DNA from: Isoetes taiwanensis
Taxonomy: Eukaryota > Streptophyta > Lycopodiopsida > Isoetales > Isoetaceae
Assembly (NCBI GenBank): GCA_021234155.1
Contig: JAJEKV010000054.1
Coordinates: forward strand, 3,383,622 to 3,447,621
Direction: 5' to 3'
Length of the DNA stretch: 64,000 nt
Both the position numbers and the translations under genes were made by a program. Shown here piece after piece: positions 1-64,000 of the stretch. Below the pieces are notes generated by a model, which did no database searches, had not been told where the DNA came from, and saw nothing but the letters and a program-made list of their open reading frames with translations. Positions within the stretch are counted from its first letter, which is position 1. Each line of letters opens with the position of its first letter.

Positions 1-246
1 CATGTGCTACTTCACTGTTCATCATATGCCACATTGCGTGATAAACATGGCATGAAAGCTTATACACTTGCTGAATTTTTTTTAACTACCCTGGGGGTGT
101 GATTGGGGCGTATATACTTGATGTTTTGGAGCATAGAGAAAGATGTTTGAAAGCAATGGATGTAAAAGAGGAGGACGAGGAAGAGATTGAGGGGGTTAAT
201 GCATTATTATCCGATGATGCATTAGATGAACTTTTCTATAATTACT
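1..246 (+). pseudogene. probable LINE ORF2 C-terminal remnant with 3' end
   Basis: Reading across frames gives a HVLLHC-like start, typical of the zinc-binding end of non-LTR reverse transcriptases, and then an acidic C-terminus ending in a TAA at about 246. At least one frame change and one stop lie between them. A short non-coding tail follows and ends in tandem ATTTC units at 302-325, in the place where some plant LINEs carry a simple repeat instead of poly(A). The 5' part lies outside the window. The family is an inference from the layout; no RT catalytic motif is visible. Confidence 0.35.
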
Positions 247-301
247 AATGTACTGGTTTGGATGTCTCATAGGCCTGGCGGTCTCACAGACGTAATAATA
301 C

Positions 302-325
302 AATTTCATTTCATTTCATTTCTCT
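302..325 (+). repeat. ATTTC pentanucleotide tail
   Basis: Four to five tandem ATTTC units directly follow the presumed LINE 3' untranslated tail. Confidence 0.7.
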
Positions 326-349
326 CTCAGGTCGGCCACATGATCGAAA

Positions 350-389
350 AAAAATTGTCTCTCGCGCTATATGGCTAGAGACAATTTTT
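350..389. repeat. 13-bp inverted repeat
   Basis: The arm AAAAATTGTCTCT at 350-362 is the reverse complement of AGAGACAATTTTT at 377-389, with a 14-nt loop. It lies between the LINE tail and the gypsy integrase remnant and may be a small foldback element or an old transposon edge. Confidence 0.7.
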
Positions 390-411
390 ATACCGTATGA
401 CGTGAGAGACT

Positions 412-1162
412 ATGAGAGATAATAATCTCTCATCAATCTCTCGTCGCTTAACAGCTGTTAGCCAGAAAAATACCCCTGCGGAGAGATGTCTTGGTTCATA
501 TTCCTCATTATGTCATTTCCCAAAGGATAAAGAAAGCGAACAAGAAACCTCATGGTGTTCCTTTATCCTTACCTATTCTGGAAGCAAAGTGGTAGCAGAT
601 CACTATAGATTTTATTGTTGGTCTTCCCACAAATGCTCGCAAGAATGCTATCATTTGGACGGTTGCTGATTGTTTAACTAAGCACACACATTTCATTCCT
701 TGTTTGGATAAGTCGGCAGCTTATAGTGCGGCTACGCTCTTTATCAAAGAGATATTTAGGCTACATGGGTTGCCTAAGATTGTTGTATCTGATCGTGATA
801 CGAAGTTCACCAGTAAATTCCGAAAGGTATTGTCTATGCAATTGGGAACGGAATTAAGCTTCTTCACTGCTTTTCACCCAGAAACCGATGGACAATATTA
901 GGTGGTAAACAAAGTTATTTGTTCCATCTTAAGGAGGTTTATCAATGAACATCAAGGTAATTGGGAAGACTATTTATGTACAACACTACCTATTAGTCTA
1001 CCATAAAGATGGCTCCATTTCAGGTAGTCTATGATTAGACTATAAGGAAGCCACTCTTTCGAGTGTGTGAGGATGTTCCAGCTGCTAATGATTTAGTTAT
1101 TGAGCATAAGGATCTCATAGACTTGCTTTATGCTTGTATCCGAGATGCTCATGCTTTTTATA

Positions 1163-1165
<3 letters not shown>
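412..1165 (+). pseudogene. Ty3/gypsy integrase remnant
   Basis: The recognisable part is the integrase core. A VGLPTNARKNAIIWTVAD-like stretch lies near 618-670, followed at 704-901 by DKSAAYSAATLFIKEIF, GLPKIVVSDRDTKFTSKF (second catalytic Asp region) and TAFHPETDGQ (the usual FHPQTDGQ before the catalytic Glu). A TAG follows at 899-901 where the family has Ser, and the reading then continues as VVNKVICSILRRFINEHQGNWEDY and a YKKPLFRV-like linker. Several frames are needed and neither RT nor LTRs are present, so this is a dead 3' pol fragment of a plant chromovirus-type element. Confidence 0.8.

Positions 1166-1191
<26 letters not shown>
1163..1191. repeat. CTAT microsatellite
   Basis: About seven uninterrupted CTAT units sit just after the gypsy remnant. 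Confidence 0.9.
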
Positions 1192-1194
<3 letters not shown>

Positions 1195-1249
1195 GAGGTC
1201 TCTTTGTTTGTCTTCTTTTGTTGTGAAGGATTGCTCATTCAGAGATAGT

Positions 1250-2640
1250 AGGAGTTTAGTTAGGCAAGTGGTATCTTTGTTGCTCGTTGGTGGCATGAGT
1301 TGATTGTGCAGGTGGCAGTACAACGATATCTCTAAATGTTAGATCAGTTTATATGCTTCATCCATTTATATACGCATACGCGCCAACCTAAGCACCACTC
1401 CAGCAACTCCTGCAAAATCACAACATTTCACCCCTTAATCATGGACATCTCTAGATTAGCACACCTCTGCTTATTTGAGCTTTACTAGCTTAGAGTCTGT
1501 TTGTTGAAGTCTTATGTCTAAAGGTATGTTCTCTTTGGATTACTCTTAAAGATCCATTCATGCATCTCGTGGAAAGGATCTCATAGTTAAAACTTTGACC
1601 GAAGTATTAGTCATGCATTGTAAGTATGCTACTAGTGTAGAGGCCTTGAACCTTATTTGGCTCCCAATTCAAGCTCACCTATGTTCTTCACGCATCAGCT
1701 GGGGGATTGCCATGAGCTGAATAGTGTCATGAACCTACGGGTGGTCGTCACAAATAGAATGCATGGGGCGTGAACTAGTCTGAACTACGAGGTGATTGAC
1801 GCATTTGTTAGGAATGCCATAGAGGGTAAAGATAGAAATTATACTATTAAGAAGGATTAGTGAGTGTTGCTCTTCTTCGTCCGTTAGAAATCATATCTAG
1901 GTTTCAGTCTAAATAGGATCGACCCTTAGTTTTGCTAGTGGACACCTAGGTCATGACTCAGCTAGGTTATTGGAGGTAATACTATGAGCTCTGTGACCTC
2001 CTCCCTCCCTTATCCCCCTCCCCCTCCCTCCCTCCTCCCTAGGTCATGACTCAGCTAGATTTTTGGAGGTAATACTATGAGCTCTGTGGCCTCCCCTCCC
2101 TCCCTTATCCCTCCCCCCCTCCCCGATCCCCTCCCCAAACCCCACTCTAAAAAGAGGAGATGGCAGAGCTCAATCGTAGAAAGATGACAACGATTGTGCT
2201 AACTGTGTGGTCTGCAAAATAGAGGATGAGGAACATGTATGGAATAGATGTATGACATATGAGCATATAAGAGAGAGGAGCATATAAGAGATAACTGGTA
2301 TAGACTGGTCAGTCAAGGTAGAAAAAGGAACAAGAAGTACCGAAGCGGCAGGAAAAAAAACAAAGGCAATAAAAGAGATATTGTAGAACATGAATCAAAA
2401 TACAAAGAAAAGAAGACATCAAACAACTTGATCAATGGAACGTGCACCAGTTCTATAAGATCTTCAACGGGTATATAGACATGGAGTGATTGATTTTTTT
2501 TTTCTTTTTATATTTTGGGCCTTCCTTGTCAAGGTCCCCGGTGCTTTAAAATACATCTATGCTAGATGGAAGAGTAAGGAGGTGACCAAGCCCTACAATA
2601 ACCAACAGACAAACATATAAGCAAGAGAATAAGAGGATAG
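1250..2640. other. non-coding, low complexity
   Basis: No gene is recognised. The stretch contains the tandem duplication listed separately and C/T-rich tracts at 2000-2040 and 2095-2150. Confidence 0.6.
1945..2130. repeat. 93-bp tandem duplication
   Basis: Two consecutive copies start at 1945 and 2038, each opening with CCTAGGTCATGACTCAGCTA, running through GGAGGTAATACTATGAGCTC and ending in a pyrimidine tract. Confidence 0.85.
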
Positions 2641-3289
2641 AGTATTTTACCTTCAGAGTGCGCTTATGATGATGCTTTAGCCTACATCATGATCAAATCT
2701 ACGTAAAGTAGGGAGTTGGGTACTAAGCCTCGAGGCCTTTTCCCATCTTTTCTGTATGACAAGAAAGTCACAAACAAGATAAGCAAATTAGATGCAACTT
2801 TGTATGTCCCTTTCCTAAGCTCTCTGATGATAAGATCAGGTTTCAAGACCACATCGCTCACCATAGAGACCATCGTGCTGCTCCAATAGTCCATGGACTT
2901 GCCGACCTCCACCTTGATGATCCAATTGAGCACAGATCTAGGTACCCGAAGTTTGAGACATGGTCTAGTAATCATAGAAGAGATTGAAGATCATTCTTTT
3001 GAAGATGGTTTACAAAGGAAGATCAAAATATATAAGTAGGTTTACAGTATATAATCAAAATACAGTCTTGTTCTTTTATCAAAACGAAGACTAAAGTTCC
3101 AAAAAAGAGAGAGTCAAATGCATATCCATGTTCAAGGATAAGATAAAGGCAATACTATTGGAGGCCAAAATGAATACATCCAATTTAACACTTGCTAGTT
3201 ATTAGACATTTTACAAGTACCCAATATTCAGTATTAAGTACTTTCTTAGGTAAGGTGTAGCATGTGTATACTCTGCTTGTTAGAACTCT

Positions 3290-3394
3290 TGCAGAGACAT
3301 CAGTCACGTAGAACACCTTCATTGCTTCGTCACCATGTGTGGCCACATGTGCTCTCGTTATAGAGATCTCTCTCACAAAAAACTCGAGTAACAT
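3290..3394 (-). pseudogene. ACT-domain (ACR family) fragment
   Basis: The minus strand encodes EISITRAHVATHGDEAMKVF followed by YVTDVSA. This matches the second half of an ACT domain in plant ACT-domain-repeat (ACR) proteins, which read approximately 'LSVTRAEVATRGDKAVNVFYVTD'. These proteins are putative amino-acid sensors. The similarity stops soon after VTD and no flanking ACT domains or exon borders are seen, so this is one orphan exon or pseudogene fragment. Confidence 0.5.
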
Positions 3395-3399
3395 CAGAA

Positions 3400-5370
3400 C
3401 AACACAACTTTACCATTGGTAAATATCTTAAGCCCGAATCCCTATTTGTCATAAGATACTACATATTTAACCTTGATATTAAGTTCAGAAAACACAAGGA
3501 GCAAGCGTGAGTTGATGTATAGACTTTTTATTGGTAATATACATCATTCAATTGCTTCCCCCTAATATCGGACAACGTGCCCCCTCTGCGACAGATATCT
3601 AGCCTTCATTGCCATGGATATCCAGCCTTTTCAGCTTAGAAGTTTAGCATGCAAAAGAACATGGAAGTTCAGGGCTAGAACTACAAGGGCAACAGAAATT
3701 GGTAGTGGAAAAAAATGAGGAAAAGTGGTCGTGGAGATACTGCTTCAACTGAACTGGATCATAATACTCTGAACCACCAGGCAAAATAAGGGAGTTAACA
3801 GAGGCCATCATACGCCTTGGGTGATGATGCACCCACCTTTGGTAACACTTTTAAGAGAAACATAAGAAGTACCAGTGTTGATATAAATCCATTAGCAATG
3901 GTGAATGCGAATTTGGATGCAATCACGCCAAATGGGTTAGGCAATGGGCAAGTAATGGGCGCACGCTTTAACAATTACTCCCAAGTGCTTTGCCTAGCAC
4001 TTTAACTTCACATTCCATGTCATGAAACATGACAGCTGTGAGAACCCATATTCAAAACTCCATAGTAAGACCGTGGGTGGGTGGGTGGGTGGGTGCTGTT
4101 TTTTACATCATGCCACATTGACAATCCATGAGGACATATGATGGACCCACAGAGACTTGAAGAAAGGTAAAAGCTTATTACTAGAAAGGAGGTTGTTGAA
4201 ATGTCATGTGTTTTGGCCAAGGAGTTTAACAAAATAGTTATGGAAGGTTGTACAATACAAGATTATAACCACCAAGTAATTCAAGGTTTCCTCTTTGGCG
4301 ATTTCTATACTTTAGATGCTAGCTAAAGTGGCGAATTTTCTTTTTTATGCAAGTTGCACCATAATACCAAAGCAAATGTTTGATTAAGGACATAGAAATC
4401 TACAGAAAGACCAATTACAAAAATAATTATATACTTGTTATTGTATATGCAAACACTATATGGAACAATAATTGCTTGTGTTGAATCAATAATTGAGTTG
4501 TTTCAAAAGCCTCAAGATCCATCACTTCATAACTTGATTGGCAACCATGACAGAAAAGGCAGTCACTTTCGCAACAGACATAAATGTAAGCTGGCATTTT
4601 TTTTTACCTCTAAGCCTATGGTGTGTTGCCACGTGGCACACATTCTCTTAGGGAATGCTAGGCTAGATTGATGCTCTTTATTTTTACCTTATCTTCTTAC
4701 ATTTTTACCCTACATTCTATGTTTTACCTGTGACATTTCAGCATAACATACGGTCTGAATACGTAAATTATACTACCACGTCACACATACATGTCACCAT
4801 GACAAGTACTTGAGAGTCGTAAAGAGTTGCGCCTAGGGGGCGACCTCGTATGTTGCACATGTATATTAAACATATGCAATTAAACCCCCTTGCCAAGTGG
4901 CAAAGCCCCACTGGTCCCTTCTAACCTAAACCTAAAAGTTCATGTAAAAGGAACAAAAGGGGAAACCCTAAACCTTTCCCATTTTCGCATTTTGGCTTCC
5001 CTGAGCCATTCCGGTCAAGTCAAGCTGCTATTCTGCATTAATAGGTGCCGCCGAGTCGTGTTTGCACAACAGTTCTCTCAGGAGCAACCGTCTTCAACAA
5101 GAACGAAGGCATGGATGCGATTCGGGGAGTTGGAGCAAGCCAAGGATCAGGTAATCTGCGATTCTGTTGTGCAAAGCCGACTCTTAGCCCGGCAATGAGC
5201 TAGGATAGTATTGTCATGTGCTTATGTTTATTCACGCTTCGATCCATTGCCAAAGGATTGGTATCAGGTGGATGGCCCCTGTCAGCTTGGCTGCAAAGGG
5301 GATGAACTCCGCCTTGCAACACAATGGGAGCATCGTAGAAGAAGTAGGGGACGTCACAGTGGTATCAAAG
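3400..5370. other. no recognised gene
   Basis: There are only short, unconvincing reading frames. A GGGT run lies at about 4074-4094. A stretch at 4960-5160 looks like a plant leader and first exon (AAACCCTAAACC near 4960), but its 102-residue frame was not recognised. Confidence 0.5.
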
Positions 5371-5373
5371 CAT

Positions 5374-5393
5374 GATCTTGGTAGACCAAGATC
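5374..5393. repeat. perfect 9-bp-arm palindrome
   Basis: GATCTTGGT-AG-ACCAAGATC forms a perfect stem. It lies about 200 bp before the first copy of the 63-bp hairpin family and has a different sequence. Confidence 0.8.
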
Positions 5394-5577
5394 GGGCACT
5401 GACCATTCCCTGTTAGGACTAACAGTAGACTTTCAGCCTTGGGAATACCAACCCAAGCATGAACCTTGAAAAATTGGGAATTTTTTTTCCAATACTTAGA
5501 GCAGTAAAGTAGGATAATGTTAAGTTAGGAAGAATAGTAGAAAACCCTGAAAAATTCTGGCCATTAGGGAGTGACCC

Positions 5578-5640
5578 CTCACAGAGTGCGCCCCAGGCAT
5601 TTTCAAAAATTTTGAACACGGCTCTCGCGCACTGTGTGAG
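5578..5640 (+). repeat. 63-bp hairpin, copy 1
   Basis: The arms CTCACAGAGTGCGC and GCGCACTGTGTGAG pair with one mismatch. A second inner stem is built from CATTTTCAAAA and TTTTGAACACG and is more degraded than in copies 2 and 4. Same orientation as the other copies. Confidence 0.9.
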
Positions 5641-5790
5641 TGGTTGACCCATTTTGACCTAGATAGATGCATAACTAGAGTAATCTAATAGCTTAGAGTA
5701 GCTTAAAGCTTGAATTTGAGCTAGGAATGTATGTTCTAATACTAAGAAACTGCTTACAAAACTAAAGTTTGAGGAAAAAAAGAGTGACCT

Positions 5791-5853
5791 CTCACAGAGT
5801 GCGCCTTGGGCATTTCCAAAAGTTTTGAGAATGCTTCTTGCGCACTGTGTGAG
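5791..5853 (+). repeat. 63-bp hairpin, copy 2
   Basis: The same outer arms as copy 1; the inner stem pairs GGGCATTTCCAAAA with TTTTGAGAATGCTT. It ends 96 bp before the TATA box of the H3-like gene. Confidence 0.9.
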
Positions 5854-5949
5854 TGATAGGTAATCCAATATATTAATCTAGCAAACACTAATGCTTTACA
5901 TAATGGTATAACATGAAATTGCAGGTCCAAATCCTAAAATTCCCAGACC

Positions 5950-5957
5950 TATAAATA
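5950..5957 (+). promoter_or_regulatory. TATA box of the H3-like gene
   Basis: CCTATAAATA lies 113 bp upstream of the ATG at 6063, followed by a pyrimidine-rich leader and TTAGGGTT (telo-box-like). The second gene of the locus has the same CCTATAAATA core, which supports a true RNA polymerase II promoter. Confidence 0.65.
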
Positions 5958-6062
5958 GACCCCTTAGGGTTATTCATTTTCATCTTTCTTCTCCAGCTAG
6001 CTGCCCTCCGGCCAAGAAGGCAAATTTTAGGCGCTCGGAAGGCGTTTGACATATTTCAAAAC

Positions 6063-7143
6063 ATGGCCCGCACCAAACAAACTAGTCGAGTGGTTATGCC
6101 AGACGATTACACCAGCGCCCAAGTTCTTGCAGCTCAACAGAAGGCCAGAGAGGCTCAAGAGCAAGCCAGGAAAGAAGAAAATCCTAACCCTAATCTATAT
6201 GTTGAGGAGGAGGACCAACAGCAACAAGACGAACAAGAACAACCTCAGAACCCTGATGCCCAAGAAAACTCGTAGAATCAGGGAAATGGCCAGGAGAAGG
6301 ACGACGAGGGCGAGCTGATACCAGAGGAACTAGCGCAGCGGCTAAAGAAAATGGCCAAGAGGAAGAAGGCAGCAAAGAGGAAGAGAATTGCAGAGAAGGA
6401 GGAGCGCAGAAGACAAATGAAGGAGCACCAGAAGCAAAGGGGTTACCATAAGGAAGCGGGAGCCCGACAGGCCACCATCCTCTTCCTCAGATATCGAGTC
6501 GGGCGAGGAGGTTACGAGAGTTCCCAGCCCAGCAGAAGGCTCGGGACCTTCAAACCCAGATAACGAGGAGGAAGAATCTGCAATAGCACCTCCATATCTG
6601 AAGTGACTGAAGCCAACAACTGACCACAAGAAGGGCAAACCGGCACGGGAATCCTTCGTACTCAAGCAAGAGCCGGAATACGGGAAGAAGTTGAAGGAGT
6701 ACCAGGAGTACATGAAGATGTACGAGGAGTACTCAAAATACTATGAGGCAAATAAGGTAATGTACGTGGAGGGAGGAAGGCCAACCAAGAAGAATACCCT
6801 AAAGCCGCCCCCAGAGAGACCCGTACCACCTAAGAAACCAATAAAGAGAAAGGCAGACTCCTATTTTGCAAGAGCTGATCGGGAGATTCGACATTTTTAG
6901 AGGAGCTACGGACTGCTAATTCCAAGGGCTGCCTTCGCAAGATTAACCCATGAAATCTTGCAGGAATTTGACAAGACCAAGTGAGTAACAGATGACATGT
7001 TACTTGCATTGCAAGAGGCAGCAGAGCAAAAGTTGGTCCAACACTTCGAAGATTCCCTAGCATGTGCTCTCCATGTGAAGAGAGTCACTTGTATGCCTAG
7101 AGACATGAAGTTAGCTAGGTTCATAAAGAAGGAAGATTGCTAA
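6063..7143 (+). pseudogene. histone H3-like protein with a long internal extension
   Basis: The ATG at 6063 opens with MARTKQTSR, which matches the H3 tail (MARTKQTAR) at 8 of 9 residues, including Lys4. A roughly 260-residue insertion follows: a Q/E-rich part, a basic part (RLKKMAKRKKAAKRKR, near 6327-6380), an acidic Ser-rich part, a Tyr/Glu helix (EYQEYMKMYEEYSKYYE) and a basic PPKKPIKRK stretch. The H3 fold runs from 6877 to 7128: [49 protein letters not shown]. The length would be about 359 residues against 136 in H3. In-frame stops lie at 6273, 6604, 6898 and 6982, with one frameshift near 6410-6470; the stop at 6898 replaces the Gln of REIRRYQ. There is no intron. Fold assignment is near certain; origin and function are inferred. 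It is a dead gene as it stands. Confidence 0.88.
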
Positions 7144-7292
7144 CATGATGTAATTGTGAAAATTTTGTAAATATAAAAAGTCTTTTGATCAAGTTGTGAA
7201 GTGCAAGATTGTAATTAATAGGGTTGTAATAATGGCATGTGCATTTGGAATTAGTTAATTTGGACAAAAATTCACTGTTTTGGGCCCCACCA

Positions 7293-7353
7293 CTCACAGA
7301 GTGCGCCAGGAGCGTTTTCAAAAGTTTTGAGAATGTCTCGCACACTGTGTGAG
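7293..7353 (+). repeat. 63-bp hairpin, copy 3 (61 bp)
   Basis: The outer arms are CTCACAGAGTGCGC and CACACTGTGTGAG, with the inner TTTTCAAAAGTTTTGAGAA conserved. It lies 150 bp after the stop of the H3-like gene. Confidence 0.9.
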
Positions 7354-7493
7354 TGTTTGGCCACTGATCTTGTCTAGACTTGTCCAAATGTAGAAAGTAA
7401 GGGCATAAACCACCTTAACTCGGCCAGATAAGTAGGATTCTATTTTTAGATTATAATTTTAGAGCCATCTAGGACCCAAACAGGAGCCCACGC

Positions 7494-7556
7494 CTCACAG
7501 AGTGCGCCAGGACCATTTCCAAAAGTTTTGAAAATGCCTCTCGCGCACTGTGTGAG
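7494..7556 (+). repeat. 63-bp hairpin, copy 4
   Basis: The best preserved copy: outer arms as in copy 1, inner arms CATTTCCAAAA and TTTTGAAAATG. It lies 177 bp before the second TATA box. Confidence 0.9.
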
Positions 7557-7732
7557 CAGTCAGAGTAAGTTAGCCCAAATTCATCCCAATTACCTCCAAA
7601 TTAGATGAAATTTGTTGCAATAGGATCATTAGGATGTACTCTTTAACCTAGATTACCTATCAATTGCATAGCAAGACCTTGAAGTGATAGATATTCTTAA
7701 ACCCTAAAATTTTTTCAAATTAGGGTTTTGCC

Positions 7733-7740
7733 TATAAATA
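7733..7740 (+). promoter_or_regulatory. TATA box of the H2B-like gene
   Basis: CCTATAAATA lies 119 bp before the ATG at 7852, almost the same spacing as in the H3-like gene. AAACCCTAAAA at 7699 and TTAGGGTTTT at 7720 flank it as telo-box-like motifs. Confidence 0.65.
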
Positions 7741-8000
7741 TGACCACAACCCTCATTTGCACCCTACTCTATCACTCCTCACTTCAAGGTGATTTTTCAA
7801 CTCCCAGAGGCGCTTCTAGATCTGTTTGATAACCCCATCAGCCTCAACATCATGGCTACCTCTGCATTCAGGCGCACTGCTCATGTGGCTGAGGCTGACA
7901 TCAACTCGGTCTTCATTGTTTTCCAAAAGGAGATCGATGTGGATGCCACCATAAATGCCACAACTTTTTACCAAGAGATCATGATTGAGTTCCATGCCAA

Positions 8001-8005
8001 GATTG
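8001..8005. repeat. copia target-site duplication, left
   Basis: GATTG directly precedes the 5' LTR and matches 13377-13381 exactly. Confidence 0.95.
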
Positions 8006-8543
8006 TGTTAGAACTACATGCCTAAGTAATAAATTTGAACAGATGGCAATTAGTTTACATTACACTTGGTTGACATTTATACATGGGTTTTGCATGAAGG
8101 AAAAAGAATAAAAAGAGGGAAGATTAGACGAAAAGGACACAGGAGAAAAACAGAGGAAGAGAACAGGGGTTTTGTTTTTTTTTAAAGCAGGTCGAAAAGG
8201 CTGACGTCGAACTGGCCGGATTTGTCAAGACGTGTTGGGTTGGTGAAGCCGAGTCGTGTATCCGCTCTAAGCTGCCGGATTCCTCGCTCTAAGCTGCCGG
8301 ATTCTTCTTTGTAAGGTGCCGGATTTCTACCGTAGTAAGCTATCAGATTTGGTTATAGATTGCTTTATTTTATATCCCGTGGTGGTTTCGCAAAGAGTCC
8401 GCCTGCGGTAGTATTACGCGGTGGGCATCAATTCGATTTGTGCGGGGAGATCCTTTGTGGATATAAAGAAGGTGTAAGGGAGAAGATTGAACTTGGTTAT
8501 TTTCTGGGTTCAATTCCGGACTCAAAGCTTTTTGATTCTAACA
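8006..8543 (+). repeat. 5' LTR of the copia element
   Basis: 538 bp, starting TGTTAGAACT and ending TTCTAACA, so TGTTAG/CTAACA are the short terminal inverted repeats. It is mostly co-linear with the 3' LTR but differs from it in patches between about 8220 and 8430. Confidence 0.95.
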
Positions 8544-8546
8544 TCC

Positions 8547-8557
8547 TGGTATCGAGC
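8547..8557 (+). promoter_or_regulatory. copia primer-binding site
   Basis: TGGTATCGAGC begins three bases after the 5' LTR. The usual plant copia site complementary to initiator tRNA-Met is TGGTATCAGAGC; one base is missing here. Confidence 0.8.
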
Positions 8558-8576
8558 TTTTGAGTCTAAAAGGGAG

Positions 8577-9494
8577 ATGGCATCTAATAAGATTGCCGCT
8601 TCAATACTTCTTTGATGTCAAGGTATATAAAGGAGGTTCTGGTTTCCAAGCATGGAAAATGAAGGTTGAAAAGGCTTTGGAAGCAGAAGGGCTGTGGGAT
8701 TTGGTCCGTCCGGCTCACCGAAAAAGAGAAGCAAAGGCGGGTTTCTATGAAGAATGAAGTGGAGAGTCATCAAAGCCCGAGGTAGCAAATGGAATCGTGA
8801 AAGGCCGCAAAGGATGCCGCAAGAGATTTAGCTCAAGCAAAAGGTATTATCATTTCAAAACTTGGCTATGGTATTATTGCTTCAATTCATAGCATGAATC
8901 CCACGAGATATGTGGCAAAGTATTTGTTGAATGAATATGAGCGACTAAGCGCATCTCGAGAGACATAAATTGGAACAGAATTAAGAATGTTGAAATATGA
9001 AAGTGGTCAAGATTTGATTGAGTTATTTGATAAAATGGATGGAATATTTATGGATTTAGAAGGGGCTGCGCCTCTTTCTGCTCAATCAAAAATACTTTAT
9101 ATTTCAGATGTATTTGCTGCATATGATGAAAATCTTGCATCTTTAATTGCATACTATGTCTAGAACTAAAGAAGAAGCTATAAGTATTGCAAGAACTGAA
9201 ATTACACAAAGAGAGGCTAGAAGGAGTTATGATCAAGGGGGAGATAGTATTTTATATTTTGGGAGAGGAAGAGGTAGAAGTAAGGATGTAATATGCTATG
9301 GTTGTGGAGAGACCGGGCATATTAAGCCCAACTGTACTAAAATCAGAGGACGTTCATGCTATGCTTGTGGAGGAGCTGGCCATCTGGCCAATATGTGTAC
9401 AAAAAGGGGAAGAGGACGTGGAAGTTTTAGGGGATCCTCTACTAGAGGTGCATCCGAAATGTTACTTTTTTCAAAGCCAACCATAGGTCTTTGA
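8577..9494 (+). pseudogene. copia gag (broken)
   Basis: The start ATGGCATCTAATAAG at 8577 is followed by an early stop near 8613. The next segment has the gag core signature (GFQAWKMKVEKALEAEGLWDLV), and further frames continue to 9147-9494. There two CCHC zinc knuckles are intact, CYGCGETGHIKPNC and CYACGGAGHLANMC, with Arg/Gly-rich flanks typical of nucleocapsid. At least three frame breaks are required. Confidence 0.85.
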
Positions 9495-9573
9495 CGTATC
9501 GAGAAGAAATTTCGAGGAGGAGGTAAAATCATATGCTTTATCAAATTTATGTGATAAAAATGTATCTAACCCC

Positions 9574-11082
9574 GTGGGTTATAGATTTCGAGCTGAAAAA
9601 TCCGTGATGCAAAGTTCAAAGATATTAAGAAATCTTGAGACTAGTAAGCTCAGATGCGTGCGTATGGCTAATGGAGAAAACCAAAATGTAGAAGCTTGTG
9701 GCGTGTTAGAACTCATAGGAGAAAATGGAAAAATTATTACTATTGATAATGTGTTGTGTGTACCAGGGATGATAAAAAACTTAATCTCTGTAGCTGATCT
9801 AGTTGATAAAAATTATAAAGTCTTGTTTGACAAGCATATGTGCATAGTTCATGATAATGGAAAAATAGTATTATATGCAAAAAGAATTGGAAATCGTTTT
9901 GAGCTTTGTCCTAGAAGTATAAACATTCTATTAAGTGAAGTTGGAAAGGAAAACTCAATGGAATTGTGGCATCAAAGATTAGGCCACACAAATTTGAAAA
10001 ATATAATGTTTATGAGAAAACGCAAGCTATTGGATGGTTTAGATTTTGCAGATAATAGTGAAGAAAGCACTCCGTGTCATGGATGCATGTTGGGCAAGCA
10101 AAATAGAAAACCCTTTCCCATGAAGGGTGAACGGGTAAATGAAAAATTAGCCCTAGTCCATTCGGATGTATGTGGGCCTATGAGAGTTAGAAGTGCTAGT
10201 GGAAAATACTATTTTGTGTCTTTTATTGATGACTACACAAGAAAAGCTAAGTGGTACTTCTTAACTCATAAAAGTCAGGTTTTCAACTCATTTAAAGCTT
10301 ATCTTGCAGAAGTAGAACGTGAAACAGGTGCTAAACTAAAATGTTTAAGATCAGATAGAGGGGGAGAGTACTTATCAGATGAATTTAAAAGATTTTGTTT
10401 AGAAACAGGAATCAAAAGACAATTAACTTGTAGAGGTACTCCTCAGCAGAATGGTGTCTCTGAAAGAAAAAATCGAACGGTAATGGAAGCAGCACGAGCT
10501 ATGTTAAAGCATGCAGGTCTTCCAAAGTTTTTGTGGGCAGAAGCTGTAAATACTGCATTCTATGTTCAAAATAAAATTTCAAGCAAAGCCCTAAATGGTC
10601 AGATTCCAGATGAGTTATGGACAGGCAAACGTCAATCAGTAAAACACTTCAAAGTCTTTGGTTGTTTAGCATATTCAAAGGTAATAGCTGACAATATATC
10701 AAAATTGGATGATAGAAGCAGAGAAACATATTTTGTTGGATACGATAAGGAATCAAAAGGGTATAGGCTCTATGATCCAAATAAAAAGGCAGTAATTGTA
10801 AGCCGAGATGTCGTTTTCTTTGAAAATATATTATACAAAGATCGTTTTTTAAGTACTAACAAACAAGATCGAGGTGCAGATAAAGATGCAGATAAAGATG
10901 TTAACTGGGAACCGATAGATTATTTTGATGATGAGGAAGAAAGAACCATTGTCAATCAAGCAGAAGAAGAAGCTGAACAGGAAGGGTTGCGTACGTGCAC
11001 GCGCCTCGTGCACGCTGCGTGCGTGCACTGCGGCTCTGCATACGATAACGGCGGAACCAGCTCCGGAGACAATAAGACGTAG
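9574..11082 (+). CDS. copia pol, part 1: protease end and integrase
   Basis: A 502-residue frame. It starts within the protease-linker region (MANGENQNVEACG, NVLCVPGMIKNLISV). The protease DSG active-site motif is not visible upstream. The integrase zinc-binding motif is WHQRLGH with CHGC. The catalytic D,D,E core is seen as HSDVCGPM, LRSDRGGEYLSDEF and TPQQNGVSERKNRTVMEAAR. The frame runs through the GKRQSVKHFKVFGCLAY region and is lost near 10985 in an abnormal GC-rich patch, so its last ~35 residues are probably not native. Confidence 0.93.
   Translation: MGYRFRAEKSVMQSSKILRNLETSKLRCVRMANGENQNVEACGVLELIGENGKIITIDNVLCVPGMIKNLISVADLVDKNYKVLFDKHMCIVHDNGKIVLYAKRIGNRFELCPRSINILLSEVGKENSMELWHQRLGHTNLKNIMFMRKRKLLDGLDFADNSEESTPCHGCMLGKQNRKPFPMKGERVNEKLALVHSDVCGPMRVRSASGKYYFVSFIDDYTRKAKWYFLTHKSQVFNSFKAYLAEVERETGAKLKCLRSDRGGEYLSDEFKRFCLETGIKRQLTCRGTPQQNGVSERKNRTVMEAARAMLKHAGLPKFLWAEAVNTAFYVQNKISSKALNGQIPDELWTGKRQSVKHFKVFGCLAYSKVIADNISKLDDRSRETYFVGYDKESKGYRLYDPNKKAVIVSRDVVFFENILYKDRFLSTNKQDRGADKDADKDVNWEPIDYFDDEEERTIVNQAEEEAEQEGLRTCTRLVHAACVHCGSAYDNGGTSSGDNKT
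10983..11045. repeat. GC-rich self-complementary patch in pol
   Basis: A roughly 60-bp stretch rich in GTGCACG and GCGTGCGTGCAC steps stands out sharply from the AT-rich element. It coincides with the frame break between integrase and RT. The frame that continues beyond it (GISFDTSQYGRDETGRS) stops at 11216-11218. Confidence 0.75.
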
Positions 11083-11229
11083 GAGAAGGACTGAAGCTGA
11101 ATTGCTTAGAGAAGGGATATCTTTTGATACTTCACAATATGGAAGGGATGAGACTGGAAGAAGTACTAGGAAAAAGTACTTGTTGAACGCTAAGATACAG
11201 AGGAAAGTGAACAGGTAATTCCTGCTCTT

Positions 11230-12828
11230 ATGTCTGTGTTAGAAATTGATACCCCGAATAACTATAGTGAAGCCGTAGAAAGTCTGGATTCAGATAAATG
11301 GAAAGATGCAATGAATGCAGAATTAAGCTCTTTTGATCGTACAGGAACATATAAACTGGTTGACAGACCTACTAACAGGAATGTTGTTGGGAATAAATGG
11401 ATTTTTAGAATTAAACAGGGGCCAGATGGGCAAACGCAGAAATTTAAAGTCAGACTAGTAGCGAAAGGATTTACTCAAAAGGAAGGTATTGATTATGATG
11501 AAACTTTCTCCCCGATTGTTAAATTAACAAGTGTCAGAGCAATTATGGCTATTGCTAATATGCACAACTTAGAGTTGCATCATATGGATGTTAGCACAGC
11601 ATTTTTAAATGCAGACCTGGATGAAGAAATTTATATGGAGCAGCCTCCTGGATACGAAGTTGATGGAGATAAGGTGTGGAAATTACAGAAGGCAGTGTAT
11701 GGCCTAAGACAAGCTCCACGTCAGTGGTATGTATGTATTGATAATCACTTGAAAACACATGGTTTTGGAAAATTAAATATGGATGGGAATGTCTATATCT
11801 ATAGGGAAAATGAATACTTTTGCATAATTGCAGTATATGTAGATGATTGCGTAATGGCTGCTAACGATATTGATTGTTTAAAGCATTGCAAAGATATTCT
11901 GAATAAAAGGTTTCAAATGACAGACTTGGGGGAACTTAAGCAGTTATTAGGTATGGAAATTCATAGAGATAAAGAGAAGGGATTCATAGCTATTACTCAA
12001 AAAAGAAATATTTTAGGCATGCTTAAAAGATTTGGGATGACAGAATGCAAATCGGCAAATACTCCAGTAGCAACTGGGCAAAGAATCAGCTCTGAGATGT
12101 GTCCCAAAACAAAAGAAGAAGAGCATATCATGATGAATCGACCTTATAGAGAGCTTATTGGATGTCTCCAATACGTATCAGTTTGTACACGTCCTGATAT
12201 TTCATATGGAGTGAATATGTTAAGTCAATTTCTAAATAATCCTGGTGAAGGCCACTGGAAATGTGCGAAACGTATTTTAAGATTTTTGAAAGGCACTCAG
12301 AACTATGGTCTTGTATTCAGATGTAAACATGGTATAAGATTATTACTTGAAGGCTTTGCAGATGCAGATTGGGGAAGTGATCAAGACACTCGTAAGTCAA
12401 GGTCTGGATATGCCTGCTTGCTAGGAGGGTCTGCTATCTCTTGGAAAAGTAAGAAACAAACCTCTATTGCACTTTCTACAGCAGAAGCTGAATATGCAGC
12501 GGTGTCTCTTGCATCTAGAGAAATTGTCTGGCTTAGGCGACTTCTAGCAGAGTTAGGAATTATTCAAGAGGGGCCAACAGCATTATATTGCGATAGTACA
12601 AGTTGTATTGCCATGACTAAGAATCCAGTCTTACATGAAAGAACAAAGCATATTGAGCTACATAATCACTTTGTACGTGATCAAGTAAAGAATGGAGAAA
12701 TAAGTGTCTTGTATAGACCTACTGAGATACAGTGTGCTGACATTCTTACAAAAGCATTAGCAGAATCTAAGTTTAAAGTATTTCAAAAGGATTTAGGAAT
12801 AGAAGAAGTTGGAGCTATTACCACTTAG
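11230..12828 (+). CDS. copia pol, part 2: reverse transcriptase and RNase H
   Basis: An open 532-residue frame with all usual RT_copia blocks: NKWIFRIKQGPDG, KVRLVAKGFTQKEGIDYDE, MDVSTAFLNADLDEEIYMEQ, the AVYGLRQAPRQWY block and the catalytic YVDD. RNase H follows with GFADADWGSDQDTRKSRSG, SKKQTSIALSTAEAEYAA, LYCDSTSCIAMTKNP and the ADILTKAL terminus. No stop or frameshift, which contrasts with the broken gag. Confidence 0.97.
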   Translation: MSVLEIDTPNNYSEAVESLDSDKWKDAMNAELSSFDRTGTYKLVDRPTNRNVVGNKWIFRIKQGPDGQTQKFKVRLVAKGFTQKEGIDYDETFSPIVKLTSVRAIMAIANMHNLELHHMDVSTAFLNADLDEEIYMEQPPGYEVDGDKVWKLQKAVYGLRQAPRQWYVCIDNHLKTHGFGKLNMDGNVYIYRENEYFCIIAVYVDDCVMAANDIDCLKHCKDILNKRFQMTDLGELKQLLGMEIHRDKEKGFIAITQKRNILGMLKRFGMTECKSANTPVATGQRISSEMCPKTKEEEHIMMNRPYRELIGCLQYVSVCTRPDISYGVNMLSQFLNNPGEGHWKCAKRILRFLKGTQNYGLVFRCKHGIRLLLEGFADADWGSDQDTRKSRSGYACLLGGSAISWKSKKQTSIALSTAEAEYAAVSLASREIVWLRRLLAELGIIQEGPTALYCDSTSCIAMTKNPVLHERTKHIELHNHFVRDQVKNGEISVLYRPTEIQCADILTKALAESKFKVFQKDLGIEEVGAITT

Positions 12829-12832
12829 GCAT

Positions 12833-12843
12833 GAGGGGGAGAT
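12833..12843 (+). promoter_or_regulatory. copia polypurine tract
   Basis: GAGGGGGAGA lies directly before the 3' LTR and would prime plus-strand synthesis. Confidence 0.85.
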
Positions 12844-13376
12844 TGTTAGAACTACATGCCTAAGTAATAAATTTGAACAGATGGCAATTAGTTTACATTA
12901 CACTTGGTTGACATTTATACATGGGTTTTGCATGAAGGAAAAAGAATAAAAAGAGGGAAGATTAGACGAAAAGGACACAGGAGAAAAACAGAGGAAGAGA
13001 ACAGGGGTTTTGTTTTTTTTTAAAGCAGGTCGAAAAGGCTGACGTCGAACTGGCCGGATTTGCTGAAGACGTGTTGGGTTGGTGAAGCCGGAGCTGTGTC
13101 TGCTCTAAGCTGCCGGATTCCTGCTCTAAGCTGTCGGATTCTTGCTGTAAGGTGCCGGATTTCTACTGTAAGCTATCAGATTTGATTATAGATTGCTTTA
13201 TTTTATATCCTGTGTGGTTCTGGCAGTAGTCCAGTTCTGTGTAGTATTCTGTGTGGGCATCAATTCGATTTGTGCAGGGAGATCCTTTGTGGATATAAAG
13301 AAGGTGTAAGGGAGAAGATTGAACTTGGTTATTTTCTGGGTTCAATTCCCAGACTCAAAGCTTTTTGATTCTAACA
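12844..13376 (+). repeat. 3' LTR of the copia element
   Basis: 533 bp, TGTTAG to CTAACA. Outer parts match the 5' LTR closely; the middle differs in patches. Confidence 0.95.
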
Positions 13377-13381
13377 GATTG
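13377..13381. repeat. copia target-site duplication, right
   Basis: GATTG, identical to 8001-8005. Confidence 0.95.
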
Positions 13382-14107
13382 GCCTTCTCTAATAAACTCC
13401 CCCCATGCATAGGTTATTTTGCACCTAGAACAGCCCTCCGTGCAGCTCTGGATGATATCCCAAATATAGACAAGTATCTAGAAAGTAAAGCTGCTCGCAT
13501 GCCAAATTACATGACTATATCCATAAGTAGAAAGAGATATTTCTCCTACACTGTAGCTGTAGCTATCTTTTTGTCCCAAAGAGCCCAAACCCAGATAGGG
13601 GAACCTTCCGTTCGGCCTCTGGAGATTGAACCCATAGCCACAGAAGCAGAAGCAAAAGAGCAAATGCTCCTGGAGTATGAAGAGTCAGAACAGGAGAAAG
13701 AGGTAGAGGAAGGACAGGGTTACGACGTGAAAGACATCATCCACATCGACCCCATACAAGAAAGGCAGCAAGCAGAAGAAGATCTTCCAAGCTTCGAAGA
13801 AGGGTTGAGAGTAACAAGGACAGCTCCTCCACTTGGGTTAGGCATCACCAGTCTAACCCCAGTCATCATCCAAGGAGAGGAGTACCTGACGCTCCATGAT
13901 ATAAAGAACCTCTCAGAGTGCAGAGACAGGGTGGATGAACTCCTGCACCTTCTATGCCAACAGCCCGACCTTGACGACTTCATCGACCGGGAGACTCAAG
14001 ACTTTCCCATCAGCATCAGGGAGGCCCACACGTACTCTAGCCAGTCATCATCGGACATCGAAGCTTAAACCAGCATCCGACAGATGATGACGCAACAATA
14101 GCTACCC

Positions 14108-14739
14108 TTGGAGGAGAAATTTATAGCACTCCAAGAGTGGATGGGCATCAGAGGAAAAACAACAAGCGCACTCCTGCCCAGCACCTCTGCAGTAGCGCCA
14201 ATTGGATTAGAAAGAAGCGGCATCAACTTGACCTCTTTCAGGTCCATGTTCGGCGACTACAGAGAAATGATAGCAATACCGGTTGATGAGTACTCTGGAA
14301 GACACAGGGCTGGAATAGAACCGGAGAAGAAACAGTGGAGGGAGGACACGACAAAGCCCTCAGAATATACCTGCCACTCCTCACCGACGGAAGGATAGCG
14401 GTTATACACCGCCAGTTTAGCCCACGGGGAGAAGAAGGAGTCTTCATGATGATTGCCCTCTCGGGATTTGGAAGGCATGATCAGATGCCTCCAAACATCG
14501 GCCATATCATCCTGGTCAAAAGGACAATAGATTTGAGCGTTTCCGACTTCGCAGTTCTATATAGCAAGTTGGCCGTCACTGCAGTCTACACGTCGGATAG
14601 AAGGATCGAAGACCTGGTGACGGCACTCCAAGGTGGTACGGCCACCAACATCCTTGTAAACTTGGGGCGAACAGCTGGCACAGCCCAAGTGAAGAAATTC
14701 TTGGAAGACAACCCGACATATAGAAGATTCCAGGACTAG
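14108..14739 (+). pseudogene. unrecognised C-terminal domain of the H2B-like product
   Basis: Two overlapping frames (14108-14398 and 14335-14739) join into about 205 residues that could follow the acidic region of the H2B-like gene once the stops at 14066 and 14099 are discounted. Visible parts include a GINLTSFRSMFGDYREMIAI segment, a KALRIYLPLLTDGRIAVIH segment and a well-ordered end containing GHIILVKRTIDLSVSDFAVL and EDLVTALQGGTATNILVNLG. It looks like an alpha/beta globular domain. I recognise no family. It could also be a separate third gene. Confidence 0.5.
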
Positions 14740-14898
14740 ATTAAAACTTATCTTGTACTTGTATTACCATGTAGATGATGATGATGGATGGACCACCCAT
14801 CATGGTGATATATTATTTTGAGCATCAGTGCTGTGTGCTAATATGTATGTACGCTTCCGTTGTATAGGACTCCCATAGAGGGCGTGGGACGAATGACA

Positions 14899-14956
14899 CC
14901 TCCGTGTTCCTCACTCGGACACTTGGCCATCCCAAGTGGTCCGAGTTAGACGGAGG
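14899..14956. repeat. 58-bp imperfect hairpin after the H2B-like gene
   Basis: Outer arms CCTCCGT and ACGGAGG enclose inner arms CTCGGACACTTGG and CCAAGTGGTCCGAG, which pair with one bulged C. It lies 160 bp after the last stop of the locus and is unrelated in sequence to the 63-bp family. It may mark the 3' boundary or a transcript end. Confidence 0.8.
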
Positions 14957-15790
14957 GTATGTAGTTGCCACGGGAGGGGAATTCCCCGTATTTGTACGAT
15001 GGGAGCATCGTATAGATTCTGGGAGCATCACAACTTAAAGAAAGACACCTTAGTTGGTACTAGTTTGATAGATATGCATGGTAAATTTGGCTCTATGATA
15101 TATACTGCAAGTCTGATTGATATACATGCAAGATGTGGATTGTTTGCAGAGGCAAAAAATGTTTTTTACAACTGTCATTACCAAAACGTGAATCTTATTA
15201 GGATATGTTGACATAACCAATAGGCACTAAATTATTCTATGCAGATGCAAGTGCAAGAGGTTTTTTTAGATGCTATTACATTGTTTACGGTTTGAAAGTC
15301 TGCAACACCTTATAAATGTAGATCAGGGGTGAAATATACATGAGGAGGATGGGATCACTTCCAAGAAATTTAAAGACAATGCTTTTGCTAACAGTGCACA
15401 GTGAAATGTTGGTTATATGCCCGTATATGTGGATGCACATAAGGTATTTGTCAAGCTTACAAGCTGGAATGGTGTTCATGAGTATACTTATGGGTTATTG
15501 TGGTGATGGACATAGTGAAGAAGCTCTGAGATGTCTTGAAGCTATGCATGTAGAGGCATATCCAAATGTTGTCACTTTTCTTTCCAGCCTAAAAGCTTGC
15601 CGCAACATGAGAAACATAGAAAAAGAACGAGAAGTACACAATGACATTTCACAAAAAGGATATATTTTGATGGTTGTTGGCAGTACATTGATTTATGTAT
15701 GCAAAATGTGCTTCAATAGGAGAGGCACATAAAGTTTTCAATGATATAGCAATTCGAAATATTGTTCCATCAAATGCAATGATAAGAGCA
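14936..15790 (+). pseudogene. pentatricopeptide-repeat (PPR) remnant
   Basis: Several frames show PPR signatures: DTLVGTSLIDMHGKFGS, SLIDIHARCGLFAEAKNVF, ILMGYCGDGHSEEALRCLEA, then a MHVEAYPNVVTFLSSLKACR stretch, KEREVHNDISQKGY and KCASIGEAHKVFNDIA. This is the plant PLS-type repeat pattern of organellar RNA-editing factors. Stops and frame changes are frequent, and neither a transit peptide nor an E/DYW domain is seen. Confidence 0.8.
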
Positions 15791-16201
15791 TTTAGTATGA
15801 ACTAAGTTCAAATTCCTAGCACGAATCAAATTCTTTACGCAAACAACAGGTCACTATGCTTGCATGGTGGGCATTCTTGCACGCTATTAAAAATAAAATA
15901 AAAGAAGAAACTAGTCAAAAGCACGTTTGATTACTTTGTATAGCAAATTGTAAGATATGGTGTGGGTGGTGCTTTTGAGTTGTTCCAGCAAGTGCCTTAG
16001 CATTTGGCTTCGTTGCACAAATGCCAAAATGTAGCATGTCCTGATAAATGCTGGAGGCAATGGAACTCTTTCCAAAGATATTCTCTTGGAATGTGTTTCC
16101 TTTAAATTGTGAAGACCTAGAGCACATATTATTACAGTTCTTTCACTTGATATGATTTAGATGCCACATCACAAGTCAAAGCTATTTATGCTTATATTCT
16201 A

Positions 16202-16229
16202 CTAGAAAAAGTGCCCAGCATTGCTGGGC
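16202..16229 (-). mobile_element. Helitron-like 3' terminus
   Basis: On the minus strand a GCCCAGCA/TGCTGGGC hairpin (16213-16229) is followed by a short T-rich spacer and CTAG with a flanking T. This is the 3' end pattern of plant Helitrons (hairpin, then CTRR inserted before T). The TC 5' end and a Rep-helicase gene were not found, so it may be non-autonomous. Confidence 0.4.
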
Positions 16230-17150
16230 TTTTCGTCAGGCATATATTAAAAACTGATAAAACTGATGAATTTAACTTTACAGTATCTAAAGTACCCAAA
16301 ACTGTATAAGTTGGGAACTTATTAGAAATGACATTTTTTAATAAACACAACTAAAGTATAGCATTTACCTTGAAAATAAATGTCTGTAAGTCGGTAACAG
16401 ATGTAAAAGCTTTTGCGTGTGTTATGGCTAGTGCCTCTAATGTCTAAGAGCTGCAATGGTATGTCATTATGAGTGAATATTTATGTGTTGCAAGTGAGGT
16501 TGCCCCTAATTCTTGTTCTTTTGATGTTCTAGCCGAACATGAATTCTATCTCAAAAATATCTAGCAGATACTATTATTATTATGTCGTCCTCATTATTGT
16601 TAGTATGTCTTGAACATATATTGATAAGCCATTCTATAATATTCCATTAGATTAGTGAACATACAAAGAGTATATTAATGTGGAGAAGAAGTTGCACTTA
16701 TGATGCATGATAAGGAACATGTTGAGCAAAAAATTAAATATGAAATGACCTTCAATTAGGCTCATTTAATTGTGGCAATTTCACTCGACGTCATATTTTC
16801 CATCATCCCATATTTTCCACCATTCCAATGTTTAGGCAAAGCTTTTATATGATGAAGATGGTTTACTTATTTTTGAGGTAGGTGTTATCCAATTTGCATG
16901 CAGTGTTTAGACTCGCATTAGTAGTTGACAATCATAGTCAAAAGGCATTTTTTATTTGCAAGCCCAAGCAATGCCCCTTAAACGTGTATGTTATAAGGGA
17001 AATTGTACGTTACAACAAAATCCAACCTACTGCCAATCTTGTTGAACACTTCAGTCTGTAAAAGGTAACAATTTAATTCCACTTCATCACATGAAACATC
17101 CACATAAACTAAACATTTCCTCTTTTATAGATATAACTTACTATTAAAGC
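16230..17150. other. no recognised gene
   Basis: AT-rich sequence without a convincing reading frame. Confidence 0.6.
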
Positions 17151-17153
17151 TAG

Positions 17154-17390
17154 CAGACGCCACAGACGAAGTTTGGGCCACCGCGGTCAACGACTTGGCC
17201 GAACAAATACTTGGCCATAATGCCAACGACTTAGCAAAAATCAAATAACAGGTAACATTTAAATCACACAACTAAAATACCAACTAATCCACTAACATTA
17301 AATTCGATTACCTTGCAGAGTACTGACCAAAGAATATACGAGGAAATCTTAAAAAAGCCAACGGGAGTTCCTAAACTATTTCGTCTCTAG
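17154..17390 (+). pseudogene. RPA1 (replication protein A large subunit) C-terminal fragment
   Basis: The first exon piece (to 17250) reads DEVWATAVNDLAEQILGHNA then NDLAKIK, matching the C-terminal OB-fold of RPA70 (approximately '[24 protein letters not shown]'). An in-frame TAA precedes a donor-like CAG/GTAACA. After a 68-bp intron a second piece from 17319 reads DQRIYEEILKKP with FRL before a TAG. The zinc ribbon and DNA-binding domains are absent. Both exon borders look real, so this came from genomic DNA and not from a processed transcript. Confidence 0.6.
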
Positions 17391-17399
17391 ATGGATTAA

Positions 17400-20300
17400 T
17401 AATTTTTCTGGGCTAAATTGGATGCTTGTGACATGATTGTCCAAACATCCACTAGCATGCACCTACATTAGACGAAAAAGCAATATAGCTCAGATGATTA
17501 ACCAAGTAACTGTAACTGCTTAATCTCAAACACAATAGTTGGGAGTGTCAGAGACTAAAAATGCAAGACTTCCTGCCCATGTGATTTAACATGCTTAAAG
17601 GTTAAGGAAGCAACTGAAAGCAAATGTTTCCTGCCCATGTGGTTTAACATTCCCTCTGCTTGTTAGTATACACAAGTCCCCTATTTGCCTCTTCATATAT
17701 GTTCTCCTAGTGATGGAAATCCTCATGCATGTTAAATGTGTGAGCTTTGAATTTGTGTCAAGTATGTTAAGCATTGAGACAGAAATTCATTAGTTGTTTT
17801 TCTTGTTGAGCTCAAATTTTATAAAGCCACATTGATTGCCATTATTGAGACCGTTGTACTTTTGCTTCATGCTCAGATTGTTAATTTAAGAAAAAATACA
17901 CATGCACATCAATAATATCTTGGAGCAAGAGTATGAAACTGGAGTACATCATACTGTCACAGGACTGCCTGCAACTCCTCATCCTCTTCTACTTGCAATC
18001 TGCATCTTTTTTTCTCACTGACCAATAGGGCCCTTCTTCTTTTTGTACCAGGCTTTCTACAATCCACAAAAGGGAACAATTATGTGCCAATCTTCCAACT
18101 ATTAGAAATGTGGTATAAACAAATGCAATATCTTACCAGAGACATGTCTTATGCATGACAGAGAATTAAAACGCATAGATATTAAATTCAGTCTAGATCT
18201 CAATATATTCGTTAGAAGGGACTTCCTATAAATTTGTTCTGATAGTGCAGCCGGTTCTTTATGCACAATTGGCAGGTAGCTAGGTAAGATGCCAGTATCG
18301 TTGGAGCAAAGTTCCTTTCTGGATTAACATTACAGAAGTTACATTTAAAGCAGAACTACAATCTCAAAACCTAGAGGCAGAACTCTACGGCAAAGATTCA
18401 CCAACGGAAATTTGGGAAGTAGTAACCTAGGCTCTTGGCAGACTAAGTTGGGGCTCTCTGGAATAAGTATGTGGCTTTGCAGCAGACAGTGCAGAAGGAA
18501 CACAGCTTACTACATACAGGCATTAGATATAGCATTTGCAGAAAATGCTGGCCCTTGAATTGAGGATCCTAGCAGCAGATGAGTGAAGGAAGCTAGCGTC
18601 ATATTTCAAAAATGACACCTAGCAAAGTGGCAACTGATAAGTCTAATCAGAATTATTTTTACTTGGAACCACATCCTGCATGTAATGAGAATATGTGGCT
18701 TGTACAGAGTCCAAGTGCCTCGAGTAACTTTAAGTCACATTCTAGTGTGGGAGGACAATCTCTAACAATTGCAGAAATTAAGAGTAGAGATGGTTCTGCA
18801 AGTTTGATGGCAGGATGCAGCAAACAGTGCCATGCTACAACTGCTTTATCGAAAATGTCCACGTATATAATGACTTCCAGAAAATGACATGTATAGAATG
18901 TATAATAAGAATAGCAGAGAGAAGAACTTAGAGAGAATAACTTACTCGAGAAATAAGTTTTCATGTCTAGACGGTTTGTTCCAAAGCTGCACTCCAATGT
19001 CAGATAGAGCTGTGATAAGTTGCCCAACTCCGTAGCTACTCTACAATTACAGAAAGAACTCATGCAGCAATGGGCTTGCACGAAGGCATTATCCAGTTTT
19101 TTCCCTCCAGTCCAATCTGCACAAACACGTCTTGCTCATATGTGTAATACTAATACTTAACCAAAAGTTTCTCGCCCATGCCCTAATCACGAAGTCAACT
19201 GGCAGGAGTATAATTCAGGCGAAACAAAACTTGCTGTGGTAGTTCCGGCATTCCTGCCATTCAGACCTGGCGAGTAAGGATCATTGTGCAAGAGCAAACA
19301 ACTCATTTAGCAGCTAGGATGGACAAAGGCACGACCTTTCCTAACAGATTTTTTAACGGCCTACAATGAAATTCTCAGTATGGCGTGCATGATGGCACAA
19401 TGCTGCTTGTACAACGTTTCTGCAAAATTATGCATACATAAGATGAGATTAAAGGAAGATCTCAAATGTCCCTTGCACATCTTAGCATGACAGGACATGG
19501 AAAATTAGATGTGCTGCTGAATGTAGCATAACAATAACATGGCTTCTCTATTCATAGATTGTGAAATGTACACAACGAACATACAATGACCAAACTACCT
19601 GCAGGAATGGCCCATATGTTCAGTCATCAATAAATAATTATCTTTTCATTTAAGGTGTAAAGGAAGATTTCATGCCTCATTCTAGACAGAAAGTAACTAA
19701 AACTAAAAGGAAAATACGGAGGGATTCAACCCATGCCATTATAGTTGCCAAGGTTAACAGAAAATGTAGCGTTTTGCTGGAGTGTTAGGTTTTCATCATT
19801 ATTATTGTTTCTTGCCAACAGAAATATAAGCAGATCCCTGTGAAAGAAAGTATAATATAAACTCAAAATTCAGCATGGACAAGCTAGAAAGGGTTATCTA
19901 GATGTAGCCGCACCTCTAATCCATTGTGAAATTTACCACATTTGGCTTGAAACTATGGATAAGCGGAAGCCATGAGAGTCAGTTATGCATCACAAAACAA
20001 TATGGCAGCATCAACAGACATATTTCACTTTGAATCTGGCTCACTTTAAATACAAATCTGGGATATCAAGCAAAAGCAGTTTTGCCTCAAAATAAGGTCC
20101 GAAGGCCCCCTACTATCAAAGTAGCAGAGATAAAAAATAGTGGAGAGTCTTCCTAAGCCATGCCCGGTTCGAAAGGATCTCACTTAGAGTTACGGTAGAA
20201 ATCCATGCACCCCACATAGCACCCTTCTAAAAAGAAGACAATGCATCTCAACTATCAGATAGAATATCAGATAAAAATACCAGAATACCAGCTGTTGCTT

Positions 20301-21100
20301 TCAGTGCTAACTCCGATTCATTTTTCGCATATAATAAGCTACTATTAGATTTTATGTTTTTTCCACTCATTCTTAATTCGCAAATGGTCTGATGCACTCT
20401 AAAATGCATACACATGTTCAACTAACAAATTTTATTGTGCTCAACCGTTACAATATATCCTGGATTTGATATTTACCTGAAAGCCTTTGTATTTTATAAG
20501 CTCCTTAATTCTATCGACAATGTATTATATGCCCGTCCTAGTTCACGTACACAAGATCTCCTGTATGAAGCCATCCTTCACGATCCAATCCAGGATATGC
20601 TCAACCTGGTGATGTAAGGATGTGCAATGATTTAGAAACATGCAAAATTTTGTAATTGTGGTGGATGACATAACATATAGGTCGATCCCTACAGTATTTA
20701 GCTATGGGATGGCAGATGAGAGCACTTTTGTTTGAAACTCTAAGATAATGGCATAACGTTGGGTATCAATCATGTTACTACCAGAGTAGCTCTTCGCCAT
20801 ACAGGCATTTAAATGAAGCAGAAGATATAAGGATGCAACTCCTCTACAACCGCATGTCTATCTATCTGACATGACAAGTTCACTTTCCTGCCAGTACATA
20901 TACTGCAATGTGAACATTCTTCCATGGCTATTCATGCAAGGCAATCTTCAAAATCCTACATATGTGCTGCAATCGTTGCACTCCATAATCCAATATTCTG
21001 TCCCCCACTGGTAGAAGAGCTAGGTTGGATCCCCGGGCTGCTAGTTACTGTGTTTATTCCAGGAAATTAGAAATGCATTCAAACACTTTGTTTTTGAAAA
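17400..21100. other. no recognised gene
   Basis: Long AT-rich stretch. An open 91-residue frame at 18612-18887 was not recognised. No repeat of note. Confidence 0.5.
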
Positions 21101-21107
21101 GACATAC

Positions 21108-21541
21108 CTGTGGAAGGATTGAGATGCGGATCTCTGGAACGCTCCAATTCTATATTTGTTCAAATGGTGAGCAATAACATAAAATAATGTATTCGTACTA
21201 CAAAACAAAGGACGGTATGAACTTACCTGGGCATTTGTTAGGGTTAACAATCATATTACAGGCTTGAGGAAGCTAAAAAGCAAGGGTAAGATTAACACCA
21301 AGAGTAGAGGCTTGATCGCTTTGGGAGCTCACAAGCTTGCAAAGGCAAATGGGGCTTTTGGTATGCACATCTTTTAGCACTTTGCAACAACTTGAATCTG
21401 GCCTTCCACCGCTTCCTTGCACAGGCATGGCTCTAGCTCTGTAAGCTTAGAAATACAATCTAGGTCATCTCCTCTTATCTCTAACACATAACTCCATATC
21501 ATTAAAGCTGCCGCTATAAGCCACATCCTCATCAAAGCCAT
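21108..21541 (-). pseudogene. GPI-anchored non-specific lipid-transfer protein-like
   Basis: The ATG at 21541 (minus) gives a signal peptide (MALMRMWLIAAALMIW) and the first cysteines of the eight-cysteine motif (DCISKLTELEPCL). One base out of frame the motif continues perfectly: DSSCCKVL, SPICLCKL, then NLTLAF, an in-frame TAG where a residue is expected, LPQACN and NKCP before a GTAAGT donor at 21226. A second exon (21149-21108) follows. The order C..C..CC..CLC..C..C is that of LTPG proteins, which are secreted to the cell surface and carry cuticular lipids. One frameshift plus one stop make it a recent pseudogene, or the frameshift is a sequence error. Confidence 0.65.
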
Positions 21542-21994
21542 TTTACCCTCGAAATAAAAATCACAAGCATCCAGGACTTGACTCAAGAAAATACTGCATT
21601 ATAAGCTATAAGATCCAGCATTTTTGCACGTAGATCTGAAGGAAAAAGAAATGAGCATAATGCACAAGAAAATGATCACTTCTTGTCGATCAACAAAGTC
21701 CGAATTCAAAACTCAAGAATCGACATAATACTGCCAAGAACCGAGCAAAAAATAGCGAAAACTGACAAGGTACTTCACTTGCAAAGCATTTGATAAGATG
21801 CAACAAAAAAGAAGTACTATTACGCGAGAACCAGTGCACAGAGACAAAGTAGAGACGGGCTACATGACTAAAAGATTCATACCTGTGTTTTAAGAAATGG
21901 AGAATTGGACATAGCCATAGCCGCAGGCCGTAACAAAGAGGCAGACAGGTGTGATGAAAACCTGCAGTGGTCATTGAGAAACACTTAAAGCACT

Positions 21995-22637
21995 TAAAGC
22001 ATCTCATATCTGTAATACGTACTTCAGCTGCCACATTATAGATTGTAGGATCAGGCTTTTTCTTATCCACATCATTAAACATATGAGAGATGGTACACCC
22101 TTTGCAATGATGCTGCATGACAAAGATGTTACCTGCAAGAAAACAGTCGAGCTGTTGAAACCTTTCCTGTGCATAAGCAACATCCTTCACGTTAGCTTTG
22201 GTGATATGTTAATTAGTTCTGATAACTAAACTGTCATGATAACCATGCGAGGACCTTGCCAATAAGATTGTTGAGGACAAACACCACAGAACTTTTTGTT
22301 GCTGCCGAACACACAGCAACTTTAACTCCCTAATGTATCAAACTGTTAGCCTACAAAAAGGCAATGGTGCAAGAGGTTATTTGCTTACCTGGCAATTGGC
22401 CTCGTCCATTAAATGAAGAACTCTTGGTCGGGGCAGTACCTGTGTTTATAATATAAATCGACTTAGATGACTTGCCGTTAATCCTACCTGCAGACATGTT
22501 TGATCATTTCTAACATGAGTCACTCCAGAAAATAACTTAAACTTCACAAATAGCAGAAAACAAAGATATATCTACAGAATAATATTGCTTACAGCCCCAG
22601 ATTGAATAATGTCCTTGTATTTCGAGGTTTTCCAGTC
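21995..22637 (-). pseudogene. CbbY-like HAD phosphatase, internal exons
   Basis: Clean minus-strand exons with GT-AG borders: 22637-22593 (DWKTSKYKDIIQSGA), 22439-22389 (VLPRPRVLHLMDEANCQ), 22329-22255 (GVKVAVCSAATKSSVVFVLN then NLIGK) and 22166-22133 (ERFQQLDCFLAG). A following segment reads DVDKKKPDPTIYNVAAE but lacks a proper acceptor. This is the plastid CbbY/HAD hydrolase family that removes xylulose-1,5-bisphosphate, a Rubisco inhibitor. Motif II (CSAATKSS) and motif III (KKKPDP) are present. The N-terminal DxD exon and the C-terminal exon were not found, so it is truncated at both ends. Confidence 0.65.
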
Positions 22638-22639
22638 CT

Positions 22640-23690
22640 GTAATTCAGCAACGATGACCCAATTCGATTTGTGCTCTCTAGAAAATCAATTCGATTGCTA
22701 ATTCTCCCAAGGCGAGCATAACTTCCTAACGCGATCCCTGACAGGCTGGAATTTCGATGAATTTTGGAGATCGTAGATCAAATCAAACGACGGAAACAGC
22801 AGCCACCTGCACAAAAGTCTCACCTGGCAGCAACGTGGACACTCTAGAATTGCTTCAAAGTGTCCACTTGTGTTTGTGCAAACGTGCGAAAAAGCTACAA
22901 AGGGAAGATTTTATGTACGGAATTCTGTATATTTTTAAGCAAAATTAAACCATTGAAAGCTACAATCAGCATTATCTTTTATTTCCCAAAAAAATGCCCC
23001 TCTTCAAATACAAGTACATGGAATTCCCATTGAAGGTAGGCAATTTCCTAGTACAAGATTTCAGTGGGTCTACAAGAAAGTTTTAGCTATCTGCAAAAAG
23101 ATCAGTCCACAAAAACTCAATTTCCCAAATTTGCAAGAGACACAAACTTTTTGATGTCTTCACATTGTATACACCCTCACATTTCAGCAACATATCCATC
23201 TACGTAGATCACAAATGTTGCTCATTATCCAAAAGAACGTCTTGGTTTGGTTTCACCAGGGTTCAACTCCCTGACCAGTAGATCTGATGCATTCGGCACT
23301 TAAAAAGGGTTTCTTTCATGTTGCTTCTTCTGGATTGTTGTTCTTTCGGCGTTTCTGGTGTTCCTTCATATGTATAGATTCTACTCTTGCTTCATGATAT
23401 GCAAACCCTATGGCAGATGTTTGGCGAAACAAATTTTCATATTTGGTACTGGCAGCCACGGATTTTTTGTTTCACCCATCTCATTGGATTGTAGCTCTGG
23501 TTTGTCTGCTTGGAGCTCATCAAATTCAAGCTTTGGTTTGAAGCTCTACATATATTTATACATGTTGGATGTATTCATTGTTTTTATATATAACAAATCC
23601 AATGGTTGAACTTAAAAGATTCAAAAGGGTTGCAACCCTTGCGTTTTTTATTATTTTGAAGGAGGAAAAAAGAAAAAGTAAAAAGCCTTA
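22640..23690. other. no recognised gene
   Basis: AT-rich intergenic sequence between the HAD fragment and the RPL9 promoter. Confidence 0.6.
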
Positions 23691-23713
23691 GGGTTCGTCT
23701 CTGAAGCCAGAAT

Positions 23714-23722
23714 TTAGGGTTT
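23714..23722 (+). promoter_or_regulatory. telo-box in the RPL9 leader or promoter
   Basis: TTAGGGTTT (reverse of AAACCCTAA) 48 bp upstream of the ATG. Telo-boxes near the transcription start are characteristic of plant ribosomal-protein genes. Confidence 0.65.
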
Positions 23723-23769
23723 AGAGCGAGAGAGCAGAGTCCACTAGTGCGGCCGCTAGCTCCGGCACA

Positions 23770-24518
23770 ATGAAAAGGATTGTAGCATCGCAGGAGCTGG
23801 TCATCCCAGATGGAGTCACGGTTGAAATCAAGGCGAAGAAAGTTCGTGTTAAAGGTCCTAGAGGTCAGCTTACTCGCGATTTCAAGCATTTAAATCTAGA
23901 TTTTGCACTCATAGATGGAGGAAAGAAGCTTAAAGTCGATGCCTGGTTTGGCTCTCGAAAAACTATTGCGGCTATTCGCACTGCGATTAGTCATGTTCAA
24001 AATCTTATAACCGGTGTGACCAAAGGCTTTCGGTATAAGATGCGGTTTGTCTATGCCCATTTTCCCATCAACGCCACCATTGGTGGTGGCAGTGACAACA
24101 TTGAGATTCGTAACTTCCTTGGCGAGAAAAAGGTAAGCTCTAGCATAATCTCATTCTCATGTTCTATCTGTTTGTTTGTTTTCCTGCTTTTTTAAATTTA
24201 TGTGTGCCTTTGGTGTCTGCAAATAGGTTAGGAAAGTCGACATGCTTGGTGGTGTCACAATAACCAGATCAGAAAAAGTTAAAGATGAACTTATACTCGA
24301 GGGAAATGACATTGACCTTGTTTCTCGATCAGCAGCACTTATTAACCAGGTATGTGAACACATCTGCAGTGATTGAACATCATTTGGTGAATTGTTTCTG
24401 ACCTTGTGACTGGATATTCATTATGTTTCAGAAATGCCATGTAAAGAACAAAGATATTAGGAAGTTTTTGGATGGTATTTATGTTAGTGAAAGGGGAACC
24501 ATTGCTGAGGAAGAGTAA
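23770..24518 (+). CDS. RPL9: 60S ribosomal protein L9 (uL6)
   Basis: Three exons: 23770-24132, 24227-24349 and 24432-24518, all with GT-AG borders. They join to 573 nt and a 190-residue protein, close to the usual 194 of plant L9. The product starts [16 protein letters not shown] and contains [55 protein letters not shown] and the C-terminal [19 protein letters not shown]. Both L6-type folds are present. It is a cytosolic large-subunit protein near the sarcin-ricin loop and the factor-binding site. The N-terminal 25 residues are more diverged than the rest. The open frame and intact splice sites suggest it is functional. Confidence 0.97.
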
Positions 24519-26142
24519 AATGGTAAGCCAAGCTTTGTTGTGCATTTATTTTTCCGTTTACTGATTAGATCAGTTGCATTTCAGGGCACTATAAATTTTG
24601 ACTGGGGGACTATTAAGAAAGAGAATGCACTTTCACATTTCTGATATAGATGCTTGTCTACTTGAGGAGACTGCTTAATGTTTCTTTGTAGTGAAAATTT
24701 TGAATATTCCTGTTTCTGGTTGCAACATCTTTATATATATGTTTGCAGTTAGATGCAAAATGAGTAGTATTTACTCCCGAGTTAAGTATCAACTTAATGA
24801 TGAGCTCACTGTAGTTGCGATTTTTTTACTTTTTTTTTTCCTGTTGGATAAGTCAGACTAGGTTTCGTTTTTGGATCTAATGCATTGAAAAATCTTGAAA
24901 GATTTACGATTGAGGAAAAAGACAACTGCTATTGAGCATTAACCAGTGATTTAAATACCATAAAAAATTTTCATTTTCTGTTCTTGACTAATAGTCTAAC
25001 GATGAGGAATCATGAAACCTATGAACCCTGTTAGTTTTGCTAAGATTTGATATTGTGAACCATCACCATCATGAAACCTATGAATCCTGTTAGTTTTGCT
25101 AAGATTTGATAGTGGGAACCATCACCGTGTGAACGAAGAGGTGTATTTTGTAGGATACATAAGTACAAGTCCATGTTCCTGTTTTCTAGTCAGATCACCT
25201 AATCTGAAGCACAAAAGAAGGCAGGGCGGTTAAGCAGGGGTCTGCATTGGTTAGGGCAACATAGTTGATTCAGAACCCAAGAGAACCATTAGGAAACTTG
25301 TAAGCACAAACAAATTAAACATGCGCCATCTCCCAAACAGAAAAGGAGTGTTAGAGAATCCATCAATTCTTGAGACTCCCGATACAACTAAGGAGGACCC
25401 AAAAATAGATGACCATTCAGATTATTCTCTTGTTAGAGAATAACCATTGATTGTACTATTTTTTTTCCTTGTTTATCTCCTGAATTAGTTCCATGATTTA
25501 CGGAGCTCAATGTATTTAAACACTTGATCAATATTCAAACGTAATCAGTGTGTTGCATCCTTCTCGTTCTTAGTTTTCTTTTACAAGGAGGAGAGCAGAT
25601 CATGAGAAGCCAGACGTCTGAAATGATAAAAAAGTATATTAAATGCCTGAAAAAGCATGAGGGCTGGCAGAAAAACAGATTGCGCAGTCTAAACATATGG
25701 GTTTCCCTAATTTTATGGAACATAGGCTTCTTAAAACACTGCCAACGAGAAGCAGCAATTCGAAAATCTGAATGAAACATTTGTAAGTGCTTAAAAACAT
25801 TCTAGCAGGATAGGGATTTGAATCTATTATTTGGCGGCTTCACTATTATTTGCAACTGTAAATCTTCAAGTTTACACGGACTGCCATTCATGCAGGATCA
25901 TTTGTCTGGTTATAGCATCACGAAACTATCATAGTAAAAGTTTCTCTTTTCAGGAATCATGGATCTGGACTAGCCGAGTAGTCCTGATTCCTAGTGCCAG
26001 CCCGATTAGGGCGCGCAATTTTTTGGATTCAAACTGGCTTGAACTGCCACGTAGACTCTGAGGTGGCAAAAAGACGCGACTCTTTAGACTATATGCTTTA
26101 CGTTGTGTAGTTTGCGAACTTGGCTAGCGAGAGTTAGAGAAA
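24519..26142. other. no recognised gene
   Basis: RPL9 3' flank, the 59-bp tandem repeat and AT-rich sequence before the Dabb gene. Confidence 0.6.
25011..25127. repeat. 59-bp tandem duplication
   Basis: Two copies, starting at 25011 and 25070, of a unit beginning CATGAAACCTATGAA and ending GAACCATCACC, with few mismatches. Confidence 0.9.
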
Positions 26143-26736
26143 ATGATGAGCACAAAGGTAGTGGATCAGATTGCATTATTCAAGATATCAGAAAATGCAG
26201 CCGAGAGCGTCGAGAAGGCCTTTGTGAAGCAACTCCAATTGCTTGCCAAACTAGATGGTGTCATAAATTTCGCTGCAGGCAAGGCTCTAGAGAGAACTAG
26301 TGCCTACACACATGGAGTTTATGTTCGACATCGCTCCCAACAAACTCAACGGGCTTACCTAGACTCCGTTGAACACAAACATCTTTTCGATGGCATCATG
26401 AAACCTAATGGTATCGAGGTTGTGCTTGTGGCTTGGGAAACCTTTGCTGACCCAAACCAAACCATTAAGTTTGGGGCATGGCGCGGTGTCCTCATGAAGG
26501 CAAAAAGGAGTAAAGAGGTTCATATCCTTTATGGCATGGAAAAACATGCCCTTCACTGCTTTGGCGGCCCATGCTTGCCCCAGTTTCAACGGGTCAATAA
26601 TGGCTTCGATCATGGTATGGTTGCCCTCTTTGAGCACCCTTCTTCCCTCCATGATAGCAGACCCCAATTCCTGGACGAAATCTCTAATTATGTTGATAGT
26701 TTTGTCATGTTCGACTTTATTGTTAGTACCCATTAA
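26143..26736 (+). CDS. tandem stress-response A/B barrel (Dabb) protein
   Basis: A single-exon 197-residue frame. The first Dabb domain (about residues 3-105) opens with VDQIALFKISENAAESVEKA, has LDGVINFAAGKALERTSAYT and the HGVYVRHRS strand, and a YLDSVEHKHLFDGIM helix. A second, weaker Dabb unit fills residues 110-195 (GFDHGMVALFEHPSSL, then FLDEISNYVDSFVMFDF). Two-domain Dabb proteins occur in plants as stress- or defence-associated proteins of unclear biochemistry. ATG codons at 26143 and 26146 are both possible; the first is taken. No intron is needed. The second half has some non-consensus residues, so a recent pseudogene cannot be ruled out. Confidence 0.72.
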   Translation: MMSTKVVDQIALFKISENAAESVEKAFVKQLQLLAKLDGVINFAAGKALERTSAYTHGVYVRHRSQQTQRAYLDSVEHKHLFDGIMKPNGIEVVLVAWETFADPNQTIKFGAWRGVLMKAKRSKEVHILYGMEKHALHCFGGPCLPQFQRVNNGFDHGMVALFEHPSSLHDSRPQFLDEISNYVDSFVMFDFIVSTH

Positions 26737-27246
26737 AGTCATGATCCTACACATCCTCTTATCCGAGGAAAGAAAGTACTTCTATCCTCTTTCGTGAAAG
26801 AAATACACTATTCTCGCAGTGGTCTCTCCTCTACAATTTTCTTTCTTACGCAAATAACAGGTCCGTGAACAATGAAGTCCGATAAAATTCAATTCTGAAA
26901 TATAGCATTGTGCGCCTAGAGCCAATGCACTAGTTTTTTAACTTAACGAAACAATATTCTAGATTCTCTTTCTGAAATATATCCCTTGTCTAGATAGATC
27001 CAATGCACCAATTATTTACCTTAAGGGAACACTAACTTAACTTGGTGAGTGAAAGTAAGAACCGTAAAAACCTAATTAACGGCGGGAAAGCTATCTTAGC
27101 CGTCGATTTAAAAAACGCAAGCATCCAACGGCTTTGGGTTGTGAGACGACGTGGGCAAGAAAGCGGTCCCATGTGGCACCCATAACTGAAGGATAACCGC
27201 GCAAGGTTGGCCAGGTTAGCTTGTTTTAGGTTGATTGAGTGGCGCC

Positions 27247-28786
27247 ATGGAGATCCAAGGAAACCCTTCAACTGTAGAACTTGGTGATGGAGTTTTGAAG
27301 CATCCTTCACCCGGACATGCTGTTCCCAATGCTCCGCAATTTACAGCCATGGTGCAGCAGGCTTCTAGCAATGCAACAATTTCAGGTTCAGCAGGCATGG
27401 TTCATGCAGCAAGTCATGGCCTCTCAACAGGCTGCTACAAGGGCTGCAACCGATCTTGCCACTGCTCGTGCTGCCGAAATTAGTAGACATCTACAAGAAA
27501 GTGATGATAAAGAGACTGTTGCTTCTCCAAATGCCAGTCCAAATAGGTATCTTCTTTCATCACTTAATTATTCCCAGTCCAGTTTGAACTTTCATATTTT
27601 CGATGTTTACCATCTTCAAATTAGCATAAACTTTAAGGCTTAAACATACTCATCTGATAAGACATGTGGTTATCATCATTTGATTTTTGGTAAGAATTGA
27701 TCTTGCTAAGTGCACTTCATTGGTCTCTAATCGATTCAAATGTCAAGCATAGAGTCTGATTTTGTCTTCTTCAATTGCAATTGATTTGGTTTGGCATTTC
27801 AGGTCTCCATATGAAATATGTTTTATGTTGTACTAGTACTTTTTATGTTGCTCGGCTGAATAAACTATAATAGATTGGATAAATGCTGGATATTCAAGAT
27901 TTGAGGTTATCTGAGCATCAAAGTAAGCCTTGAATTTTGTTGCAAGCTTGTCATTGTAGTCAAGGTATAAGAATTGGTTCCTTCTAGCAGCACATCTCTC
28001 TACTTGTATTATGCATGTTGATAGGAAGTGGGAATATGATTTAAAGTATACATCAGGCTTGATACGTTTCTGGATACTCATGCCATGATTGTCTCTGACA
28101 GAAGAAAATCCCCTTCATGGTCACCATCAAGATCTAAGTCAAGATCAAGATCAAGGTCTCCAGTTCATTACCGCCATGCTTCTAGATCACCTGACCATTA
28201 CCGACATGGTAGATTCCATCCCTTCCGATACAGAGGTTACTATGGTGGTCGTGGAAGATATCGCGGTTATTATCGGGGTGGAAGAAGTTGGAATTCTTAC
28301 AGGCGAGATTGGAGTAGAGACAGAGGCAGGCATTATTATCATAACAGGCCATATAGAGGCAGGAGCAGAAGCAGAAGCAGGAGCAGAAGTAGGAGTAGGA
28401 GCAGGAGCAGAAGTAGGAGCAGGAGTGATAGGAGGCATGATCGTAAAATAAGTAAAGCCACAAGTAAATCTCCCTCTGAATCAAAGTCTCCCATATATTA
28501 TAAAAAGACATCACAGTCATCAGACCGTAGAAGAGACACAGCAGATGAACCAGGAAGGCTAAAGTCATCCGAAGCAAAGGGAATACCCTCCCTTGACACG
28601 GAAGCTGCAAATGTAATGCCTGTAAATAATGCCAGTGGTCAGACGATGCTGGAGAAAATAATCGATGAAAATCAAATAGGCCAAAGTCAAATACAAGAGT
28701 TGCCAGAAGAGGAAACACCTGAGGTCATTGTTGAGGAAAATCCATATTTTGAGTTAGATTCTGAAGACTTCAATAAGACAGATTAG
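27247..28786 (+). CDS. RS-rich splicing-type protein, two exons
   Basis: Exon 1 is 27247-27546 and exon 2 is 28102-28786. The CAAATAG/GTATCT donor and CTGACAG acceptor join in frame (SPNR/RKSPSW). Exon 1 has a Gln/Ala/Met-rich helix (MQQFQVQQAWFMQQVMASQQ then ATRAATDLATARAAEISRHL). Exon 2 opens with an RS stretch (SRSKSRSRSRSPVHYR), a Tyr/Gly/Arg-rich part, a long RS repeat near 28350-28430 and an acidic tail (EELPEEETPEVIVEENPYFE-like) ending at TAG 28786. It should be a nuclear RNA-processing factor; the exact family is not recognised. The start frame and the helix frame differ by one base near 27350-27370, so either one base is wrong or the gene has decayed. Confidence 0.65.
28342..28431 (+). 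repeat. coding AGGAGCAGAAGC minisatellite
   Basis: Purine-rich 6- to 12-bp units encode the Ser-Arg dipeptide repeat of the RS protein. Confidence 0.85.
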
Positions 28787-31700
28787 CCTTCTTCAAGCTA
28801 AAGCAGATGTAAATTCTATATGTTATTCTTTTTCCTTCTCATATTTGAGCATTGAATTTTCTTACTGCCAGAACTATGCTTATAGTTTATTTGCAGTTAA
28901 TGAAAGTTTTTATGAGGTGATTGCAAAGACATTTTTCAACCAGTTCCATTAAGTAATAAAGTTATAATATATGGCTTTCAATGATTCAGTAAATGTTACA
29001 GATTTTGTATTTTTCTTTTACCTGTCTTCGTTGTTACTGTAAGCAGTTCAGATTCAATACACAGCTATGCCATTCAAATAACAAAAACAAGGCAACTTTT
29101 TATTCTCCACACATTCTGGAAGCAAGAACTTTGTGCAATATTGAGAGCCAATTCATAGTTATATTTCTTGTTTGTAAAACAGGGACTAACAATTTGGTCC
29201 GTTATGTTTGATAAAGTTCTTGAGAACCTAAATGTGATGTTATCCAAGGCCCATATTGCTGAACAATTATATTGTCTCAATGAGGGCAGGATATCAGATG
29301 CAGTGTGTATAGGTCAAATGCTTTCTTGACGTTGTAATTTTCTTTGTACTTTACTTCATTGCCTACATCAATTTTTAGTGTAGTTTTTAGTTTGTTCAGA
29401 GTCTGCACTTCTGAGAAATAACTGTAATCCTAGGGTGCATGCCTGACAAAATCCAGATTAGAGAATAATCATAATTTTTTGGGTTCAAGACACATAGAGG
29501 GCCACGATTTAAGAATCTTGTAGCATATTCCTTGTCCACGGCTGTGGACTTTTGGGATTTGAGGGACCCCTGACTACGATTAGACGGCGTGGATTCCATA
29601 TGAGCCTGGCGGAGGGTGGGGATGCGGTCGCCAGATCTTTGAGGCTCCAAGCCTGTCATCCATTGATGTCTGCTCCAGGGATGGATTTCGGGTAAAGAAT
29701 TTTGCAGAGCTTCCAGGCCCTTTTTTTTGATGGCCGGATTCCAATCCCTTGGCTGCTTTGCACCTTGTAGACAAGCCAACTCTTAGATCGCTAGGTAATT
29801 AGACCAAAGCAACACCAAATGGGCCGGTTTGGACCGGCCAGGGCTTCAGTTTTGGCGTCTCCAGTTTTCCGTCGGGTTCCAACTTCAGAGGGCCCATTAA
29901 TTGGGCTCGAACTGTAAGCCGATCTATAGGGAAGGCGCGAACCTTGAATAATGTATTCTTCCTTTGAGTCTGAAACTTTGTAATGTTGCCATAATCAGTT
30001 ATTTCATGCCAATCTGAACATATCGAAATCCAAGTATCGTGGATACTCGAAGGTCTTTGGAGGAGTCGAAGCAGTTTGCTTATAGTCATAGGATCCTTTA
30101 CTGGATCTGTTGTGCTGTTAATTTATGGATTGGATTCTGGAAGGAGAAGGCAGTACTGGCGCTTGCGCAACTACCGTGGTATGGAACTGGCGAGTGCCAA
30201 AGGTGGTATTTAGTTTAGTCAGAAGTATATTGTATGATGCTATTGTTAAGTGACCTCTGCTCGATGTTTAATCTTCACTTGTACACTTGAAACTGGCATT
30301 GGTTCAATTTCTTGTGCAGAGTGTCAGGAAGTGGGATGTTTCTATCCACCTTTGAAATGAAATTCTTGTGAAGGGACAGTTTCCCAGATGTTAAAGGTAC
30401 TGTGGGAAAAACTTTTATACTCAAAGCTTGTCTTTTAACAAATAGATGTGCCTATGCTTATATCAATGGGCTGATGAGTACACATCTGGATTCCACAATC
30501 CAAGGGCCATTTTTCCAGTGGATCAACATCATGTCACAAATTGCAGAAGCAAAGAAGCAGTTATGGCTACAATTCCTAGCAGTTCCACATCAGAGCCACA
30601 TAGGATATGTTGGGCAAGCAAGTTATTGTAATAGATCGGGAGAGTCTTTCGATGGTCAATGACATGCTGGAGAAAGAAATGCGGTGGATTGTTAGACCTA
30701 CTAACAATTGAGGAAATTTTGCCGCAGTTATTATATGCAATGGCATTACTCCCAATCTTTTCTCTACTACGCGGTTTGGGATGAGTCAATCAAGTGGCAA
30801 CAAAATGAGAGGGAAACGTCACGAATTCATATTGTTCTTGCTGCAAAACAAGAAGAAGTAAGGATAATTTACAATGCATGAGTTTTCTTCCTATATAAGA
30901 TTCCTTTTTATGCCTTCACGCCAGTATTTTACCTTCACAAAATCCAGAATTAATCCTTCCAGACTTTTAATGTTGTTATACTATTAAGAGCTTGTGCAAT
31001 CACATCTGTAGGTTGTTAATATTATCATATTTGAATGATCCAAGTGTATTAATCTTATTGTCACATTATCAATACTTTGTGCAATCACATTTTTATGTCG
31101 TTTTTCTATTGAGAGTTTGTTCAATCATCTGAAGTAATCTGTGTCGTTAAGTAGACAAGGAGTCAATTTTTATTGCAATCCCAAATTGCTTGGAAGATGC
31201 ATATGACATCTTATTTTTAAATAACTCTTAGTACCTGGCAATCAGATTACCAACACCAAGGACGTGAAATCTAAAACCGATGAGTACACTGCAAGCATGC
31301 AAGAACAGACTGGAACTGGTGCAATTCTTAGTCATGCTGGCTTTTGCGAAGTTGTTGCTAGTTTTCTAAACCCGTTATGTTATCAGACTACACGTTTTAC
31401 AACATTCGTCCATTTTTAAAACACCCTCCCCCCCGCCACAATCACGAAGTATCTTCTCCTCTTCCCCACTCAACGTACTCACTCTATTTTTGATACTCCT
31501 TCACCTCTCCAGGAACTACACGAATCGTTGCCCTATAGTGTAGATTCTGCGGACTGGCCCTTCTTTAACAGAAAGGGCTTCTGAGGAAGACCTTCAAGTT
31601 CTGAAGAGAAAGTCGAGAACATTATTTGCTGACAGACCTGGCACTTCCGTTGAGGGCTTGACAAGGTTGATGACCCCGTGTTTGAAGACGTGAAGTTTTG

Positions 31701-34700
31701 TTCTCTCGAAGACCTACCAGGCTATTTAATCGCCGTAATAAAAGTCCCGCAGCATGAAAAACCCATACATCAAAATTTGAAAAGATTTAAGAGGGATTCC
31801 ACAAAGAAAAGCTTTTAGAACTGTTATTGCATCCTTGATGGGGTTATCTTACATGAGAAAGATGGAGGTAGTTGAATTAATTGTATGAAAAAAAATGCTT
31901 ATAGGCCTTCACATTTCGTCTTTAAGGCACATAAGACAATGGTTTTGTCAATGTAAAAGGTGATCAAGAGTTGTACTTGGCAGTTTGTAAGTATGGAAGA
32001 TGGAGACAATTTTTCATACTATGTTTTGAGCAACACAAATGTGCCAACTTTTTTTAAAAGAATACATGCCATTGGAAGTCGCCGTGATGTCAAGAGTGCA
32101 AAAGAGGTTAGACATGGAATAGTTTGCATTGATGACTATTCACAGGATAAGAAAAAAGTTGTTTAGATGTATTGCCTAGAAGCAAAGCTTGGTAGGTTTC
32201 TTTGACTCAAAAAGCGGAGCGACTTCCAAACAATTCTCCAGATATCATGGGACAGACGGTATACTAAGAAGGAAGTCTACAAGCATGTACAAGGATCTTT
32301 TCCGTTGTTCAAGTCTTAAGTTCATATCCTATTCCTACTTCTTGAGGTTGTGGAAGCAAGAATTTAATCTTGTTAGGATTACATGTCAAGAGGCATAGAT
32401 TTTGGTGTGTGTAGTAGCTGCTCCACATTAAAGGAAAACGATCAATGGCAAGGGATATTCTTTAAAAAAAGTCCCTTTCTCTATGTAATCCCTTTTCGAT
32501 AGCATTTGTTAGAGACATTGTCTTATCATGGGCATAAAGACGACTATTTAGTCTTGAGTTTGTCTATGATTACATGATAGCGTGGTCTTTTCAATCTTGT
32601 AGTAATTTGAGATATTTATAGTCTCTTCAATCTTCAAGAATGACAATTCCCCTATATAAAAGTTTTTTATGCGCCAAATAGCACGGCTACAAAAGCTTTA
32701 GGGCAATTCTGTGGAACCTTATTTTGTTTCAAAGGTTTCGACAAGCTTTGCCTATGCGGCGATATAGCACGGCTACAAAAGCTTTCCTTAGGTGTTGCAA
32801 TGGAGCCTTACTATTGCTTCAAGGTACCGACTAATGTCCTTAATTGCAGATCGATAACTCAAGAGTTGCAAGTTCAAGAGAGGCTCAAGCCTTGAGAGAA
32901 AGAAGCTAGCAAAACATAGAAAGAAATCTTTGAGAGGCCACTCGAATATATAAGGAATGGTGGTAGACGGCATGGATTAAAAAGATATGGAGTTAGACAA
33001 TACTCTTTGCGTCATGGTGATGCCAAGTCCCGCTATCCATAAGTTGAATAATTTGACATTTCAACATCATTTAAAGTTTTTCTCAAGGATGGTAAAGCAC
33101 AACTTCAAGGGAAGTACTTTGTCACCTCCCAAACCCCACAATGATAGCAGGCCTACAATATTTAAAATATGTTCTCGAAACTAAAGGTGATGAGAAGGGC
33201 TATTCAAGAGCCACCCGAAAAGTGCCATAGACTAGAAGAAAAGAACAAGGACAAAAATCCCTTCGTCTCAATATGCCAAAGATGGAGAAAAGTATAAGGT
33301 CGGGTTTAAGGGTACTTCGATGAGGAGGACAAAGTTTCGGTGGGAGAATTTCTTTTCAATAATCATGGGATGTAACTAAATCCCTCAACAAAGATCTCTT
33401 CGGAAGTTGCTTTTTGTTGGCAATGTACTCAAGTTCATCCCCTTGTTGAGGTCCAACAAGGAATTGCAAAGGGTTGTGTTCGCAAAGATTAAAGTCAACA
33501 AGGAACACGATCGTGTAATGTACTCATAGTAGGCGTGCCTTGAAAAGAATCAAGGCCAAACAAGTCAGAAAAACTTGCAGATTTGAGTAAGGGGATGCTT
33601 ATAGCCTGTGATTAAAGAATTGATGATGACCTCAAGACTATGCTAACGGATTTAAACGCGGGTTAAAGACATTGTAACTCAAAGACAATCTCCCTTAAGA
33701 ACTAAAAGTTCACCGTGGGTGCGCCACTAAGGATACAGATCCTTTTGTTGGTCGGTATGATCCCCGTGATAATTCCTTTCAAGAAGGGCGAACTCGATGA
33801 ATAAGAATCACATGGACAATCCGACCCTGGAACGAAACTCAAGCAATGGCTTATGATTTTACACTCAAGGTTGATAACGGGCTACGTCGACTTTGGTTAA
33901 TCCCATCAAGTCTTTCCGCGAAGATAGTTGTCAACGAAGCTTACGTGATGAGGACAACCACACCCGATAGTTATATCTCTTCGACCACTTCAAGTGACAA
34001 TGAGGAGAGTGGCAACGAGGACGGGTGGACTTAGTCGAAGGAGTTGACGAAAGTATAACGACATTCCTAATCCCCGCTCTTCTCAAAGAATTGATTAAAC
34101 TTCTTGTATAATCTAAATGTGGGCACATCGTTACCTCCTAGTTTTGGCTAGAGTTTTTTGTACATGTTGAAGGCCTTTGCCAAGCCCGCATAGCTTCTTC
34201 CAAGTTTATCCATGTTTTTCCATGTCTTGTATAAGCGCCAAATGCTATCAGACATGTTAGTTATGTCTTGTATGAAGGACATTTGCCTAAATGCGCCAAG
34301 ATAGCACCTTGTGGTTCTTCTTGAGTAATAACAAATAGATACGCCTAGTTTTGCCAATCTTGCTTTCATTTTTTGTCAAGATTCTAATGGTTCTTTAATT
34401 TTGTTAGTTTTCTTGTATTTCCTAGATTTTCCTAAAAGGTGACTCCAATTTTACAGCTTGTTTGGGTGTCTAGAATTCACAAAACAACAAAAGTTTTCTA
34501 ATTTTGGACCAAAAAAGGGGTGTCACAAATCAAAATTGAGGGCTATTTTTTCAATTGACCTCCCATAAGTGGCAATTTTTAGATTTTTTTAGGGAATCTT
34601 TGAAAGATTCCTTTTTGTGGTGCAAACGCAGGTCATTAGTGCATTTGCTAGGTCACCTTGTTCTATGCGAGGTGGTGGTGTAGTGGCAAGAAATGTTGCA

Positions 34701-35040
34701 GTGAAACATTGCAACAAAACGTATCAAGGCCATCCTTCCTTGTCATTGCCCCACAATGATAGCATTGTCCCCACAAACATTTCAACACACACTTCTTAGA
34801 AAGGCATATACTATTGGCATTCGAAGAATCACCTACTATGGTAGAATTCTAATTAGAGTGTCTACATACTCTTTGTCTCAACATGCCATCAATGGCAAAA
34901 ATAGTCCACTGACTCAAGGGATGGATGGTGAATAGGAAAGTTCCAAGAGTTTCTTAAGAAAAGCTTTTATGCCATTCAATAAAAATATTCCCACCCCAAT
35001 GTGCGTAGTGAGATTAAGAATTGAGATTGAGAGTAGCTGC
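28787..35040. other. no recognised gene
   Basis: AT-rich sequence. Around 32680 and 32766 the phrase ATAGCACGGCTACAAAAGCT occurs twice, 85 bp apart. A phrase CCCCACAATGATAGCA recurs near 33135 and 34750, suggesting an old dispersed repeat. Frames at 31640-31880 and 33846-34034 were not recognised. Confidence 0.5.
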
Positions 35041-35045
35041 AATTA

Positions 35046-35998
35046 TCATAGTTCCTTTGTGTACCGTTCATCCCATTTTCCACCCATTTTTGGGTAGAAG
35101 ACTGCATTTAAGAGCCCAAAGTAGCTCAAGAGTAACATCTGGCCACTCTTTTCTATCTCTTTGCTCTCTTCTTGTGTAAAAATAATAGTTATCAGCTGCA
35201 AGGCAGATTCAGGTGAAGAAATACCCAGACCATCTGCATGAAGGATCTCAAGATACCTGAGTTTAATGTTCAAGACCTCTTCTTCGATACTCCCAAGCTG
35301 TTGTTTATACACAAAACGCATGTAGAAGTATTAGTATGTATGTTATGGGCTCAGAATCCTTGAGAGCCATAACTATTTGCGACCATGGGAATGTTTCAGA
35401 ATCATCATGTAGTTTTGCTTCCAGCAAACTCTTGGCAATGAGACCAAGCTTATCAATCACAGAGGTCCAACATTAAATAACACAGGACTATAAATGAGTT
35501 TTATCTTTAAAAAAAAAAGAATCCCACAGACACCTTCTCATACTCATAATACGTCTTCAACCAACAAATCTCATTAAAACAAACTGTAATTACACACAGT
35601 TTCACTACAAAAACCATCCTCACGTTTACTTGATTACAGAATTTCAATGCCTCGTTCAGCAATCGATTCTGAGTTGAGAAAACAACATTCCTTAGATATT
35701 CAACAAAAGCACCATCGTATTTAAAAACGGTAGGAAATGCGCTCTTAGAAGGACTCGCCAAAGGCCTAAACGCTAGAGTTGCACATGTGGTGACAAGGTA
35801 CGAGAATTCGACACAATGCAATGTGTTATGCTCTTGAACAATGCCACTGGCCTTGCTCCAGACAAATACAAAGTCTTTAGGCGCTCGAATAAAGACCTCT
35901 TTCAACGAAAAAAAATATGTGGTCGGATGCATTAGTCCTTGTTTTGAATTGCACCATCTCGCATCACGCAGCAAAGGCTCACTCCTTGTCTCATCCAA
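35046..35998 (-). pseudogene. unidentified plant gene fragment
   Basis: Two minus-strand frames (35998-35507, 163 residues; 35321-35046, 91 residues) have protein-like composition. Examples are SLKEVFIRAPKDFVFVWSKA, EFSYLVTTCATLAFRPLA, EEEVLNIKLRYLEILHADGL and GLLNAVFYPKMGGKWDE. Between them lies a short frame with LLEAKLHDDSETFPWSQIVM. They may be exons of one helical-repeat protein. Family not recognised; status uncertain. Confidence 0.3.
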
Positions 35999-35999
35999 G

Positions 36000-38900
36000 A
36001 AGATAATCTAAGCCATAATACTACCATTGGCAACAAAATGACATGGCGTATCTAACGTTTGCTATATTCAATCCTCGTGTAGGCAACAATTTCAACACTA
36101 TCTGCTCACTTGAAACAAAACAAATTTCTGTCTGAGGCAAAATTTGTATCACACCCTCGTAGTCCCCATACTGAAAGGAACGATCAATAGGCATAATGCC
36201 ATGGTTCTTGATATCTAACTAAGTTCTGGGCTTAAGGAACCATTGTGCACGGCAGAATCCTGACCACTATGGTTTCACATGCATATTGATCTACCACATC
36301 TGCCATCACAACACATTCCTTGCAGGAGCCCGTCCACTTTGTAGGTCTATATTGCACAAGCATTGGAGACAGATTTCAATCTGGATTCCTCTAAGGAGAT
36401 ACAGGATCAAGAATTTGGGACCAGATTAAGCACAATATCTGTAAGATGGAAGATCCAGTAGCTTACATCTTTGATTGAACATGTGCGGAGCTGGGTGGCA
36501 TTCCTGGAGTTAGCTTGCCATTTTTTGTTTAGCAGTCAACGACTTGCCATTGAGAAGGAAGACGCAATACTTCAAAGGTGAAGACTTAGTCAAGCCTGAG
36601 GTCCAATACTTTTCGATCCCACTGACACTCTATGAGATATGGTGCCTTTCCACTTGGCCAAAACTTTGTATCTCGCATTGCACAACCATAGTTGATGATT
36701 GACCACCAGTAAATATGGTCCTCCCTCTACCATCACCCAATCTTCATCAATTGCTGTTGAATATGGCCACGCATCCTCCACTACCACCACCTATGGCCTC
36801 TTTGCTCCTCTAGTGCCTAAGAAAAAAATTTACCTCCTCTAAAAAAATGTGCTGGAGCTGTTCGGCATAATCATCCAACTCGCTTGTCACTAGGGGGTTA
36901 TTTTTAGAGGGAGGGCTTACGAATATCAATGCCTTCAACTTTCTTGCATTTCCACCTTTCTATCAATTTTAGATTCTCGTCCTCCCCTCCCCTCCCCCTC
37001 CCCCCCCTTCTAATTCCTCCAGTGTTCTCTTCCCTTTGTTCTTTTGTGTTTGGGTCGCCGGTGTTTCGGCAATTTGTTCTTGGGTTATAACTCTTGTACT
37101 TCGGTATGGTGTCGGGGTCTCTTTTCTTTCTTCCGCCTCTTCTTGGCTTCGTTCTGCTCAGCCGTCTGCTTCCGCTTCTTCTTTAGTTCTGTCGAGTCTG
37201 TTGGAGCCTCTATGTTAGGGTAATGTGCCCGAGCCCCACGTAAAGACCTGCAGAGGCACATTTCCCAATGTAAAGTTAGAGGGGGGAGGTAACTTCCTTG
37301 CCAAGTGGGTCCATCGCGACTACAGAAGTCCAAAGATCCCGTTATCAGCCCTGTTGAAACAGAGCAGAGGCAATGCCAGAGGAGAGGAAGCGAGGGGTAG
37401 GACATTGCTTGTTTTAATCTAGACCTGAAATAGGGGAAAAACACCTCCCCCCTAACTTTACGTTCTGATGCTGGGTCTGTACAAGGGGACTTTGTGTCTG
37501 TTCCTCCTGCGCTGTTTGGTCATTCACGGTCTCCCAAACGGGATCTAGTATCTGCTTGGGATGCTCTGTGTTTCGAGGACTCTCGGCCTGCTCTTCTTCC
37601 CTTCGATTCTAGACCATCCATTCAGCTCGTCTTTGTTGGACGACGGCTTCTTTTGCACTTGCCCGGTTTTGATATCTTCCCATTTGAGCAGTTTGCTTGG
37701 TTCTCGCGTGCTTATTCGTCCCAATTGTCTCTGGATCGTCTAGAAATTGTCTCAGAAGTGGGAGCAGCTTCGCGAAAGGAAAAATCCCATCCATCCCTTG
37801 TTTTTTTGAGGTTATGTATAGATCGGGTTGGAATGTGTGCCCCTTTTATTAAATTCTTTTCGATGCCAATTTTCTTGTTTGATGGTTCTCTTTTGTTCAG
37901 TTGTCGTTGATGTGCATGAGCTTGGAGTCTAGGGTCAGTCTTTGGTCTTGCACGTCAATTCCTTGGATGTCTGGTGCTTGCATAGGTCATGTTAAGATAC
38001 GTTGCTTAGGTTGTTTGTTAGGTTTCTAGTTGGTAGCTAAGAGGTAGGTCTTTTATAACATATGCTTTTTGGTTGCTCTTCTTGTTTTAGGCTCGTAAGT
38101 GTCCCTTAAATTCGTGTTTTTAAACATGTCATCTTGTTTTGTTGGAAAGGAGTTCTTGCTTTCCTTTAAGTTGTATAAAGTTGGAAATCTAAGGTCTTGG
38201 GTCTTATGTTCCTAGATATTAAAAGCTAGCCTAGATGCTTTAGGTGTCCCTTGGATTGTGTTGTTTTGGTTTGGTTTTATAAGGCTTTGTTGGTTTTTTT
38301 AATGCGTTTTGAGTCTAGGGTTTGTTATCATGCTTCCTAAGTTCAGTACAACCTAGCCTAGATGGTTTTTTGTATTTTTTATATGGCCAGTCCTTGTTCT
38401 TATACCATGTTCTCCTGTTTTCCAGTTTGTTGCATAGGTTGGTTTGTTTGGACATGGTTTCGTGAATCTTGTCGGATTGTTAGGCCATAAAGGTTAGGTT
38501 TTTTTTGTTGTGGGGGGCATTTTGGTTTTGCTTGTGTTTCACTTTGAGGCAGGTTTGAGTTGAGGGAATTCCCATGAAGGTTGTTGGTTCTAAGGGTTTT
38601 TTGAATGCCGGTATTCCATCCAATTTTCCATGTTGCATGGATTTCTTAATTGTTTTCTTTGTTATTTTTTGTTGGATATAGTTGTTCCGGCCCTACGAGG
38701 TTGCTTAAGGCCCATGCATTGATAGGCTTGATGTTATTGAAGACCGAGATATGGCTTTTCATTCGTCTTGGATTAGGCAAGTATGGTTTATATAATGTTT
38801 GATGCTTGTATTGTGCAATTTGGGAGCATTATAATACAACGATCTTTTGGATGTTCTACGTGGGGACCTGAACTCATTGTACACAATTTTATCTTACATA

Positions 38901-41900
38901 TCGGGTTGTCTAACTCGGGGTTGTGTTTGTTGTTTCACTCATTTGGGGTTCATCATTTTGTTGCCCTCTTCACTCATCTGGGATTCATCAGTTTGTTCCC
39001 CTATGGTTCAGCTCATTTTTTATTCAGCTCAATAGAACACCACTTCGCTGATGATGTTATTATGCATAACGACCTTTCCCTAGAACGTGTTAAGCATGGA
39101 AAACAATAATCTTAGTCCCTAACTAGTTAGGTGCATAATACATTTGTCGACTAAATGCTACAAAACCGATTTTAACATGATGTCTTGCATGATAGGCCAT
39201 TCTGAATGTGCCATCGCAAGAATATTAAGTTGTATAAGAGATGGCTTTAATTATACATCCAACAAAGGATGAAGCCCTTCTGAAACCAAGGATGGAGCCC
39301 ATGTCATTTGCAACCATGTTTTATAAGGCTTTATCTTCTAACTTGGCCTTGCTATGGGATGAACGGATAATGACAAAGCGAATGTAGCAAGTTAGACATG
39401 GTTGGTCTAAAAGGGTCGATTCAAAATATATCTTCTTACATTTTTTTTATAGGGTTGCCTTTGTATTTTCTGATGATTGATAAAATTTTAGAAGTGAGTA
39501 TGAGATTGATTCCACTCAGTCAAAATTATACTGCTTTATTGCATGACACTATACAGACACAACATATGTTGCTTGCCTTTTAATTATTTTTGGAGCATCT
39601 TTTATGCTCCTGTTCATTACATTCATTACAGTAAAGACAAAAAACAAAGAAATTACAACATTTGTCATGCTTAATATATTTGGCCATATGTCCATCCAAT
39701 ATGATGTCAGATAAAAGTCACACCCATAAGTTCTAAACAGAGACGTGGCCCATAGTATGCTAAAACCTTTGTCCTTGCTCATGGCATGCTAGATAGTTGC
39801 CTCCGTTTGATTTTTATTGCTGCTAACACAAATGATACTATGTCTCAAAACATAACTAGGGTTCATCATAATGATATGCAAGAGTCAGGATATGCATAAA
39901 TAAGGGTCAAAGCATAAGACACAGAGATGACGTGCCTCAAGACATCAGTTAAAGCTATGCTTCTCTGACATGGGCTAAAAGTGGCCTTTGGGATGCACGA
40001 AGCAATGAAACCAAGCTAATGACTGCATATATCTAATTTAACATCTGAGAGTACCATTGGTCAGAGAGAGTAGGGCTGATATATACATAATAATGCCGCA
40101 CCAGGAACTCCATCACTAATTGTAAAACAAACTGTCATGAGACCTTTATGATCTCCAAATGCCTGAAGACCTAGTTTATGTGAAAAGAATATAGATTGCA
40201 CATATTCCCATCTGCTTGGAAAGATAATAACTTTCCATTTATTCTGTCAAGATCAAGTTGCAAAGGGTGGTGTCATACCTGTGTTTATCTGCATGACATA
40301 AGCATTGAGGCCACTAGAACCAACTTAGAAAAGCATACAGATAACTGCAGCATAAACGATCTGGAAACAATGGCCGCCAGCTTCTAGCTCATAAGAGCTC
40401 AAAATCATTGGTTCCCGTTCACTTTTCTGTATTTCGATTTGAACAGTTCCTTACTCATGTTGTGTAACACTGCAGGTATGACATTTTTTGTAAAGCTGTC
40501 TATGTTTCATTGAAAAATGTTGAAGCACCATCTGTATCAGCAAATGTAAGTTATAGCGGCTCTTTTTTCTAATTTAACCATCTCATCTACGAGCTTTCCT
40601 CTTGTTAGGTACAACGTATTTTTGCATGTAGGGCTATAAGCTTTGCTGCGATAGTTGGAATTAGCAAATTTTTTTTTTTTTTTTTGGGGGCTTTTGGTTG
40701 TTGAACGATGCTAGATATCCTCCTTCTCTTCCACGTAGTTCTAAGAGGTGCAATTTTCAAATCTTGCAATAAGGCACTATGGACGAATTTTGATATTTGG
40801 GTTCTGTCTTCTATGTTTTCTATCTATTCTAGAGAAACTGGATTCAGGAGGAAGGGAGTGAAAATTTTAGTGGCCCCGGCGGGCCATTTGGCCACAAATT
40901 ATAGGTTCAGGCAAAATGCGAAGGCCGGCTTGAGTAGGATGGCTTATATACGAACTACCTGCAGATTCGCCATTTCATGGCACTTTATTGCCAATTACAA
41001 CACGATGTTTGCTAATTGGAGTGGTATCGACTTTGGGGCCAATTTAGTTTCGAGTGAGAATTAGATATGCTTATGGAATGGCCATTTAGGCCACTTGGCT
41101 AAATCCTGTAATCCGTAAGTTCACCAAATCTTAATTCATTAAGGGGCTCCCTCATAAATTTGTCACTTATGGGTGGCCAACATGACTAGAAATTTTTATT
41201 CCTAAATATATCTACCAACTAAGAATAATCATGTTCTTTTGGAAAATCAAAGGTCGAGGCACTTTTTGATCCTCTTTAGAAAGACTCTGGCATCCGATTT
41301 TTTATTCTCCCTACCAGGAATTCAAATTCATACAATATGTAACTTAAACACATTTATATAGGGTAGCGACTTCTTTATGGGCAAATAGCTCTATATTTGA
41401 TAAGAATCTAGCTAAAAATCGCCATTTGAGCTACACATTATTACATATTTGGTTCAAAAATTGCCAATTGGGTTGCATCCACATTAGAAAAAAATAGGAA
41501 AAATGGCCAGTTCAGGCTACACTTTTGGGGGCATATTTTACAAGGAATGGCCAATTCATTATACTTATACAAAATTATAGGTCCCTTAAAATTTTCCCTG
41601 GAAGGGATCCAGTTCAAGCATTTGTAACAGTTGCAGAAGTAGCCAGGATAGGAGCTGAATTCACAAAGGACATGCAAGCACAGGTGAAATGCAACTTAGT
41701 TTATAAATGCAATTTGACTTGCATTACTTAATCTAATCTTTCGAGTACATCCACAGGCTGGTAGGTCCGGTTATTTAAATGATGTTTCATTAGCCCGTCG
41801 GACAATGACCCATAAAAGCTAGAGTAGAAAGTTTGACCAGTCTTGAAAATCGAAAACATGGTAACATCCTCTAACACTCGCCAAGTTCCAGTTATTAACA

Positions 41901-41930
41901 TTGCAAGGCTAAAACTCTTCATAGTTTAGG
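36000..41930. other. no recognised gene
   Basis: Intergenic sequence with C-rich tracts (36980-37010) and the inverted-repeat element at 37270-37461. From 40840 to 41730 words such as GGCCATTTAGGCCACTTGGC recur in degraded form, suggesting an unclassified repeat. Confidence 0.5.
37270..37461. mobile_element. 192-bp element with 19-21-bp inverted ends
   Basis: GTAAAGTTAGAGGGGGGAGG at the left is the near-exact reverse complement of ACCTCCCCCCTAACTTTAC at the right. This is MITE or foldback architecture. No clear target duplication was seen. Confidence 0.5.
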
Positions 41931-41933
41931 ACA

Positions 41934-42780
41934 TTTTGAAGTGATCCAAGCAATCCGAGAAGCTTGTGGGAAATTGAGTTTTTATCAGGTTGGTACCTTG
42001 CCTTACATCAACCTGGCACATTAGACTCATCAAATGTTATGTATTTGCAGCTTATCAATTACGGTACACCTAGACCTGTATTAGCAAGAATGATGCATGC
42101 AATGCATTAATTTTTTGGTTTGCCTTCTGAAAAGAAACTACTACTATTCGAATGATCCATCTAGGATGATAAGTTTTGGAACCAGCTTTTATCCAAATAC
42201 GAGCCGGTCTTAGAATGTCCACTTTATCTGAGACATCCTCCCACCAGCTTCAGAGGAATTGCTACCTCACCAGCCAGCCTGTTATACAAGTAAGTCTTTT
42301 CTTAGTAATGTTTCTATATAGGGGCTGTCAATTTTGTTCTTCACAATTGTTAGGGAGGCTGCATTAGAATATACTCATCACTTGAATAAAGTATCCTCTT
42401 CTCTCTTGGCTGCTATCTCAGTAAGGCAGAAACTTGAGTCAGGTATATAGCCAAGGTTGTTCTGCTTTCAAATCATTATCCTCCTTATCCAAATCCAGAG
42501 CTCACCATTGGAGTGAAGAACCATTAAGATCCAAGAGGTATCACCATTTTGCTCCAGAACCATGTCTTTACTTACAAATCAACCATAAAGAAAAATGGAT
42601 TCCCATAAAACCAAACCAATATCGAATGCTCTATCTATATTTGTGGCTGACCAATTTGAGGTGTGCATTATGTACAGGAGCCTGTGGAAATAATGGACAC
42701 AGAAGCACAAGCAAGATAAGGCCTATGAGATTTGTAAGGGAACCAATGCATGCCTGGGTCTAAAAGTCAAATTGCAGATA
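41934..42780 (+). pseudogene. 2-oxoglutarate/Fe(II) oxygenase remnant
   Basis: Pieces in different frames follow the order of plant 2OG oxygenases. FEVIQAIREACGKLSFYQ (41938-41992) matches the N-terminal DIOX_N helix before the 'VINHGV' strand. AALEYTHHLNKVSSSLLAAI (42359-42420) matches the helix before the core. INHKEKWIPIKPN then NALSIFVADQFEV (42577-42660) match the 'W..V.P....V.N.GD..E' core strands. SKIRPMRF lies near the family's usual 'R.S...F..P' end. The iron-binding HxD is not visible and stops intervene, so it is dead. Confidence 0.55.
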
Positions 42781-45700
42781 TTGAGCTATGGCACCACAGA
42801 TACAGAAATGGACATAAATGGACATGAGGTGATTATCAGCTATAATTTGAAGTTTATGGAAATTTTCAAGATGCTGACATGTGAAGATCCAGTTGCTTCA
42901 TCTTGCAACAGTTTAACTACCTTGCCTTTCACTTGGCTCCTATTGATTAACGTAAGAGCTATTCTCCAGTCTGCATCTAGTGAAAAGACTAATGAAGACC
43001 GCCTTATCTAGCTTCGTGTATTTCACATGAGGCTACACAAATGTGGGCGTGTTGGAAGGAATGTTTGAAGCAAGAATAATGCTCCATCCGGTTTTCAGTG
43101 CCATATACAAAATTAGAGCTTAATAATCTTCCATGGTTGGTACTTACCAAGCCTCTGGGCAACCCTGAATCTCTATAGCCTAATTCGGGCTGCAATTTCT
43201 ATGAGCTTTTCTAATTTTCTCCACTGTAGATGGAAAAAATTCTAGATGTAATGGCAGGAATTGATTTTCGCTGAGCTGGGTTGTTATGTAGATAGGTTAG
43301 AATTGCTAGAATTGTTGTAGAGGTGATTAGGTAAGCTGCTAACCACTTTAATCATTGAATCCAGCTTGTGGCACGACAAAAAAAAGAATTTATGCCCTTA
43401 AAAGAGTGCTTAACACAAAGAAAGAGAAGAAGGGGGTGAGACGCAATATAGGGAAGCTTGTGAAAACTATTGCAATAAAGGAAGAACTTCTCTCTATGTT
43501 GAATAATCCAGCAAATATTACTTTACGAAGAATTGTCATAGAAATGGTTCTAAATGAAGTCTTTGCTAAGCTGGACGCAAACGAAGTCCAAACTAATTGT
43601 GATACATATAGTTGAGCTATAGAGCTGGGTATAGAGCTTTGTTCAGGTCGTTTCGAGATGCTCTGAAATGTTTGGGAACAAAAAGGGTCATTGTGCCTCG
43701 TCCTTACACCGTAAAGTGTATTAAAAGGAGAAGAAATTTGATAGCTAACATTCTCGGTGGAATGCATTCAATTGAATCAAGTATCCCAATATGCCAGAAA
43801 GCAAAGGCTAAGAACAACAAATGCAATATCATTGGCATAGAGGCTTTGCTGAAATTCATGGTAGTCTTTTATCAGGTATGCAACACAACCAACCTCTTTG
43901 GAGCTTCTTTTACTTCTTGACATCTGCATCGTAATCAGATAATTGACTATTTGATGGCTATGATTCAGTTTAGAAGTTCCATATTGGTGCTTCTTAAATA
44001 TATCATATGGAAATCGTCCTTTATTGTGTATTAGTTGTTCATGCAACAGATATTATAAGCTTTATGGTCATGAGTCTTTACCTTCTATTTCAGAATATTA
44101 TGTTGCAGGCTACTTCAAAGCATATCTCAGCTACAAATGTAGCGAAAAATAGCAATAATTGTACTTTTCATAGTTTTGTTCACATCTTTTAGAAAGTTTA
44201 GACTCTTGCTCTATATGTTGTGTTGGCAAACCCAAAAGGATGCAAGACCCCCTTGCTCAAAAACAAACAACAATGAGGCTGGTCTTATCTTTCTACGAGT
44301 TTGTAAACAAGCACAAAAAACGTTGTCCAGGATATCACGTTATCACCATGTCTAACCAATACTCAAAGCCTCAGGCAATATCCAAGCTGCCAACCATAAT
44401 GACCTATGTTGCTGCAATATGCTAACTATCATTATGATCAACTATTTTTATTGTTGCATGAAATAGGATGTAGAAAATGATTGGCGTATTTACTAGAATT
44501 GGCATAAATTATGCTATTGTTGGAAGTCGAGCAAACGTTTATGCAGTATCATACAAGCTTTCTATTCGATGTTTGGTTCACCTTCACATTGGCTTTTACA
44601 ATATTGCATTGGATCTTACCCAATTCTAAAGGCATGATTCCTTTGAGTGGCATCATAACTAAGGTCAACATAACCGAGTGTTGTGAGGTTGGACCTAACA
44701 AAGAATTGAATGAGAGGATGGGTTTGCAACGTTAAAAAAATGGATGCCGCAAGAGTATATATAGATGAACTATAGCAGATGATAATAATTTAGTCTAGGA
44801 GTTCTAAACTGTATCTTGCATCTTGTCCTTTTGATGCCAATATTTTTCATGCTTGACTAAGTTTCAAGTCTTTGCTAGTTGCATATGCAGTTTTGTTTTA
44901 TCTAGCTACTGGCTTTTTCTAAAATGGCTTCTAGTTATGGTAGTTGCTACATCTCATCTTTTAACTTCTATGATTGAGTGGTTTAGGCTACTAGCTCATA
45001 ACTTGCTTGGTAAGGCTACTGATATGAACAAGATATAGAGGAAGGTAGGCTATTAATATGAACAGGATATCATTCATGCATCCTAACGTTCTCACTATTC
45101 ATGCAACTTGGGCTAAATGTATAAAATTATGCCAATAGTCTTCTTTATCCTATTGGCATAATTTTGTACATTATTAACATGGCTTCATTATTTATTGAAT
45201 TAGATTTATGAAGCAGATGTGCAGGGCAAGTTGGAAGTATGTCTTAAGCTTGATTTGATGGAATTGACGAGTAAACATAAGTTTAAGAGAGTGTCATTAG
45301 TTTTAATAAATGATGCTCTTCATCTGCATTATTTCAAAAAAGGACAAGTTAAGAAAAAAAAGAGGGAAGAACTTATGTGGTGGCTAGGGATGTTTCAAGT
45401 GAAAAAAAAAAGAATTACACAGTATTAAAATGGGTGTTTGACCAAACAGAGTTGCCTAGACTTATTGCCTAGATATCATGAAGATAATTTGAGGGGCAGG
45501 TGATCAGTTTTATGTAAAAAACATCATTGCCTGCATATCTAAGTCTCAGTTTTATAACATCATTGCTTGCATATCTAAGTCTGCTGGTGATGGATGGTAG
45601 CCGAATTTGATAGAATGATTGTGCAAGAAACACTGAAATTTCCCTATATTGTATCATTCCTGTGAGTTAGGCTGGGATCTCTGATGTCCAAATTCCATTT

Positions 45701-47990
45701 GCAGCCCGAAGATTTATTAAGGAAAACCTGTGGCAGATCGTAAATCCAATATATCCAGTTTATGCAAGGCAAACCCCACAGGGAAAAACTATATGTATTA
45801 TGTGGAACATATTATTTGGTTCTAAAATGACCGCTCTATTGCTGCAACTTTGATATTTCCAATTCTCTATTAAAGCTTTCAAATGCAACAACGAATCTTA
45901 GCTTTCCTACATTCTCCCTTTAAAGAATGGCATTTTCAATCTAGCATGCCCAATTCCTGCCAGAGGTCGCAAAGTGAAGCCCAGGAGAAAATTTGGCAAA
46001 TGCGATTCTTGCAATTTATAGCTTTTCGTGTTCAAATATCGATGTATTAGGAGCTTGGAAGTTCGAACCATCCATGGCTAGATGTTAGTTAATTAGGACT
46101 GGGAATGAGCACCCATCTTTGGTCATGTGAGACCATTGAAGCCTATGCTTCTTGGCCTTCCCGATTTTGCTTTCTTATGGCCAGGACTGCATTCTAAATT
46201 GTGCAATTGACACACTCAGATCCATTATTTAATTTATCACCAATGCTTCTAATGCATTGATTGTGCATAGATTGCTATCGACAATATGATTTCTGTAACA
46301 GGCTCCAAGCTCACTAACTCCACAGCTAGAACCCCCTGATAAAGAGTTCTTTGAGAGATTGCTGGTGCAAAGTTGAGAATACTTGCCAATCTATGAAGAT
46401 ATGGGACCCCCAATGCCATTTTCAAATAAATCGAGCAATTGTAAGAGTGGATAATCCCCATCGCAAATAAATAGTCAGAAACTCTATGAAATCCAGCTTT
46501 TTCCAGTTTAGGCCCACGAATCTTAGTTGGAATGCCTCCAGTGAGGTTGTTATTTATTAGCTTTCTATCTTTATTTTGTTAAATAATGTTGATAAGGTGC
46601 ATCCGTTCCTCACAAAGCAGTGACGACGCTCTATGACCGAGCTACACAACAACATCCATCTTCCAATGTAAAAACTACTTATATTTTATGTGTTGCATTT
46701 TTTGCCCTAGAGTCACAAACGTCGTCATATATAAAATGTGGCATTCATATTTTAGGATGCAGTGTAAAAAGATCTAAATTAGGGTTGTAAATCTTATATA
46801 TTTGAATATGCACAATGTTCTCATCGAAACATCATAATTATAAAACGAGAGTGATTCATACACTATTTCTTTAGCTTCATCTGCATCAGCTTCTTCACAC
46901 AACAATGCTCCATATTTTCCTCCTCCTGGGCACAAAAAACAGATCAGAGGTTTTCAAGGAGTTACTCTCATTTCTATGCTAACAAAACATGTATTTCCAT
47001 TCTCTGCTCTATTAGACTTGTCCTTATGCTTCTGCAATACTTGTTCCATGTCGAGCACGAAAGATTTCTTCAGGCCAATTCCTATAAAATCATGGTATCA
47101 AGTATTCTATTGTTTTGAAGTAGCAATTTTGATTGATTGTGAAAACATGAGTTTGAAGTATGACTTAAGCCACTTCACCCTCCGGCCATGGAGGGCAACT
47201 CTTTGTGCGCAGCAGCTTGTTTCCTTTCTCTACAATTATAGAAATACATGTATAAAATTAACATCCTTAAGTACATCTATTTAAACATTGTAGTATTCCA
47301 CTAATCTAGCTATACAGTATATCTCAACTTATGTCACCCCACAAAAGAAGATTGCTATCTCTGGCCTAATGCGAGACATAACTTGTAAATATGCCCATCC
47401 AATAACTCTTGATGCTCAAAGACACCCTTTTATATAAGAAAATGCACTAAAGCAATGGGGTTTTAGAGGGAATTTATAATGATGTAAGGGGTAATGGTTT
47501 GTATTGTTTAGTGCGCCACAGTGTTGTGCAAAGTCCGGGGAACACTAGAAAGCAATCGGTTGGAATTGAATATTTTCCAGTTAAGTTAGTGTATTGTAGG
47601 AATTTCTGGGGCAAGTTTTCTTGAGGTTTTCTATCAAGACAAAGTTTGTAGACGCAGGGTATTGGACTCGCCAAAGTAACCATAGGAAATTTTTCATGGG
47701 ACATCTAATTTAAGCCGGATTTTTTTCGTTCAATCCGGGGATTTTATTACACACATACAAGCAACATATTTGTTACTATAGCCTACATGCTGCATGCCCT
47801 AAAAGGGACATGATCAGCATATGCCCTAAATTAAATCAGACTTTTTCGTTGATTGGATCATCCGCTTCTTGGCATCCATCCATCCAACATTAGTTTTTTT
47901 CCGTGTCGGATTCTGCAGTTAGAATGGGTCGGATCTTTTTTGGTGCGGATTGAGGTTAGATGAAAATGGGATGCGAGAAAATGCATGACA
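42781..47990. other. no recognised gene
   Basis: Several protein-like but unrecognised frames occur, for instance 43355-43615 and 43612-43920 (RRNIGKLVKTIAIKEELLSM; PRPYTVKCIKRRRNLIANIL) and 44240-44425. They may be exons of one degraded gene. A 38-bp direct repeat (CATCATTGCYTGCATATCTA) lies at about 45520 and 45558. Confidence 0.4.
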
Positions 47991-48025
47991 AATATTAGAG
48001 CCATTACTCTGCTTCGTAATTCGAA

Positions 48026-50667
48026 ATGGCATCAGATGAGGAAATTTCTGCAAGACTGATTACTATCCTCCAGAATGCAGATTTGGAGACAACAACCATA
48101 ACCATCATAAGGAAGCAGTTGGAGAAGGAGCTTGATGTAGATTTGACAAGCAAAAAAAAATTCATCAGAGAGCAAATAGACAAGTTTATTAGTCAGAAAG
48201 AAGAAGACGAGGCAGAAGAAAAAAGGCTGCAATTCAGGTGAAGTCTAATGATGTGAACGGTAGTGAACAGGAAGGAGGGACAAAAGCAAAAGGGAAAAAG
48301 AAGGTCAAAGCTGAAGGTGAGGAAGAGGACAGAGGTAGAGAGGCAGATACAGAAGATGTACATGAGTCAGAGGATGCCTATGAGTCCAAGGACGAAGAAG
48401 AGGCTGATAATGAAGTGGAATCTGAGGAGGAGGATGCTCCTAAGAAGGATAATTCTGTGCGCCGCCCTAATAAGCAGCAATATGTTTCAAGACGCGAGAA
48501 GGCAAAAATGGACAGGGCAATCAAGGAGAGGTTAGATTAATTTCTTTATTTCTTTATAATTATCAAGTTAGTGTCATTTCTTTATTTCTGTTAGCAAAAG
48601 GTATCTTCATCTTTTTTTTTTTATGATCAACAAAGGGTTGTTTCTTTATAATTAGCAAACGGTATCCTACTTTTTTTTCTCAAAATTAATTTTAGCATCT
48701 TTGTGTATAAGTAATGTCTGCATGTTGGCAGATCATGTTAAAATTGAAGTAAACAATTGGCTTATGTATATAATGACATTGAATTTTGCAGCATGCCAAA
48801 AGAGAAGAAAAAGCAGGGAGGTGGATTTCAGAAACCTTATGCTCTTTCTCCCGAACTTCAGGTTGTCACAGGAGAAGAGCAAATGCCAAGGCCACAGGTA
48901 GTCTTTATAACATTGCAGGGATAATTTTCCTTTTCCTATTAACCTGTGCATAATATGTTAGGGTAGGCTTTTCCTCTATTTATCAGATTATATGATGATG
49001 AATATAAGAAAGTCCATACAATGAATATTAGAAAATCTGGTAGACATCATTATTTATGGATGTTATATTTAATAACAAAATTCTTAATACCTTTGTATGT
49101 TCATGAGGTATCCTCATATATTCTGCTAAAGAGGATTAAGATCTTACAGACAGATCTAATACAGGAGGTATTTCTACGCTTTGACATCTTGCTTTTCATG
49201 TCTCAGGTGGTTAAAGCAATATGGAACTACATACGCCAGCATAGTTTACAAAAGCCATCTGATAAAAGAGTTATTCTATGTGATGAAGCATTGCAGAAAG
49301 TATTTGGAGTTAAGGAAATGGGTATGTTTCGTATGAATAAGCTGTTGACGAAGCATCTTTGGCCAATTGGTGATGGTAAGTAGTGTTCCTGATATTTGTA
49401 TATGCCTTTATCTACTTGGGAAGTAAAAAGCTAGGCAAAGACCTATTTGTAGTAACTTTAGCATACCATAAAAAGTGGAAAATTTGGACGAGACTTTGAA
49501 TTACTATAAAGAAATATTACGCTTTTGGAAAACACATTGGAATGAAAGCTATTTGAAAATAAGCTAGAAATTAAATAACTTCACTGAAATGACATCACTG
49601 CTCATAAAATTAGAGTCGGGGATTATTTCATTATCAACAGCTCTTCTTTAGCTCCATCATCTTCATTATAGTTCATCCCCATCTGCGAAGCTCATCGCTT
49701 TGGTCGTGTGTCTTGTTATCCTACAAGTCAAACTGGCATGACTTCAAAAGCATCACTTCCGCCACCCATGCGAATTCTGACCCCATTTTCTCTTATTTGC
49801 TCCTTTTGCTGTTTCAGCGAAGTACTAACAATTGCATTTGTTAAGCTTGCAAAACAATGCAAGCAGTTTGTTATGGTTCTTGATGACTGTGATCACATCC
49901 CGTGCTTTCTAGATTGTTTCTTTTACCGTAGGGATTTTTCCAACATCTTGGAGCATGATGAATTCATGCAGTGAGCTGCACAAAATGTCCAACAAATGTT
50001 TGGATACTGGTCCATGCTAGTGTCTCCTTCTGATTTTGCAATTGGCAGCATTAGCAGTGACAACCTGAACCACATGCTCTGGCCCTAATGTATGCACCTG
50101 TTTTTTCTTGACTAAAGAAATCTTAGTTGAATGGAAGGCATTTCCTGCAGGTCTACAAACCAGAAGGTTAAGCAATGGCCTCTCTCTCCTGTAGTGCAGC
50201 CTTCACTAATAGCTGTGCAGTCCATGCACATCTAACATCAACAAGTTCAACATCTACGCTTCTTTTTTTTCTCTTCAAGATGTACAGTCCTTAAGGTTTC
50301 AGAATTTGGTGCTCTGTAACCTGCAATTGATGATACCAAATCAGCAAAGGAAGGTGGCCATGCCTTGTTGAAAGGCTTCCCTAGCATAAAAATATTGGCT
50401 ACTGTTCTGTCCACCATATTTATCGAAAGGATGTTTTAATGCATGTCATGGAAACTTCAAAGGCTGTGACTTATTCTAGCTTTTTTTTTTCTCACATAAG
50501 CTTGAAACTTTTGTACGTTGTTGATAGGTGATGGGTTACAACGAAAAACAGTAGAGGATGAGGATTTGTCCGACACTGAAGCAAGTGAGGCAGCATCGTC
50601 ACCAAAGAAGCGTAAAGTAGACAAAAAGGAGGGAACCAAACCTCAGTCCAGTAAAGCAAAAGTATGA
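48026..50667 (+). CDS. DEK-C and SWIB/MDM2 domain chromatin protein
   Basis: Four exons: 48026-48530, 48792-48897, 49207-49375 and 50528-50667. The N-terminus is a DEK-C domain (ITIIRKQLEKELDVDLTSKK, FIREQIDKFI). An acidic Lys/Glu linker follows. The SWIB domain spans exons 2 and 3: FQKPYALSPELQVVTGEEQM, VVKAIWNYIRQHSLQKPSDK, VILCDEALQKVFGV and MFRMNKLLTKHLWPI. The C-terminus has an SPKKRKVDKK nuclear signal and ends TGA. Such proteins (yeast UAF30-like) act with RNA polymerase I or chromatin remodellers. Splice phases agree throughout. One base appears to be missing near 48230, where the DEK-C frame hits a TGA and the linker continues in the next frame. About 306 residues if restored. Confidence 0.85.
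49640..50440 (-). mobile_element. hAT transposase remnant in the SWIB gene's last intron
   Basis: Antisense to the host gene. Minus-strand pieces read VDRTVANIFMLGKPFNKAWP and GYRAPNSETLRTVHLEEKK (before the hAT 'LR...L' block), then HVVQVVTANAANCK (family 'VVQVVTDNASN', DUF659 region), LQDVGKIPTVKETI and KARDVITVIKNHNKLLALF. This is the order in plant hAT transposases. The second Asp of the TDNA motif is Ala. Stops and frame changes are common. The terminal inverted repeats were not identified. Confidence 0.7.
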
Positions 50668-50819
50668 AACCATAAGGAGGAAGTCTTTACAGGCAAGGTT
50701 GCAGTTTTTCTTGTTTTTAATTTCTTTCCCATTTTGTTTTATGTGGAAGCTCTTATGAATATGGTGTCACTTCATTTGCATCTGCTAAACAATTTTCAAA
50801 TTTTCAGGGTAATCTCAAT

Positions 50820-51240
50820 TTTGAAGAATGATGCGATGGTGCTTGCAAAACGTGTAACATCCTATTGAACTTTGTTGTTTATCTTCAGAAGCCAAAGTTA
50901 TCTGTGGCTGTTTGTAAAGTGAACATTCCATAGAATTGCCTTAAAAGGAGACTTCCACTTCTCTGAAGACTGGTTGTCTATGGCATGTGATACTTCCCTT
51001 CTGTAGAATGGTGCAATGGTGTTTGCAAATTTGTAACATCCTCTTAAACTTTGTTATTTACCTTCAGAAGCCAAAGTTCAATATACTTGAAGAATGATTT
51101 GATAGAGGCTGGTTGTACAGTGATAGTTGTAGAACTTCCATAGAACTGCCCATGTGGGTACCTTCCAGAATGACTGCCGTAAAGGGGACTTCCACTTCTG
51201 TGAAGACCGGTTGCCTCTGTGGTTTGTGACAGTGGAATTC
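50820..51240. repeat. degraded ~180-bp tandem repeat
   Basis: Two copies share GAATG-TGCAATGGTG-TTGCAAA, TAACATCCT, CTTCAGAAGCCAAAGTT, CTTCCATAGAA and GACTTCCACTTCTSTGAAGA in the same order. Confidence 0.75.
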
Positions 51241-52334
51241 TCATAGAATTACTTGAAGGGGGCTTCTTGTTTAAAATCTTGCTTCAGTACCAAATTATTC
51301 AGAAATTGGTGTCAATGTTATAGATATCTTTGATGAATGGGTTATCTGGTTCCAGCATCTGATTAATGTATTAAAAAGTATAAAATGAAATGCTGCCTTT
51401 GCCTGCTCTTTGAATCAAATAGCCAGACTCTTTACTTTATATAGTGTTATTATGACAGGGCATATGTTTATATGTCTAAGGTGCTTTTATTACAGTTTTT
51501 GAAATGCTGTTTGAGCCGCAGACTACTGCTGTCCTAGAGGATTCACTAGGTTGAGTGCATTTGGATCCTATTTATAATATATGCACTGTACAGTCTTCCA
51601 TGCCTTAAAGAAAATTATGCAGTTTTACAAAATATGGTATTCATTGCTGCATATCCATTTGTCTAATGGTTCGGCAAATGTTAGATAAACTGGCCATGAG
51701 TATGGTCCTATCTGGCCTAAACCAGTTGATTTGAATCATATAATGGAACTTTGTGTTTGACTTTATATGATGCTGAACAGATTCCTTTTAAAGCAGCGGA
51801 TAGATACCTGTTGCATGAGCAAAATAGATTGGCTGAATTTGGCCCCTTAGAACTTAGATTGACAAATTCTGAACACATGGAGGCCATGATTCCCTTTTAT
51901 CGATTCTGGCATTTATGTCTTCTTTCATGACAATTCAATGTGATATCAGCTTTGCAGTAGGCAATAACAATAAGACATCGTAGCAGTTACACAATAGATC
52001 TAATACACAATAAATCTAATGATTATAATATAGTAGTTAGCTTGCATCAGTTTGATTCTCAATTCTTTGTTTACACACTTTGGACTGTGGTTCATCATTT
52101 AATCTCTATACCTCAAAAGAATCTAAGTAGAATATATTGTTTCTAAAACTTGAATCCAACGGGTTGTTTTGATTTCTAGCACATCTTAGCTCCAATTATT
52201 TTGCATCACTATAAAGAATGTTGCACAAAAGCATGATTTGTAATATTTTTAAAGCATAAAATATGTTAAAAGTGTAGCAAAGTGAGCACTTATTTTTCGG
52301 AAGACGATGAAAACCACCTAGCAGCAAATAAAAC

Positions 52335-52409
52335 ATGCCATGGAGATTAGAAATTATCTTCGTAAGCTAAATCGTGCCATGGAGACTAGAAATTATCTTC
52401 ATATGCTAA
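52335..52409. repeat. 37-bp tandem pair
   Basis: Two adjacent copies of GCCATGGAGAYTAGAAATTA followed by TCTTC-T and GCTAAA. Confidence 0.85.
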
Positions 52410-52567
52410 ACAAGACGTTCAAGTGTCAAGGGGTTGCCCTTTGAAAACCAGTACTGATAACTAGTTATTAGCATGCACCAATAGTGATAACAAAAAAACA
52501 AGGACTTTTCCACATGAGTCTGATAAGATAGCGAAGTTATTAACTTGAATGCTTGTTGTGAGTTATG

Positions 52568-52816
52568 TAGGTTTAGGGTTTTCTCTATTCTTTGTATGCA
52601 CTATTATAGGATGTTAATCTTGTTATTATATTCATATAAACTTTGATTCAGCAGATAATTTGTTTTTATGTAGCTGTAATAGCCCATGTGATAACACGAG
52701 GTTAATTTTTGGAATTTTGAAAGCGAGAAGTTTGGTAATGTTCAAAAATATCAAAGATCTCACCATTATCATACAAAACATAAGCTTCTCATCATATACC
52801 ATGCTATGCTTCCTAA
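52568..52816 (+). repeat. 250-bp direct repeat, copy 1
   Basis: From GGTTTAGGGT through TGCACTATTATAGGATGTTA to CATGCTATGCTTCCTAATC. It is about 95 percent alike to copy 2 at 52954-53201, by eye. Confidence 0.9.
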
Positions 52817-52953
52817 TCACCTCAAGGCAAGTGGGTCTGCCTTCCGGAAGATTTTCCATCCATTCATATCAAGAATAGCAAATGCTTGTTATGCAAAATC
52901 TAGGTTTAGAGAATCGGGCGAATTATTTGCCTTGAATGCGTCATGGAGTTAAG

Positions 52954-53201
52954 AAGGTTTAGGGTCACCTATTCTTTGTATGCACTATTATAGGATGTTA
53001 ATCTTGTTATTACATTCATATAAACTTTGATTCAACAAATAATTTGTTTTTATGTAGTTGTAATAGCCCATGTGATAACATGAGGTTAATTTTTGGAATT
53101 TTGAAAGCGAGAAGTTTGGTAATGTTCAAAAATATCAAAGATGTCACCATTATCATACAAAACATAAGCTTCTCATTATATACCATGCTATGCTTCCTTA
53201 T
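52954..53201 (+). repeat. 250-bp direct repeat, copy 2
   Basis: Second copy, offset by about 385 bp, with a few substitutions and a 2-bp length difference. The 135-bp spacer is not repeated. Confidence 0.9.
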
Positions 53202-53861
53202 CGAGGCCTCATCCGTAACACCTATTTAGGATTCTAATTTTGATTTGGTTGTTATATCTTAAAAACCTTGCTATTATTGACCTTCGACCCATTTTCCAAG
53301 GGAAGAGATCTACAATGATCATTTCCTATCTCAAAGAACTGGAAGGGAATTGTGTTCAAACACAATAATGCTTACTTCAAAAATGAAAGAAGATAAATAA
53401 GAGCACACTTTTTTAAACCATTTTCGTAAGCACATGCATTGAGTCGTTGGCTTGTAAACCATTTTCATAAGCATACGGGTTATAAAATGCATTGAGTTTA
53501 TGTCATCGTCCGTTGAGCCATCCATACTAGTTAATCTTACACGTCAAACATAGATGTGCACGAACAGCAAGTTTATTAGATCATGTATACGCAATTGATA
53601 GAACAAAACTTCTCATCATCCGTGGCTGTCAGGTTCCTTTGTGACCGTCTTCCTCATTTCCACTCCTTTTGTTATGATAGTTGAAAAACATAACAAATGA
53701 TTTGGGGCAAATGTCTGGCAAATGCCCATTTGCTAATATTTGCTTTTAAAATGCCAATGAGCTTGCACCCAAATTACGTGTGAAAGCAAGTTAGTGTATT
53801 TGGGTGCTCTCAAAGCCATCTAATGAGGAAAGTACTTAGCTCAATATTTTACAATGTCACA

Positions 53862-56143
53862 TCATTTTGCAGATGGTCGCTGTTGCTCATATATCTGCAT
53901 ATATGCTTCAGAAAGAGCAACCATCTGAGGTAAAGTTTCTGCCACGTGAAGATCTTGCATTTCATACCTGCCACAGCACCACGAGAATGTTGACAAGTGT
54001 TATTTTATTCTCTACGAAATATCCCTGCGAAAGCTTACCAAATCTCTTCCGATTTACGCTGAACAAACACTCTATATGACCCTTCCCCAGGTTTCCCATC
54101 ATGGACAAGGTTAGCAATTAAATCATATTTTGATCTTGTCTTCTGGTCTCCTTGTGACTTTGTTAAAGGGATATAATCCTTCAGCTCCAAGTTCTTCACA
54201 GGAAATGTTACTGCATAGGGAATGTCCGTCTAAGAGTTATTTGGCCTACTTGATATAAATCTTGACTAAAGTCCATTTGTGAAAACCACCTTACCCAAGG
54301 TTGGATTCTTCTCAATAAAGAAGTTGTTCTTAGTAAACCGCCTCATGTGTAGAATTAGGTATTGTGGAAGTCTAGTCACGTGGTATCGCATCCGAGCTAG
54401 TTGTGGTCTAACAACCTCAGTTACAGATTCACCATCGAACTTCTTCAAGATGTTAAACAATGGAACCTAGAATAGCAATAAATAGTTGCAGTCACGTAAG
54501 TGAAAATAAAAGGATGTTTATTATGAATTCATTACCTGAGGAATGATATTTTTCTCCATAGCATCCTTGAAAAGCGGAGGTGGTGGAAGGTCAAGACCAA
54601 GCATTAGAAACGGCATTCTGCTAGTTTCCCTTTCCACTTCATACGATTCAGCTCTTTCATCTTCTCCATTCATTGCCTCGTCCCTTTTATCCATTATACT
54701 TCTTTTCTGCACTTCCTTCACTACTTCTAATTCACCCTGCAATGGAAGATTTCAACCTCAAATTTTAACACCAAGGAGCATAAAATTGTATCAAATATAA
54801 GAAAAAGATCTTACCTGAAAACATCTGTATATGATGCTGCTTTTGGCCTTCTTTGTTCCTCCAAGATCAGTATGCAGCGTATTTAAAAACCATGACATAA
54901 ACTCCACTGGATCTGATTGAGCACCTATCCGGAACCGCTTCTTGCTTGCCATCATTACTGCCTGCAAAAATTCATGTGGACTAACCTGCCCTTTAAAATT
55001 TCGTGGATGCCAAATTTTTCTGGTCAATTCTCCAAATCGGTGGACAAGTGGAGACTTGCAGTTCCCATAGTTCTCTGGAATCAAAAAAAAGTCTCGAAGT
55101 GGAGTGACCCGCATAAGTGACTGGATGATCACGTTTACAAAGTCTGTCTCCTTTATGTTATTCAGGCCCACCTAAAGTACAAAACAAAGATTAAACTGGA
55201 ACACACACGCATAATATCGCATAAGAAAGGGTATACTCACCATACCAGGAAGATAGTCAGAACCATCTAATGCTCTTGCCCACTGTTTGTTTTTATCCAC
55301 CTGCTCCACTTGTGCCCTGGTGAACCTGGAGGTTTCAGAAATAAATGCATTATTATGTCCATAAATTAGTCAGCTCCAGAAGTCCTTATCATTAATTTAG
55401 TACCTTCTAATAGAAGTTCATGCAATAGAAACGAAGGGGGTAAAAAATTACAACATACCTAGGATTAAGAACATGCCGAATGTCATCTAAGGAGGGATCG
55501 TTGACCTCATAACCATCAGGAAGACAATACACCTTCTCGGTGTGCAAATTAATGAAAACATGGTGGCCTGCTTCAAGGCTATGAGTATATGCATGAGATT
55601 TGCGGCCTCTTCCTTGAAAATATTTCCCACACACTAAACAAGCATACACGTTCAAGTTTGACAGGGAGACCGAACAAAACTTTTCAAAGTCGAAATCCAA
55701 CACCTGCAAAGGGATCTTTCTCAGACAATAACAAAGCAGGAAAATGGATTCTTTCATTTAAACACAAATATAGCTGAAATAATAGTGTGTCCAGAACATT
55801 CAGCTAACTGACTAATTTGCAATCTACTAGCTTTCTTTGTATCTGAAAGAGCTAGCAGTTATTGTACCTGGCGGTTAACAGTATCCAGATATGGGCAATC
55901 TCTTCTGACTTCGATCTCCTGCCTTTTGGCAGCATAGTACTCCTCGTCTTCTTCATCTTCACTCTCATGCTCGACACGCTCCTCCTCATCATCCACATCT
56001 CCATAAGCAAAATCAGGAAGTAAAGGATTTACTGCTGCATTGTCTCCATTCTGAGAAGCAGGGCCGGAAGGCAATCCATTTGAAGCTGCGCCACTAGCAT
56101 CAGTATTCCCATTGTCTTGTTCTTCTTCTCTTACCCGCTTCAT
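53862..56143 (-). CDS. USP39: USP39/Sad1 U4/U6.U5 tri-snRNP protein
   Basis: Eight exons with GT-AG borders (minus): 56143-55868, 55703-55459, 55325-55241, 55171-54815, 54736-54536, 54466-54295, 54210-54039, 53967-53862. They sum to 1614 nt (537 residues). An acidic N-terminus (MKRVREEEQDNG) precedes a ZnF-UBP domain (CLVCGKYFQGRGRKSHAYTH, then HHVFINLHTEKVYCLPDGYE). The USP-like domain starts GLNNIKETDFVNVIIQSLM, where true ubiquitin proteases have NTCYMN; the catalytic Cys is replaced, as in the USP39 family. Further on: HPRNFKGQVSPHEFLQAV, MRRFTKNNFFIEKNPTL, YDLIANLVHDGKPGEGSYRV, LPQMVALSEAYMQIYE. The role is splicing, stabilising the tri-snRNP. ATG at 56143 chosen because the next in-frame candidate upstream is TTG. 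Intact. Confidence 0.97.
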
Positions 56144-56173
56144 CACAGATGTGGAAAACCTAATTTTTTCCAA

Positions 56174-58400
56174 TATGAAACTCGCCTGTTCTTCTTTTGG
56201 ACGTTCGAAATTTGCAACTCATTTTTTCCAAGCGAATAGATAATACTTTATTGGTAAATTGTTTGATTACCAGCATTGCCTAACCCGAAGTGACAGATTT
56301 GCTGTGATTCTAGCTATGACGCTATGCCATGTGTCATGCCACATATGCCAAATTGATTCCATGCCGTTACATCTGTCTAATTACGCATCTACGGTTAGGA
56401 AAAAAAGAAAGTAAAGAAAATTCCACTTCGCATGGTCTTCCGGAGATCCCCGCGATGGGAGGCACATGGCAGAAATCTTCTTGTTCATGTTTCTCCTTGG
56501 GATTTGGGTGCTGGTTTTTTTTGTTGCTGATATATTTCAGATTCGCCTTCGCTTTGGAGCATCTTATCATTTTTTAGCTCTGGTGATTGTTCTATATAGT
56601 GTTTGGCTTGTGCCGACTTCTGGCAAGAAGAGTTTTGGTGTGATTTTGAGATGGAGACCTGTGCCTTCGATTGTTTTCAACCTCAGCTAGAAAAAATGGG
56701 AGTTGAGAATTAATTATAGCCTGGTATTTTACTGCATTCCATGATTGCACCCATGATTGCATCATATGTACTGAATGCTCTTCCAAGGCATAAAACATGA
56801 AGTGTTAAACGTATATGGGATGAGCAAAAGAACTTTAGAGAGCTGGCCAATACCTTGCTTTCTCAGGGGCATTCTGGTTATACATATATGGACTTAGCAA
56901 CAATTTATGAGAGAGCTGGCCAATTCCAGTTGTATATATGCCTAATGATGGTATCTACTGTTAAATGGTCTCCTACATAAGAATTGCATGCATTGTAGCA
57001 CCCCCCAGTTAAAGAGCTTTAGATCACTTTTAGGTTAGCTCTTGATTTATTATTTGTTCGAATCACAGACAAACATCATAGCCATAGCTTCAAAGCATCA
57101 TCATATTTATAAATTGCTTGCAACTAAAGATATACACTATGCAACTAGTTAGTATATAAGTATTCAAGTATTTCTAACACTTGTGTTGTCAACTATAGTC
57201 TGTACACTGGAATTTGTAACCCCAATTTTATGACTTCTGCGATCTACGTCATAGAAGGTACCCACTCTGGAGTTGCATATAGGTCAGTATTTTGTATTTG
57301 CATTTAGAAGGAATATGGAAGAAAAGAGCCTGTATGCATTTTCTTAGAGAATTTGCCACAGTGGGCACAATTGAGGATAAAATTTATTTTTTTGGAAGTT
57401 GTTTTTCCTAGTTTGGGCTGAGATTTATAATCCTAGGACAGATTGCTAGAGTTGTAGTTGCCAGCCTCCCGGAGTAGCGGTGGTGCTGAATGCATGGAAG
57501 TGCCATGGTTGATGGAAGACCTTTGTTGTGGTGGACATCGGCGACATCGACTTCAGTCCAACTTCTGATTTTGGGATTCGTATGTCTGTTAGTATGGAAT
57601 CTGGCTAGAGAAAACACTGCTATTATGGCACTTTAGCCAAGTTTGAGGATGGCATTCTTGCTGCCCTTGGATCTTTCAATTCTTACATCCACGGATGAGG
57701 AAAACCTATCGCATCAATTTTCTACACTATTTCTTTCTCAGATATGGTGGTTGTAAGTACGAGTAATGGCTTGCTAGCTATATTGCAGGAGCAGCATCCA
57801 GTGCTCAAGCTTCATGCCCGAAATTTCCACCAACATATGCATATACGCAGTAGAAGGTTGTTGGAGAGAGTTTTTTCCTTCTGGAGCCACCAGGTACACT
57901 TTGTTAATCAATAGCAAAATAGATCATTACTTTGCATGTTCTGCAATCATTGCTTTAAGCGCGTGCACTCATTACTTATAATTTGTCTTAAGGAGAATGG
58001 AATATGATTATCCCTTGCAACAGTTGTAAGATAGTAACAAAGCTTCTATTTCTATCATTATAATTTGTTAAGTTAAAATATATCTTATCTATGGTTTTTG
58101 CAGTCTCATTCCTAGGGTGTTTGCATCTTCTATCAGAAGCGAGAAGCTAACCTTCATAGTTAAGGAAGGCATGGAAGATTGTTTAGAGGATATTACGAAG
58201 TCCAGTAGCCATCTACATGATCATGCCCATGCTTAGAGTGAAGAAAAAGTACCCGCACTGGACTGTGTAGAGGCCCATATAGTGCATAATGATAAACGTG
58301 AGCATTTGTTTACTAACAAGTATGATTGAAGGAGCTGTAAATTGTATGTTATATTGGCCATAATAGTATGTTATATTGTTAAGAATAAAAGATAGCTTGC
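56174..58400. other. no recognised gene
   Basis: USP39 promoter side and AT-rich sequence. A frame near 56466-56690 encodes a hydrophobic stretch but no recognised family. Confidence 0.5.
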
Positions 58401-58428
58401 ATACTCCAGCTCAGGTGTGTGCCTTCCT

Positions 58429-58985
58429 TTAGACATGGGTAGACATGCTTTGGTTCGAACTTTTCATAAAGGCCTTGGCAATATCCTGTACAGCCTGGAA
58501 CATTCTGCACAGAGCATGTTTGATAAGTTGGTACAGTACGATTTGGTCTTGTGAAATGCTATGATTGCAACATATATAGATTACGGTCATAACATGGAAG
58601 CACTTAATTTATCTGAAATAATGTGCTTGGAATTCGTGGTACCTACTAATGTCACGTTTGCCATCATTTTTAGCTCTTATAGAAGTTTAGAAAACTTAGT
58701 CCCATTTTGTTCATAACAAACTTGACCTGGATACGGATACTAGTGTTGCACTTGTAAATATGTATGTCAAATGCTGGAGCAAGGTGTGATGCAAGGAATT
58801 TATTTGTGAGTTTCTCTCAACAGACTGTTGTATTGCAGACTGCCATTATTGCAACATATTTCCAGAATGTGATGGATGTTTTCGAAGTATATGAAGAAAT
58901 ATGAGATGACAACATAGCCATATTACGTGATGCTTGTGGAGTTGTTGGAAAACTGGCAAAGTCTAAGAATAACATGCCTATTTAT
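58429..58985 (+). pseudogene. PPR remnant
   Basis: Reads FDKLVQYDLVL, stop in place of the usual Trp, NAMIATYIDYGHNMEALNLS, PTNVTFAIIFSSYRSLENL, then DTSVALVNMYVKCW and DACGVVGKLAKSKNNM. These are consecutive P, L and S repeat motifs of plant PPR proteins. Frame changes and stops make it non-coding. Confidence 0.75.
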
Positions 58986-59529
58986 CTACACATATATAAT
59001 TGAGAATGTCCGATAGGGACGTCCAGGTGGCAAAAAATCTGAAGCTCTAAAGCTTAACGCATTTATGGCGGAGGAGGAGCGCGCATCTTGGCTTGGCCAG
59101 CAGTTGGACCGATCTATGCATATAGTCGGATTGTGCAGATCTAACTGCGGATTTGTGAAGAAATTATTTCTGTGAAGACCCAACTGCGGAATCTCATTTT
59201 CTTAAGGATTTCGAAGACCCAGCGGCTGTTTTCTCCAACTCTGTTGATGGATTGTTTTGCTTTGCAGACTCTACATGCAGGTGTGTTTCTTTTAGGTTCA
59301 AAAGAAGTTTAGGGAACTTTGGGGAAGAATGTGCCAAAAAATGCAGATCCAGTATTCTCTAAAGATAGGAACAAGAAAGGCTATAGGCATTTATGGGCGT
59401 AGCATGTGATACACTGATATTGTCAAAGAAACTGGCCGAGAGGACTTGATCCGGCAGGAAAGAGCTCTTAGCGCCGGATTTACAGGTATGGCTATAGATC
59501 AAACAAAGTAAATCTTTAAGTAACCAGTC

Positions 59530-59769
59530 ATGGCACCCCTGTCTAAGGGAGAGTTGGCAGCGTATCTCCATAGCCCAGTTCATCTGGCCATAGCTAGAGG
59601 GGATCATGGAATGCTTCGCAGGATTCCCACTAAACTGCCTAACTTGCCTAAAGCAGGGGAAGTATGCACAGAGGCAATCAATCAAGGCCCTAGGTGCCCG
59701 TCATCCTTAACTTCTGCTTCATCAATTTCTGATTTGTTTATTGGTATAGATATGATTTTCTCAACATAA
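59530..59769 (+). pseudogene. ANKRD13-like ankyrin protein, first-exon fragment
   Basis: YLHSPVHLAIARGDHGMLRR, then IPTKLPNLPKAGEVCTEA resembles the start of plant ANKRD13/GPCR-chaperone-like ankyrin proteins ('HSPVHKAV...D...LKRII..LP.L.KPEEI.TEA'). Later ankyrin repeats are absent and the tail drifts into non-coding sequence ending at TAA 59767. Confidence 0.5.
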
Positions 59770-60237
59770 ATAGGAAGTTAATTTGGTGGTATTCTGATAT
59801 ACAGATGTGGCTACAAATTTGCAAAATAATGTGAGCAACCTTTAGGCGATGCTTCGTGCAATTTACATAAGTAAGTTTGTCTACTGGAGTTCTCAAATAT
59901 AGAAGAGAAGAAAGAGACGTGATTCTAAGCACCAAGAAGTTCTTCTATTATGCCCATAGCTGACGCTAGACATTATCAAGCCAATGATCCTCATGCCTAG
60001 TCTAATCTGATGCAGAACATGGCTCTATTTCTTGCCATTTTCAAACTTTGGTCTCAAACAACATTAACAGGCATTTGAATTTGTCAACCTAGGCTCTAAT
60101 CACATAATATCTGCATATCAAAGTTGTGTAGTCTTGATACATTAATTCTAGATGGTGGGCTAGCTTTTTATGTGATTATAGTATATTGTATGGCTGGTTG
60201 GTTGTGCTTTCTGTGGGTCAGAGGGGGTGCCATAGAT

Positions 60238-60830
60238 GCGGCTGGATTCTAGGGAAGTGCTTGCTGTCATGTCCTTTCATGTAGAAAAAGTAGATCCTGA
60301 TTTTGAGGCAGCAGGAAGAAATCTTTTCAAGTGGTATGCTCGTCATCCAGTAGATACATCATAGCTACTGAATTTATTGCACACACACCCGAGAACATAG
60401 CAACAATGCTGAAGCATGACAAAAGTGATTTTTCTGCAGGTATCATGGATGCTTTATTACGAGCTGGCAATGTGACAATCTGGACTGATGTGGATGGTAT
60501 TTATAATGCGGATCCAAGGAAAGGTTGTCTTACCTAGATGTTAACAGTCCTGTTCAAAACTAAAAGCATCTGAGATGCTAAGTAATCATATCCTATGCAT
60601 TTTCATTGTTTCAGTACGTGAAGCAGTGGTTCAGGAAAATGACATGTCAAGAAGCATGGCAGATGATAAGTATCTGGAGGTATTGACTGCTTTACCTTGC
60701 CATTTGGGTTATCTTAAATCTCTATTGCTTCACCAGTCATACTTCGGAGTAAATGTGCTGTACCCTTGGACAACACTAACTATCATGAAATCTGGACCTT
60801 TATACCTGAGAATGTTTGAAGTTATATGCT
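60238..60830 (+). pseudogene. aspartokinase-homoserine dehydrogenase fragment
   Basis: Frames in order: DSREVLAVMSFHVEKVDPDF then GRNLFKWYARHP, RYIIATEFIAHTPENIATML, DKSDFSAGIMDALLRAGNVT and IWTDVDGIYNADPRKG. After an intron-like gap come REAVVQENDM and a FGVNVLYPWTTLTIMKSG stretch (family 'YFGANVLHPRTIIPVMKY'). This is the kinase lobe of the bifunctional plastid enzyme of threonine/lysine/methionine synthesis. The ATP and substrate loop DGSDFSA is altered to DKSDFSA. Frame changes and the missing N-terminal, ACT and dehydrogenase parts show a pseudogene. Confidence 0.82.
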
Positions 60831-61767
60831 GCGTAATGCTTGCAAAATATACGTTCACCTGTTGTCTCAGTTCAAACTATTGAACAATTCTTACTGTTAC
60901 TACATTTGATTTATGCAGATACGGTGGAGCGCTTTCATATCTTGACATGTTTATTTTTTGTGTTGCCCTTGACCTCTTGTTGTGAGAGTAGCATAAATAA
61001 ACATATGGCTATGTGCATGCCAAATTGTTTTGCAAAGTTTTTCTTATCAGATATTAAGTCCTGTGTTTGTGGTGTACAATGCCTATTAATTAAGAAACAA
61101 GATGCAATCCAAACCATGTTCTCTTCTGTAAGTTAAGGAACCAGAGAAAGAGCTGCCTCTAAAATGCATGCAAGTTTAATTCTTTTAATCCATGTAGCCT
61201 TCAACAGTTTTTCATGTTGATATTGCACCAGAACATTGTTAATTTGTGGTCACATCAGTGATTAATGATAAAATTGCCACCTAATCTTTTTGCATGTGTT
61301 ATTGTTGATCACAAATATATTCCTTGTGTGACAATTTTTATAACATAGGAGGCTAAGGTATAATTTTGCCAGTCCTGTTCTTCACATTGAACACATTGAA
61401 ACTGAGTTATTATATCTAGGAGCCTTTTTGCTCGCAGGAAGTGCCTCAGATCATGCCTACAAACTTGGAGCCCTCTGTTCCAATGGTAAGGAAGCACCCA
61501 TAGCTTGCAAAACCACTATCTTCTTCAATGGAGTTCGTTCGCTCCAGAGATTTCACTTAGCATATTGTGCAGCATTTTAGCAATGTTATACAAGGGTTAG
61601 ACCCGATTTGAAGATTAGAGTTCTCCAACTTAAACACATTTAGTTCGATTTTGCAAGCCCATAACTGAGATCCTTCCTTTTTGACTTTGATACAAAAATT
61701 TACCTTGCTGCGAGTTGGGCAAGAGAAATGTTCGCGGCGGCCTTGGCCGCCGCGATAAATTTCTTGT

Positions 61768-61980
61768 AGTTATAAACTAGACAGATGCTTGTGGAGTTGT
61801 TGGGAAACTGGCAAAGTCTAAGAATAGCATGCTTATTTATAGTTATAAACTAGACAGCTTATGTCAAATATGAGATGAAAAGGTGGCAGTGAAGCTATTT
61901 CAGTCAATGCAAAAACAAGGAATAATTTAAGATGTATTAGCACTTACAAATATTGGAATTACTTACTGCAAGCCTCATCA
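61768..61980 (+). pseudogene. PPR fragment between short direct repeats
   Basis: A 55-bp piece (61784-61840) nearly identical to 58929-58985 (DACGVVGKLAKSKNS) is flanked by TAGTTATAAACTAGACAG on both sides (61767-61784 and 61841-61858). It is followed by DEKVAVKLFQSMQKQGII, a stop, then DVLALTNIGITYCK, another PPR motif. Confidence 0.65.
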
Positions 61981-61989
61981 TTCAATCTT

Positions 61990-64000
61990 TTCTAGCCCTC
62001 TTGTTGTTCAAGCATATGCCATTCCTCTGGTCTGTGCCCATTTTTTGATATGTTGTTCAATCATCAGTTTTATTTGTTAAGTGATTTCAGTCTGCCGTGA
62101 TTGTATCTTTTCCCTTCATACCCATTGTAATTTGGTTGCGTTCTATGTATTTTTGGAAGAATATTACTCGGTGGTTAATTTGTGACCGTAGAATTAGCAA
62201 TGAGCTATAAATTACAAGACATAAATTAGTACATTCTGGATGTGGATGGGTTGAAACATCAAATTGTCTCTAATGGTGGAGCTTCTTCAGAACACCGCCT
62301 CGACTCGGATTCTTCCTATCGGCGACCCAATAAGGGATGCACAATGTAACATTCGTATATTAATACATATTCTCTTAGCATGCCGCCGAAATTCAAATTA
62401 TTACGATTAAAATTTCAACACAAACCCATCTGCCTAGCCTTCTTCCCAACCCTGCAGTTCTGCTAGTTTCTATATTTTTGGGTTGCCCCTAAAGGGGCAA
62501 ACTCTCCTTGATGTGGGTTTTTGGCATATTCTAGGTATATGCCAGTATATACCTGGAACATCCCGAAAACTGCTCCAAACTTGGTATTGCAGGTATTTTT
62601 CCGGTCACCCCTGTTGCTGCCTGAGCCTGTCACCCGCTATTAAAACCATTTAACCAGCAAGTTCTTATCTTTGAGTGGTATGTATATTTATGAGAAGCTA
62701 AAAGACTACATTACCGAGATAGAGTGAAAAGAGTTGGTGTAGCGACTTGAAGAAATGAAATATCAACTCTATAAGGAATGGTGCGAAATCTTCCGACATG
62801 GTCGGGGACTTCTTTGGGATGGGACTGTTCGCACAAGCAAAACGGCATACCGACATATTCAATCAAACAAGACCATAGAGTTGCGCCCAACATGGGCCAA
62901 GGATTATTTTCAAAAAGGGTTAGCCATCATCTCACTAACAATTGTAGGATTGATGTGCAACTTTGTGATATGAACTAGGATCTCTAGAATTTCTTTCTGT
63001 GACATGTAGCTTTATTTTCTCGCGTTAGTTCCTTTTCATGTATCAGACATTCTTATTTTCTTATTTCAAGCAAAATGCCTCAACTTGGCAGGCGTGACTA
63101 TACCAAAGTAGCGCTATGGTGACTATTAACATATATTCAAAGGGAGGCCAAGAAGATAATGTTAAGTGTTGACTTCGGGGAGACCCCTGGTTGCTTCTTG
63201 TTATTTGCACAATGTTGCTTTGCTTCAGCGCATAGGAGTTCCCAATGGAAGGATGCGAGCCAGAAACATACAGGGAAGGAGTATGTCAGACATGGATGTC
63301 TACCTTAACCTCATGAGCTAGGGTCAGAGAGCATAATCCTTTGTCGAAAGGAGAATCCATAGCAACACATGAGCGCATAGAAATCGGAGGGAAGACCACC
63401 ACGGTCTTGCAGCCTAGCAGCTCAAGCAGATGTCAAACAACATCAACAAAGTGAGCAACCAAGCTAGACAACTACACAAAGCACCCAAGGCCAACCATGA
63501 CGAGCTTCCAAAACTCTTATACCAGTATGAATACTTTAATGACTTCATCCGTTACAAAAATAGGAAATCATAATGGAGGAAGGAGAGGAGACACATATTA
63601 GCGGAAGACCATCTCCGACTTGGAGGCCTATGTCAGCATCGGGGCAAGTTCAAGGAGGAGGATATTCTGATATTCTGTTCGAACAAGAGTTCCAGATCTA
63701 GAAATGCCTCGGAACCAAAGGAAAAATGACTTCAGTGCTTCAGCCAAGTAGTTAGAGACTCGAGTGGACCGAACCCAAAGGTCGGAGGAGTCGACCTAGC
63801 CAGCAGCTATAGATCACTCAAACGCAACCAGGATGAGTTATGGCATGTACAATTGTGATGACCACACTTCCAGGCATCTGAGAGGCATCTCGCCACAAAA
63901 TAAAGTCCAAGAAACAGGAATCACACTCACAAATTTAGCTTGCGGAGAAATGACACCATCTACCTACTGCACATCATTCACATGATTTTTTCAGTTATTG
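61990..64000. other. no recognised gene
   Basis: Two overlapping frames at 62755-62978 were not recognised. The last 900 bases have few T-rich runs and many broken frames with a charged composition (DELPKLLYQYEYFNDFIRYK near 63496-63560), suggesting an old coding repeat whose family I cannot name. Confidence 0.4.

Follow-up and report, generated by a model that had tools for sequence, protein, structure and literature searches.

The stretch analysed here, hereafter the window, covers 64,000 nucleotides of the Isoetes taiwanensis genome (assembly GCA_021234155.1, contig JAJEKV010000054.1, positions 3,383,622 to 3,447,621) and harbors a histone H3-like pseudogene followed by a second gene in the same orientation, referred to as gene 2, which is interrupted by a Copia retrotransposon. 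As read from the exons of ordinary genes spread along it, the window is plant nuclear DNA, with Pfam matches to Ribosomal_L6 (1.7e-14), UCH (7.7e-18), SWIB (2.6e-23) and Dabb (1.5e-10); at 15.3-15.7 kb there is also a PPR fragment, whose match to PPR_2 (8.1e-5) lies below the cut-off of that family. The features that concern us are the following:

5321..5371, forward strand: possible end of a long terminal repeat (LTR) at 5321-5358, then TGGTATCAAAGC, resembling a primer-binding site, at 5360-5371; tentative
5578..5640, no strand: palindrome 1, upstream of the H3-like gene
5791..5853, no strand: palindrome 2, upstream of the H3-like gene
5950..5957, forward strand: TATA box TATAAATA, 113 nt before the ATG of the H3-like gene
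6063..7143, forward strand: H3-like pseudogene, whole, with in-frame stops at 6273, 6604, 6898 and 6982 and one frame change
6063..6089, forward strand: H3-like N-terminus MARTKQTSR, Lys4 context kept, residue 9 position taken by V instead of K
6090..6873, forward strand: charged insertion, about 261 codons long, with many E, K, P, R and Q residues, very basic near 6345-6440
6874..7140, forward strand: H3 histone fold, alpha-N to alpha-3 (Pfam Histone, PDB H3), ending about where H3 ends
7293..7353, no strand: palindrome 3, upstream of gene 2
7494..7556, no strand: palindrome 4, upstream of gene 2
7733..7740, forward strand: TATA box TATAAATA, 119 nt before the ATG of gene 2
7852..8005, forward strand: gene 2, 5' part, starting MATSAFRR; orphan protein, no Pfam match
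8006..13376, forward strand: near-complete Copia LTR retrotransposon inside gene 2, LTRs at 8006-8543 and 12844-13376
13382..14739, forward strand: 3' part of gene 2, coding for an orphan protein; interrupted by stops at 14066 and 14099 and by a later frame change
14996..15032, forward strand: tentative LTR end beyond gene 2 that may pair with the one at 5321-5358, without a convincing target duplication

Just left of the two genes, 4900-5165 resembles, by eye, the first exon of a host gene, having an ATG and a GT splice site; hence, they may sit in a host intron. Elsewhere in the window, a sequence of about 288 bases is directly repeated at 52531-53202 (two copies, 91.7% identical), and 57 bases at 45116-45172 match their own reverse complement at 80.7%.

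The anatomy and the decay of the H3-like gene are read directly from the DNA. The preliminary description had reported an H3 tail start, a long charged insertion and an H3 fold at 6063-7143, and its coordinates proved right. The start MARTKQTSR at 6063 shares 8 of 9 residues with the H3 start MARTKQTAR, and the fold begins at 6874 with ADREIRHF. Having been proposed as a check, profile searches recovered a histone: the 178-residue part from 6607, with X written at each stop, matches Pfam Histone (PF00125) at 6.8e-19, the final 52 stop-free codons alone match it at 1.1e-9, and PDB histone H3 chains match the fold at 1e-18. No intron is needed to read this gene, and the same holds for gene 2. 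The frame of 6063 meets a TAG at 6273 and is then open until 6561, and in the frame of 6064 no stop occurs from 6421 to 6603; given the overlap of these open spans, a frame change must lie between 6421 and 6560, and by eye the switch was placed near 6441-6478. Further stops follow at 6604, 6898 and 6982, ahead of the natural stop at 7141. With four in-frame stops and one frame change, the H3-like gene is a dead pseudogene.

Between MARTKQTSR and the fold lie about 261 codons, and canonical H3 has 38 residues in the corresponding stretch, so about 220 residues are extra in the H3-like protein. The insertion, in which E, K, P, R and Q abound, matches no Pfam family above its cut-off. Lys4 and its neighbours are present, as the preliminary description had it, K9 is replaced by V, no ARKS is found in the tail, and a single ARK is left (in QARKE). 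H3 tail residues 9-46 were sought in four stretches of the insertion, where 654, 79, 535 and 384 of 1000 shuffles matched as well; because these stretches score like shuffles, the recognisable H3 tail amounts to the first nine residues only. An apparent relic of the H3 tail just before the fold (GGK-APRK), suggested by the HMMER alignment, was dismissed on the same grounds (535 of 1000 shuffles as good).

An insertion that belongs to no family and has a frame change inside it might point to a chance or assembly join between an H3 start and an unrelated H3-fold fragment, an account that we regard as very improbable. Allowing one frame switch, the composite frame keeps 4 stops, against a mean of 10.4 in dinucleotide shuffles, and is more open than 299 of 300 of them. 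Position-1 G+C also exceeds position-2 G+C in all five segments, position 2 being the lowest in four, and the TATA box, start and stop make up the layout of one gene. Since only 1 of 300 shuffles is as open, a join was rejected as the main reading, and with it the suggestion that a misjoined fragment explains the insertion.

Gene 2 lies downstream of the H3-like gene. The Copia element inside it has LTRs 92.8% identical to each other, the target duplication GATTG and recognisable RVT_2 (2.3e-75), rve and zf-CCHC domains. Together with the stops, this diverged insertion indicates that the copy carrying the H3-like gene and gene 2 has been dead for long. The 3' part of gene 2 retains, with one frame switch, 2 stops versus a shuffle mean of 13.0, none of 200 shuffles being as open. 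The 5' part would reach it one base out of phase with its open frame, which implies either a small indel close to the Copia insertion or two parts that never were one gene; we infer that they belong to one gene. None of the gene 2 pieces matches a Pfam family above cut-off, none of 8000 scored candidates qualified as a relative at E 0.01, and scanning prokaryote genomes with the end of gene 2 gave no match. An AlphaFold model of 139 of its residues has a mean pLDDT of 40.3 and is uninformative. An SSSDIE-like stretch occurs in both the H3-like protein (6478-6500) and gene 2 (14045-14065), with 6 of 7 residues shared (E 3.3 and 4.7), probably by chance.

Concerning the regions upstream, each gene stands behind two palindromes of 61-63 nt, whose starts lie 213 nt apart before the H3-like gene and 201 nt apart before gene 2, followed by the same TATA box. 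The palindrome arm has 9 matches in the window versus 0.77 expected, and 8 of these are the arms of the four palindromes. When folded as DNA, each of the four beats all 200 shuffles, with the same outcome for the two that were folded as RNA too. No known RNA accounts for the palindromes, the window giving no Rfam match at gathering scores. A duplicated promoter module extending over the whole upstream region, considered from a lenient alignment, was set aside: outside the palindromes and TATA boxes 224, 457 and 410 of 500 shuffles were as good. The genes are also similar in composition, G+C at the three codon positions being 0.57/0.36/0.53 for the H3-like gene and 0.56/0.38/0.53 for gene 2, as compared with 0.45/0.36/0.26 for Copia, and five host exon pieces show third-position values (0.33-0.46) below both. 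Within the H3-like gene, third-position G+C varies by segment from 0.43 to 0.67, so composition should be taken as soft evidence. From the presence of two genes at one place, we infer that the H3-like gene and gene 2 are two genes of one unit.

One way of building such a unit is an LTR retrotransposon, non-autonomous and, without the Copia insert, at least about 4.3 kb long, which took up an H3 gene and has gene 2 as further cargo. It would account for TGGTATCAAAGC at 5360, which resembles a tRNA-Met primer site, and for the 38 bases directly before it, which have a 37-base counterpart at 14996-15032 (equalled by 3 of 1000 shuffles). With lenient gap costs only 2 of 500 shuffles score as well as the flanks, but so do 15 of 294 random window pairs. 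The best target duplications differ at one position in five, and the sole purine run of at least 9 in 14601-15040 is at 14972, close to the supposed end. Moreover, LTR elements do not typically carry a TATA box in front of each gene. We consider this construction improbable. Among the matches obtained here, no polymerase, integrase, capsid or other hallmark gene was recognised in the two-gene unit, Copia insert aside, nor a giant-virus or other viral hallmark beside its genes. A caulimovirid domain is absent among the Pfam matches in the window; endogenous caulimovirids are described in ferns, gymnosperms and some lycophytes, and a tRNA-Met primer site for one of them, in PMC13308828.

To place the fold, it was compared with both canonical H3 and CENH3. 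The alignment with canonical H3 is ungapped, with 43-44 of 89 residues identical (about 48%), and the H3-like protein lacks, in the fold as in tail residues 9-46, the near-complete conservation of canonical H3.1/H3.3. It shares with canonical H3 the MARTKQT-R start, the ALQEAAE, KRVT and MP-D motifs, the length of loop 1 and the C-terminal end, but differs in its extra residues and in having no ARKS site. At the place of the H3.1/H3.3 chaperone site, the fold reads DMLL. Residues that look like those of CENH3 are the P at the R63 position, the A at Q68 and the LL at 89-90. With CENH3/CENP-A the protein has in common a divergent long tail, a P before the alpha-1 helix and LLALQEAAE, but it has no W at the start of alpha-2 and its loop 1 is not lengthened, as it is in CENH3, of which a lengthened loop 1 is a mark. 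From the F of alpha-1 to ALQE it counts 24 residues, as H3 does, against 25 in the CENH3-like variants P0005, P0007 and P0008, and against 26, 25 and 26 in Arabidopsis, rice and maize CENH3 (rice and maize counted by hand); aligned with H3.3, the Arabidopsis CENH3 takes two additional residues. Judged from these alignments, the fold is far from ordinary H3, with some CENH3-like residues.

These likenesses bear on the reading in which the locus is a decayed host H3 variant, perhaps a retrocopy or a lineage-specific relative of CENH3, with a very long tail, gene 2 being a host gene that evolves fast and is unrelated. Plant CENH3 commonly has a MARTK start and a divergent tail (the tail here is longer than in familiar plant CENH3s), and the P, A and LL residues are as in CENH3-type proteins. 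A search with the fold gave 4 matches among 158 candidates, the best two, P0007 and P0008, being long-tailed H3 variants of 202 and 224 residues; MPRDM is common to the query, both of these and P0009, whose tail has normal length. A Chlamydomonas H3 variant, P0004, also starts with MARTKQTSR and goes on with a divergent tail of its own. BLOSUM scores put canonical H3 (182-189) and CENH3-type rows (150-185) about equally near the fold. The spacing of 24 residues argues in the other direction, since most CENH3-type rows used have 25-26, and so does a tree of 13 rows, where none of 10 inner branches has full support and the query sits on a long branch without a supported place. In that tree the three canonical H3 rows group with the query outside them, hence the fold does not fall inside ordinary host H3, a placement that had been named as one which would speak against a new histone; apart from this the tree gives no firm grouping. 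Finally, a palindrome and TATA layout in common with an orphan neighbour is unexpected for an ordinary host retrocopy. On balance we think a host variant less likely than not.

Long tails on histone folds are not new. The preliminary description held that neither canonical H3 nor CENH3 has such an insertion, which for CENH3 calls for caution: Talbert et al. 2022 (PMC9145170) report cenH3 tails of 170 and over 520 residues, a point that also favors a host variant. In the same paper, viral H3s that occur singly, without other core histones, are described in six cases (xenomavirus, DSLPV1, phycodnavirus and mimivirus-related MAGs, Sylvanvirus); they have 73-87% fold identity to the H3 of a possible host, and three of them have tails extended by 35, 53 and 68 residues. 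It also describes a bracovirus H4 (CvBV-H4) with 38 added residues, i.e. a core histone with an added tail on a viral unit. A long tail on an H3 fold therefore has precedent, in cenH3 as in viral H3. The present gene differs from the single viral H3s of that paper in its lower fold identity and in an insertion that is far longer and follows the H3 start. What is unusual in it is the combination of an intact H3 start, the loss of the other recognisable tail motifs and a partner gene. The preliminary description knew neither that the gene is broken nor that a second gene with matching promoter signs follows it.

Searched with the full read-through, 2468 candidates yielded 6 that passed E 0.001. 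Each of these aligned over 24-28% of the query, a share close to that of the fold, and among the matches of the protein searches none was demonstrated to have the insertion. Within the window there are no other copies of the H3-like gene or gene 2, apart from one weak stretch inside the H3-like gene (E 0.9). Protein scans of the IMG/VR viral contigs with the H3-like protein and gene 2 gave no relative; canonical H3 as query drew none there either, so this collection says little about viral H3s. The 15-base palindrome arm was found in 11 viral contigs, and with a single match per contig these hits were taken as chance. Nothing ties the H3-like gene to giant viruses. Of the proposal that the locus is a plant-virus fossil or a new histone class, what has endured is an H3-type gene that seems to belong to a unit of more than one gene, foreign or selfish in its look; the viral relative that the first of these might have had did not turn up in the IMG/VR protein scans.

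Our leading explanation, to which we give close to an even chance, is that the locus is the relic of an integrated selfish DNA unit, either an extinct virus or a gene-carrying transposon, with at least two genes. It is preferred because the palindrome pairs with their TATA boxes, the single orientation, the similar composition, the lack of relatives, the intronless reading and the absence of any further tail relic fit together under it. The common promoter signs and the similar composition are themselves observations. Against it count that no hallmark gene was recognised, that the upstream regions are otherwise shuffle-like, the phase break of gene 2, the one ARK left and the softness of composition.

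If the locus is such a relic, its workings may be sketched as follows. Each gene of the unit would have been expressed from behind a palindrome pair and a TATA box, the palindromes possibly serving as sites for a dimeric regulator or for replication. The H3-fold protein would have kept the first H3 residues and the fold, the rest of the tail having been swapped for a long charged segment. Its fold could pair with host H4 and enter nucleosomes on the DNA of the unit itself or of the host. The retained ART-K4 end could still meet the writers and readers of H3K4, no ARKS is left of the silencing sites at K9 and K27, which may have allowed evasion of silencing, and the long charged and basic segment might add contacts with DNA or protein. 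In its most specific form, which we put forward tentatively and think less probable than otherwise, this would be an extinct land-plant DNA virus or mobile element with an H3 of its own, perhaps derived from CENH3, that kept the K4 end, removed the K9/K27 silencing sites and shared palindrome-controlled promoters with gene 2, thereby keeping its own chromatin active or riding on host chromosomes.

The viral histone cases cited here from PMC9145170 come from viruses of amoebae, algae and animals, the word "plant" occurring 0 times in its main text, and among open-licence papers none was found on a plant element with its own H3. Should the locus prove to be a host gene, it would represent an H3 variant with a long tail and an unusual build. 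A selfish unit would provide a land-plant case of an element carrying its own histone, and the keeping of K4 together with the loss of K9 and K27 would, if true, amount to a direct escape from plant heterochromatin.
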